Shown here: piece by piece, positions 1-64,000 of the stretch | How positions within the stretch are numbered: position 1 is the stretch's first letter | Layout of the letters: each line of letters opens with the position of its first letter | Source: Arenicola marina | Lineage: Eukaryota; Annelida; Polychaeta; Arenicolidae | Length of the DNA stretch: 64,000 nt | Assembly (NCBI GenBank): GCA_964019135.1 | Contig: OZ025261.1 | Span: forward strand, 30,550,029-30,614,028 | Direction: 5' to 3' | The notes under the pieces: model-generated | What the model was told of the DNA's origin: nothing | Seen by the model: the letters and a program-made list of their open reading frames with translations, nothing else | Databases searched by the model: none | Position numbers and translations under genes: made by a program

Positions 1-860
1 CTGTCCCTGCTCTGTCAGGGACAGTGCTAAGGCCCCTCCCCAACTCCTCCGCCCCCCCCCCCCTCCCCCACTTCCCACCCAGCGCCCTCGGCTCCCACCC
101 CGCCCAAACATGCCTCCCTTGCACTCACACAAGCAGCGACTTCAATGCCATCTTTTGATGAAACCTCGCGACTTCCAGCGCACAAACACAATATTTGACA
201 ACAGTGATACAACACAGAGAGCGTCTTCACGTTCTCTCTTCTCCACCCCTGTGACCCCTCCGACCACCCCCCCCCCCCCCCCCCTCGGCACCTCCCGCCT
301 CTCATACCCACCACTCCCCAGCAACAACATCCAGACCACCACCACTGGCCACAGGTCGTACAGATACAGGGTGACATAGAGAGACAGTGAGAGAGAAAAT
401 CTCCTTTCTACTTTCAACATGACCCTTTATGACGTGTCATTTACTTTTAGGATAAACAGTAATTGACGGCGATATAGTCCTTGTGTCGGATCCGGAGATC
501 CAGCATGATGTATAGCGGAGGGTAAGGCTGCAGGTTCAAAACTTATATGTGTGGGAATGTTAATACTTTTTTGTGAATTCCTCGCAGCAAAGTCAGCCCG
601 ATAACTAAATTTGATGTTTTCTTCATGAAACAAACTATTACAATTCCCAACTTCCAACTACATACTTCATCTTAAAGGGACACTTACAAAAGACATACAT
701 ACAGGAAAAAACCAAGTTGCCACAACATTTGTCGTGACGTAGCAACCAGGCACTCCGCCCACCGGATTGACTATTCCCGGGTGACGTTTTCTAGGGAAAA
801 CAGTCACGTTGCCGACCAAGGACATTTTGAGAATGGCGGCTGACTACTGACGCTATAGGA
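1..860. other. Left-edge non-coding DNA
   Basis: This stretch has poly(C) runs near 50-65 and 268-285, and otherwise unremarkable sequence. The open frames here are Pro/Gly-rich products of the homopolymer tracts. I see no exon. Confidence 0.5.
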
Positions 861-866
861 TTCAAA

Positions 867-872
867 TTTATT
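867..872 (-). terminator. Poly(A) signal AATAAA for the peptide gene
   Basis: TTTATT on the plus strand reads AATAAA on the minus strand, about 190 nt past the TGA at 1061. That is a normal 3' UTR length. Confidence 0.4.
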
Positions 873-1060
873 ACATTGCTTCTCAAAAAATAACTGCATA
901 TATTTCATGTCCTCAGGCCGTATACTCTGCTCATATAGCCCCCTCATTTTCTCTTTTTTTGTCACGTTTTGCTTAAGTCTTTCCTACGCTTTCCTACTAT
1001 TTCCGCGCGGCCATCATTAACTACTAAACACCGAAAGATACTGGAGTGGCCGCACCCGCT

Positions 1061-1173
1061 TCATGCGGTCTGGAGTACCCTGAATTCCCTGGTCATATAA
1101 GCAGCAAACTCTTCAAACACCTTCTTATCCAGAGACCGATCGCCCGGCAGGGGGCTCCACTGCAGCTCATCAT
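1061..1173 (-). CDS. Peptide gene terminal coding exon
   Basis: Two bases complete the split Asp codon, then 36 codons and a stop. The reading is acidic and helical (DELQWSPLPGDRSLDKK, then the VFEEF... tail) with ordinary codon use. The longest open frame here is a different one, which yields only a tryptophan- and cysteine-mixed nonsense product. This frame is chosen because it matches the phase of exon 1. Confidence 0.55.
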
Positions 1174-1402
1174 CTTCGCAAGGAACCAGCCAGGTCTATG
1201 TGTCATAATGACACACAAGGAACCAGCCAGTATCATATAATTATCAGTTGTAATTGTGCCTTTAACGTTGCAAAAAGATGGTTGTGTGATAGATATGTAA
1301 TGCATTCTTACCCTTGAGGGCCTCCATCTGCACCCAGCTGGCCTGGGAGGTGCAGACGGCGCTCAGCAGCAGGATCAACGCCGCCGCCGCCACGCACCGC
1401 AT
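1061..1402 (-). CDS. Small secreted peptide precursor, 67 aa, two coding exons (unrecognised family)
   Basis: Coding exon 1 is 1402-1312 and coding exon 2 is 1173-1061, joined across a 138-nt intron (donor AAGG|gtaag, acceptor gcgaag|AT). Both sides are phase 1, so the split codon reads GAT (Asp). Residues 1-21 are a textbook signal peptide: MRCV, then an Ala/Leu/Ile core, then AVCTSQA with likely cleavage before SWVQ. The mature part of about 46 residues begins SWVQMEALKDDELQW, has a Lys-Lys pair at 47-48 that could be a processing site, and ends with VFEEFAAYMTREFRVLQTA, which would form an amphipathic helix. The only Cys outside the start (C3) is C17 in the signal peptide. TGA is at 1061-1063, and a minus-strand AATAAA lies at 867-872. 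A T-rich acceptor (gtttacag) abuts the ATG, so a non-coding 5' exon is likely upstream. I recognise no family. The role (hormone, antimicrobial or other secreted peptide) is open. The weak point is the poor pyrimidine tract of the internal acceptor. Confidence 0.6.
1312..1402 (-). CDS. Peptide gene coding exon 1 (signal peptide)
   Basis: 30 codons plus one base, from ATG at 1400-1402 to donor gtaag at 1311-1307. It is strongly GC-rich (GCG/CTG codons), unlike the surrounding DNA. Without splicing the frame meets a stop inside the intron after a few residues, so the donor is needed to make a sensible product. Confidence 0.68.
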
Positions 1403-1418
1403 CTGTAAACAATACAAA

Positions 1419-1438
1419 CACGTGGTCAAGTGACGTCA
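1419..1438. promoter_or_regulatory. E-box CACGTG (1419-1424) and CRE TGACGTCA (1431-1438)
   Basis: Two palindromic sites lie 17-36 nt upstream of the peptide gene's start codon, in what is either its first intron or its promoter. Binding by bHLH and CREB/ATF factors is inferred from the words only. Confidence 0.3.
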
Positions 1439-2069
1439 CAACAAACAAAGTATGGCAAGCCAAACACACATAAAAACGCATGTACAAAGGTCATAATAAA
1501 CTCAAATGTAAGGATCAAAATAACCAGAGCTGATTAACATGTTACCCTCGACGACTGATGTCATAGTTTAACGTTATAAACAGGTTAAATAAGAGCGCAT
1601 TATTCTACAACTATTGAGAATTCTTTTTATCAAAGCTTCTTCAGTTCTTCCTTCCTGCAATCACTCTAAGATCATTATCACAGCGTTATGCATGCCATGT
1701 TCCATTGAGATGTAGTTACGGATGGTTATTATTAGTTGGAAGTACCCGGATGTTGTTTCAGATGAACAACGCGACCAGCACACGAGCCATCTAGTGACAT
1801 TATGACACGATAAGACTAACATATAAACTATATACAGTACAGATCAGCCTCTCGAGTGACAGCCGTGGACCCCTCCCCCTGGCCCCCTCCCCTCGGCCTC
1901 CTCCCCCCGGCCCCTCTTGCTTCCAACGCCTATGCAATTAGCCAAGTCAGGGTGTTGCAATCGTGTGGTGGGGTGATTTTTATGTTAAACGAGACTCCTA
2001 TATTAAGTTTCAAGTTCGAGACGTATAACGAAAAAACTAGAACCGTTACGCTATTAAATAGCGTAACAT

Positions 2070-2165
2070 AGGCGGATGAACCGGGGGGGGAGGCATCTGG
2101 GGCACGTGCCCCCCCTAACAAAATATTGGGTGGGGGCACGGTTATCTTTGTGCCCCCCCCCCCAA
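2070..2165. repeat. G/C-run repeat copy
   Basis: It starts with aGGCGGATGAACCGG followed by a G run and ends in a C run at about 2152-2162. It resembles the better-preserved inverted-repeat copies at 2216-2314 and 12547-12720 by its GGCGGAT start and G-run interior. Its ends are not clear. Confidence 0.35.
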
Positions 2166-2215
2166 TAATTCACATGCTGCTTACCAAACTAACACGTAAT
2201 AAAACGGTAAAAGCG

Positions 2216-2314
2216 CAGGGGCAGATCTAGGGGGGGGGGGGCACCCCCCCCCCCTCCGGTCGCAAGTTTTCAGAGAGCAACCCTCCCGTTGGCAAATTTC
2301 TAGATCCGCTCCTG
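2216..2314. mobile_element. Small foldback (MITE-like) element with a G/C-run core
   Basis: The ends are inverted repeats: CAGGGGCAGATCTAG at 2216-2230 and CTAGATCCGCTCCTG at 2300-2314 (13 of 15 positions pair). The core holds a 12-base G run beside a C run. At 99 bp it has no coding capacity. It would be a non-autonomous element or a foldback SINE-like unit; the transposase partner is not visible. Confidence 0.5.
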
Positions 2315-2635
2315 AAACCTCACGATGAAGTTAAAACATCTTTGTATGGGCGCGTCATATCAGGTCCTATATAGAACCACGAATCAATGCAGTATTGCCC
2401 TTGCTGAGCAACTCGCGTGCAACGTGGTGTTTTGCGCGAAAAATACACAACATAAAGCGAATAGAGAAGCGTTAAATCCAATGCTGGTCAAGTTTGGGAT
2501 TGTAAAACAGCCGATGAAGCCAGTAACCTCGAATCTCAACTCGGCAATTGGATTTTGTTCCATATCCGCTAATTTATTCTAGACTGTGCACCACGGTCAC
2601 CTAGGTCTAAGGCTTTTACACGCATTCTTAATGTT

Positions 2636-2735
2636 TTTGCCCCCCCCCCCCCTTCAAAAATTCATGCTCATGTCCCTGGTACGTATTGGTTGTGCCCTCC
2701 CCCCCCCCAATCTTCCTACGCCTGTGCGTACATAT
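2636..2735 (-). repeat. G/C-run repeat copy, opposite orientation
   Basis: On the minus strand it reads ...CACAGGCGTAGGAAGATTG, then G runs, then a second G run near 2640-2652. The GGCGTAGG start and G-run core match the style of the foldback copies at 2216-2314 and 12547-12720. Confidence 0.35.
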
Positions 2736-2871
2736 TACATACAAGTATTGGCATTGTATACTTTGGAAATTAACGTTTAAAAAATTGTCGCTTAAATTCT
2801 TCTGTGTGACACCAGAGCTCACAACCATGTGATTGAGCAGTGCAATACTGTCAGTGCAGTACTCACAGGCT

Positions 2872-2943
2872 GCAGAAATAGTGTCCTCTGACAATGATTA
2901 GTGGTGCCCTTTACCGCTGTAACAGGCACACAGAGTACCATGG
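2872..2943 (+). repeat. Dispersed repeat, copy 1
   Basis: It shares a near-identical block with 7359-7429, including AGTGTCCTCTGACAAT and then attagtggt, a ytTaccg motif and taac. This is a dispersed repeat of unknown class. No B box was seen inside it. Confidence 0.5.
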
Positions 2944-3844
2944 TGAATTCTCGGCACTTTGCTTGTAAAGAAGTGAAAGGACCGTTAATTTGTAACTTCT
3001 GTTCTGGGGCCGCTTAGCTACTAATTTCCTTGAACCTCGCTTTCCCGGAGAAGTGCCCCGACACCCCAGCCCCTCCGGCCCTTCCCTCTTTAGGCCCCCC
3101 CCCCCTCCCCCATCCATTCCACCTATTCGTTGGCCTCCCATACCTCGTCTAGCCATCTGGTTACCGCGTTAACGAGTTTACATCAAGAGTAAATATGACG
3201 TCACCGGTACGTCATAATCATGTGCATATGTTTTGCAGACATGGCAGCCCCTCAGAGTCATCAAGTGGTGGGCCACATACGGGCACTCACAGCGGCAAGC
3301 GACTTTCAAGAGACGCTGTTCCGCTTGCCCTAAGAGATCAGGGCTAAGCCGCGATGAACATGCTTTTTACACCCATTAAGAATTCGGCCTTTGCGTTTTT
3401 TCCTCGCTCCATTATATTTGCAAGCAGCAGGAATTCAAAGTTTGATGTTTACATACAGTTTAAGGTGTAACCGTGAAAGTATTTCCACGTGTTTCGTGTC
3501 TGCAGCCACACGGTATATACTCCGTTCTTCGTCTTCGATGTTTGTATAAAGAATTTAAACATTTGCTCTCTTTGAGGTAGTGAAATTTTACTTATGAACA
3601 TTTCTCTGGATTTTCTCCCATGCTCGATTGCAGCCTTCCCATACCCAATACCTGTAGTGCTGATTCTCCCAGTCTGCTTTTTGTCCACATAAAAGAGCTT
3701 TTTTTCTTTTCCCTCCCTCGCTGGATAGTGTTCTCTTTCACCAGTAGATACATTCCTTTTTTTAACATTCTTCAAGTCTTATCTCCTGTCTTCAATCTTC
3801 CGTCACCGTTTTCGCCCGTCTGTCGTTCTTTGGGCTGCGCTAGG

Positions 3845-4115
3845 ACTCCCCTCCTTCACCCCCACTCCCCACCCCTCCCCCTACTTCACCCCCACTCCCC
3901 ACCCTCCCCCTCCTTCACCCCACTCCCACCTCTCCCCCCCTTCACCCCCACTCGCCACCCTCCCCCTCCTTTACCCCGGCTCCCCACCCCTCCCCTCCTT
4001 CACCCCCACTCCCCACCCCTTCCCCTCCTTCACCCCACCCCCAGCCTCCCCCTCCTTCACCCCCACTCCTCACCCCTCCCCCTCCTTAACCCCACTCCCA
4101 CTTCTCCCCCACCTC
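3845..4115 (+). repeat. C-rich minisatellite, about 30-bp unit
   Basis: Roughly nine copies of CTCCTTCACCCCCACTCCCC plus a CACCCCTCCCC-type tail. Unit length varies from about 28 to 31 bp. The Pro/Leu/His-rich open frame through it is a by-product of the repeat. Confidence 0.8.
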
Positions 4116-4215
4116 CACCCCCACCCTCGTCCCTCTCTCTATGTTGCTCCCACCGCCATGTTCTTTGCACACCACCTTGCAGGACGCATTTGTTCGTATC
4201 ATCACTTACATAAAA

Positions 4216-6480
4216 CGAGCAGCTCCCTCCCCACCAAAAAAAAAATCCAGAAAGACTTTTTATTCATCCCGTTGGCGTTATCGACCTAAGAGAACACACG
4301 TGCTCGTGGTTACAATCAAAGACGGATTGGTGTAGTCATAACAAGACACAAACATATCGGGACTTAACTACATAAAAAACGCCAACAAAAATGGCGCTCT
4401 ACTGAAAACTGAAGCCCAAAAGCTGCGCCGGTACAGCACGCGCGAACGTTTCGGAGCTTGACAACAAACTCCTAAATGCTTCTAAAAATAATAATCGAAT
4501 CGGACAAAAACAGTAGGGAGGCGTGTATGCTAGGTAAGACCCATGGTGTATGAGGAACATGGTATAGGTAACTGGCAGGGCTTAACACTACGCCCCCTCA
4601 CGACTTCACCATGTCTTAGAAGGCGTGTGTCATTCTCTGTCGTTGATATGTCAATCTGAGAAGTCGTTTTTGCAAAGAAGTTGATACGACGTTGGGAACA
4701 CCTCGCCGCATTCAGCCCGAGTGTCCGCCCAGATTGGTATAACGAGCATAAGGAAGTGGCCAAAAACCCACGCAATGTTCAACTGTAACATACAAGTTGT
4801 AGTCATGCTTATCACGAGGTCAGTTTTGTATCACTTCATGATTTTTTTTTCACTTTTATAAAGCCAATATTTGATGGATGTCTTATGACAAGTAAAAAAT
4901 GCATAATTAGTGTAAAAAATACGCAGATTGACGGGTAAATAAGAGGGTTTTAGTGAAGGGTATATATAATGGAACGGGGTGAGAAAGGTTGGGTGGCTTG
5001 CTCAATGCAAACCGCCATATTGCCTTCAACCCCCAGATGTCCACAGCGAGAAACAAGACGTGTCCGTGCATAAGGCAGACTGGACGATGAAATTAGACAG
5101 TAATTCCTGGACAAAGAGAGGATAAAGTCGGATAAAACAGGTCACCCTTAGAAGGCGAGACACCCATCCACCCATCCGAGGTAGATCGCACTCGGAGCAT
5201 CTCGTACCTAGCCACACTATGTATGTCTATCTATCACCGCCAACGAAATGAATTCCAAAGTATAGTCAGTATAGCGTCAAGTTGAAAATGGCGTGAAAAC
5301 CGTCACGCTTTCTTCGACCGCTAAGACTAAGGAAAATGGAGCGGTTAGCAGTCTGGCCTCCCGCCGCCGGCACACGGCCGAACTCTATGCGGGTTCGGGC
5401 GCGCATTCTTCGTCAGAGGGAAAAAATAAACACCCCCTCCTCTCTTTGCCGAGTTGGTTTAAGGCCTTATTCACACACGCCGCAGGAGCAATAATAAAGG
5501 CCTTGAAGGAGTAACGAGTTAAAGGAGAGGTGGCGAACATTAAAATGGTACTTCGCACGTCGCGGCGACCCCTCGCGGCCCAGAGAACGGCCGCTGGGGC
5601 AAAATACTACCCGTCGGCCACCGCGACCACCAGCAGCTCAACGCCTGAATAGGGCAAACCCACCCGACAACTTCAACATGGCTTCCCCTGCCTCAAACGG
5701 CTAAGACACTGGCTCGGTTATGCTTATTTTTCACAAAGGCATGGCTTCCACCAACCTGGGCTCGTAAAATACGGCCCAATGCCTCAGCAAACGAGATTGG
5801 GTCGGTCGCCAGTCAGAGCTTTAAGTTACAGAGTTGACTCGGTAAATATTCGGTTACATTTTTTTGCTGCTCAGTTGGGCACATCCTCAACAGATCACCT
5901 TTTGTGTTATCGGGAAGAATTGTTACGTAACAAGACAGTTTTATCTTATCTGCTATGTGGCGGCGAGTGTTGACAGGTTTACATCTCGCCATTGTGATGT
6001 AAAACTGGAGCGTTCATGCAGCCACTTGGCCATTAATTATACGGAGATAGACCTCCGAACAATGCCGCAACAACGTGAGCCCGAAGTAATCAGATGTCAT
6101 AGGCCTGTTTTGTAGTAACATTCATAATCATAATCTTTGTGACGTGACACCACATAATGGTTAACTGTAATAATTGCATGCGAGAAAGAGCTACCGATTA
6201 CGTTGCGCTTCCGACTCGAGTAACCGGAAGTGATGTAAAGATGTCGCACCGAATGATGGGCGCATACAGCGTATTACATTATATCATGTTAACATATCGG
6301 CTATGGAACCAGGAGTCAGGATCCCACGAAAGATGGTATGATGTCATAAGTATCTCATACTCTTTATGACAATTAGCAGTTGCCTCAGTTCATGGTATTG
6401 CTTATGAAATATTACATGACTGAATGTACATGAAGTGTATTATTATTTATTAAACATATATGATTTTCTAAATTTCCTAT
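4216..6480. other. Non-coding unique DNA with a CpG-rich patch
   Basis: No exon recognised. A CpG-rich patch lies at about 5340-5660 (many CGCG/CGGC words) and could be a small CpG island or unmethylated element. The 73-residue plus-strand frame through it has no recognisable features. Confidence 0.4.
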
Positions 6481-6960
6481 TTAAGATGACATAATTTTGT
6501 AAGCTCAAGGTACTGTTTAAGAAAGATGGCATAATCGTTAGAGTTCATGACGCTCTTTAAGAAAGATGACATAACGATTGCGTAAATTCATGGTGCTCTT
6601 TCTGAAATGTAACATAATTGCTTGAAGCTCAGTGTCCTCCATGAAAGATGACATAATTATTTCATAAGTTCAGTGTGCTCTCGATGAAAGATGACATAAT
6701 CCTTCATGGGACTCTTTATGAAAGATGACATAATGATTTCATAAGTTCAGTGTGCTCTCGATGAAAGATGACATAATCCTTCATGGGACTCATTATGAAA
6801 GATGACATAATGATTTCATAAGTTCAGTGTGCTCTCGATGAAAGATGACATAATCCTTCATGGGACTCTTTATGAAAGATGACATAATGATTGCGTCAGC
6901 TCAATGTGCTCTTAATGAAATATGAGATGACGATTGTGTCAGTTCATATGCGTGTCATTG
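6480..6960 (+). repeat. Minisatellite with 77-bp unit
   Basis: Each unit has two related halves of 43 and 34 bp, both starting GATGACATAAT and ending in tatgaaa/gatgaaa. The three central copies (about 6650-6890) are nearly identical, and the flanking copies are progressively diverged. Confidence 0.8.
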
Positions 6961-7358
6961 TTCACTCCCCGTCTGAGTAAGTCCTCATTACTCTGTCCCC
7001 CTAAGATAATGCGCACGTCGTGAGCCGTGCCAGGAGGCCGCACATCCTCCCGTATCTCTGACATAATGGGAATATCATTTTTACTAAAAAAAATTCACGA
7101 AGCTTACTGTAGTCACCAGACGTCTATCGCTTACACAGCTAGTTATACGAAGAAACAAGACATAAAAAACATCAGCATTCTTTCGCCATACTCAAGGATG
7201 TAGGGTGTCGGGGCAGGGCAGGGCGGGGGGGGGGGGGTGCGGAGGGAGGCGGGGGGGGGGTTGAGGGGCGAGGTGGTTCATAAACGGGGAGCGTTTCCTT
7301 TCACTGTCATGAAACCTATCTCAGAACCGTGCGACTCAGCGAGGTTATTATCAGGGGA

Positions 7359-7429
7359 CAGAAATAGTGTCCTCTGACAATAATTAGTGGTTCCGCTTAC
7401 CGTTATAACGGATGCAGTGCATACCATGC
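7359..7429 (+). repeat. Dispersed repeat, copy 2
   Basis: Partner of the block at 2872-2943, in the same orientation. Similarity is highest over the first 30 nt and decays towards a shared taccatg. Confidence 0.5.
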
Positions 7430-7709
7430 AATGACTTGCATCGCAACAGCCGCAGAGAACTGTCGCGTCCTTACCTTTGACTTTTGAAAGGCATATAGAC
7501 CTCCAAAAAAAGCTAACCTTTCAGTAGCGTCAGGCTTGCATGCCATTAGTAGACTCAGTATCGGGTAATATAGGTAACGAACCGGTGTACATTTAAATAT
7601 AGTCGTAGGTGCAACATGTGACACCTCAAGCATAGAATGGTGTCCTATGTGATTGGCTTGCTATCGGAGAAAGCCATCTAGCTTTATCTCATGCCGTAAG
7701 CTTCATCCG

Positions 7710-7740
7710 ACCCCATTTCATTGTCACAGGAGATGTCTTG
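7710..7740 (+). repeat. SINE-like tail fragment
   Basis: ACCCCATTTCATTGTC followed by CxGGAGxTGTCTTG matches 63132-63162 at 28 of 31 positions. At the other site it lies just 3' of a tRNA B box, so both are probably body/tail pieces of one SINE family. Confidence 0.45.
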
Positions 7741-8879
7741 GCCTGAAACTCTAACGTGTCATTTTATATCTAATGCAGTATGTTATATGTCCCCGTAAAG
7801 CTACGTTAAGGCAAAACCAGCTTGATGTGTTACCTTGTCTTTTCAGCTTTCAACTCCTAAAGCAGGAAATGTTCTGCAGCTCTGACGCGGCGTCAGCGTA
7901 TGTCAGCGTCACACACCAATGTCACTTCGTCGCCAAGAGATTTGACTCCGCTATAATCCAATGTGTCGTCACCAGGGACTCGTGTCACTGAGGTGTCGCC
8001 GTATCTAAGCAAACCACACAGTATCTTTCTTGACTCTTGCCTTTGGTCTGAGTTGGCATGAACCGACAAATGTGGCAAAAATTACCGTGTCCAGCTAAGC
8101 TATATCCAATCCGATGATGAATTGACAGAATAGGTCCAAAGTAAGCAAGTAGATATATGGGATTGGGTTCTATAAGTCTTTCGGTTTTGTACGGCTCCAG
8201 AAGGCATAGATATATCCTCCGCTCCCACAATGCACCAGCGCAGTTTACAACTGTCAGGGGAATGTGGCGCGAAAAAGCAGACGACTTTTGACTTGTTCAC
8301 TAACTGTCCTTGCTAGACGCACATCGTTGCAAACAAAAACACTCAAAAGGAGAAAACGCGCTTACACTGCAGCTGATCTGGGTTGTGTTGAGTCAACTTT
8401 TCTAGTTAGGAAATCCAAAGTGAAAGTCTTGGCCTAAAATCATGGCGCAAAGTCCGTAAGACGACGTGATTTTCGGTTATTCTGTCTGGTAAACACTAAA
8501 GTCATGGCCGCTTGGTAAATCCACACTCCTATACATAAAATTATCACTCATCATAACCAGATGCAAGGCCGTAGAAGCTCCCCATCCCAGGGATAATGCA
8601 GCTGGCCTATAACGCTCATTTCCTTTACACCCACGACAAACCGAAGGGACTTGTGGGCTGTTTATGACGCTGCAAAGAGACGTTCCAATGCTGCGTCTTT
8701 GTTGGCTCCGTGCGCCTGGGCCAATTGATGTTTCCAAATAGCGACCGATGCTTCATCAATTAGTCAACAGACCCCGGCGCCTATAGGGGTGGTCGCGTCA
8801 CCAGCGAGTGTGAAGAGCCGATCGAAACAAGCTGTTTGAAGCTGGCTTTCAAGGTCTTGGCGTCGACGGATGGACATGG

Positions 8880-10740
8880 AGAGAGAGAGAGAGAGAGAGA
8901 GGTAGTCAGCACCCGCCAGCTATGTGAGAAGTCCTCCAGCCTTGAGCCACGAGTGGCGCGAGAGCGAGAGAGAGCAAGATAGGGGGGGGGGGGAGGAGGA
9001 GAGAGGGTGGGAGAGAGAGAGAGAGGAAGGGGAGACAGATGAGGCTAAAGAGAGATAGAGGGTGTGTGTGTGTATGTGCGCGAATCAAAACTAAGCCATT
9101 GAGACACTTTGCCAATAACCAGTCCCCTCTTAATTTCCTTCCTCTCCGCTCTGCTCTTCTCTCCTACTAAATCATGCAAGTCTCTTTTCGCAGTCGTTTC
9201 CGTTCGCTCGATCTGCTTTTCCTCCTTTCGACAAACGACTTCTCCTCTCCTCCGCGTTTCCCTTATCTGTTATCCTCAGTCTCTGTTCACTCTCAGTTAG
9301 TCCGGTTGGTTCTGCCGCTTTCCGAGCCAATGTCTCTCCGCCTCTTCTGCGCGTTCTGTTCGCCGCTCTCTGCTCGCCCCGCGTCTCTGTCTTCACTACT
9401 TGTCGGCTATGGACGTCCTCCTCAGACCGCAAGACCTCGCCTGCGCCTCCCAGTAATGGTGGTAGACGCTACCCTACTCCACTCCCCACTCACCCACCCA
9501 CCTACCCACGACAAGGGGCCGCCTGTCTCGTGGAGGTGGGGGCGGAGGAGTGGGGGTGGGGGGGCTCCGGGGGTCCCGTCACCCGGGTCGTCAGCCGCCC
9601 GTGACCACCGTCAGCGACCTGGGCTGAGGAGGTAGCAGCGGGGGCAGGGTGTGTGGAGGCGGCGTGGGGCACAGGGGGTTGGAGTGGGGAGGGGAGTGAA
9701 TGTAATAGAAGAAAGGAGGTTAGGGGTGAGGCCAAAGGTTATGAATGGTCAGGTGGAAGTCAATCACACTAATAATTGCCATGTTTACATTGTGCTAGGG
9801 GGGTGGGAGGGTGGGTGGGTGGTTTGCGTGGGTGGCATTGGGTGGGGATGGGTGTTCAGGGAGGGGGGGCACAAGGCATACTTGAGATGAGGGACACACT
9901 GAGAACGAATGTCCATGGGACAGCTCATCGATTAGTATTTCCGAGACCAGTCAATTATGTCATCATTAGACGCTTAATATGTAAATATATGAACATGTAA
10001 CTACATGTATTACTCAATCTATGACCACTGCGGGCAATGGCATCGGCCGCCACATCTACCCGACCCCCCATGGGCCAGTACCCTTCCTGTCATAACACCC
10101 CCCCCTCACCTCTACCGTCTCAATAGTAACGTACCCTACGTTCCTCCGACTCCACTCGACCCCACACTCTACCCCACACTCTACCCCACACTCTACCCCA
10201 CACTCTACCCCACACTCTACCCTTTCTTTCGTATCCTTTACGAACATCCAGTCAGGCCTACCAACAACAAAAAACACCTCAGCATACTCCTTCACCCCCC
10301 CCCCACCTTAACTCCATAACCGCCAGCCTGCGGATAGGCACTTCCATTTTCACCCCACTCATATCACCCCCCCCCCCGGCCCATCACGTCCCTATAACTC
10401 CCCCCCTTCCCCCCACCCCCACCAAAAGCACTGCCCCATCCCCTCAGTCAGTACTTCAACTGAACATATGCTGATATGATCAGCACATGGACACGGTAAC
10501 CCATGAGACTACCTACCCTCCACCCCCCCCCCCCACACACACACACACATATGTACCGTGACCTATACAAACCCCCCCCCCCTGCCCCTACCCCATCTCC
10601 TGTCCAGACACTTTGCTATTCCTCATTATAGTTGTACCGGCTTAACCTACATGAGCATGTTAAACTAACCAGCCAGGACCGCCGGGCGGGGGGGGGGGGG
10701 GGGGTGGTACGGGGGTGGGGAGGTAGGACTATATGAACTT
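8880..10740. repeat. Low-complexity region: GA runs, pyrimidine tracts, G/C homopolymers
   Basis: (GA)n at 8879-8902 and 9000-9060, a pyrimidine-rich block at 9110-9400, G-rich DNA at 9530-9860, poly(C)-rich DNA at 10090-10620 and a G run of about 20 at 10684-10704. All long open frames here are low-complexity. Confidence 0.6.
10158..10222 (+). repeat. 12-bp tandem repeat
   Basis: About five exact copies of CACACTCTACCC. Because 12 is a multiple of three, it gives YPTL repeats in one frame. There is no sign that this is translated. Confidence 0.85.
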
Positions 10741-12540
10741 CCCCGATGTGCTATGATAGACAGCTGACAGCTATATGTAACCTGTAACGCGTGTTTCGTC
10801 GCCACTAAAGGGTTCTCCATAAGCGACTTGCCGCCAAGGTATCATCTCGTGAAAGAGATCAATCGAAGCAAGACTCTCTGGTCAACACGTCTGCGAAAGC
10901 CATGATGTAAGGCGAAGCATTCACCAGTTCTGTTTGAAATCACGTGACCAGTCCTAACCATCATCAGCGCATTTCGACTATTAGAAACGCAAACAAACTC
11001 CGTTGAAGACAAATATACAGGCTGCTTTTGAAGCACGGTGTTCCTTGTCGTTGTGAAGTGTAGTTCACGCTTGAGAAGTTTTTAACGTCGAATATGTTAG
11101 ACTCTCATAACTAATTGCAGGGCACACGCGATCATCTCGCTACAACGTTAACTCATCGAGTATAATCTCAATCATGTGAATTCCTACATTTCCACATAAG
11201 AAATTCGTACCATGACAAAGTAGTAATGAAAAAGGTGTGGATGGTCAAGGGGGGAGGGGGCGGGGAGAAGGGCGAACAACACTAAATCAATCGTCACAAT
11301 ATATGTCACACATACAGTTGATAATTCTATCAAAAAAGCTATTGCTATGTCATGATCCAGTAGAGGAAAGTGTTGACGACGTGTGTGAGAAGGGCGGTGG
11401 GAGTAGTAGGGCGTGATGGTATACATGTCATTGACGTGCCTCGGGTACAATCTGTATCTGATATCAACAAGCAACTTCCAGAGCCGTAGATCATGTGATA
11501 ACAGATGCTACGATGCTAGCTACCATGCTATGAGATAAAGTGTTAGGAAGACCCCATAGTCTTCTTTTTTTTTAATCTCTGGTCGGGTCCGTATATCGTC
11601 ACACATATACCGCGTGCCTCAACACAACCTCTGCTTCTAAAACGCTTTGAACAAAAATGACCTCAAAATATTGGAACGCGAAAACAAAACTAGATCTGGA
11701 TGACAGCATCGCGGATGGTGACGATCGCAGCGCCGGGACTTTAATTTTGAAAGCCTACGCGCCGTAAAGAAGTCCGCGCGGAGATGATATCGAGGCTACC
11801 AGACGCGGCCATGGTCACGTGATACCCTTGATGTGGTGGCCGGCATGGCGTTAGGAGAATTTTTTCCGGTGATGGTAGGGTTAAGGGGAGAAGGTGGCTG
11901 AGGGGAGGGATGGGACAGGAGAGGGGGTAAAAGCGTGGGATATATGGAGGGGGGGGGGGGGAGAGGGGGGGGGAGGGCGAACACGAAGCGATAGCATAAG
12001 GATGAGAGCTTCTTACACATGAATAGGGTGACAGTATTACGTTTTATATAGAAATAAGTAATACCGAACAAAAAAAGGGTTATGATGTGTTTTGCATTTT
12101 GCACGACCAATATGGCTCAAGGCACGAAACTGCGATGCATGTAGAGGTATAACATGACATGATGTGACACTTAGGGGCGCAGCGGTATTCACTTATGAGG
12201 TGTGCCTGTTGGTGTGATGTCATTACCTAGGGGACGGCTTGGCACATAGTCTCATGCTCCTGGAGATCTCTTTAGGTGAAAAATGGAAATAGGAATCCTG
12301 TGGGATTAAGCGATCAAAACTCTTGTTTGTTACATTGTCACAGACATCAAAGATACAACTATTTTATTTTGTAACATTGCTTGAATAAAGACTTTTATCA
12401 AGTAAAACAGATATCAAGACATGGCTGAAATGATTGAACATTCTATATCTATGATCTCATCTTTATGCTTTGTCCTTCTAAGGCATGCAATGTTAGACAC
12501 GTAGTGCTATTGTCATGGGCATGTTTGGCTTTGAACCATC
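10740..12540. other. Non-coding DNA
   Basis: Mostly unique sequence with a G-run tract at 11950-11978. A CpG-containing patch at 11700-11860 includes GGTCACGTGA near 11815. No exon recognised. Confidence 0.4.
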
Positions 12541-12546
12541 GCCTCT

Positions 12547-12720
12547 CAGGGGTGGATCCAGGAATTTGTAAAGGGGGGGGTCCAAACTTGCGACGGGGGG
12601 GGGGGCACCGAAAACTGCGACCGGGGTGGGGGGGGAGTCCAAGCCGCCCCAGAAAGATAGCGGTCTTCCTCAAAAGGGGGGGGGGTCGGACCCCCTGGAA
12701 CCCCGCTGCATCCGCCCTTG
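12547..12720. mobile_element. Foldback (MITE-like) element with G-run core
   Basis: The left end CAGGGGTGGATCCAGG (12547-12562) pairs imperfectly with the right end ...GCTGCATCCGCCCTTG (12705-12720), 12 of 16 positions. The interior contains four G runs. It looks like the same family as 2216-2314. Confidence 0.45.
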
Positions 12721-13221
12721 CAAAGGCTCTGACCTTTGACCTCATTAAATACTCTGCCCCCCCCCCACCACCCACACGCCTTGGATGTTAGGATGATGGT
12801 CGCGGCGCCACCATCGCCGAGAGTGCGTTGTCTATTACTGGGCGCATTTCTTTGGTAACCCGGATGCATCCCTACGGTGGACCGATTAGGCACATTACGC
12901 ATCGGTTCGCCGCCCGACACTTTTTTCATCGGGCATTAGTGCGCGCGCATCCATTCGGTATGCCGATGTGCCCCGTTCAAAACAACACGGGAAATTCGGG
13001 AGAAGATGGCGGCTGATTGAAAGGTGACGAGAGACTGTTGGTTCTAGTGCCCCAACTTGCACCGGATATGAACGTGTGTGCATTTCATTGGAATAGGCAT
13101 ACCCCTATCGGCCCCCACGGAAGTTTCCTGTCACATGTTTCGTGTCCCGGGCGGGATACCGAACTCGGCCCAAAGCAATGCGCCCCCTGACTGTTACCAG
13201 TTGAGTCGCCGCGGACAGCCC

Positions 13222-13300
13222 AGTGTGGCTATCGCGGTGACGAGAACACCGGCGATATTCTCGTTAGGTGTGGTTCGAGCCCCACCTGTGCCAACGTCCA
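13222..13300 (+). repeat. tRNA-like SINE head
   Basis: An A-box-like TGTGGCTATCGCGGTGAC begins near 13224 and a B box GGTTCGAGCCC is at 13272-13282. Between them, CGAGAA pairs with TTCTCG like an anticodon stem. The loop is too long for a working tRNA, so I call it a SINE head or tRNA relic. Confidence 0.5.
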
Positions 13301-13504
13301 TGTTTACCCTGGTTAAGGATGGAGCCGTCTGTGTGGGCCTAGACTGTGGGGTACTTTCATTCCAAAGAGACCTTTCAGACATATTGACCCTTCCCATTGT
13401 CGCTCTATGATCTTTGATTCCAAAGCGTCTGACTCTTACCAACAAGCGCTGTGAATGAACAAGGTACATTTGTTCAAATGCTTCCATTCGTTCTTCCTCG
13501 GGAT

Positions 13505-13655
13505 GTTGTGTGGCGGGTTGAGAGAGGGATAGTGGGGCGGGGTGGGATGGGGTGGGTGTGGCGGGTTGGGGGATAGGGTGTGTGTAGCTGGGTGGGTTGA
13601 TATGGGGTAGGTGTGGCGGGTGGGGTAAGATGGGGTAGGTATAGACGGGGGGTCA
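13505..13655 (+). repeat. G-rich degenerate tandem repeat
   Basis: Recurring GGGGTGGGTGTGGCGGGT-like and GGGGTAGGT words, strongly G-biased on the plus strand. The Pro/Thr/His-rich minus-strand frames across it are repeat artefacts. Confidence 0.5.
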
Positions 13656-14902
13656 CAATGTATGCCGTGCAGACTTCTATCTATTCCGTTAGGGATGCAT
13701 GGTTTAGCCAATTTACATGGAGACTATGTGCCCTCAGAGAACCCTCGTGCATCCCCAGAGACCAGATCGTCCTAAATTACCCGTCATGCATCGCGTGTGT
13801 ACGGCGTGAGGTGATCGGTATTACAGGGAATAACGCCTAGTTCATGAATAACCAGCCAGGTGGCGCAAGAGGCGTATTATCACTAACATTACCATGACGA
13901 CGAAGTCCGCCCCGCCCCCACCCCAACCGTGGCCTGTCCCCTCATCCACCTCCCTCCACAGACGCCCTGCCCCCCCCCCCCCCCCGCCCCATCCCCCTGC
14001 TCCACCCAGCATGGGACCCCCATCGTACCTTAACCCTGTAAATGTTTGCCACGGGCAAATCCACGGCGCAGGTGAAACGTTTATTCAATGATTCCGCAAA
14101 TAGGGGACAAGTCCCAGGAAATGCTCGCTTAGTTCCTGTAATCGACTTTTCTGTCTTTACTTTACGAACCGTCCTAATTAGATTGAATGATTGGGACAAA
14201 ATTTATTATTTGCAGTTGCCTCCGATATCTTCCACGTTTTGGCCTGTTATTTAAGGAGGTCCGATCTGTTCAGGTAGAAATAAGCACTATAAGGGGCTAT
14301 TCACTATAATGAATCCCATTAGTTTTATTCCACTTCCGGTTTAGATCATGGCGCTATTCGGGTTGGTTATAATGGCTCCACGCCCTAGAAGTATGACGTG
14401 CAGGCATTTTGTCTTAACTGAATTATTATTCTCATCACCAAGCAATTACAATTATTAATGTAACATTTTATAGGAAAAGAGGGGAATTCCATGGTTTAAG
14501 GCGCAGGAGTGGGTGGGGGGGGGGGGGAGGGACATTCCACACCCCGGAAACCAACATACATATTACACAAATACTTTTTTGAAGAAGAAGGCTGCTTTTT
14601 CTAAGTACCGCTTTAAAAATCCAAGTCCAAGACATGCTCTATGCCAAGCACATACCAATCCATCACATATGGCCACACGCCCCAATTTCCGCCTCCGGCC
14701 CACCTGTACCCCGGACCCTAACGACAGCATTGGATGCAGGGGATCAGGTTACCGGAGCCGCCTGTTTACCTTCGCCAACAAACCACTCTCTATTCATCGT
14801 ACGTAAAATGCCGCATCTTCCTGTTTTCAGCAATAAGTTACATTGTGGGCGGGCAGCCCGCAGTATTGTCGCCGGCCAGTTTGCATGGGGCTGTTTCATC
14901 TT

Positions 14903-15003
14903 GTATAGCGCCCTCTGTTGTTGAATTGCTCTTGTGACCTTGTCACACAAGCCGATGGCGAGGCCTGAAGGGCACGGCGTCTCATAATAGAGGGCGCTGT
15001 GTA
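14903..15003. mobile_element. Short MITE-like element with AGAGGGCGC ends
   Basis: The left end reads tatAGCGCCCTCTGTTGTTG and the right end, read on the other strand, tacacAGCGCCCTCTATTATG. This gives an inverted pair about 100 bp apart. The interior is non-coding. Confidence 0.4.
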
Positions 15004-15314
15004 CCCGATATAATTGAATATAATGATCACCCCGCTTTTGAAATATGCCCGCAACCCCGAATTCCGGTCGGTGCATAATATAAGTATTTCTTTCAGTCCC
15101 AGGTAGAGGTATCTGATTGGTCGTAAATCATAGCAGGGTATGGGTTGTGACATCACGGCTGCCGGGGTAGCAATGGACCCTTACAGCAGGCCTGACGACT
15201 GAGCAGCGGGTAAATATAATAATAGAAAAAAGGTGAACAAAGACTAAGTGATGGGAAACGAATGGGTGATACAGCCTGCTAGTGGGCGATATGGATAGTG
15301 AAAGACAGTGAGGC

Positions 15315-15319
<5 letters not shown>

Positions 15320-15362
<43 letters not shown>

Positions 15363-15372
15363 GGGAGAGAGA
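15320..15372 (+). repeat. (GA)n microsatellite
   Basis: An uninterrupted GA run followed by GGGAGAGA variants. The Ser/Leu-rich minus-strand frame of 182 residues across this region comes from it. Confidence 0.9.
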
Positions 15373-15904
15373 GACGGGGAGAGTCAGAATAGTAATAGAA
15401 GACAAAGAGATAGAAGACTAGAGAAAAATAGTGATGGAAGTGAAAGATGAATGCAGAAATAGTTGGAAAAGAAGAGGAGAAAAAAATAATGGAAGAGGGA
15501 TGGAAATAGACAGAATCCCGAAAGATGTAAATGCGTTCAAACCACCCGTCTAACGGTGACACTTTCGAGATGTGCATATCTAGGTTTAACTCGGTTAAAA
15601 CTTGAGACAAATCGTGACAAGAAGAAGCGAGGCTTTGTTTAAAATTTATATTACAGATACAAAGTTTATCGTGCATTAAAACAGGACATCGTCTTCACAA
15701 ATTCGGCCAATGATGTTCTCATTTACCTTACTGGAAGGGTTGTTATTTTTCTACTGAAAAGCAACGAAATACGAAAAGTCATTTTTAGTATTAAGAAGTA
15801 ATTATACTTTGAATTATGCAAAATCTACGCCTAAATTAACGCACAACTAGCGAAGAGTTTCGTGTAAATAAAACTGAACAAATTTACGTGATGTGAAGTA
15901 GTGG

Positions 15905-16104
15905 NNNNNNNNNNNNNNNNNNNNNNNNNNNNNNNNNNNNNNNNNNNNNNNNNNNNNNNNNNNNNNNNNNNNNNNNNNNNNNNNNNNNNNNNNNNNNNNN
16001 NNNNNNNNNNNNNNNNNNNNNNNNNNNNNNNNNNNNNNNNNNNNNNNNNNNNNNNNNNNNNNNNNNNNNNNNNNNNNNNNNNNNNNNNNNNNNNNNNNNN
16101 NNNN
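15905..16104. other. Assembly gap of 200 N
   Basis: Exactly 200 Ns, a fixed-size placeholder. It ends at the start of the 20-bp minisatellite, so missing repeat units are the likely cause. Confidence 0.97.
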
Positions 16105-17650
16105 TTCATCACTAGGGCAGTAACCATGTCATTAGGCTAGTAATCGTGTCACTGGTAACCGTGTCTCTACACTGGTAATGGTGTCACTAGGCTAGTAATT
16201 AGTGCGGTAACCGTGTCACCAGTTAGATAATCGCGTCACTAGTCCGGTAACCGTGTCACCAGCACAGTAATCGTGTCTCTGCACTGGTAATCTTGTCACC
16301 AGTCTTTTAATCCTTTAACTAGGCTAGTAATCGCCCTCCCCATCCGGTAACCGTGTCGCTAGGCTACAAACCGTGTCATTAGGCTAGTAATCGCGTCACT
16401 ATGCCGGTCATCGCGACACTACTCTGGTAACCGTGTAACTACACTGGTAACCGTGTCTCTACACTGGTGATCATACCACTAGTCTGATAATCGTGATTAT
16501 TGGACTAATAACATGACACCGTTACTAGCCGACTGAAACGGTTACTAGCCTAGTGACACGATTACCAGACTAGTGACACGATTACCAGACCAGTGACACG
16601 ATTATCAGTGTAGAGACACGATTACCAGACCAGTGACACGATTATCAGTGTAGAGACACGATTACCAGGCAGGTGACACGATTACTAGAGCCTAGTGACA
16701 CAGTTACTAGCCTAGTGAAACGGTTACTATGCTAATGACACGATTACCAGACTAGTGACACGATTACCAGATCAGTGACACGATTACCAGACCAGTGACA
16801 CGATTACCAGACCAGAGACACGATTACCAGTGTAGAGACACGATTACCAGGCAGGCGACACGATTACTAGAACCTAGTGACAGAGTTACTAGATTAGTGA
16901 CACGGCTCCTAGCCTAGTGACAGAGTTACTAGATTAGTGACACGGCTCCTAGCCTAGTGACACCGTTACCAGACTGGTGACACGGTTACTGGACTAGTGA
17001 CAAGATTACCTGAGTAAAGACACGGTTACTAGCCTATTGACACGCTTACTAGCCTAATAACACGGTTGCTGCCTTGTGGCACGGTCACTAGCCCAGTGAC
17101 ACCGTTACTAGCGTAGTGACACGGTTACTAGCCTAGTGATACGGTTACTACTCTAGTGACACGGTTGCTAGCCTAATAAAATGATTAAGGAAAATAGTGA
17201 CACGGTTACTAGCCTAATGATACGATTATTAGCCTAGTGACACGGTTACTAGCCTAGTGACACGGTTACTAGCCTAATAACACCGCTGCTAGCCTTGTGA
17301 CACGACTACTAGCCCAGGGACACGGTTACCAGACTAGTGACACGGTTATTTGCCTAATAACACAGTTACCAGACTAGTGACATGCTTACTAGCCTAGTGA
17401 CACGCTTACCAGACTAGTGATGTGGTTATAACACGGTTACTAGCTTAGTGACACGCTTACCAGACTAGTGATGTGGTTATAACACGGTTACTAGCTTAGT
17501 GGCACGGATACTATCATTGTGGCACGGTTACTAGTCTAGTGACACGGTTACTATCCCACTGAAACGGTTATTAGCCTAATGACACGGTGATGTGACTAGT
17601 GACATGGTTTCTAGCTCATTGACATGGCTACTAGCCTAATGCCACGATTA
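16105..17650. repeat. 20-bp minisatellite with a polarity switch
   Basis: From 16105 to about 16500 the units read CTGGTAACCGTGTCACTAG. From about 16510 to 17650 they read the reverse complement, GTGACACGGTTACTAGCC(TA). There are roughly 75 units of 19-21 bp, with many variants (GATTACCAGACCA, TAGCCTAATAA). The left arm runs into the N gap. Confidence 0.9.
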
Positions 17651-17974
17651 TGCCATGACTGCGATGTAAAGCCTGTTCGGTTGGAAAAACCCCGCACTTT
17701 TATATCATTAGTTATGTCATCGTCTATGTCGTATGTCTTATCAGAAATAAACATATTTTATTAATATACCTCGTGTTCCTTTGATTCATAAAAGAATAAC
17801 TTTGTCCGTTAACTTGCCACCTTCGGCAGCGATTCAGGTCTATTGGTAGCCGCGAAATTCGATACAGAACAAATACATGCGTAAATAACAAGTATCATAA
17901 ATAGACAAGAAAAACAGATGAGTTAACGCTATCGGGCTCCGGTCCCGCGCCTGTTTCTGTATAGAGGCTTCAAA

Positions 17975-18375
17975 CTTTTTTTAAACGAATTTCAAGCCAG
18001 ACAATTTCCCAGTGCGCTCGCGTATCTCTTAATGCGTGGCCAAGTGGAATCTTCAAATCTTGGATCAATAGAGAGTTCTTTGCTTGTCTACTCGAGTGCC
18101 AGGGGCAGTTTTGCTCTGATATTATTAGGTGGCATTGGTCATTCAAACTCCAGGTGGGCTCCACATACAATGTGCTTCTTGACTTCTTTGATTGCCTGCT
18201 GGTATAACCGTGGCGAGCAAACTAGCCTTGTTTGGTATCAAAACAACGCCCCCTCCAGCTATGCAACGGTAGCCCACAGTAATAGCTCTGTTTGTCACCT
18301 GTATGGCAAGACTGGTGAAAACGACAATCCCACCATGCTTGAGAACAGTGCTCAATCTGTGACCGCCCACGTTAC
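17975..18375 (-). mobile_element. Tc1/mariner-like transposase relic
   Basis: On the minus strand the order STVLKHGG (about 18350-18329), then SEQNCPWHSSRQAKNSLL, then VWLEIR (about 18000-17983) follows the Tc1 pattern: KHGG, then D-N-x-P-x-H-x-S-R-x-x-K, then N-x-W-x-E-I-R. The spacing of about 345 nt from KHGG to WLEIR fits the family. Several frame changes and stops occur, and the catalytic-triad residues are not preserved in the part seen. Terminal inverted repeats were not found. It is an old, dead fragment of the C-terminal half. The 147-residue plus-strand open frame here is its antisense shadow. Confidence 0.5.
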
Positions 18376-18479
18376 CATGCCGACATGCGATGACGTCATA
18401 ATTGACTTGAGCATGTCGGCTACTCTTCTGCAGGTTTATGCAACGGAAAGGAAGATTTGCGATGTAGATCTATAGACCT

Positions 18480-19880
18480 ACTCCTGTTTCTACACTGCAA
18501 ATATTTTTACAATTCACACGTCATCATCACTAAATATTTGTATACTTATTTTGCATTATTTGCAAGAGCGTATCATTTGCCTTTGATAGATCTGGAAATG
18601 TTGTTCACTGTATAGTTCTAACATTATTTTGACCGGATTTGAGTCCGGGTTAGGCCTTTTGCTTAGGGCGCATCATACTTTGAAATATGACACATATTTA
18701 ACACCATTTAAAAGACCGTCTTTAATTATATTGAACTTCTCCCCCTCCACCAACCTTTGTATTATGGGAGGGTGGGTGTATATATGTATGTGTGTGTGGG
18801 GGGGGTAGGGGGATGGTCAATACCGTGACGCTCTGATGATTGGCATTATATACATCTAACAGAGAAGTCAGCTGGTTGGCGGCTTAGCCTCATGCTTTGA
18901 TTGGGTGGCTCGGCGCCTACATATAGCGCAGTGTTTCTCACTCCGTTCATATGACACGAAAAACTGATTTGATTTAATTGAAAACCCAATAAAATCGACT
19001 GATATCTTTCATCTCGTTGTCCAAGGATATCCGTTGGCCCTCTTTAACTTAAATGTGCACAGGTAGGCTAAAAAAACTGTTCTCTTTCAACATGGCTGCC
19101 ATATATACGTGGATGGCTTGCCGTTTTCTGGTAATATAAATTAAGTGTGGAAATATATAAAGGAATGCAACACCTAGCCAGCGTGAACTACGTTTTTTAG
19201 CTTAAAACTGCATGGGAATCGTTAAGGACTTATGCGAAGTGGCATTCGATAAATACAGAAGGTGGCGTGTGCATAGAAGCGACAACTCACGGTGGTTAGG
19301 TCATTAAGCCACTGTTCAGGAAAGAGACGCTGTCAACGTTTTGTTAACTACTACCTTGTTGCCTATGAGATAGCCCGAAGCGCTCAACAGTTTTGCCAGG
19401 CACACCACTAACGTCAGAAAAAGCGTAACAACGCGGTGAAGCCGCGGGCTCACGTTTGCATGCCGAACGAGCGCGTCCCGAGAGCCAGCTCGTGGAAGGT
19501 GAGACAAAAATGGTGGAACCCAGCCAGCGCAAGTGATTTAAGTTGAGATGCATTAGCAATTAAAGTTTAATATCGCAGATGTCTCATTACGGCAGTTGTT
19601 TTACATACCAATATTTTTATTTGTGACATCATGGGGCTTTTTTGGTCCAGATAAACACACGTGAATGCGCAGCCAAAAGCAGAGGCTGTCGTTTTAATGA
19701 CATATGGTTCATAGACCAAGTTTCTCCTGAAATATACACGACGCGACAATTTTTTATGTTAAACCTGGACAAAAAGAGCGCCAAGTGGATTTTCCTTAAA
19801 CGAAATTGTATTTTATGAATTAACAAATATATGAAGAAAAGCACTATAAAATAGGCAGTTTATGTAAGAGTGATGCGCTT
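18480..19880. other. Non-coding DNA
   Basis: AT-rich unique sequence with a G run near 18800. No exon recognised. Confidence 0.4.
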
Positions 19881-20689
19881 GGAATCTTGTCCTCCCCCTC
19901 CCCCCCCCCCCCTCCCATGCCCATCTCACTCAGCCCTGCGCCCTGCTTCCTTCTCATCCAGGCGCCGCGCCCCCGCCCCCGCCCCGCCCCCTCCCCGCCC
20001 CCCTCTTACCCCCTCTCGACCGAGATGACAGAACAGACAACGGCAAAAAACTCATTGGCCACTTCAGTGGTAACAATAGTCCTGAGAGTTGTTTCTCAAG
20101 CACTGATCGAACATCCCGATCGTTGGGTAACCGTGGACGTCATGTGGTTGTTCACTGCTTACGCTGGTCCCCGCCACCGTCACCTGTATATCGGTATCTG
20201 GGCATGTGGCGAACCTTTATCGTTACATCTGAGTTGTCACCAAGATAAACAGGCAATGAAAAAAACAGCGACCTCCCCAGAAGAGGGTCTATGAGCACAG
20301 AAATAGGGTGCCACCAACATATACAGGTTGACTCCTACAATGTCCCGGCTACTCAAGTGTCCGCGTAGTACTCTTGAAAAAAGCTTCTTCAGACCGATAC
20401 AGTTTAACCAACGGAACATATGAGGATGTGACACGGCCGGCAATTAAGCCGTTGTTTATGTGACATGCTCTTGCCTGCTTATGCACCACGGGCGATGCCC
20501 GCCATCGCAGATATAGCCCCTATTAAACATAAAACATCCATCATAAATATCCTTCTGGTTTGCGCATTTAATGGTATCAAATTAAGAGAAGCTCGTAATA
20601 TATCAAAGCGTTTTTCCGGCTGATTTTCTCAGTTTATTACCCCATTTAAACTTGCGGTTAGGACGACACTAACTTTGAAAAAGCACGGC

Positions 20690-20750
20690 TGGCGCAGTGG
20701 TTATTGACAATGGGAAACTCGTTTGTCAAAAGTTATAGCGCGATCCAGAG
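20690..20750 (+). repeat. tRNA-derived SINE head
   Basis: A perfect A box TGGCGCAGTGGTTA is at 20690-20703. Then GACAA pairs with TTGTC as an anticodon-like stem, and a degraded B box (gcgCGATCC) is at about 20738-20746. The lost B box suggests an old copy. Confidence 0.55.
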
Positions 20751-22162
20751 ACACAGTCAAAGGAACTTGTTCTGTAAATTATTTGGCACAGGGGAGGCAT
20801 GTTGCAAAGTAATGCGCCTTGATATACGGATGATATTCTGGCCTTCGCGACCGCCACCAACACACTATGCAAGAAGCTTTGGTGTAGAGATAGGGGAGAT
20901 GCCTGTGGAGGGGGGGGGGGAGGGGTGCATTTCTGACCCAGTACCGAGTTCGCGAGTCAATATTTTCTTCTTCGCCATGTGCAAAGACATCGCCTCTACC
21001 AATCCCCCCCCTTCCCCTACCCCACCTCAACCCCCCACCTCTCAGTCTACATGGTCACCCTTGCGACCTGTGTTTCCACGCCCTTCACCCTTCACAAACT
21101 GCAGACTTTTTACATCTCTGAATTTATCCACATTTAACTTTCTCTTGGGGGGCAGTGTTTCAATTGTCAAGCGTTCTGTCATCTGATTGCGTCTTGTGCG
21201 GAGGTGGGGGGGGGGGGAGGGGCGGCTGATTTAATATTCCGTGCAATTATGTAGGGGGGATATGTGTGGGGGGGGCATATAGTTTCAAAGGTTACCAAAC
21301 CGATTATTGGCGGCGCCGATTATATGTATGCTTATTTCGGTATTTCGATTATTACCAACATTATAACACCACATGATATACCCAGGAGTGGACGGAGTTG
21401 ATACATTGTCATTGCACTCAGTATACCAAAGGGTCAGTGTGGCCGTCCCCCTGTACTCCGCTCCCCTCCTCCCCCTATCACAGCCAAGCCACTCGCAATC
21501 GGGGCAATGATCTCCAGCGGTCAAGCTTCACCGCCCACCCTTCACAATCAACCGTCTCAATAGCCACGCGGTAATTACGACTGGGAGGCAACGTGATTTG
21601 GCCGCCGGACACACTGAGAGACAGGGAGAGACATACAGATGTCTAGGCTGGCACACACACGCACAGACACACAGACAGACAGATATATAGAGATAGATAC
21701 GTGGAGGCAAAGAAGTCGCTTCGTGTGTCAACATTCCTGGATCTCTGAAGCAAGAAGAACCAGCAGACTGGGACAATGCTATCAGGGTCCACCATCAGCA
21801 CAGCCCGGCTTGCTCCTAGCCTCGTACCCCTCTGTCCAACAGCGAGCGAGGCTCTGCCGGGTGGAGGCCCCTAGCGGACGGTGGCGAGATCACACGTGGA
21901 GATCTATACGCCGTCTGTAAAGGACTAGCAGACAGAGTTTGTTTTACAATCACAACACGCGCTGGTGTCACGGCAACACAAGGGACCTAACGAGGGAAAC
22001 ACAGGTGTAACCACGTGGTCCACTAATCGCTTGTACCCTTGTTATCATCATCAAGGCGTCATGAAATCTTATAATTAAAACGTCCCGTGGTTTTAATATA
22101 CATATATGTATGTATGTCACGCATCGGTCACGCGGACTGACGTGACAGCTGTCTCAGATGTG

Positions 22163-22330
22163 TATCAAATTAAACCTATTATCGCCCAGGTTAAATATTA
22201 AGTGATGCGATTCTCTGTGAGTTTACGATAAGTCCAGGCCTTTGGGTATCCAATTAAACCAATTATCGTCCAGGCGAAATATCAAACGATACGATTCAAT
22301 TCTAGGTCACGATAATTCTCTTCGAATAAA
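22163..22330 (+). repeat. Diverged 84-bp tandem duplication
   Basis: Two copies starting TATCAAATTAAACCTATTATCG (first, 22163) and TATCCAATTAAACCAATTATCG (second, 22247), with shared CCAGG, AAATAT, GATxCGATTC and ACGATAA blocks. Confidence 0.6.
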
Positions 22331-25130
22331 GCGTACCGCGGCATAACCAAGATGGCGACCGTACATGAACTGTAATATATATATATATACGAAAAATATA
22401 TCTGTATAGAAATATACTACTGTAACATCTATATCAGGCGAGGTCATTTGGTCAAATGACTATCCCACAATGCACAGCGGTAATGCGATTATGGCGGGAA
22501 TAATTACCTCGCCAGATGGCGCTATAATCACTGACGTATTACTCTAAAATATAACAAAACTGCAAAGAATGGTAGACGCTTAGATGGTGAAAATATAGAT
22601 GTCGAAATATTATGTATGATATGTATGAATGCTCGTGTCGTGTTGAACCATAATTATGTCATTATACTAGAACAAATTCTATCTTTGTTTGTTTTAATGT
22701 TTTGTGGATACCAAATATAAAGATGACTGGGAGTATTGGATGTGGGTAGAGGTATAGGTGGAGGTGGGGGAGATAGAGGTCGGGTACTCAGCAGGTAAGT
22801 ACAGCTACTGTCAGCTTTCATGTCAGTCACTAAGTTCGTCAAAGTAAGAACACATTGTACAAAGGAGCAGGTCAAACCGATTGACCGTCTTTTTTTAACC
22901 CATTCGGACCAAAAGACAATACTGGACATAATTATGCATGAAGTTTTTATCACATAAGTACTGACGCCAGAGGCCAACTCGCAACCTCTGACAGCAACTG
23001 GAAAGATCAGGGTGTCCTTATTATTATATGACTGCTGCAGAGAGGGGAGGGGTCATCCTCTCTGAGGACATAACAAAGCAGTATATGCTTCTTGTATAGA
23101 CCGAATGAATCCATACAGTAGCAGTTCAGACGTTATAGCTCGAATCTTAGTACTCGGATGTTATATCTCGGATGCTAGAGCTCCGATATTAGAACTCGGA
23201 TCTCACAGCTGGAGTCAAGCAGTATTTCGCCATGACAAAGGGTGGTCTGGCGACTGTACCACTCACTTTTGAAGTGAGCCACTTTCTGCCACTCTCACGA
23301 GTTTGTTTTATTATTAATGTCTGGCTTGTTATTTACGCTTGGCTGGCGGCGGTCAACCCTTGACTACAATTTTGATGGCAGTCTGGCAGGCAGACCGCCA
23401 GCCCGGTCCTGACCGCCACCGACACTATAACTCCCGCAGCAAGTATCTCTTCATAGAGGTTCATAGACCCGGTAACCTTGAATTAATCCGGCCCACCATA
23501 CACTGCAAATACAGCAATACCATTGGCATCTGGCACCATCTGCAATTTTTTTTCTCGTGCCCCCCTCCCCATTCACCCCCCTCCCTCCCCCTCATCTGCC
23601 GCTCTTTTCCTCCAGTCAGTAGTTTTGTTGCCGCCTCACACATACTAAATTTACGCCCCCCCCCCACCGCTTCGTTCCTCTGTACTCGTTCTGCGTCCCC
23701 ACGAAATACATTTGTGTCTCTGTTCTCGTTCTCTGTTTCTCTTACCTTCGCTTTCTCTTATCGCCCGTTGTTATAGTTTTTCCTCTCTTTTCTCTCTTTC
23801 TCACTCTCAGTTTGTACCATTTTCGTTCTGTCTCCCTCTTTCTCCTTCGTCCTCTCAACCCTCACGCCCCACACCCACCCCCCTCCACACCGACATTGGC
23901 CTGTCTTGATTTCCCTCTGTACGCATAACCCCCTCCAACCCTGCACCCCTTCACCCCTCGTCCACTATATCCCACCCACCCCTTTACCCTTCCACCCCTC
24001 CACCCCTATTTCCCTGACCTCCGCGCTTTCAGACCCTGTCGTTACTCTTTCTCAGTTATTGAGTCTTCATTCGACGCTTTTAGTCCGTAATTAACGTCTA
24101 AACTTCCCGCTTTCTCTGCCTCCTCCTTCCCCCTCCCCCTCTCCACCCCCTCCCCGCTCCCCTTCCGGTCCACTATTCACCGACCCCGCCCGATGGCAGC
24201 GCGCGGCCTAGCACCCCCCCCCCCTCCCCCATACACACACCCACCAGCACCCACCCCTCCCCTCCCACTTCTACCGCCAGCACCACCACTTCAGGCATTC
24301 GGTTTTGCCTGCTGCTCAGTGTCACACATCGCTCAAGTGGTACTCAACAGATGTCGAAAGCTGTCAGTGAAATCAAACTGTGGGGATCTGCCCTCGGGAT
24401 CCATAACCGTAGTCTTCAAAGTGTCATGGCCGCCACTTCAGCGTCTGTCCGGATATTGATTCAAAGCCTAGGGAACTAACTAGAGGATGAAGTTGTGTGG
24501 GTGGGTGGGTGGGTGAGGGGAGCGGGGGGGGGGGAGGGGGGGACACGCACACCCCCTCCCCCACAACCACCACCGCCACCATTGCTCCGTAATGCACATT
24601 CGTAAGACATTAACAGGACCACGTTTTCATCGCAGTTTCGTAAGACCACGTGTTCACGCTTGCACACTCGCAAGACATTGGCCAGACCACGTTGTCATGC
24701 TTGCACATCCGTACATTGACCGAACCACGTTTGTCAGTTCGTCAGATATGAGCCGATCATAGTGGCGTATGCTTCTGCCGCTTCTACCGCCTCGCTGTAT
24801 CGGCAGGTCCCAAATAACAGGCCCGACACAGTGAGAATATTAAGTCCATTTGCCCTTCATTCAAGTTAAGGTCATCATACTCATATAGAGTCCCTAGCGT
24901 CAATGCCAGGATTAGGCGAAGAGCAGTGAAGGGCTGGGTGATAGGAAAGGTGAAGCAATAATCTTCACGACTAAACCCCCGAGATCTGCAACATGCACGA
25001 AAACATAAATACCATGAGCGTTCCATTTGGTTTTCTCTTAGCGTGCATGGGCCTCTCACGGTGGCCAAGTAGTCAGGGTGTTACGGAAACCGTAGAACAT
25101 TTAGGGACGCATCTCCCCCTCCCCCCACCC

Positions 25131-25144
25131 GTCGCCATGGTTAC
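25131..25144. promoter_or_regulatory. RFX X-box-like palindrome
   Basis: GTCGCCATGGTTAC fits the X-box pattern GTTRCC-NN-GGYAAC with one half imperfect. Confidence 0.3.
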
Positions 25145-25554
25145 CATGCGTATTCTCCCCCCGTAGCGCGATATGGGGAATACCTTTTAAAAAATCACAT
25201 TCTTTTTATTTTCACCGAATATATTCAGTACGATTTCAGTATGATATGTCAGTACAAACCCCCCCCCCCACCCCCGCCACCCCCTCCAATAATTCATATA
25301 CAACCTTCATACGTGACTTGTATTCAGTTCAAGTTATGCAGGTATAATAAGAAACCTTTTTTTTCCTGCGGTCTTGCAGTTCTTATCACCAGAGATAAAC
25401 CTATATACGCTGGGGGATATGTGCTTTGCAGCAACGTGCACGGAATAGCAGTCCATGGAGCCGGGTGGTGGGGGTGGTGGGGTGGAGGGGTAAGGGGCCG
25501 AAATGGGGGCGATCCTGTTGGTGATACGATGAGAGTGGTTGGAGATGGGGGTAG

Positions 25555-25705
25555 AGGGGTGGGATCGGTAGTGGGGTGAGGTCGGTAGTGGGGTGGGGTC
25601 GGTAGTGGGGTGGGGCCGGTAGTGGGGTGGGGTCGGTAGTGGGGTGGGATTGGTAGTGGGGTGGGGTCGGTAGTGGGGTGGGATCGGTAGTGAGGTGGGG
25701 TCGGT
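25555..25705 (+). repeat. G-rich 17-bp minisatellite
   Basis: About eight copies of GGTCGGTAGTGGGGTGG. With four G runs per two units it could form G-quadruplexes. The Pro/Thr/His-rich minus-strand frame of 198 residues is a repeat artefact. Confidence 0.85.
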
Positions 25706-25999
25706 GGCGAGGGCGGTGCGTGTGGGTGGCAGGGGCAGCGGGTGTGGTCGTGGGGATGACTTTGGTGGCGCAGGTGGGGGTCGGGGTGGAGGTGGGGGTG
25801 GCGTGGGCTGGGATTGGGCTGGCCGTCTATGTTCTGTACCCTCCGATACAGTGGCTATGTCTATACCTACGTCTGTATATATATATTCGCCACCCCCCCC
25901 CCCCCCCACCCGTCTCCCACTTCCTGTCAATGTTGTGTTATTTGTCTACCTGTAACACACAAGTACCGGGTCTCGTCTTCCGCTGCTATAGCCCTGACA

Positions 26000-28480
26000 C
26001 TTACGAGAGTCACGGCCAAACACTTGTCCTATAGTGACACAACATCTCCACCCGCTGCTCTCAAACTAGTCGCCCCTACCCCTACCCCCGCTCACCCCTT
26101 CTCCACGTATCGACCACCCCCACCCCCACATAAACTGACATCCAAATATCTCCGCGATCAACGTCAACGGAGAACTCAATGAAAGTAAAAGAGAAAGAAA
26201 ATCTAAATACTGAAAAGAGAATTCAAGACAAGGCGAAGTTACATACCTGAAATTTTAATAAGAGACGCGCTACTCCAAACTGTCAGTCTTCTGGTGACGA
26301 ACTCGCGAACCGGGGGTGAAACCCCGACACCTCTCTACTCCTCCACAGTCAATTGCGCACAGTTCTTGTTGTAAAACTCGATGTATATATATTACTACTG
26401 TAAAGAATTACCAATTGGCGCGTTGGCGAAATCCGCAGTCCCCACTAAAAGGCTTTATCCGACCTCGAGTGGCTTGATAGGTCATTACACGCGCAAGGTA
26501 CTGATTACTCATTAGTTGTGTCTGTCTCCACGACGGCGTCGCTGTGCAGAAGGTATCACCCTCACAGCCGTGCAGGCACGGGGGGGTCACTCAGTCACTC
26601 AGTCACGAGCAAGCGACGCTCTGTCCCGCTGGTCCGACCAGGAGGTTCAGTTAGTCAGCCAGCCAGTCAGGCAGTCAGGCAGTCAGGCAGCCCGCAGAGG
26701 CGGTCGTCAGCACACGGCAGTCGGCCACCCACCCTTCATGCTCTGTACGTGCCGTGGGTCGTCTAACATGGATGGATGGCTTTGCTGTGCCCACCGGTGG
26801 CGTCGCCGTTTAGTGGTTTCAGCTCACCGATAGGCTGCTCACTAGCGACACCTAGCGGTTGTCGTCAGAACTTTGAACCATGCTTGAAGAGTTGCTCACC
26901 CGGCCTGTGCATACCGGGGTAGGGCGCGAGTGTGCCACAAGGGTATATAGGCCTGCAGGTCAGAGTATTGATCCACAACATATATTTTTATTACTCATGC
27001 CAAGGGTTAAGTCAACATGACAATCAGACCGTTCATGGCAATTAATTAAGAGGTTCTGGTTAATCGGTTCGTCGCCGCACTGGCCATGCACGGTACAGAC
27101 GCTATTTCTCCTTTTTTTCTGTGTTTAGACAGATCATTATTGTGTACGCCTGGTGGCGCCACTTGAGAGGTTTTGTCTGTCATATGCACCCTCCCGATAA
27201 TCTCCGACTATACCTCACTGCTACCGTTAAGCTGGTTTTTTCTTCGACGCCAAGGGACTCTTATGGTCTTATGGTTATTGGCGCCCTCTGACGGAGACTA
27301 TGTGCGGCTGTGGGCCTCTCGTGACCTTTGACCTGACACACTTCACAAGGGACGTCATCAAGTGTCTCGCCAAGGACTCTGGGACTGATGGAAGTGGCGT
27401 GAGAAGTTAGATGGGGGAGGGTGTTGGGGGTGGCGTGGGGGGGGGGGGGGGTTTGGTTGATAGACGGGTAGATCCAGACCCTGTCGATATTGACACCAGG
27501 GGGCGACACGTGACGCCGCATGATTAGAGAATGAATCGTTTCTCAGGCCGTCTTGTTATACGATTATCGCTATGCAATAATACAGTTACGACTGGGGCCC
27601 CCCACAGTGTACGTGCGCACAACGTGGCAAAGAAACCACTGGTACATATATAGTTATTGCTATCGATATTATAAGTGGCATTGGTATAATTGGTAGCCGT
27701 ATTATTACTTGCGGACCCAACGCCACCCCTCCGTCTTAAGCATGAAGCCCCCCCCCCCCTCCTCAACGCCCTCCCTGGGTGTAATTGCATCAGATAGCCA
27801 CCCTTCACCCCCTACACACACACATACATCCAAACTTATCCCTCCCAAAAGGGGACCCCTTCCCCTTTTCAAACTCATGGATGCGCCCTTCGGGAGCCGT
27901 AGCCGGTCTTGGTGGGAATTCAGGGCTCGTTAAAACGGATCTTCCCTGTATTTCGATAAAAAATCCCTAAAAATTAAACCAACATAGGTGATCATATTTC
28001 TGCCTGATTGTTACCCAAGGGATGATTCGACGGGCGCATGGGGCATATCACCCTTATACCGCCCCCCCCCCCCCCCACCACGTCCCTCCCCCTCCCCGTC
28101 CCCGTCCCCGTCCCCTGGGTAGATCCATCCGTCTCTGAGTAAGTGACCGATCAGCGCTTCCACAGGCTGATATAAGATGTAAACCAAACGTATACTGCTG
28201 ACCAACGCACCCCCCCCCCCGCTCCGACCCCCCCCCCCTCCCCCACTCCCCCCCTCCGTCCTCAGAGACCAGGCTCAGGTCGGGGTGGGTGAGTGCCGGT
28301 GCTAGGTGTCGGTCCGCTCTCCTGGGCCTACGCCTGACCGTATTTACTTTATGTATTATTTCATTCCTAAAGCTGATAATTCTACTTACGGTTAGGTATG
28401 AGTTGATCACATTATCCATACTATATATATATATACTACCCTATACGAACGGCAATACGGCCACGAGAGAGACGAAGAAG
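26000..28480. other. Non-coding DNA
   Basis: It contains a short CAGTCAGG repeat (26660-26690), poly(G) near 27440, two CTCF-like words (27148-27166 and 27493-27508) and poly(C) blocks at 27748 and 28060-28250. No exon recognised. Confidence 0.4.
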
Positions 28481-30160
28481 GTGCTTTATTTAATGCATGA
28501 CATGAAGAGCGCTTTCTGGAATATAGTGCATAACACAAAAGAATGCACACAGCATACCACAATCAAATGCTTTAAGGGGCATACAACATACCACAATCAA
28601 ATGCTTTAAGGGGCACACAGCATACCACAATCAAAGGCTTTAAGGGGCACACAGCATACCACAATCAAATGCTTTAAGGACACACAGCATACCACAATCA
28701 AATGCTTTAAGGGCATACAACATACCACAATCAAATGCTTTAAGGGCACACAGCATACCACAATCAAAGGCTTTAAGGTGCACACAACATACCACAATTA
28801 AATGCTTTAAGGACACACAGCATACCACAATCAAATGCTTTAAGGGCATACAACATACCACAATCAAATGCTTTAAGGGGCACCCAGCATACCACAATCA
28901 AAGGCTTTAAGGGGCACACAGCATACCACAATCAAATGCTTTAAGGACACACAGCATACCACAATCAAATGCTTTAAGGGGCATACAACATACCACAATC
29001 AAATGCTTTAAGGGGCACACAGCATACCACAATCAAAGGCTTTAAGGGGCACACAGCATACCACAATCAAATGCTTTAAGGACACACAGCATACCACAAT
29101 CAAATGCTTTAAGGGGCATACAACATACCACAATCAAATGCTTTAAGGGGCACACAGCATACCACAATCAAATGCTTTAAGGGGCATACAACATACCACA
29201 ATCAAATGCTTTAAGGGGCACACAGCATACCACAATCAAAGGCTTTAAGGTGCACACAACATACCACAATTAAATGCTTTAAGGACACACAGCATACCAC
29301 AATCAAATGCTTTAAGGGGCATACAACATACCACAATCAAATGCTTTAAGGGGCACCCAGCATACCACAATCAAAGGCTTTAAGGTGCACACAACATACC
29401 ACAATTAAATGCTTTAAGGACACACAGCATACCACAATCAAATGCTTTAAGGGCATACAACATACCACAATCAAATGCTTTAAGGGGCACACAGCATACC
29501 ACAATCAAAGGCTTTAAGGGGCACATAGCATACCACAATCAAATGCTTTAAGGACACACAGCATACCACAATCAAATGCTTTAAGGGGCACACAGCATAC
29601 CACAATCAAATGCTTTATGGTGCACACAGCATACCACATTCAAATGCTTTAAGGGGCACACAGCATACCACAATCAAATGCTTTGAGGGGCATACAGCAT
29701 ACCACAATCAAATGCTTTAAGGGGCATACAACATACCACAATCAAATGCTTTAAGGGGCACACAGCATACCACAATCAAATGCTTTATGGTGCATATAGC
29801 ATACCACAATGAAATGCTTTAAGGGGCATACAACATACCACAATCAAATGCTTTAAGGGGCACACAGCATACCACAATCAAAGGCTTTAAGGGGCACACA
29901 GCATACCACAATCAAATGCTTTAAGGACACACAACATACCACAATCAAATGCTTTGAGGGGCATACAGCATACCACAATCAAATGCTTTAAGGGGCATAC
30001 AACATACCACAATCAAATGCTTTAAGGGGCACACAGCATACCACAATCAAATGCTTTATGGTGCATATAGCATACCACAATGAAATGCTTTAAGGGGCAT
30101 ACAACATACCACAATCAAATGCTTTAAGGGGCACACAGCATACCACAAACCAGCGCTTTA
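28480..30160 (+). repeat. 34-bp minisatellite with a four-unit higher-order pattern
   Basis: About 47 copies of a unit built on CATACCACAATCAAATGC plus TTTAAGGGGCACACAG. Variants follow an order in the left half: a short unit with AAGGACACACAG, a unit with GGCATACAACATACC, a unit with CAAAGG instead of CAAATG, then a fourth unit with CAAATG or TAAATG, giving a period of about 134 bp. Regular spacing with no unique spacers rules out CRISPR. Confidence 0.95.
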
Positions 30161-30510
30161 TTAAACATATCACAACAGTGCATATCAACAATGATCGTTT
30201 TACGGGGCATACGACATATCACAAAGGCGCGCTCTACTTGGAATACAGCATACCACAAATGAACGTTTTACGGGGAATACGGCATATCACAAATGAACGC
30301 TTTAGACACGGGGAATACAGCATACCACAAATGAACGTTTTACGGGGAATACGGCATATCACAAATGAACGCTTTAAATACGGGGAATACAGCATGTCAC
30401 AAACAAGCGCTGTATTGGACGTCAAGACTGCATATCACAAATAACGGTGTTACGGGGGATACGGCATATGGCAAATCGGCTGTTTCCGTAACATATGGCA
30501 TGTCACAATG
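30160..30510 (+). repeat. Decayed edge of the 34-bp minisatellite
   Basis: Continues the array with diverged units: GGCATATCACAAATGAACGC, then TTTAgacacGGGGAATACAG and similar. Unit length is less regular and similarity falls to the right until about 30510. Confidence 0.75.
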
Positions 30511-30639
30511 GGGTGACCCTGCTTGATGGCAATCTCTTTCAGGGGAACCTCGTTAAATAAACTAGTTTTTAAATAGATTAAATAGATTTTTAAATTAAGA
30601 CTGTGGCAAGCGATCGCTTTATGGAGCATGCGGCGTCTG

Positions 30640-32750
30640 GCGTGAGACAAAGCTCGCTGTCGGCTGTGACGTCAGCGTTGTGACCCGAGAGACTGCCCAA
30701 TGTAACCGGTAACAAAGAGCGTGCCACAAGCCAAGCCATGGGGAGAATGAGACTCGCTGCGGCATTCCAGCAGCGACCCAGGGACAATACATATCTACCG
30801 TCTGTAGACGCCTTTTGCGCATGGACTGGCACGTGACAATCTTCAGCGGCCGGCGCCTGCGCATAGAGACACTGATTACTGGGAGCATGACACCCATCCT
30901 TGAGAAATGACTTTCGTCCCATCCCCCCCCCCCTCAGGTCCCCTCCACCCGCCCCACCTGCCTCCCATCCCTACCCATCATCTTTTATTTGCCACCGCCA
31001 CCAATACGCAGTCTGCTGCACAGGAAGAAAGAAGCGCGTTACACGAGTTACAACTGCATTGAGTTTCACTTACGCTGACTTTCTCTGCCTGCTTTCTACT
31101 CCCTATATCTACTCCCGTTTAATTTTACCGACAGTGGCTTCGGTGGCTGAACCTCAACAAGACCCAACAATGGCCGACAATAACCTAGACAATCAACATG
31201 TCCTCCTGCCGAATTATGAACAAGATAAATCGCTTTTTGCCCCCTTTTCAAAGAGAAATTGCCGACAGACTAAGTTGATATTTCGTTTGTGGGTAGGCCA
31301 CACAGCGCAACGACCCTCCACCCCCTGTCAGCACTGAGTTACTGGTGTCTGGGGGAAAGAAAGAAAAAGTCCGCCAGTCGGAAATAACAAATAAACACAT
31401 TTTTTTGTCACATCGAGTCAATTTTCGCAGGGTAACATATATATAACCACACATATGTAAGCGCAGGAAAGGGTCACGCTGTCGGGGCAAAAATCGTTCA
31501 TTTGGATTCTCTGCAGAGGTGGGTATATTTCATGGCTTTGTAATGCTGTGAAGGATATAAAGAAATCTGAAACCGTGAAAAGCTTTTTGCTAAAGAGATT
31601 CATTTACTCGCCTCGTCTCGGCGTTAAAGGCAGGAAATACCACGCGAATGAACACAATAGGAGGAGACAGTTTAACCACTTCTTTTATGTCTCAGATTGC
31701 TTAAATATCTTTTCAAACAACTTCTTAGGATCTATGATATGACTGAGCTAATAAACACAAAGGCATAAAGGTGCCCATATATATTTTCTGTCTTTTTTTT
31801 TCTGGCATTGTTTCGGCATTTAGGTAATTCGTTTAACCCATCCACCCAGCCATCTGACTGATGTTAACGTTATACACTATTTAAGTGCATTAAAGTCTCC
31901 ACAGCGGCTGTATAGGTACCACCCATGTCCTCTCTTAACATGAGCATTATAGCAGATTGTCACTGATGTAAGAAATAATATTTAACTGACACAAGTATAA
32001 GAAAGAATACAGATGGAAGAACAAGATGAAAGTAAGAAAGCAAGCAAAACATGTTTCCTTTCTATTGCACCAATTTTCAATTTGTGACCCGAGATTTACG
32101 GTTACACATTTTGTTTACTAAAGAAAGTGTATGTTTTTACCTTCTTTGTATAGTAAGGCAGAAGTTTTCAGCTTTCATCACTCTGTTACTTCGTAGATAA
32201 TGGGTTTGAATTGTGTTAGTATACAATTTATTTTCAATGATTCGTTTCCTCAGGGCATTTAAGTTCGTCGCTTAGTGTTGACACGCTCCAATTTGTTACA
32301 GTTAAGTGTTAGACTAGCAGGTCAATCAATTTTGCCAGTACCTGTCTGTCTCAACCGTATGCATTGTATTACGTAATAAAGGAATAAACCCCCACAAAGT
32401 ACGTTCGCCATCATTTTTCTTCTGACAAATATTATTACCGGCTAGCAACAGAAGCCGGGATGACAAAACCGACTTGACATAGGTCGTAACACTGTTTAAC
32501 CACCATCGAGCAAATGGGCCTGCATTTGGCAGATATAACTTAAACTTCGGGTGCGTTGTGGCGTACCTGAGTAATATGCCGTTTTATCCCCTTTACTGGT
32601 TCACTTCGTGGGTCTTTTATTCGCTGATGTAACGCTTGGCTTCCTCTGTTTAACGGTGCCTAGGGCCTTCCCCATGCGATGTATATTTAACACCAGTAAC
32701 GCCTAACAACCAAGGATTCCTTTGTGGGGAATCTGCGGTAATGAGGTGCC
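30640..32750. other. Non-coding DNA
   Basis: Unique sequence with a short poly(C) block at 30922-30932. No open frame shows recognisable features. Confidence 0.4.
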
Positions 32751-32758
32751 CGGATGAG

Positions 32759-32820
32759 TCTCGCGAGATGACGTAAAACTACGAGATTCTCGCGTCTGGG
32801 TGTTCTCCTTTACCGGTCGA
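32759..32820 (+). promoter_or_regulatory. Promoter-like patch and possible non-coding first exon (plus strand)
   Basis: TCTCGCGAGA (the BANP-type palindrome, 32759-32768) runs straight into TGACGTAA (a CRE variant, 32769-32776). A second half-site ATTCTCGCG lies at about 32786-32794, and a consensus donor GTAAGT follows at 32821. In other animals the first motif marks CpG-island promoters. Here that role is inferred, and no downstream coding exon was found. Confidence 0.35.
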
Positions 32821-33404
32821 GTAAGTTTTTTGTTGGGTTTTGTTTGAGGACAGTGGATGGGTGTCCCTGGGCGCTATTCTTCTCGCGAAAATAAAATATG
32901 CAAACATAGAAGATCCACTGCGCAGCTTATGGGAGAAACCAAAAAATAACCCACCCCTGATGTGTGTGGTATGCGGTGTTTGCCGTGTCACCATAAGATG
33001 TGGCCACATAGTGGAGTCGTGTGGGCTGTCTAGGGGTGTTATACCTCCTCCTCCTCCAGGGCCTCGCCTGACCTCTGACCTTCAGGAAGGGGTGGAGGGA
33101 ATAGGGGGGTGGGGGCGGTCAAACAACGACGGGCTTAAAAACAATGATGGGAAAAAGTTTTACGTGAGGGTGGAAGGCAGGCTAAAAATCAGGGTAATTT
33201 GACTATGTAAGCTTCAGGCTTGGTCTCCACAAGGATAAACATTCACGAGGAGAAGGGTACGACTGTTGCCCTGTAGGGGTGGCACACGCACAAGCTATGT
33301 TCATACTGGGTTGTTTGCTTAGTTTGACAATTGTGCCTCAACGTGTAAGATCATTCCCGTGCCAAATGGCAATTTGATTTTTACACTGCGCGAAAGTAGC
33401 TTGT

Positions 33405-33490
33405 CGCACCGGGTTGTGCTCGAACCCTGACTGGTTAGGTTAAGCTTGCCCGGCAAAGCCGAACATGTTGACCACCAGGCCATTCGGCCT
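33405..33490 (-). repeat. tRNA-derived SINE head
   Basis: On the minus strand the A box TGGCCTGGTGGT (near 33482) is followed, after about 45 nt, by the B-box-like GGGTTCGAGCAC (near 33427-33416). It is too long between the boxes for a tRNA. Confidence 0.5.
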
Positions 33491-33779
33491 CAACATTCCT
33501 GGTATAGACTTAGCATTGGAGTTGAACCAGCTAAGAACAATACAAAAGCGCTGAAAAAAAGAGAAATTGAAGTAAGCCTAAAACTGAAACAATTGCTGAA
33601 ATAAAAGAATGAATCGTTTTCGTTGTTTTAAGCCGCCTTGGTGCACACATGAGGTTACTGGGGCCATGGAACCTGCTCGGATGATGATTGCTATGATATA
33701 AGACAATCCCCAAAACAGAACACCCACCATGATCTGGGGATTCCACTCTTAACGCTAACAATGTTCACCAATCCTCACT

Positions 33780-35880
33780 GTAGTCTGAGGCCTGCTGCAA
33801 CGAACCCTGAACTTTGTCGCCGTAGATTAACCGACGATGTTCCGCCCGTCGGGTCATCTTGATACTCTAGTTATATACTTATATGTATATATAATGTAAT
33901 ATTGATTAAGTAATCAGGTGATGAGTGGTCGCGTGACCAGTGCTTGAGTATACATATAACCATTAATCGCGCGCCCAAGGGAAAATTTATCTGGTACCGT
34001 GCGAATTGATCTTCAAAATAATAGTTACGACCTTGTAGCTTTACCGACTAATCATAAATTTGAGGCGATGAACTGTCACTCGGTTTTATTTAACCTGTTC
34101 CTTACGAGTCAGTATTTATTAGTTCTTATTAAACCAATAACGCCTGACCATTAATTACTTGACAAATGAACGCATTAAAACATTCAAGTATCAGCGGTTT
34201 GGTCGCCATATGACCTTGGGCGTCTTATGGAGGCACATGACATTACACCGAGCCAGATCCAAGACATCCAATGCCCTCTCTCTTCTCTCCCTGCCCCCCC
34301 CCCCCTCCCCCCCCCCCCCACCGCCTCTCCCTGCGCAGCTAGCCAGCCCTGGGACTGCGAACTGTCTCTCTCCCTGGCGCGCCCCCCCCCCCTCCCATTT
34401 CTCTCTCTTTCTCTCTCTTCACCCCCTCTCTTCTGCCCCCTACAAGCAGACACAACTGCTGCTCAGCACTCAGCGGATATTTACAAAACGTCAAGCACTT
34501 CTAAAGTCCTTCTTGTTAGGTGGTCCGCCTATAAATCTGAAATAATAAAACATGATGGTCTCATCTTTTGTTGCGTTAATGTAAAACTACTTAATTTTAT
34601 TCAGGCAATCATAAAAACTTCAAAGCAAAAGGTTGTTAATGAACGCCTAGCCCTGCGCTGGAAGTGACTTTCACTCGTATTAACATTTTTCCGCATATCA
34701 CATACACTATTGTTTGTGTAAATACCATACACTCAGCGAGCAATATGATACAGGCTGGTCGAGGAACGGGCAACCATGGGTTTAGTTTCCGTTGCCGTTT
34801 TTGTTATATAAAACCCCGTGGGCATTTTGTAATAATGGCAGTGAAGTTACTGGCCCTCTCCTATCAAGTCAAGAGGGCAAATACTTTTAAAAGGTGGCAG
34901 TCAGTTCGTCCTGATTCCCGCTTCGCTGGTGGTCTCACAGCCTTACAGCGCCCTCTGTGAGTGGGAGAACGAAACTTAATGACTGGCACGATATTAAGAG
35001 GGTGATATGAGCATTGTTAGAGGTCAAAGGTTACCGGTTGGAGGTTAAAGTTGCATGTCTAGTTCTTTCCCGCCAAAATTAAGCCCAAGCGAAATTTATA
35101 TCAAAATTTGCAGAAAACTCGATTGTTCCATTCCATAAATTCAGAAACCTGATAAACCTCGCCGTTTCGGCTGTGGTGTGGCAAACGTGTCTATCCCGCG
35201 ACACCACAGCACTCTGTCGCGGCACTGATACTTATAACAAAGCATCGCGAAGCACACAAACTGATGACGTTTACCACTGAAATGAAAATTTGTGGTAAAT
35301 TGATATCACGGGCAAGGCTAAGAGACACTATTTGTCTGGCATGGGTGGAGTATAGACAAAACCAATCTTGAATGATTCAAGGACTGAGAGACGTGTCTCG
35401 TAACGTCACAAAGACACGGGCTGATGTCACGTGTCACAAAACACCTCATGACGTCAAGTGTCACAGAATATAGCTCACGTCACATGTAGCATACCGCAGG
35501 TATCACCATCTCTTGGAGCCAGAGTCGGGGCTGAAGTGAAGGCCGATACCATTACCGTGTCTTGCATAATACAGCTTTTGAATTTGAAACTATTTAATAT
35601 TTGAACGCGTTTACATGCGTGCAATTCCTTCACCCGGAGGTCAGTTTGACGGTTCTCAATCAAGCCGTCAAGCCATCAAGCTTTCAGAATGACCTTGCAA
35701 CTGCGTTCGGCACCAGTCCTCCTTCAGTTTGAGATTGTGCCGCCTTGGTCCGATCTTTGTCAGCGTTATATACAGACTACACACGTAGCTGAGTCAGTAA
35801 TCTGAGACCCAACAGTCTTAATAAACATCTTTATATGAACAATACGGTTTAAGGAGAAAACACGAGAAACTGTCGATAAG
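33780..35880. other. Non-coding DNA
   Basis: Poly(C)-rich tract at 34290-34400 and a DR1-like AGGTCAAAGGTTA near 35019. A GTCAC-rich stretch at 35400-35485 carries TGACGTCA at 35449-35456. No exon recognised. Confidence 0.4.
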
Positions 35881-35954
35881 TTCAATTTTTACATAACTGT
35901 CGATTCGTGCATGAGAATTGACACTTTAGACAATGTGTGACGCCAAACGTGTAA

Positions 35955-36104
35955 ATTAACAGTGGGCCTAAACGCCTCCCTCTGTATTCCACTGGTCACC
36001 CTCTGCCATCCAGGGAGGCATCCATTGACGTCCATAGAGTCCACTGCGTCAAACGCCTTCCTGACGTCGATGAACACTAGCTCGGAGCGGCTTCCTTTGT
36101 TCAT
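35955..36104 (-). mobile_element. LINE reverse-transcriptase relic
   Basis: The minus-strand reading contains SELVFIDVRKAFDAVD, the classic non-LTR RT motif (V-F-I-D-x-x-K-A-F-D-x-V-D). Within 10 residues it reaches GWQRVTSGIQ, matching W-x-x-V-x-S-G-V-P-Q of the next RT block. The roughly 60-90 residues normally between these blocks are missing, so the copy has an internal deletion, and the catalytic FADD-type box is not seen. Open minus-strand frames at 36231-36461 and 36458-36694 could be further remains, but I cannot place them. Confidence 0.55.
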
Positions 36105-37590
36105 TTGTTATAATTCTAGTTTATTTTTTTATCGACTTCAGTTTCTGCAGACTGTGTGTCCGATGGTAGGCTATGCGCTTCAAGGTGATACCAGCCGATT
36201 TTACAGCCGTAAGATAACCTGTACCCATATTTAACCGGATAGCCTAAATTGCCTGCACGCAAATTTCGTGAAAGATGTTGTCATAATGCCCCAAATCACC
36301 GATGAGAAACAAAAAGAACATAGCCCTTCTGCGCCCATCAGGAATCGGTGCAGTTTGCAGAATCGGGTGTTCAAACTGTCTGTAGTTGCCACATAGCGTC
36401 TTGGGTGTAGATTTCGTCGGCAATAATCATCTTCCAATGTGTCATTATTTGCTTTCTTCATTTGTGTGCTTCTCGCGTCGTGTCCGCAGAACTGTCAGTG
36501 CGTGTATATCTGTCCCCTGCCCCGTGTTCTCTCCGTACCCCTCCCAATGCCATTCTGTGCAGACCCATAGGGGTTCCCACGTTTGTGGTGATATTCTTAC
36601 CTTTCATATCGCCTTTACAAATGTTGGGGACGAATCTACAGGAATTTTCATAACATGTTTGACATTTGTCAACGTTAACGTTATCGTGCCTCACCCATAC
36701 GTCACAACAGTTTTCCTCTAAACTCGCGAAGCATTATTATTATCCATATTATTAGGTAAGTCGGTTTTGCGCCAATTGATTCAAGGTTTTATGTTGCACG
36801 CCGGTTTAAATTACAGTTTTGCAGGTCCGGACCAAATAGTGGCTTTCATAACAATGGTTCAACCCATGAATGCTTTTGAAACTGTGCTCATTCTAGCAAA
36901 ATATAATTATGTAATACATTTGCAGACTTTCTCACGAGTCATGACTGATGTAGCTGGTAAGGTATATGGACAACTCTGGCATATATGCCATTACTTTATA
37001 AAGTGGGCAGTCTCCTTCGTCCCAATCGCGTGATCTATTGCCATACACAACCTGCCATATGGCATTGCTTCTGTAAAAAACCAAGCCCACATATTTATTT
37101 TAATGATACGACCGACTTCTGCGAAGGTAAATTCGGTCTACGCCTCAAAGGATACTAATACATGAGCTGATTAAAAACTCTCACCAGCTTTATAAACCAA
37201 CACAAAAGAACTACCATGTGCCTTTTCGCCTTATGTTTTCTTCCACGCAATATTTTTCCAGCTAAAAAGTGGACTCGATATGAATAGAATTCTTCTGCCT
37301 TATAATTAATCAAGTGATAAAACCTGTATGAAAAGATGTGTTTTTTATTTGGCATGTTCACATCAGAGCAACTCCAGGCACATAAAGAATATTAATTACT
37401 TGTAACCAGATATACCACCCCCCCGCAATGAAAGTGTCAACGGCTATTCATGACTGTTATTTGCATAGTTGCAGAGGACGTTCTGTAAGCTCATGTGATG
37501 TGTTAGCTACAGTGTTTAAAATGAGTCCAATATTATTGCATGAATTTAAATTTTTGCCTTATATACATTATATTTTTATGTTAACATTTC

Positions 37591-37662
37591 CGGGAGATCA
37601 TATTATTTCGGGAGATCATATCATTCCGGGAGATCATATCATTTCGGGAGATCATATCATTT
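37591..37662 (+). repeat. 18-bp tandem repeat, four copies
   Basis: CGGGAGATCATATCATTT repeated four times with one or two differences. 18 nt keeps frame within a local open frame (GDHIIS/GDHIIP repeats), but nothing else suggests translation. Confidence 0.85.
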
Positions 37663-38289
37663 CCGCTTCACTTTGCGAACGAGATATCAATTTAATACAA
37701 GTGGATATCATTGGTCGCGACAACAGTGATGTAAGGAACATCTGCCAAGCAGCACATCTGCCAAGCAGCACATCTGGTGACGAGTGAGATACTGTTATTT
37801 GCAAATATAGGCTGGCCTAATCAGAGACAAACTAAAGTGGTGAGCTTCGGCATTTTCACGAGGGACAGAGACATACACAATTTGGGGGGATACATGAGCA
37901 TAGTAGATATTCAAATGCTTTTTGGGTGTATGGGGTGGGGGGGTGGGGGCGAGGGGAGCAGTCACCGGAGAAGGAGAAGCTCGGTGACAAGAAGTGTAAC
38001 TACTCTCTTTGGAGAGACATGATTTGGTGAGAATAGAATACGTCAGGGCATCACAGAAAAAGTGCAGCTTTGTGGTGGGCCAGGAGCCCATGAGGTTGTT
38101 ATTAAGGGCATGCTCCCCCCCCCCCCCCCACCGCCTCCCCAACGCTGAATAAGATATTCCCCTCCCTGCCCACCACCAGCCAGGTTAACCAATGAACCAA
38201 TCTCATGTACACTCTTCAGCATTATCCATCCTCTATCCGCCAGGTCCTTGTTACCACACCCACTCCGCCCGCCTCCCAACCCACCACAC

Positions 38290-38847
38290 ACACACCGACC
38301 TCTCCCCTCAGACCCGCCCCAACACACACACACCTCCACCGACGTATCCGCTCACCCCCTTCCCCCTCCCTCTCCCCCCCCCCCTCACCGCTCCGTTGGC
38401 TCCCTCTCTTCCTCCCTCCCCGACTAAAACGCTCACCAGGTTTTGAATGCCATTCCGAATTCTCGTATTTGTCATACAGGCCTCTGGCAAGACGCGGCTC
38501 GTTGACAAGGCAACGCTCTCCAGATGGCTTCTAACGTTGCCTCACTTAACTAGCGGCCGAGACTGGCGCCGCCCTGCGACTGCAGCAGGAACCATTGCGC
38601 GGAAAGCGAGCGAGTGTTCGTCTTGCCTCTGTCTCCTTCTCGGATTGATCTGCTCTTCCGCTCGCTGTCTCTCTTACTCTCATCCTAACTCGGTCTTTGT
38701 CTGCGTCTATATCTCCCCCTCCTCTCTCTCTCCATCGGGCTATGTCTCTGTATATGTTTTCTTTCTCAGTATCTCTATATCCATCTCTAACTCCGTTTCT
38801 CCCTCTCCCGCTATCACTCTCTTCCTCTTACTCTTTCTCTATCTCTC

Positions 38848-38888
<41 letters not shown>

Positions 38889-38930
38889 CTCTCTCTACAT
38901 CGCCCTCTGTCTCTCTTGTGCTGAGCCAGC
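38290..38930 (+). repeat. Pyrimidine-rich low-complexity region
   Basis: Poly(C) near 38376 and a long CT-rich block 38620-38930 with (CT)n at about 38855-38885. The Ser/Leu-rich frames are artefacts. A CpG-containing patch at 38500-38610 lies just upstream. Confidence 0.6.
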
Positions 38931-39690
38931 AAGGTACATTAAGACTTCAGGGCCAACTCTGGATGCCAAAACACACTAAGCCTCGTACCATACACCGGTA
39001 AACAACACATGTAGCGTGTCAGGCGATATTGCTCCCATTTAGGTGGCATTTCCGTGTTTAGGTCAATTCGATTAGTCGACGTGTCTAGAACAGGGCTCTC
39101 CGTATGTCAGGGGGTTAAAGATCTTCGGTTAACAGGCATCTTTGCCCAGTTAACGAGCCAGGAAATGGCATGATAGCGTTATTAGTAAGGAGGTAACAAC
39201 GATGTATACGTACGTCTTTTTAGCATCGGTGAACGACATAATTTTCATCAGCGCCACGAGTAGGGAAGGCGTGCCGTGCTGCACTTAATATGACAATAAT
39301 GTATCCACGCATATCAGACCTTCATTGGTTGTTTTTATTAACATATTCTGTCGATTACTTGAGGTTTTGTGTTTTATTTAGCTATGTTCCATGAGTGGTC
39401 CTAGTAAGAATGACGTGTCATTTATCTTGTTTGCCATTGTAGCAGTATATAATACTGTCGCTTGCAATTGGCATATTATGAGGCGAGCGAATACCTTTTC
39501 CGTTCTACGCGATTGGCATCCAGGTATTCTGGATTTTGTTTGGCAATTTTTGGGGATCGTTATCCGTACAATTCCTGGTTCAACGCGTTTACCTTATTTA
39601 CCGCGATCCGTTAAAGCAGTCTGTGAATTCCTCGATATTCGCGATATAACTTTTAAGGTGTTTTTTTTCGCTACCGTCTTTAACAGTCCT

Positions 39691-39798
39691 GCGCCCGTAA
39701 GTTCGAAACGGCCGAGGCCAAATATTTCGCCCTAGAATAGGACATTAGCATGGAGCGGGGCGAAATATTTTGCCCCCGCCGTTCGAACTTACGGGCCC
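39691..39798. repeat. Long-stem hairpin / foldback element
   Basis: The left arm (39691-39732) and right arm (39757-39798) are inverted copies of about 42 nt. Shared blocks include CCCGTAAGTTCGAA, CGG and AAATATTTCGCCC, separated by a 24-nt loop. It could be a MITE reduced to its ends, or a transcribed hairpin. Confidence 0.7.
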
Positions 39799-39799
39799 T

Positions 39800-39860
39800 G
39801 ATCTTGGAGATTCGATATTGCTCTCCCTAATTCTTAGGGATTCGCGATTCAGCGGGGTAT
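39800..39860 (+). repeat. Short dispersed repeat (copy 1)
   Basis: CTTGGAGATTCGATAT...CTCTCC is shared with 44733-44765. A related CTTGGAGATTCGCGATTAGC sits at 44693-44712. The class is unknown. Confidence 0.4.
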
Positions 39861-40049
39861 CCACCCCCCACCCCCCCCCCCCCTATTATGTCATCGCAGT
39901 CCTTTTCATTGGTCATGACGATATATAGCAGACAACAATATGGACATGTTTAAACATGATTTTGACTGGACTTAGCTTGGTTACGCTGTGTGCAAATGAA
40001 CGCTAAACGGAGCGAAGTTACCTCACGGACAAAGCAATGAGATTAGATG

Positions 40050-40122
40050 TACGGGGATTCGAACCCATGACTTACTGGTCTGCAGCTCAGCCCTTTAATT
40101 GACCGCACCGACCCAACTAAAA
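40050..40122 (-). repeat. tRNA-like SINE head
   Basis: On the minus strand the B box GGGTTCGAATCCC is perfect (40065-40053) and TAGTTGGGTCGGTGCGGT stands in the A-box position. The 5' acceptor half does not pair with the 3' half, so it is a tRNA-derived repeat rather than a working tRNA gene. Confidence 0.5.
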
Positions 40123-41849
40123 CACTAACGCTATCCAGACAAGGCAGACGGCAATGTCGGAATTTAAGTTGTGTTTTCTATGAAGTCATGTGACTTACGC
40201 CGGTGTGGTATGCGGGAGTGTTCCCCATGCGGAGATTTCCATCATAAGAGCACCGTACGAACACATGGAGCGGAGAGGGTCTCAATATCATGTTTTGCAT
40301 AAGGGCGACAGCTGCGCATGGGGGGAGATTTTGGCATGTCACGCCGGCACCAGATTTCGTCATCAGACATGTGTTTCAATGTAATAATAAACTTTCCGAC
40401 CGCGAAGAGCAGCAGATCCTACTTCTTACAGTTCGTGTAATGCTAACTAGTAGTCTAAAGAAATATACACTGAAAGGATAAACGCACTCATGCAAAGCCG
40501 CAAATGTTGGGATTCTAAGGCTTACTTAGGGACAGGAGAGTCATAGACATGTACAACACTTTTTTTGGTCAGAGGTGAGTAACGAATGTGGTAAATCACT
40601 TATCCTTAACTTGGCAATATTGCTTCATGAGTGAACTACATGCTCCCCGCTACCATCGTCTGTCTGACCATTCCATAACTGGAACTACTGGTATATCTTT
40701 ACTGATATGCCCATTATGTCAATCTCTGCGCCAGATGTATATACCTCGCTTTGGTATGGTAAATCCGAGCAAAGAGCAATTTATTTAAACCAGGACTGCA
40801 ACAGATAGTGGAAGAATAAAGACAGTAGCAGAAATTATATATTTTGCTTCTACTGTACGCAAAAAAACCTTCTCGCAGCTTTAAATTTAAATCTTTAAAT
40901 GTGCGGCGTGTCGAAATCTGTGACAGAATGTGTTTATTATTCGTTTTCTCCAAATTCATATACCAGTACCTCATGTATGAACGGTTCCTGTATCATGGGC
41001 GTTGGGCCTGCAGTATTGCATAAAACTTGATTTATTCATTCATTCACTCAACGACCTGTATATTCCATGTTATAGTAGCTAAGATAGTCGTAATCACGCA
41101 GTGGAATACATATCATAGGTCCACCTGACCAGTAGTATTTATTATGTCTGCGATAAATACAAATAATTGCCCTTGTACAATGAAATAATTTTTATTTTAA
41201 TACAAATGCGAATATCATTAAAAGCTAAACGAATCCCCTGTTCAGTTGTTGAGGTGTTGTCCATTTTTTCGGCATGAACTGAAACTTGTTATATCCGTAG
41301 GATCGCAGTGTCACGTACACACCGAAAGACTCAAGTCAAACTAAGGTGTCTTAATGCGTCACTGAGAAAGTGTCAACCACTAAAGGTAGATACCACCAAA
41401 TATCCATGGAGATTCCATTCACGTTTCCATTCAAGTACTAGTTGCCGTGCAATCCTGGATTTCGCCAGGCGATATCCATCACAATTCCCTGTAGTTACTC
41501 CAGCAATGCGATCCAAGCCATCCAGAACAAATGTCCATAAGAAAACCACGCGGTATGGCGACCATCAGAATGATCTCCTCGATCCAAGATGGACGAGGAC
41601 TCCCAAGATGGCCGACCAGAGAAGCTCAAGTACTTCCGGCTGCCTCTAGCGTGCAATCTCCAATAGGTGGCGTAGCCCAGTCGTCACTATGTCTAGTAGC
41701 ATCCTGGCGACTTGAACTGACACCCCTGGGGACAGACACATATATATGTAACTATATGTTTGTATCATTAGATTTACGCCGGTTCAACATACAGTAACCA
41801 TACAAATCTACAGCAGCATTCCAAAGGCGTTGACCTCGTATGTCGTGCA

Positions 41850-41937
41850 TTTGCATCAATTTGGAACCAAGATTAAAATGAAGAATAACATAATTTGCAT
41901 CAATTTGGAACCAAGATTAAAATGAAGAATAACATTT
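41850..41937 (+). repeat. Exact 44-bp tandem duplication
   Basis: TTTGCATCAATTTGGAACCA and the following 24 nt appear twice back to back (41850 and 41894) with no difference except at the very end. Confidence 0.9.
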
Positions 41938-42413
41938 AACCATTGTTGATTAATGTGTTATTAAGGCCATGACCTGTGATCTCATAGCGCATCCTTGGCA
42001 ATGGCTCACTATTAACCCCAAAAACAGCCATTACTACCATAAGGTTCAATCCATCCGCTGAAGCCAAGTAAAATCAAAACCTGATAATAAATATATGGCG
42101 CCATCCATTATTTGATGTGAGATATGTTCAACAAGTACTCACCTCCTTGGGCAGCACCAGTGAATCCCCGTAGAGTACATCCGGTTCTTCGCATAACGGC
42201 TGACATCCTAGTACGTTCCCGGAAATCATTACCCAGTCATGTGATCATGCTAAACATGCTTACACAATCAAAGTCACTGTCTTTGTTCCGGTTCCTATTT
42301 TTTCCGCTGTAGCACAATTCGAAGTCTTTATCCGTGACCGATGCTGCCAGAGTGTTTGAACGCTCGCCTTCCGGTGGATGCGTTGAAACTTGGGCTCTTC
42401 GGAGTGCGAGACT

Positions 42414-42942
42414 GTTGCCATGGAGATAACGTCACTGCTAGCCATCGCCATGATGGCACAATGACTTACAGAATTCCCACGGATCCAAAACACTCATAAC
42501 CACCCCAGAAGTCCTGTCTCTGACAGTCACGGCGATAACAACCCGAACGTGTTTGCGGCGTGCTGCAGGGTGACTTTGGTTCAAGCGTCGTACTCGTTGC
42601 CATGGCGACCATATTGTTTCAACTCGCAACACCGTGCGGGGGAAAGTGAGAGTCTCAACTAGACACGACGTTCTTTGAAAACCTCCCACGAAGATAACAA
42701 ACATAATATAATAGAGCACCGATCACTTGAAACACAAGTTACGAGATATTTCCGTCGTACCGTTGCCGGGATACAACGTCCACTATATATTAATAACGAG
42801 ACACTCAAACTCGCAATACTTTCTCATGACATGACATCTCGCGAGTTTTCACGCGGCTCTGCCCTGCAGAGACCGCCATGTTTGTAGTTTCTATAGATAC
42901 CACACAAACGACTGGCCATGTCACTTGGATTGCCATAGTAAC
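42414..42942. promoter_or_regulatory. Cluster of three RFX X-box-like palindromes
   Basis: GTTGCCATGGAGATAAC (42414-42430), GTTGCCATGGCGAC (42596-42609) and ATTGCCATAGTAAC (42929-42942), with TCTCGCGAG at 42837-42845 between the last two. The DNA is CpG-containing. X-boxes drive ciliary and some neural genes in animals. No gene start is evident here, so this is a candidate promoter or enhancer. Confidence 0.4.
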
Positions 42943-43756
42943 GGTCTGCCTTATTCGGAATAAAACTCATCAAGATTCATTGGGTTCGCTCCTCGAGGAA
43001 ATATCGAGGCGGTCTTTCTCCTAGTTACTCACACGAAACAAGAAGTATGATACAAGATCTAACACTAATTCACCCAAAATGCGTCCTGGTAGAAGCTTCA
43101 CTTAGACAACTGCGGCGAGATATGAGTAAATAAGTACGTAAGATAAGAGTAAACACACAATGATACATACTTTACGCTTATTCTTGTTGTGATGTCCGTA
43201 CAATAGTTTGACCCATGAACAAACTTAACAAGTCAAGTCCAACAACAAGCCTGACTCTAGAGGTGACTCAGAGGTATTTGATTAGTGAGGAGGTCCCAGT
43301 ATGTCTGGGAACCCTCACGTGTTCTGTAATATAGTGAACGTACGTCATGAGGGTCCCTCCCATCGACGGACAACGCCATCTAGCGAGTCGAACTTATAAC
43401 AGAAATAACGAGTATGTACAACTTTAGTCGCATCCACCGGAACCTACCTAGATGCGTGTCTAATATGTTATAAGTGCCTAGAAGGTAAAATGTACATACC
43501 TTTTTTTTTTTAATTCACAATTGAGACAAAACTAAAACGGTACTGCCTCAGTAATTACTCGAAAGGCACCGACTTGTTATCTTGATAGTTGTATTTCATT
43601 GAGTTGCATTAAGTGGTATTGCCATAAAGGAAGAATGATTCTTTTCGAGAGAGGACTAGACAGGTTGCTCCAGTGGAAAGCGTCGTCAGGCGTGAGACAG
43701 CCACGAGTTGTCGATACCAATAAACATACAAGGTCATTAAAATCCGCCGGGGGTCA

Positions 43757-43775
43757 AGGTCAAAGTTCAAGGTCA
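43757..43775 (+). promoter_or_regulatory. Nuclear-receptor DR1 plus half-site
   Basis: AGGTCA-A-AGTTCA (43757-43769) is a perfect DR1 of the HNF4/RXR type and overlaps TCAAGGTCA at 43767-43775. A second TCAAGGTCA lies at 43754-43762. It is about 550 nt past the lectin gene's stop codon. Function is inferred only. Confidence 0.3.
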
Positions 43776-44328
43776 AATCTCCATCAAGGTCGTCGTTTTA
43801 AAGTAGCGCTACCCGGGGTAACTAATAAAACTTTAATAGCAGAAATACACAGCCAGGTTCCTTCTTCGATTAAAAAAAAAACAAGAGTAATAAATAAACA
43901 ACAAATAAATACTATTAACAATGCATGTCAATGTCATGCGGCAAGTGGAGTTGGGGAGGGTGGGGGAGGGTGGGGATGATGTTTACTGCGAGAAGTAATC
44001 TTAGCGATGTCACGACTGAACGACTGTTGGAGAATTCCCTTGATACGTCATAGCTGTCGCTATACTGCTAGAATTAATTTCCCCACAATGGCGTCATGGC
44101 AGTTACCCTATACAGACCCGTTCACGTACAGCCTCCATAACCTTTGAATAATGAACAACTGAACCCTAATCATGCGCTACCAACTTTCCTACGACTTCCC
44201 CGATAGTGTCCCAGATATGATCAACCGATTAATTAACTAATTCACTAAATTGACATTGATTGTACATATACATTGATTGAAGGAGAGAAAAAAAAACGTC
44301 GCTGCCTTGGCCAATCAGTGTGCGTGAT

Positions 44329-44600
44329 TCACTCGTAGATCATGACTTCGCAGAGGACAGCGCTGAAGAGCCTGGACCACCGGTTGGGTACCCCCCAGGC
44401 CTCGATGTACACGTAACGGCCTTCCATAGGCCGCATGCATTGCACGTGCAGCTTGGGCCGGAAGATGGCGTCGTTGAGGCGCGAGATGAAGCCGCACATG
44501 TTGGAGGGCAAGTCGATCTGGTCCTTGCCTCCCTTGTTGTCCACGTACACCGCCAGCTTGTCCAGGTTGTACATGTAGTCCTTGTAGTTGGTACGGGGGT
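44329..44600 (-). CDS. Lectin gene exon H: F-type lectin domain, second half, and stop
   Basis: Acceptor ttccag|AC gives Asp, then PRTNYKDYMYNLDKLAVYVD, SNMCGFISRLNDAIF, KLHVQCMRPMEGRYVYIE, LFSAVLCEVMIYE and TGA (44329-44331). The Cys-x(n)-Cys-x-x-P-M-x-GRYV ... LCEV ending is diagnostic of F-type lectins. The adjacent Cys-Cys and R-x-D...R of fucose binders are absent. A possible minus-strand poly(A) variant ATTAAA is at 43832-43837. Confidence 0.9.
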
Positions 44601-47600
44601 CTGGAACCAAAGGGGGAGGGGAGGAGGTGAGGGGCGGTAAGTCCACGTATGTCATTGTGTCATTGCGTGCGACTTACGGATGTACATGGCATTCTTGGAG
44701 ATTCGCGATTAGCTGTTGGCAATTGTTGGGGCTCTCATCTTGGAGATTCGATATAACTCTCCATAATTACATATTATATAATTACAGACAATTACATATT
44801 TAGTCATTGTAGTGGATACGCGGGTTTGGAACCAAGGAGGGGGAAGGGGAGGGGGTAAGTGTGACCACTTATTGTGTTACGTGTGTCTTACCTCTGACAT
44901 TTGTTTCACCTATAACACCATTAATATACGGAGACGCCCATTGCATGCACTGAGAATGTACCACGTGTTTCCACATATTTCGATATATTTCTATTTCGCT
45001 TGCAATATCTAAAACAAGCAATCGTGACCATATTTATATCGTTACGTGCAGTTAGGCTACGTAAGACGCTAGTTGAAACTGACAATGATATTTAATAATT
45101 AGAATAATAATAACATGAGAAGAGAAAATCTATGACATATATGCCAGAGAGCGAGACAAGGAAACATAGACAGAGACATTATAGTAGTAGTTACCAAAGT
45201 TAAAATAGTAGTCCTGGCTATCATGACAGTTACAGAGAGGTTGCACATCCATATGTGGTTTATTGCTAAAAAGTTACACTAGAGGTAGAGTAAAAGGTAT
45301 CAAAGTGATAAGAAAATGTTATAAAGGTGTTAATTACCCGTTTCTTTCTTCTCACCTTGGCCATGCCCTTGCCAAGTCACAATCACGATGCCAGAGATTT
45401 TGGCCTTGCGCCCCAAGTCCACCTTCCAGATGGGTTTCTCCACGTAGAAGTTGTCCAGGATGGTACAGCTGTGCAGTGATTGGTCGTAGTTACCGTCGAC
45501 TGCGCGCGCCGCGTGTCCGTGCATCCACTGGTCCCGGATGTGGCGTTTGTATTGACGTTTGTTATTGATCCAAGATTCCTTTTTGAAGGAGAGATTCTCC
45601 ACTGCAAAAGATATTGATATTTAACTCATAAAGATATCGAACATACCAAAAATATTATTTAATAATTGAACCTCGTTTCAAGATGTTTTCAGTGACTAAA
45701 TACTGCGCGTATTTGGACATAATAGCGAGAAACAAAGCAGTTGCATAACATATATTCAATTGATGTTCGTTCTAGTGATTTACCTGTTCATTAGTACGAA
45801 TAGATGCACAGTGTCCATGATTAGAAAGAAATAGCGCAATGTGCCTTTTCAGTATATATACAGTTCATGCCAATGATGGGCACTTACCACAGGGTGTATC
45901 CTCATTAATTCTCATAAAGCCGGTGTCACAAACACCTGCATAAAGACAAATTCACAGATTTACAATAATGGCAATGATATCAGTGGTATAGCTGTGGAAG
46001 CACTATGTACATATTGGTATATGGATACATGGGCAACGAGCACAGATGCGAATTAATAATGAATATAGTCAGTAATGAATACAATTTCTGTCGTGGCTTC
46101 ATTAAGGATTACCCATCACTGTAATGCTCATTACCTGATATAACGACACTGTGTCACATGTGGTTCATAGGTGGCGATAATGAAGGACAACGTGGTGGGC
46201 GATAATGAAGGACAGAGTGGTAGGCGATACTGAAGGATACAGTGGAGGGTGTCAAGGAGGGATGAGAGTTGTGGACGATAATGAGGAAAAGAGTGGTGGG
46301 CGATAATGAAGGACAAAGTAGTGGCGATAGTGAAAGACACACTGGTGGGCGATAATGAAGGACAAAGTAGGGGCGATAGTGAAAGACACAGTGGTGGGCG
46401 ATAATGAAGGACATAGTAGTGGCGATAGTGAGAGACCCAGTGATGGGCGATAATGAAGGACAGCGTGGTGATCACCTTTCTGAGTCTTGATCTTGTATGG
46501 ACAGCCGATAAGCCCGGCGCGCATGCTGATCTTCTTGTGCCAGTCGATGGGATGGAAGCGGATGTAGCGGGCCACGAAGGGCGAGTTGAGGTAGTGGTTG
46601 CGCTCCAGAGCCTTGTCCACGTTCCCGCCGAACTCCTGAACAGCGGTATAAGTAGGTGTTGAGTATGAAATTTCAAGGGAATTGCCGAACTTACATTCCA
46701 TGAGTGGTATGTACAAAACACAAATTAATTTCCCGAATTTATGCGAGATTCGTGGTGTGTGCAATGAAAAGTAAATTGCAAAAATCGGCGCAAAAATGTA
46801 TAGGGTATATACAATAGAAAGCGAAATAATAAAATTGCCCAAATTGTGTATGTTGAAGAAAAATTGGCGCGATTATAAGAGATATGTATAGTGTAAATTA
46901 ATTGGCGAACTTGGGCGCGCTACGTGTTCGATACGATCATGTGTCATGGGCGATCAGACAGGTATCACTGCCAGGCGGGCGTCATACAATGTTCTGCAGT
47001 TTGCTGGCATCCCTTTGTTGACGACCAGATGCGGCGTGCACACTTCTTTACGTCCATATCTAATTAGATATCATCATACTGTTCAGAGTCGAGGGATACT
47101 TTGTTACAAGATTTGTTACATACGTTAAATCTTGATAAATTGGTAACTTTAAGTAATAATGGATTGACTGACAACATTGTAGGCCTATAACACACCAGAA
47201 CGAGGCCACCAATAGCTGGATTAGGCAATAGTCCTACAACATATACGACCGACATCGCGCGCCGAGAACACGGACTAGTTTGAAAACAGTGAGGCGTTTC
47301 CGGCACTAGGTGCATGCTGGGCCGGGTTCTATCATCTGTGGGACGATGTCTGCCATGTTGGAATTTGTGAAGCTCTCTTTGGCATTATTTGGAAATAAAC
47401 ATGCCCACTATAACTATCGACTATAATTAACAATGCCTGAATGCATTACTTTCTTACTTAGATAAACTCAGCCAGGGGCTACGTTAGTCTGCGCTGATTA
47501 TAAAGGACTGACCCCCAGCATATGGACGTCAAAGCGAGTGTTTACATTGTCTTATTATCGCCCAATATAGGGGGTGCTGCAGCGCATGTTTACCCCCCCC

Positions 47601-50600
47601 CCCTTACCACCCCTTAACAACAATACCAAACTAATTGGCAACGAGCAGAAGTCGAGGCTTATTCGCTCAAATCTTGTCCACGATCAGTTGAACCTGACCC
47701 TGCTTAGAGAGGACATTTTGTGACATTGTAAATGATGCGAAGTCGGTCATAACGCTCACATGGAGCGTTCCGTACATGATGGTGACTCAGGTTGAGATAT
47801 TATCTTTTTTACCTCAAATAATGCATAATGCAATACAAAATGAATATCGATGTCTTGTGTTCATTGCAGTGTAACATATTGCTTCGGGTATATATGGCTT
47901 TTTTTCCTCGCGTTGTATTTATAAGTGCTACGCAGGGAAAACATGCACTACAAAAAACATTGACACCTACCTTGACATGCAATACTTACACAAAAATATA
48001 ATACAAATACACATATGTGGGTGTGAACTTAAACTTTGGAACCTATGTGGTGATCCTAATGGTGTGGAAATTTTGCTATGTAATCCAACGTATAATTTGA
48101 CAGGTATCACTGCCAGTGAAAACATGCACTGTGTAAAGTCGCTCGACAACGTCCTAATATCAGTCTGCAAACGATCTGAAAACGTAAATGTGGTATTTTG
48201 CTTCCAAAATTACCGATCGCATTTCGAGAAAACAGGTACATTTATCAAGTGTTTTTGTCCTCGATAATTCGACGATCCCGTTCATGTTTATATCCCGTCA
48301 AGTTTATAGATATTGTTGCTTCGTGCAAAGCGAAACAAGCACCCAGAGCTAGCGACATGCATGCCCCCCCCCCCCCCCACCCACGCCACGCAAACAGATA
48401 CTCAAGTGCAGAACTGAAAAACACATGTGCATAGTTATCATGCGACAGGAGGAGAGGGGGGGGGGGGTATTGGATTGGGTAGATATGGGGTAGAAGGGCA
48501 GAAGGGTGGCAGCGAGTACGACATGCACACTTGTCAAACACAACAGCAAGCCCTTACCAGCCCCTGGGCGCTGTTTCTGTCCGCCACAAGCTCTACGGCC
48601 TGAGAACCATTCCTGACTGGACCATCACCATTCAAGAACCACTGAGAGAAAGACATCCGTCAGCAGGGATAAAACAGGAGAAACTCAGCCCCCAAAACAG
48701 AGTAGAAATTGAGACAGAAAAGTTGTGATATCTGCGGCCGTACGTGTCATTGTAATAAGCAAACAGTAGAAGATTTTTGTTTACGCAATAAAGTGAGAGA
48801 CGTAACACAAGCAAAAGCACAGAACGTTAGACCAGTAGTACTGATCACCGAGAAAACCGTTAACAAAGAGAAAACTGTTCACACAGTGTCTAGAAATAGT
48901 TACAATGCATATTGCACAGTTCAATACACAAGGCTCTTATGAACAGTTCTATTGTAAGCGTCTACTCGTGACTGAACGAAGGCAAAAGTCACGACCGGTA
49001 AAGTGATCTTTATGCGAATTACTCGATGCTTGAGAAAGGAGCAGACGAGATTGACCAGAAACAAGATGGCGCCAATCGGCGTCAGAACGAAGAAATGCAT
49101 AATGCAACCGTGGCATCTTTCGGCGAGTTCGTGCCATGCGCAGCCCGTCATAATGCCCACGTGTAGTACTCCACCCGTAACGCTCGTGAGAGCGATGGCC
49201 TTTACCTTTTCCCGTTGTTTGATTGCTTTGGAGCGATTCCCTTGTTATAGGCACTTGTTACTTTTACTAAGTATCAGCAGGACAAGCCAGTTAATTTCTC
49301 GATGTGACAATGACAGTGGTTATAGACAAAGAAAGGTCCATTGACACGTCGTTGATATGTACATTGTCAGATGGAGGGTAAAGCATCTTGGAAATCCTGC
49401 AAGGTACGGTTATGACTGCCACAAATACTTTCGCATGTAATTGACTGGCTCTCGCGTTCGAGTCATAATTTGGAAAAGCTAAAGAAACAAAACATCCCTG
49501 AGGTGTGTTCGAGCTATCCTTGTTTCACGGGGAAGCGGCGGGGGAGATGAGAAGGGGGGGGGGGGGGGGCTCGCACTTGTTGACCCACTAACCTTGGGAT
49601 CCAGGTGACTGGCGTCCTTGTAGTAGTACCAGACCCGGCTGTCGTTGCTATAGGAGACGCGGAACCTCGTGACCCAGTGCTTGCGACGAGTATCCCCGCG
49701 GCCCTTGGTTACCAGGCCCGTAACCAAGGTGGGCGGGCCTACGTCAAACTGCAGCCACTGGTTGGCTGAAAGGACATGACGCTTTACATATCAATATAAA
49801 AAAAATCGTCTTTAATATTAACGTTGTATGATGACGGAAGTACATGATGTTGAGCCCATGTTTTATCCGTGCGGTGTTTCCTCTTCATGGGCAATGTGCT
49901 TGCGAATGCTGCGCCCTGTGGCATTATGTGTTATGACGGTGCGTTCTGCGTTATGACGCGTTCTGAGTTATGACGCGTCCTGTGCTATGACGCGTCATGT
50001 GTTATGGCGTGTCCTGTGTTATGAGGCACCCAGTGTTATGACGCGTTCTTGTTATGACGCATCATGTGTTATGCCGCGTCCTGTAATATGGCGCGTTCTG
50101 TGTTATGACGCTTCTGAGTTATGACGCGTCCTGTGCTGTGACGCGTCCTGTGTTATGACGCGTCATGTGTTATGCCGTGTCCTGTAATATGGCGCGTTCT
50201 GTGTTATGACGCGTCCTGTGTGATGACGCACCCTGTGGTATGACGCGTTCTGTGTTATGACGCGTCCTGTGTTATGACGCATCCTGTGTCACACCCACCG
50301 TTGTTGTGCTTGGCACACCAGCCCTTGTTGGTGAGTAGAAAGCCGTCCTCCGCCAGACAGGAACCGGTTTCCTTGGGTCCCTTCTCGCTGGACGCCGTCA
50401 GCTTGCCGTAAGGGGGCAGGCCTATCTGGGTCTTACACACTGAAACACACGTTCATACGTCATACGATCAGAATTCGGCAGAAATGATCCACGATAGGGT
50501 TGTGAGAGGGACATGAGGTTTAGGTTTGTCCACGATTGAACGATGGAATCCGTGCTATAAAAAAATCCACGTTAATCTAAAGTCGCATTCCCTCTTATTG

Positions 50601-53600
50601 ACGTTTTTATATGTAATTGCGATACCAATATCTGATTTCCTTTTAATAGTATTTTGATTCCTTTTAATAATATGTTAATTTCTTTTACTAATATTGTTTT
50701 CTCCTTTTAATAATATTGTTATCTCCTTTTAATAATATTTTTATTCTTTTTAATAATATTTTTATTCCTTATAATAATATTTTAATTCCTTTTAATAACA
50801 TTTTAATTCCTTTTAATAATATTTTAATATATATCTATGGTACCGGACACGCCCTATGAAGCACGGAACAGTGGTCTGCGTGATACAACCATACGTGGAA
50901 CCGGCCAATGCAATCGTACAAGAAAGAGAATCGTATATTCAAGGTAAATGTATATTAATACTGAACAAAGGTTTTAAACCCCCAAGATGGCAGGACGTAT
51001 GTTGGATGAAGTGGTATAATAGATGAATCATATGACGAATAGATTCTACATTTCCACCGGCGACCCTTAAGTGTGCTTGCCCCACCTAGCTCATTAACGT
51101 TGTATAAACGTTCTGCTCTTGCCCCACCCGCTCATTAACGTCGTGCGTTTGACCTCCGCGCGACCTTTCTTGCCGTGTGCGTGTTGACCCCATTCTGGCC
51201 GTGTGGTAGGTGTCGCTGTAACCATGGTTGGTGTCATGGGCTGAGTACGAACACGAGCCGTTTAATAACCATTATACCAGTGACGGCGCACATTTGTGTC
51301 ACTTATGTTTCAGTGATTGATGTGTGGGGAGCTGACGACGTCGGTGTCACTCAAGTTTATGTCGTTAATACCTGTGTCACTATTGTTTGTGTCACTATGG
51401 TTGTGTCACTTATGTTTCAGTGATTGATGTGTGGGGAGCTGACGACGTCGGTGTCACTCAAGTTTATGTCGTTAATATCTGTGTCACTATTGTTTGTGTC
51501 ACTATGGTTGTGTCACTTATGTTTCAGTGATTGATGTGTGGGGAGCTGACGACGTCGGTGTCACTCAAGTTTATGTCGTTAATACTTGTGTCACTATAGT
51601 TTGTGTCACTATGGTTTTGTCACTAATGTTTGTGTCACTAATGTTTGTGTCACTAATGTTTGTGTCACAAATGTTTGTTTCACTATTGTTTGTGTAACTA
51701 TTGTTTGTGTCACTATTGTTTGTGTCAATACTGTTTGTGTCACTATTGTTTGTGTCACTAACATAGTGTTACTTAAATCAATGTCACTATATAGTATTAC
51801 TTAAATATATGTCACTATATTGTGTCACTTTAATTTATGTCACTTCATAGTGTCACAAATAAATGTCACTTCATAGTGTCACACACTTATGTCAATCTAT
51901 AGTGTCACTTAAATCAATGTCAATATATAATGTCACTTAATTATGTCACTATATAGTGTCATTTAAATTTATGTCACTATAGAGTGTCATTTAAATCTAT
52001 GTCACAATATAGTGTCACTTAAACCTATGTTACTCAATAGTGTCACTGAAGTCTATGTCACCGAACACCGTGTCACTTCAGACTGTGTCGCCTGGTACGT
52101 ATCGTCTCAGTTCCTCGGACTCCAGCCGTAGTTTTGCTGGTCAGTGTCGACAGAGACACAAACATGACAGCTCGCGAATGAGAATCGCTTGACGCCATGA
52201 CGCGTTGGGCGATAATTTGTGAGGACAAGTGACCTGACCCAATTATCGCCCGCAGCTACGTATAGGTAATAAACGAGAAGACACATGACCCCTGGTAGCA
52301 CACCCCTCACGTCCCCCCCCCCCCGGGCCTTCCTCGTTCTACCCTACCCACTCCATTACCAACAGATCCTATCCTCAACATCCACCACAACCCCCCCCCC
52401 CCCCCCCCCACCTCCTTCAACCTCCTCCCGCCAGCTCCTCCCTCCGCCAGCAAAAAATGATTCGCATCGATTCGTCATATACGGTATTAACATTCGTCAT
52501 GTTGCTTAGGCAAGCCGCAGACCGCATTCACCATACCCACTGCCCCCCCCCCCCCCACCCCTCCATCTCCTATCACCCTCCCCCCTCCCTCCTCCACTCC
52601 ATCCCATCCCCCGCCACCCCCCGCCACCCCCCGACATCCCCATGGCAGCTATCATCAGCGGTCCACACACCCGCTACACGAAAAAGCAGATGACAGTGGA
52701 AGGCAGCCTTGTCAACTACCGTTTACATACTTTGATGCACATGCCGTAGTCTTATCTGTTGGCGCCCGGGCGCTGGGCGCTGCGTCGGGCCGGTCCTAAT
52801 GGTATGGCTCGGGGCGCTTGGGGGCTTTGTTTCTCCATAACACTGTAATTTTGCAGCATTAACTTTTCCGTGGCCCGTCCGTCTCTACGGGGTACTAATG
52901 GCTGTAGGCACACCCCCTCCCCTCCCATCACCACCCCCCCCCCCTCACTCACCCACTATCCAGCTGCAGACTCCTAAACACGTACCACATCACCCCCCAC
53001 CCCCCCTTAGCACCCGACCCCTCTAGCTCCCAACCACCCCCCCCCCCGCCCCCCAAGCTCCCCGACCCCCCCACCCCCTCTGACCACATCCTCCATCGGC
53101 GACCTTTACCATACCTGGACCAGCCTGTCTGTGCCCAGAGCGAGAGAGAGAGAGAACAAGAGAGAGAGAAAGACAGGCACAGAAACAACGAAACTGAGAG
53201 ACAGTCGGAAAAAGAAAGAGAACAAAAAAACATCATAGAGATGTACTGAAAAAGCGAAAGCGAGTAAAGTTTGAGAGAAAGACAGAAACGACAGAAAAAT
53301 TGAGAGAAGAGTGAGAGAAAGAGACAGATGAAGACAGAACGAGAGAGAAGTGGAGACATAAACACACACACACGAAGACAGTGGTTAGTAGGTGAGGGTG
53401 GGGGGGAGGGTGCTCCGTAGCGATATTTTTCTGGCTTCAAACCGGTTGTTATTCTTCATAATGATAAGCACGTAACCCCCTCCTTAACAAAAAAAAACTC
53501 AAAACCCTTGAAGAATAGACGGCGTTCTCATACCCGGCGAACTGTCTGATGTGCTAACTTGTGTAATGAGAGAGACGATTGAAAAAAAGTCTTTTCCGCG

Positions 53601-56600
53601 ACAAACAGAGTTTGCGAACTGAAGGTCAGTGATTACCCAGAATTCATTGCTGCTTCCTCCAGTGGTCATGGCGCGGGTGTGATGATAAGCCGCTAGAGGG
53701 CGCTGTTCGCGACTGATATGAAGGCTGAGGGCTGGCGGAGCGGGTGGGTGAAAGGGTCGGATAGCAGGGGGAAGGATGGGGGGTAAGGGTGTCTGAGAGG
53801 CCGGGGTGAGGCCACACACATGGTACAGACCATCCAGGCCCAAAGCCCAAGCGCATATCGCCAAGACGCCACAATGAGGGGGCAAAAACAGAGCTGGCTG
53901 GCTAGCTATGTGGTCTTGTTTTAAGACTTTTCAAGAAGAGCCTTTCAGCGTTTAGACATAAACACTTGTTCCCCAGCGCTCGATGGGCGTCCCGCCTTGA
54001 TGGCCTGGACGACTTGGCGGGTCTCGGTGAGGTCTCGCGGGGTCGCGGGGCAAGTCTCGCGAGAGTTGATGGTTCGTTCTCACGCCGCGAACGTTAGCGT
54101 TACCCTCACACACCCGAAAGTGAGACAGGAAGATATACCATTTTACAAGGTGTTTGCGGACGTGTGCCGCCTTGATCAGCGCGCTGTAAAGGCCGAGGGA
54201 TCAGAGAGAGCCGATCGTACAGCCGAGGATCAATACTATATATATATATATGTATACCAGGGCGTACCTATGGGAAGGCCAAGGGCAGGACACCCCCCGC
54301 CCTTCCTCCCTCCCCGTCTGCGCCCTGCCCCACCCACGCCTCACCCTACCGAGGTATCTATACATAAACCATTGCGTAGGGGAGGGGTGAGGGGGGGGGG
54401 GGGGTGCACACCACACCTCTATCTTCCCCTGTGCTGCATCTCCTATCCAAACCATAGCATAGGGGACACCACCACACCCCACTCTCCGCTTTCTGCCATA
54501 TACAAGTCATTCCATTCAAACCCCGAAGGATTATACCTGGGGCATGCACGGTTGCCATAACAACATCACACCTCAAGGAGAATCTGAAAGCGACTGAAAG
54601 CGACAACGTCCTCTTGAGCTAAAGTTACTCTCCCACGTCTATAACTTAACGTAACCTAAAGCAATATGCTGACATGCGCCATCTTAGATTTTTTACATGT
54701 TAGAATCATGACTAAAAGTATCTAAAAATGTATGATGCATATGTTTTTATATTTCTTTGAGTCTGTAAAACAAACATTTCAACATAAAACTGCGCGGTTT
54801 ATTTATATCGCGCGCGGACGTGATAGCGAGCCGCGGTCGACATCACACACAAAATAGCTAACAGCGAACCGGCGCGTAGGGATATAAAGCCGGCCACCAA
54901 CTTCTGCTCCGTTGACCAAAATTCTTCTCTCCGTATGGCCCGCAGGCTTTCAGGATTTAACTTCAAGACATAATGTACTTATTTGACATGGAGAAGAGGT
55001 TGGTAATACAAAAAATTATGGAATATATTGCTTTAAGCATTGTGTTTGCAGTTAAATGACGGACGACTGAGTGCAGGGGCCTTAATAGAACCAAACCTGC
55101 AGAAGCCAAGAGCGTCTAAGATGTTGAAAAGTGTGGGGATGGATTGTGGGTTGGGCGAAATCTCCCCAAAACACCCAACCACAGCTGGGTGGGGGGAGAG
55201 GCCAGAAGTTTAACCAATATTTTCATGGAAAGGATATACGACCAATGATGCATACATACTAGGATTCTAACTTCACGGCTAAATACCGAAAACAAAGGGC
55301 ATCCTAGAAAACGGCCAGATAATTTGGCCATTTATCATTTTCATGTCGCGATAAAAGCCGGAAAACTTCCTCCTTAGCGAGTATGAAACAAGAAAATATG
55401 GGCCTAGCTCTGCCGTTAGATCTTAAGTGCGGCAAAAATCACCATGGGTGTTAACGGAAAGTGCCAACAGGACCAAGACTTATCTCATGTACGCCGTAAC
55501 ACCCCTGCAGCCTTAAACACAGCCTTTGTCGTCACATTGCAAAAACGGGGCCGATATAATAGCGTTTGTACTAAAGCACAGAACGTTCACGCATAATGTG
55601 GGTTGAGTCGGATTCTGTGGTGGACGTCACTCAGTGCAAGATGTGGCGTAAACAAAAAAGTATCTCTCTGAGGCGCTAGTGCGCGATTCTGTACCTTCAG
55701 CAACAGTTACTTGCTGACGAAGTTCATTAATAACATCCTTTTCCTACTTTACTCTTCCATCTTCCAAGTTGTCTACCAATTCGGCTATATACGCATTGAT
55801 AACTTAGTTACAAGCCGAGAACTCTCTGATATATAATATCGCACATAGATAACTTCACAAATATGCCCCAGGCCGTAAAAGTTCTTTCATAGAATTGGCA
55901 TAACGTGTTTAAAATGAAAAAGAAGCTTATCTAAAATACAGATAGGAAAGGCATTTCTCTATTCACAGGGAGTCGAATTTCTTAAATAATCGGTTGCCAT
56001 ATGATGGCGCCATCTTACCAATGTGTAAAAATAACCCAACAGAATACCCAGAATGCATCGCACACACGTCGCGTCGCCTCACATTCCCGTAATATAAACT
56101 ACGAGGAGCAAAGTCGTCAATAGAACGTCTTCATTCTTAAAACCTCAGAGCGCCACCTGGCGGCCCCCTCACCTTGACACCCGACGACCTCTACGCGCAT
56201 GCTCGGGTGTTGGTGCCAGTGGACGGTGTGGAACTTGATGAAGCGGGCCAGGATGGGTTCGTCTAGGTACGAGTGCTTCACGGCGTACGACTCGGAGTTG
56301 CCCTCGAAGACGCGTTGGTTGTCGTACTGGTCGCTGACGTACTGCCAGTGGAAGGCGTCCATGCTGTGGGACACCATGAATGACGTCACCCACTCCTCGC
56401 CGTCGCCGCGGCCCTGCGTCATCACGCCGGTTACCTAGGCAACGAGACGCCGTAAGGATTAGATTTTGATTTGGTTCGATTCGATTGGGGTTTAACGGTG
56501 CTTTTTACTGAGTCTGAAAGGTTATATCGTGCCGTAGGTCTATCGATGGTGTGTCGGCCACAATGGTGAATAAAAATGTATAGAATATTATCTTCAAGCG

Positions 56601-57105
56601 GTATGTCTCAGTTGGAATACAGATTCACATATCTATACTCTAATAGTCATATTACACATATAAGTACAAATCGTATACTTTCCCCCTATTATCGCCAATG
56701 TGGTTCTTACGACCTTCATATCAGAAGAAAATACCTTCCACTGATCATCACAGTTTATCCCCCATGCTGTCTAGGCCATAACATTCATATAACGTGCTAT
56801 ATTATCGCTCACATGCACCTTCACGGACAAGTATCCGGATCACAACACGCCTTCCGGAGACAGCCGCCACAAACACTAACTCTCTCTATTATCGCTCACC
56901 TTGGCGGCCACCCCGAGGTCGACCTGGAGCCACTCGGACGAGGACTTGAACTTGGCGCACCAGGCGACCCCGTCCGGCTGGTAGATCCGGGCGTGTCGCT
57001 CGTGGCAACCCTTGTCCCACTCCTGGGGGTAGGTAGAGCTGGCCGTGATCTGCCAGTCTCGTATCTCGCCCGTGATCATCCCCAGGGGACCGTTCGTCTC
57101 GCATT
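44329..57105 (-). CDS. Secreted discoidin-discoidin-F-type lectin protein (3' part of gene, 8 exons)
   Basis: Spliced CDS: 57105-56900, 56434-56173, 50439-50299, 49765-49593, 46635-46476, 45935-45888, 45601-45356, 44600-44329. All seven junctions keep phase (0,1,1,0,1,1,1) and all introns are GT-AG. The visible 501 residues are discoidin/F5-8C domain 1 (residues 1-154, Cys to Cys), domain 2 (about 157-306), a short two-Cys linker (314-328) and an F-type lectin domain (330-501). Discoidin domains bind glycans or lipid head groups; F-type domains usually bind fucose. A secreted or cell-surface recognition or adhesion role is therefore inferred. Both discoidin domains carry RGD and an extra Cys pair. 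N-glycosylation sequons include NDS (domain 2) and NLS (start of the F-type domain). Exon 1 seen here begins in phase 1, so a signal-peptide exon must lie upstream; none was found up to 64000. I know no named gene with this order. Confidence 0.88.
45356..45601 (-). CDS. Lectin gene exon G: F-type lectin domain, first half
   Basis: Acceptor ttttgcag|TG, then ENLSFKKESW..., ARAVDGNYDQSLHSC, KPIWKVDLGRKAKISGIVIV, TWQGHGQ and one base; donor CAAG|gtgaga. It matches the F-type pattern N-x-A-x-x-K ... A-x-D-G-N-x-D ... S-C-T ... P-W-W-x-V-D-L. Confidence 0.88.
45888..45935 (-). CDS. Lectin gene exon F: 48-nt cysteine linker microexon
   Basis: Acceptor ctttatgcag|GT and consensus donor G|gtaagt. 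It encodes (G)VCDTGFMRINEDTPC(V) and is phase 1-1, so it can be skipped without breaking the frame. The two cysteines probably form a small disulphide-closed linker. It is too short for an EGF domain. Confidence 0.75.
46148..46475 (+). repeat. Intronic minisatellite (about 26-bp and 24-bp alternating units)
   Basis: Alternation of GGTGGGCGATAATGAAGGAC and GTGGCGATAGTGAAAGACAC blocks. It fills the intron from the exon E donor (46475) to about 46148. Confidence 0.85.
46476..46635 (-). CDS. Lectin gene exon E: discoidin domain 2, end
   Basis: Acceptor ctgttcag, then EFGGNVDKALERNHYLNSPF, VARYIRFHPIDWHKKISMRA, GLIGCPYKIKTQK and one base; donor AAAG|gtgatc. It closes the domain with IGC. The donor is weak, and the frame stays open for about 75 more residues into the intron minisatellite (to 46252), so intron retention would add a repeat-derived tail. 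Confidence 0.9.
46636..49592. other. Intron D-E of the lectin gene
   Basis: 2957 nt, mainly AT-rich with poly(C)/poly(G) tracts at 47593, 48363 and 48457. The 96-residue plus-strand frame at 47977-48267 has nine cysteines but no recognisable family. It is not annotated as a gene. Confidence 0.6.
49593..49765 (-). CDS. Lectin gene exon D: discoidin domain 2, middle
   Basis: Acceptor cctttcag|CC completes Ala, then NQWLQFDVGPPTLVTGLVTK, GRGDTRRKHWVTRFRVSYS, NDSRVWYYYKDASHLDPK; donor AAG|gttagt (phase 0). It contains the domain-2 RGD and the NDS sequon. Confidence 0.9.
49925..50291 (+). repeat. Intronic 17-bp minisatellite
   Basis: About 20 copies of TGTTATGACGCGTCCTG with point variants and a few shorter units. 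It occupies most of the 533-nt intron between exons C and D and ends 8 nt from the exon C donor. Confidence 0.9.
50299..50439 (-). CDS. Lectin gene exon C: discoidin domain 2, start
   Basis: Acceptor gtttcag|TG; with the G from exon B this gives Val, then CKTQIGLPPYGKLTASSE and GSCLAEDGFLLTNKGWCAKH, NN, donor ACG|gtgggt (phase 1). It has the opening Cys and the same extra Cys pair as domain 1. The donor is weak, and a 17-bp minisatellite starts about 8 nt downstream of it. Confidence 0.88.
50635..50828 (+). repeat. AT-rich tandem repeat, about 21 bp
   Basis: Roughly nine copies of CCTTTTAATAATATTTTAAT with small length changes, inside the 5.7-kb intron B-C. Confidence 0.85.
51294..51617 (+). 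repeat. 107-bp tandem repeat, three copies
   Basis: Copies begin at about 51294, 51401 and 51508. Each contains CAGTGATTGATGTGTGGGGA and GCTGACGACGTCGGTGTCAC. Divergence is only a few bases, so it is recent. Confidence 0.9.
51595..52090 (+). repeat. 18-bp minisatellite grading into a degenerate 28-bp form
   Basis: TGTTTGTGTCACTATTGT units (51595-51770) pass into longer TATGTCACTATATAGTGTCA units (51780-52090). It grows out of the GTGTCACTAT part of the adjacent 107-bp repeat. Confidence 0.85.
52310..53450. repeat. Low-complexity part of intron B-C
   Basis: Poly(C) blocks at 52313-52325, 52392-52410, 52543-52620 and 52930-53075, then a GA/purine-rich block 53140-53360. The proline- and serine-rich frames here are artefacts. 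Confidence 0.65.
53690..53705. promoter_or_regulatory. CTCF-like word
   Basis: CCGCTAGAGGGCGCTG matches the CTCF core CCASYAGRKGGCRS closely. Confidence 0.35.
54000..54130. promoter_or_regulatory. CpG-rich patch with BANP-type TCTCGCGAGA
   Basis: The palindrome is at 54055-54064, in DNA dense with CGCGG words. It lies in the 5.7-kb intron B-C, so it could be an internal promoter. An X-box-like GTTGCCATAACAAC follows at 54551-54564. Confidence 0.35.
54750..56172. other. Remainder of intron B-C
   Basis: A CpG-rich patch with TATAAAG near 54883 is promoter-like but leads to no coding frame. The rest is unique sequence. A CTCF-like word on the minus strand (GGCCGCCAGGTGGCGCT) sits at 56149-56165, just inside the intron from the exon B donor. 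Confidence 0.4.
56173..56434 (-). CDS. Lectin gene exon B: discoidin domain 1, C-terminal half
   Basis: Phase 0 start VTGVMTQGRGDGEEWVTSF, then VFEGNSESY, PILARFIKFHTVHWHQHPSM and RVEVVGCQ; donor CAAG|gtgagg (phase 1). It holds the RGD tripeptide and the closing Cys. A second internal motif, TGACGTCA at 56381-56388, is coincidental to coding. The acceptor overlaps an X-box-like palindrome at 56430-56443. Confidence 0.92.
56900..57105 (-). CDS. Lectin gene exon A: discoidin domain 1, N-terminal half
   Basis: Acceptor ccttcag|AA, then CETNGPLGMITGEIRD, WQITASSTYPQEW and SSEWLQVDLGVAAK, donor AAG|gtgagc. These are the standard F5/8C opening motifs (Cys, GxI.D.QITASS, WLQVDLG). The KGCHE and AWCAKF cysteines are additional to the domain's usual terminal pair. 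Confidence 0.9.
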
Positions 57106-60100
57106 CTGAAGGTAAGGCTAATAATTATCGTCATGTTTGGCATAATATCCACTGCCTGAATAAAAAATGCATATTTATATGCAATGAGGTGTTGGTGTTC
57201 TAGGCGGACACGGACACTGAATTTGTTTTAATGAAATGTTGGTATTTTAGGCCATCTTGTAAACATGAAGGCTAAACTGGGGCAATAAGAAATCTCCTGG
57301 AAATGGGGTTGGATAACTATGGTGACGGGTGGCCGGGATGTTGATTCACCAATTATTAAACTATAGTTATAGTCAACAAGCAGCATAGATATACATTTTA
57401 CTGTGCATGATAAACATGGCATATTGCCCTGCCGGATCAAGAGCGAGGGCGGGAGAGGCCTCGAGCAGAGAATCCCACTCCCACCTCATCTCCAAATCTG
57501 AAGTACATGTAGTTATGTCCAAATTACAGATTTCTGCCCTCACTAAATGAAGAATGTCTTTCTCCATAATCAACCGCCACACGAGCATACTTTAGCCGTC
57601 ATGTTTTTATCATGCCTTTGATAGATGTGATTGCACCTGATACTTTTCTTACGGAGCAGCAATCCCGCCGGGGTTCCGGTGACATACGGGTCCTACGTAC
57701 CGCGAGGTTAACGCGCCAGTGCGGACAAAACACACACCGAGAAGCTCATCGTTATCTGTTTTATACTCCCGACTAGTTAGCCGCCCTCTTGGTGCCAGAA
57801 CACGCCCGCTACGAGCGTGCAGCCTCCTCCTGCCCCCTCCCACAATCCCACGCCCCCCCCCCCTTCCACCCCTACGTACCTCCTGCCCATTATTATTCCC
57901 ACAGGAATTGCAACCACCTTCTCCGCGAGGTGTCGCTACCGCATAGTGACCCTGGCAATAAATCCCACGTCCAACAGTCGAACCCTAACCACTAATTCAT
58001 ACCTTGCGTAGTACTTTCACCACCCGCGCCTTCACTCGTTTTACCCCCTGTCCCCGCAACAAGTCAACCATATGACGTTATACTCTTTCGCACTCCTGCC
58101 TTCCTCCCGTTTTTTAGGGTTTTTTTTTTTAGTTGCCAGGTAATTTGCCTCGCAGCATGCCTGACAGCAAAACATGCGCAGCACGTTCAAAACCCTTCCT
58201 CAGTGATAATCCAGGCGGCGAAATCTATCGCTCAGCAGATGTAAACATCGATAATTATTGGATATATTTCCTGTTCCCTCGCCACCCCCCGCTTAGTTTA
58301 TTATGGGCCGGCTGGTGTGTGCTAGGAGGGGCGGGGGGGGGGGGGCATGGATTACCACGGCGGGTGGTTTCCGCTATAGGTTTTCTCCTTTTTTTTCTTC
58401 GAATATTCCACTATAAGCTATGCCGCGAAGTGGGCAGTGTTGGACAGATACCTGTATCATAAATGGACGAATCTTGCTATTAATTTTGTTTTCACGGGGC
58501 TATATGTAGGCTTCCGCTTTCTCACCCACGAACATACTTGTTGTTTGTTAGTTGTATACGCTTTTAATGCTGTCCAGGCTTTGTATGTAAATTAACTAAG
58601 AGACAACGACGGTCATTCAGCAGAATATAACTTTCCATTCCCCGCGCCACTGATATAGCTTGTATCAATGAATACTTTGACATTAAACACGTCAGACCAG
58701 CACATAAACACATGTGTTCCCACATTTGTTTCTGTCTACGTACCCACTCATAGCAGATTCACCTTTAATTTTATTGCTAAAGAGCAGGTCTAGATCGACA
58801 AATCCGAAAGGCTGATACAGGAAAAAATTCTCAAAATGGCATTCGCAGTTCACCGGGGCGAAGCCCCCCCCCCCCCCCCCCCAACTCGCCCGTCACTCAA
58901 ACCGGCTTCAGCGAACTACACTCCGGCCTGCTTGCTTAACGGTAACAGATATTGGCACTTGCATGTGGGGCTAATTTCCAGCAGTTCGCACGGTTGAAGA
59001 ACCTCAAAGGTTAAGCGAGTAATGCCATCCCTTAGTTAGCCGCTTGCAGTTCCGCTCCCTGAGTGCAGCACACCGCTACACATCTGAGCCCATCCAGCCC
59101 TGAGCCATAAACCACGTGGTTGGCTCCTTCCGCCCCGGAGGGAGGTGTTAGTTATTCATTCGGCCTTTGGAGGGAGGTGTTAGTAATTCATTCGGCGTTT
59201 GCTTGTTTTACTTGTACAATCCACCTGTGCAAAAATAACTTACGGATTTACGATGCGTTTCTCATGAAATAAGCTTGTGGGTCGTTTTTTCTAAAAACAA
59301 ACGTAACGATAGATCCCTGTCAAAGAATCCATCCAGACGGTTAAAAAAAAATTTAAAGTCCAACCTGTAACTTTTCAACTACCGATTTCTCCACTTACAG
59401 GGGCTATTTTTTTACCCTGCGACACACGCCACCGCTTGCTTCACAACAGGCGCAGAGAATATAAAAAACAAAACAGTCGTGAAATCGATTCCAAATGTTT
59501 ACGGTAACAGAGATTCGGATAAATATGTCGCTAACCTTTCCCGGGAGGACAAACAGCTTTCAGCAATCACCATTCGTCAAGTTTTCAACAGCATGAATGC
59601 TACTGTTGCCACACACCTTTTCGACATCACAACTTCCTGCGGAGTTCGACTTTTGTTTAATGTTGATCTATACCTACACCATTTTTATACAATATTGTGT
59701 TTCTTATTTACAATATTTCGGTCGGCCATCTTGCATGCATGTCCCGCAAAACGTCGTTTTCTTTGTGTGTCAAATATAAAGATATAAAGGGAAAGAAACA
59801 CGAAGATACTTCTCCACTCGACGCACGAATGTAAGCATGTAAGGGATCTCTTCAACCACAAATAGGCCACTTAAAAAAATTAAATGCTGCGCTTGCCAGA
59901 TATCTATCCATATTTCTCGTTGTAGATGTCACCCGATTGTGCTATCGAACCTCTGACCAGAACAGACCTGCGATAGCGGCTGCACCAGTAATAATAGCAG
60001 CGCAGTAAATGCGTCAAGGTCACCACCTGCTTGTCACAATGCAGACAGAGACCGAAAACAAATAGCAGTGTAGAATCTTTTGAAGCGCCGTGTACACGAG

Positions 60101-63060
60101 CCGCCATCCTGATTGGGTGCCTGATGTCCATTATAACACGTGATGCCGCAGGCTGCCGGCAGTTATTTGTTTGGTATAAAGAGACGTGGACACACATCTA
60201 CCTAGCTACGTATATAGTTAACATCCACTAGATATGCCCTGAGCAACACTGAAGGGCGCACCACTGACCAGAGACAAAACTGGACGCCGTCCAAAACATT
60301 TTGAAATGTTTCGTCGTTTGCCAGCTTAATTGTCTTTTGCCAATTATTATTGCACATATAGAGCAGTCGCGAAGTTGTTCCCCTGGTGGGCGAGAGTGAA
60401 ATGTAACCGCAGCAGGCTCGCAGCGAACAAAGGCAGTCTCGCGGCAAACATGGCACAGTAATGCAACCGAAACAGCTATCATCACCACGTCATTTTGAGA
60501 ACATACTCTAATTTCGCAAACTAAGTCAATTAAGAACACTTTTCGGAAAGTATTTCAAGGCAAATGCATAACATTCTCGTCATTTCTAAGCTGCTTATAA
60601 GTTAGTTTGACCCACTTTCACAACTGGTAAGCACATCGTATTCGGGCAAAAATTACTCTAGTTGGTGAAGATGGGCGTTCCCTAATAATCAAGTGAACTA
60701 AAAGCCAAATATGCCCGGCGTGTGAGAGTCTGTGAAAGGTTATCTGCCTGTAATGAGAGATGCAAGTGGGAGGAAGATGTTACCAGTCAGAAGAGACGAG
60801 CCATTGTCAGTCATGTGCTTATCGAACGACACCACGCAGCTCGTGGCGTCAAGTTTTACCATCAGGTATGAGACCCGCCGCCGTCATCGTGGGATCAGAG
60901 TCTCGATGAGACGCGATAAATGGACCATAACCCAAGAGACACGCCCGCATTTATATATAGACTCGCCATTAACCCTTTACGTAAGCGCCGCGGCCATAGC
61001 AAGGCGCCACGTGACTGTGGCGCCACGGACATAATACTATAATTACCGGTAAATATGTCCATTGACACAAGCTACGAGCCGCAAAACTGGAGCTACGTCA
61101 CATGCTGGCCATATTTCTCAGTAACTTAATGCACGAACGTGTTTTATATGAGAAACGATAGGTATGTCAGACATAACTTTGTTAAGTGTGAACCATGAAC
61201 AGCTAAACTGTGCCAAGATATCAAGATTAAGAAACGGTTTGGTTGCTGATGTTGTTGGCAGCTGATGTACCGGGTCAGTTAGAGGGGGGCGAGGGTGGGG
61301 GGGAGAGAAGGGCGGGCATCCTGCACATGGCACGGATCCGGATGAAGCCCCATATCCGGTGGCATTTGTACGGTTTGATCATGCGGAATATCATTATTTA
61401 TCAATTTATTATCATTGGTGCGACCAGGCTAAACCCTTCTAAAATAACGACGATAAGTTAGTTATAATAGTACATCATATTACATAATAAGTGTTTCTAT
61501 GTCGATGTTAGTTATTACAACAAGTGGTAACCAGTGCGCGCAGGTAGGGGTATTCCAAAAACCAAACACTAGAGGAAGGCGCAAGATTACACCGATGCCT
61601 CATCACATTTCACTCCCATCTGATATGTTGAAACCGAAGAATAAAGAAAACGATAGATGTTTATTTTATAAACATATTAAATAACGATTACTTTAAATAT
61701 TAACGTCCCTTTGTCTGACTACAGTATGCGTTGCCTCCACTGAAACTCAAATTCTCACGAAAAAAAGTCACCCTTGTCACCCGATACACTGATGTATAGC
61801 GTGCAACCCATGGCTCCGCCCTACATGTGTATGACGTCATAGGTATGCGTGTATGACGTCATGTACACACAGAGGAGCAGTTCAGGGGACTATACACGGT
61901 CCTAAATGCCATAGCTTCCATATTGTCCCAGGTATTATCGAAGATAAATAGACCCACCACTCCACAGTGTTTGCTTAACACCTACAAAAGCCGGGGTGCC
62001 GCTCAGGGACCGGCCCACGTGGTCTACAAAGGTACGTGTCTACGTGAGCAACCTGTTCTCCGCACAGCCACCATCAGATCGTGTTCCTTCTACCCAGGAC
62101 ATCGCAAATACGGCTACATTGAAGACTCCATTCAGCACTCGTTCATAACGAATAGTTCAGAAAAAAATATGTGCAACTAAATGAAGGTATGGTTAGACGG
62201 GAAGGGGTATGTTAAACTTTCAACGGGGGAACTATACTGTAGCTCTGCCGGTGGGGGGGGGGGGGGCGGGGGGCGGGAGGAGGAGGAGGGGCCAATGTGA
62301 TCGGGGTTGATGAATTAAAGTTGTAAGCAGTCGGGTAAATAGAAAAACACATGTTATCACATGGCGACGTATTATTAATACAGGTGACCTGATATCCTAA
62401 CTCGGTGGACTCTAGGGGAAAAATCACCCCGTGTCACGTGACTTTACATCGAATAGGGATATTATAGCACAAGTTCAGTGGCACAGTTTGTAAGAAACCG
62501 TTGAAGTATTAACCAAATCTCAAACCCATTTGTAAATATCTTGAATACAACTTTGTTTAATGAAGGCGTGTTGGAAACACAATTTTGCTATATATTTTAT
62601 GTTTATACGAGAACCTCCTCCCATAAGCACACATGACATGCGTTTTCATTATATAAATGTCACTATGTATTATGTCACTTGTTTACATACGCATTTGGTT
62701 CCATAATAATGATTAAATAAAGCAGTTTATGGGGTGTAGTGGGATATAAAATACCCTGTGGGTAGACTGATCCTGGAGATCCTTAACGCCAACAAAGGTA
62801 GCCAGGATTCCGTTTTCAGTTCGCTGCCCTACTTCTCTTCCCGACTCTGTCCCCATGTCTGTTCCCGAAACATATGTATTGTCCACCAATCAGTACCGCT
62901 GGACTATTGCAACTGTGCCACGTCCTCTTCCTAAAGAGTAGGGAATCTACTTCAGGATTATGGGTCCCGATGATCAGTGACAAAGGGTGATATATTTATT
63001 TACGTTTAGGTTGTGGGGAGGGGGGGGGGTCGCTTGGGGTCGAGGGCCTCCTTTGTTAAG
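57106..63060. other. Upstream flank of the lectin gene
   Basis: Searched for a signal-peptide exon ending in phase 1. None was convincing. Features are poly(C) at 57855 and 58867-58882, a 31-bp imperfect duplication at 59147-59204, two TGACGTCA words at 61832-61839 and 61854-61861, and a G-rich tract at 62252-62290. Confidence 0.4.
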
Positions 63061-63069
63061 TTGGTAGGC

Positions 63070-63165
63070 CTAATCAGGCTGAGCCGCAGAGCAACAGGTT
63101 TGTTGTGGGTTCGATCCCTGCCACTCAAGCAACCCCATTTCATTGTCTCCGGAGGTGTCTTGAAG
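63070..63165 (+). repeat. tRNA-derived SINE
   Basis: B box GGGTTCGATCCC at 63107-63118, preceded by a tRNA-like stretch with a poor A box. It is followed by a body ACCCCATTTCATTGTC...TGTCTTG shared with 7710-7740. Confidence 0.5.
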
Positions 63166-63699
63166 TTTCTTGAAGTTAGCCTTCATCTCCTCATAAAGGC
63201 TAACTTGTGTAAATCAATATTTCATTTCATTTCCTGCCAGTTTAACACTGGTTAAGGACTGTAGCGTGGTCAATGTGACAATGCTATACGGTCGCGCCAA
63301 CCATACCGACTTCACTCCAATAGGAGCCCCCAAGGTGCGTACCGCTCATGCCGAACAAACGCCGGGGCGCTAGAACTATAAGTTGGGCAATCACCTTCCA
63401 AGGGACTCCGACTGGAGTCATCATTAACCAGTAACACGTACAGGCCAGGCTGGGGGCCGGGCCCCCTATTCCCTGCTTTTAAAGGCGGTTCTTACCCCCT
63501 GTGGCCTGTTGGCAGTGGCCGGGGCCTGGCCTATAAACAGCCCTCTGTTTGCCCAGGGGTTCGTCGGCCTGGTCTAAGTCCTGTAGCGGTAAGTGTTTCT
63601 CCGGGGGAGTAGAGGATGGGGGAGGGGGGGGGGGGGCGGTGCGGGAGGGGGGCAGAGGTGAGGGGTGAGAGGGAGAGGTTGTGAGGGCATCGACCTCGT

Positions 63700-63758
63700 C
63701 TATTGCTTGCTGGAGTCTTTAGCTTCGACCAGCTTGAACCCGATCCTACGGCAAGGTA
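63700..63758 (-). CDS. Candidate terminal coding exon of an unknown gene
   Basis: A strong acceptor (ccctgttccattccgctcag|TA) is followed in phase 1 by PCRRIGFKLVEAKDSSKQ and a stop at 63700-63702. The longer frame through the same place runs into low-complexity DNA. It has no recognised domain. The upstream exons, if real, lie beyond the window or beyond the purine-rich tract. It could be chance. Confidence 0.28.
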
Positions 63759-64000
63759 CTGAGCGGAATGGAACAGGGGGTAGTTGGCCGGGGGGGGGGG
63801 CTGAGGGGAGGATAGAGTGAGAAACTGATGAAGAGAAATTCCGAAGCAGTGAGTGAGAAACCGGGGCTGAGAGTCGGATGTGGGGGACGACACAGTGGGA
63901 CATAATGGGTGAGAGAGTGAGAAACAGAGAATTCAAACATACAATATACAGGATAACTGAACTCGGAACAACGAAGAAGAAATTCAGACATTTCGTATGT

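Follow-up and report, generated by a model that had tools for sequence, protein, structure and literature searches.

Annelid neuropeptide and antimicrobial precursors are the nearest described counterparts of the gene considered here. It shares with them a signal peptide, a short mature part and a KK pair before the C-terminal segment, but differs in having no amidation signal, repeated peptides, paired cysteines or family match. Non-autonomous DNA transposons (MITEs) provide a second comparison. Like them, an interspersed element that overlaps the gene is about 749 bp long, exists in many copies and is associated with 9-bp duplications; it differs in that its terminal repeats are short and imperfect. 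The third comparison is with transposon exonisation and intronic polyadenylation. In the gene structure proposed originally, a transposon supplies coding sequence, stop codon and AATAAA, as in such cases, whereas the best model presented here splices the element out. The accessible portions of the literature on exonisation, MITEs and intronic polyadenylation contain nothing on this gene.

The locus lies in a stretch of 64,000 nucleotides of the Arenicola marina genome (contig OZ025261.1), here called the window. It probably contains a real small secreted-protein gene, but this gene most likely does not itself encode the peptide that had been proposed for it.

Reading frame and splice sites

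The original prediction described two exons encoding a secreted peptide, and its frame is present as claimed. Exons 1402–1312 and 1173–1061 on the minus strand join in phase to give 67 residues (MRCVAAAALILLLSAVCTSQASWVQMEALKDDELQWSPLPGDRSLDKKVFEEFAAYMTREFRVLQTA, then a stop), closed by a TGA at 1063–1061 and followed by a minus-strand AATAAA at 872, the whole spanning about 0.53 kb (Table 1). The signal-peptide-like N terminus is likewise visible on inspection, with a best 10-residue hydropathy mean of 3.11; it was called by eye and hydropathy. The dibasic KK occupies codons 47 and 48 and is present in both the 67-residue product and the 74-residue alternative described below.

Splice sites were scored with an approximate matrix, and ranks are relative to GT or AG sites. 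The exon 1 donor at 1311 (AGG/GTAAGA) is strong (top 0.3% of GT sites). The acceptor of exon 2 (1173) is mediocre to weak (top 23% of AG sites). An alternative exon 2 acceptor at 1195 was rejected on inspection: joined to exon 1, it leads to a stop after eight codons. Among the GT dinucleotides in native exon 2 and at its edge, the best is GTGTTT at 1120, which forms a phase-0 candidate donor (1121/1120; 1.74 bits, top 4.1% of GT sites) at the edge of a repeat. The strong acceptor-like stretch at the ATG suggests a 5′ untranslated exon further upstream.

Intron 1 contains a 15-bp direct repeat around a palindrome, TGTGTCATAATGACACA, and a similar palindrome occurs at 1794–1808. The repeat and palindrome together could be a transposon footprint.

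Table 1 Features of the locus, in window coordinates
Feature	Position	Strand	Remarks
Acceptor-like stretch TGTTTGTATTGTTTACAG	1403–1420	−	Immediately upstream of ATG; 4.2 bits, top 1.2% of AG sites
Coding exon 1 (codons 1–30 plus one base; 91 nt)	1312–1402	−	Signal peptide MRCVAAAALILLLSAVCTSQA, then start of mature part, SWVQMEALK
15-bp direct repeat CAAGGAACCAGCCAG	1179–1193 and 1216–1230		Intron 1; flanks palindrome, just upstream of exon 2 acceptor
Exon 2 as first proposed	1173–1061	−	113 nt
Native part of exon 2, codons 31–48, DDELQWSPLPGDRSLDKK	1121–1173	−	Ends at candidate donor AAG/GTGTTT
C-terminal 19 codons of the original prediction, VFEEFAAYMTREFRVLQTA, plus TGA	1061–1120	−	Antisense to element; most likely intron 2
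AATAAA of the original prediction	867–872	−	Inside element; complement TTTATT common to family model
5′ half of MITE-like interspersed element of about 749 bp, second half missing	769–1120	+	Terminus about 772
CGGATTGAC, 9 bases preceding 5′ end of element	763–771		Partner duplicate on other side presumably lost
Candidate coding exon 3, phase 0, PYPPLYIMLDLRIRHKDYIAVNYCLS plus TAA	447–527	−	Best-scoring of 358 phase-0 frames from AG to stop, leftward

An interspersed element at the 3′ end

Searching the species' own genome (867 Mb, 762 contigs) with positions 1001–1500 returned at least 39 other places, all of which match only within 1004–1119; a search with 991–1130 again returned at least 39. 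From 29 fetched genomic copies, four of which (L006, L007, L008 and L019) represent one duplicated region and some of which are partial, we defined a unit length of about 749 bp. A profile of these copies has a single match in the window at E 0.01 (nhmmer), at 769–1120 (270.4 bits, model positions 10–373 of 769).

Both canonical ends (TAGTCCC...GGGGCTA) are found in 14 of the 29 fetched copies. Exact 9-bp target duplications flank 11 of these 14; of the remaining three, two seem to be 10 bp long and the third is imperfect. The candidate terminal inverted repeats, compared by eye, are TAGTCCC and TAGCCCC, about 7 bases with one mismatch. We presume from the 9-bp target duplications that the element belongs to the Mutator-like type. 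The same duplications rule out a Helitron, an identity at which apparent TC...CTAA ends and a hairpin had first hinted. One fetched copy (L030) is interrupted from 1635 onward by a run of N, and its apparent half length therefore reflects a gap or masked stretch, not a short subfamily.

About half of the fetched copies are near-identical to each other. The window copy has 71–74% identity over 363–387 bp to the five copies with which it was compared, and by this divergence it appears to be old. It lies in plus orientation and has lost its second half and second target duplicate; an exact duplicate of CGGATTGAC occurs nowhere else in the window. Because these two parts of the element are missing, DNA was probably lost at the exon edge.

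The repeat edge at 1120 coincides with codon 49, immediately after KK, give or take about 10 bases, which leaves room for a few native residues beyond KK. Since the edge falls at this codon, the 19-residue helix, its stop codon and the AATAAA are antisense transposon sequence. The proposed structure of two coding exons ending in a 19-codon tail is therefore not upheld: tail, stop and poly(A) signal lie in a truncated transposon copy.

Coding signal along the frame

We scored codons with a log-odds model trained on 2,035 codons of kinase domains from the same genome. Thirty loci were fetched for this set and 16 tried; 7 were dropped for stops in a straight reading and 9 were used, with a wide spread of GC3 among the training genes (0.37 to 0.95). 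A second training set consisted of 397 codons of a neighbouring discoidin gene. Additionally, exact dinucleotide shuffles were made of each stretch, and the stop-free ones were counted.

The coding signal ends where the repeat begins. Exon 1 has a GC3 of 30/30 and scores +20.4 bits, a value reached by 27 of 34,251 stop-free 30-codon windows, exon 1 included. Three non-overlapping places rank above it in the list; all belong to coding parts of the discoidin gene, at 44.6 and 56.4–57.0 kb, and serve as positive controls for the codon model. Codons 31–48 score +10.8 bits (113 of 56,465 windows as good) and codons 49–67 score −3.1 bits (13,058 of 54,101). Shuffles matched the observed score in 0 of 3,275 cases for exon 1 (codons 1–30), 16 of 2,254 for codons 32–48 and 315 of 1,500 for codons 49–67. 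With the second training set, windows as good numbered 15 of 28,967, 423 of 50,539 and 22,015 of 46,300 for the same three stretches, which are ranked alike under both sets. On the codon scores, the dinucleotide shuffles and the second training set, codons 1–48 look coding and codons 49–67 do not.

This bears directly on the proposed release of a hormone or defence peptide, VFEEFAAYM..., by cleavage at KK. Its codons, 49–67, lack a coding signal and fall within the repeat, and the proposal is not supported.

A candidate third exon

We scanned about 9 kb to the left for phase-0 frames of at least six codons running from an AG to a stop (n = 358); leftward frames closed by a donor instead of a stop were covered by fixed-length windows only. 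The best-scoring frame, at 447–527, is single-copy and non-repetitive and lies some 240 bases past the element. It scores +8.1 bits, and its two alternative frames were rejected at −15.9 and −17.7 bits. One of 2,337 stop-free dinucleotide shuffles did as well, for a frame that was itself picked as the best of 358. Its acceptor is mediocre (top 15% of AG sites). Leftward, the nearest further AATAAA lies at −786, which would make the 3′ untranslated region about 1.2 kb long; an ATTAAA lies at −656.

Control frames provide a measure of chance. Seven frames, in three places, score as high in about 110 kb of control strand. At that rate, roughly 0.04–0.07 such frames would be expected in the 0.6–1.1 kb closest to exon 2, and about 0.6 over the full 9 kb. 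Across the window, 34 of 2,100 AG sites followed by 26 open codons reach the exon 3 score; the 20 best documented in the list comprise 18 frames of the discoidin gene, exon 1 and the opposite strand of exon 1. Support is weaker with the second training set, under which 1,174 of 34,386 windows reach the score. Taken by itself, the assignment of 527–447 to the gene is tentative and falls a little short of an even call.

Joined as 1402–1312, 1173–1121 and 527–447, the three exons would encode a 74-residue precursor: a signal peptide to about A21, the acidic segment SWVQMEALKDDELQWSPLPGDRSLD, a KK pair placed precisely where exons 2 and 3 meet, and PYPPLYIMLDLRIRHKDYIAVNYCLS as a C-terminal peptide of 26 residues.

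We favour, with moderate confidence, the explanation that a real single-copy gene with native codons 1–48 has had a transposon-derived C terminus attributed to it and is spliced from three exons. Codons 1–48 would be native coding sequence in two exons. The frame would run from exon 2 into the truncated MITE-like transposon at the start of intron 2, and the transposon, read antisense, would supply the 19 codons, the stop and the AATAAA. Splicing from 1121 to 527 would remove the element, and exon 3 would complete the precursor, which is predicted to be secreted and cleaved at KK. What remains of the secreted-peptide gene first described is probably a short, unclassified, single-copy secreted-protein gene, read from the minus strand and with coding support over codons 1–48; the last third of the 67-residue frame is transposon. 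If this is right, the locus contributes a further unclassified gene for a short secreted protein in an annelid, and it illustrates a pitfall: a transposon lying in an intron may round off what looks like a convincing two-exon peptide gene, stop and poly(A) signal included. The check that revealed this, a comparison of the candidate exon with the remainder of the genome, is simple and general.

Alternative explanations

The gene could instead be longer, with codons 1–48 continuing into exons elsewhere to the left and 527–447 a chance frame. The support for exon 3 is moderate, and gaps of several kilobases between coding stretches do occur in the neighbouring discoidin gene, but no better phase-0 terminal frame was found in about 9 kb to the left. 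We consider a longer gene unlikely.

A second alternative is that the transposon has been exonised. The MITE would then contribute part of the last exon, the stop and the poly(A) signal, and cleavage at KK would free a transposon-born helical 19-mer, either as the sole product or from a minor intronic-polyadenylation isoform. The frame is open across the repeat edge and in phase, and an AATAAA is present. The 19-mer has an Eisenberg moment of 0.494, reached by 695 of 53,755 stop-free 19-mers in the window. This amphipathicity is somewhat unusual and in favour of the original prediction, but no mechanism is apparent that would have selected it. Single-sequence AlphaFold modelling of the exon 2 frame with its transposon part (44 amino acids, including 7 that precede the acceptor) predicts a helix for the 19-mer, with a mean pLDDT of 72.5. 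However, the exon 3 peptide is predicted to be helical as well (31 amino acids modelled, 5 of them preceding the acceptor; mean pLDDT 80.6). Because both candidate C termini are modelled in this way, predicted helicity does not choose between them. Against exonisation, too, are the lack of a coding signal in codons 49–67 and the availability of a phase-0 donor and a better-scoring exon 3. The stop and the complement of AATAAA are common to the repeat family and hence need no selection. Exonisation thus appears distinctly unlikely. There is a slightly smaller chance that the 67-residue form is real, in which case an antisense MITE fragment would now form the final coding segment of a secreted precursor and provide a helical peptide after the dibasic site, together with the stop and poly(A) signal. 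Such a product would be a transposon-derived bioactive peptide of an annelid, perhaps made alongside the 74-residue form as an alternative isoform.

It is improbable that the gene is a broken relic in which the element and an accompanying deletion took part of exon 2 or a splice site. The missing second half and second target duplicate of the element would fit such damage, but the frame and codon bias of codons 1–48 are intact despite the age suggested by the element's divergence.

A chance frame in a GC-rich patch is very improbable, since the observed scores are reached seldom or not at all when the exons are dinucleotide-shuffled, even though the combination of signal peptide and donor is by itself not above chance (the window has 2; 20 Markov shuffles gave 1.1 ± 1.3, or about one expected per window) and the opposite strand of exon 1 likewise scores +17.3 bits.

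Product and family matches

No other place in the species' own genome resembles either product (next best E values, 1.12 and 4.57). The claim that the product matches no known family agrees with our searches of Pfam, NCBIfam and PDB sequences, none of which produced a significant match. In Pfam the best E values were 0.051 for the 67-residue and 0.085 for the 74-residue product, neither reaching the cut-off; NCBIfam, whose models are for bacteria and archaea, gave no match; and among PDB sequences the best E value was 1.5 for the 67-residue product, with none for the 74-mer. The window contains no tRNA and no Rfam family at the gathering threshold, with three matches below it at 700–1700.

Both products lack an amidation signal (Gly followed by basic residues at a peptide end). 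After the signal peptide there are no cysteines in the 67-residue form and one in the 74-residue form; neither has two or more. The hallmark of NPY/NPF peptides is a C-terminal RxRF/Y-amide. A resemblance of the exon 3 peptide to this family was rejected for want of RxRF/Y, which neither product has at its end (VLQTA in the 67-residue form, NYCLS in the 74-residue form). Most likely, the gene encodes an ordinary secreted peptide released by predicted prohormone-type cleavage; nothing in the data singles out a hormone or a defence role.

Neighbouring gene and other genome observations

Upstream on the same strand, at 57124–44329 (minus), Pfam PF00754 (F5/8-type-C, discoidin) matches four exon fragments, two of them above the cut-off. 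The coding stretches between 57.1 and 44.3 kb appear to form a single multi-exon gene that carries at least two F5/8-type-C domains. Its last stretch, lectin-like by eye only and without a Pfam match, ends in CEVMIYE followed by TGA. We read this TGA, at 44331–44329 and right after the last domain, as the stop that the gene uses. Because the discoidin gene ends with its own TGA, exon 1 is not a late exon continuing it, a possibility that we had considered. A signal-peptide-like coding stretch at L014:7099 (minus strand), PRAGLAPLLILSTLTGLVAASGSAITSQVE, has no Pfam match and is possibly the first exon of the discoidin gene.

In nine small contigs (C443, C465, C504, C330, C652, C609, C497, C684 and C232), kinase-domain matches are interrupted by TAG and/or TAA, never by TGA. 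The pattern resembles that of contaminant or associate DNA whose stop codons have been reassigned, as happens in ciliates. Contig C3, mostly at 45–57 Mb, carries many clustered kinase-like matches with open frames of about 250–380 codons that are apparently intronless.

The mitochondrial contig has 15,942 bases, and its recognized genes are all on one strand, in an order that marks the host as an annelid. With protein genes named by eye and three tRNA calls (one for S, one for I and one for V) discounted as spurious, the order is COX1-N-COX2-D-Y-G-COX3-Q-ND6-CYTB-W-ATP6-R-H-ND5-F-E-P-T-ND4L-ND4-C-M-V-L-A-S-L-ND1-I-K-ND3-S-ND2. This is the mitochondrial gene order of many annelids.
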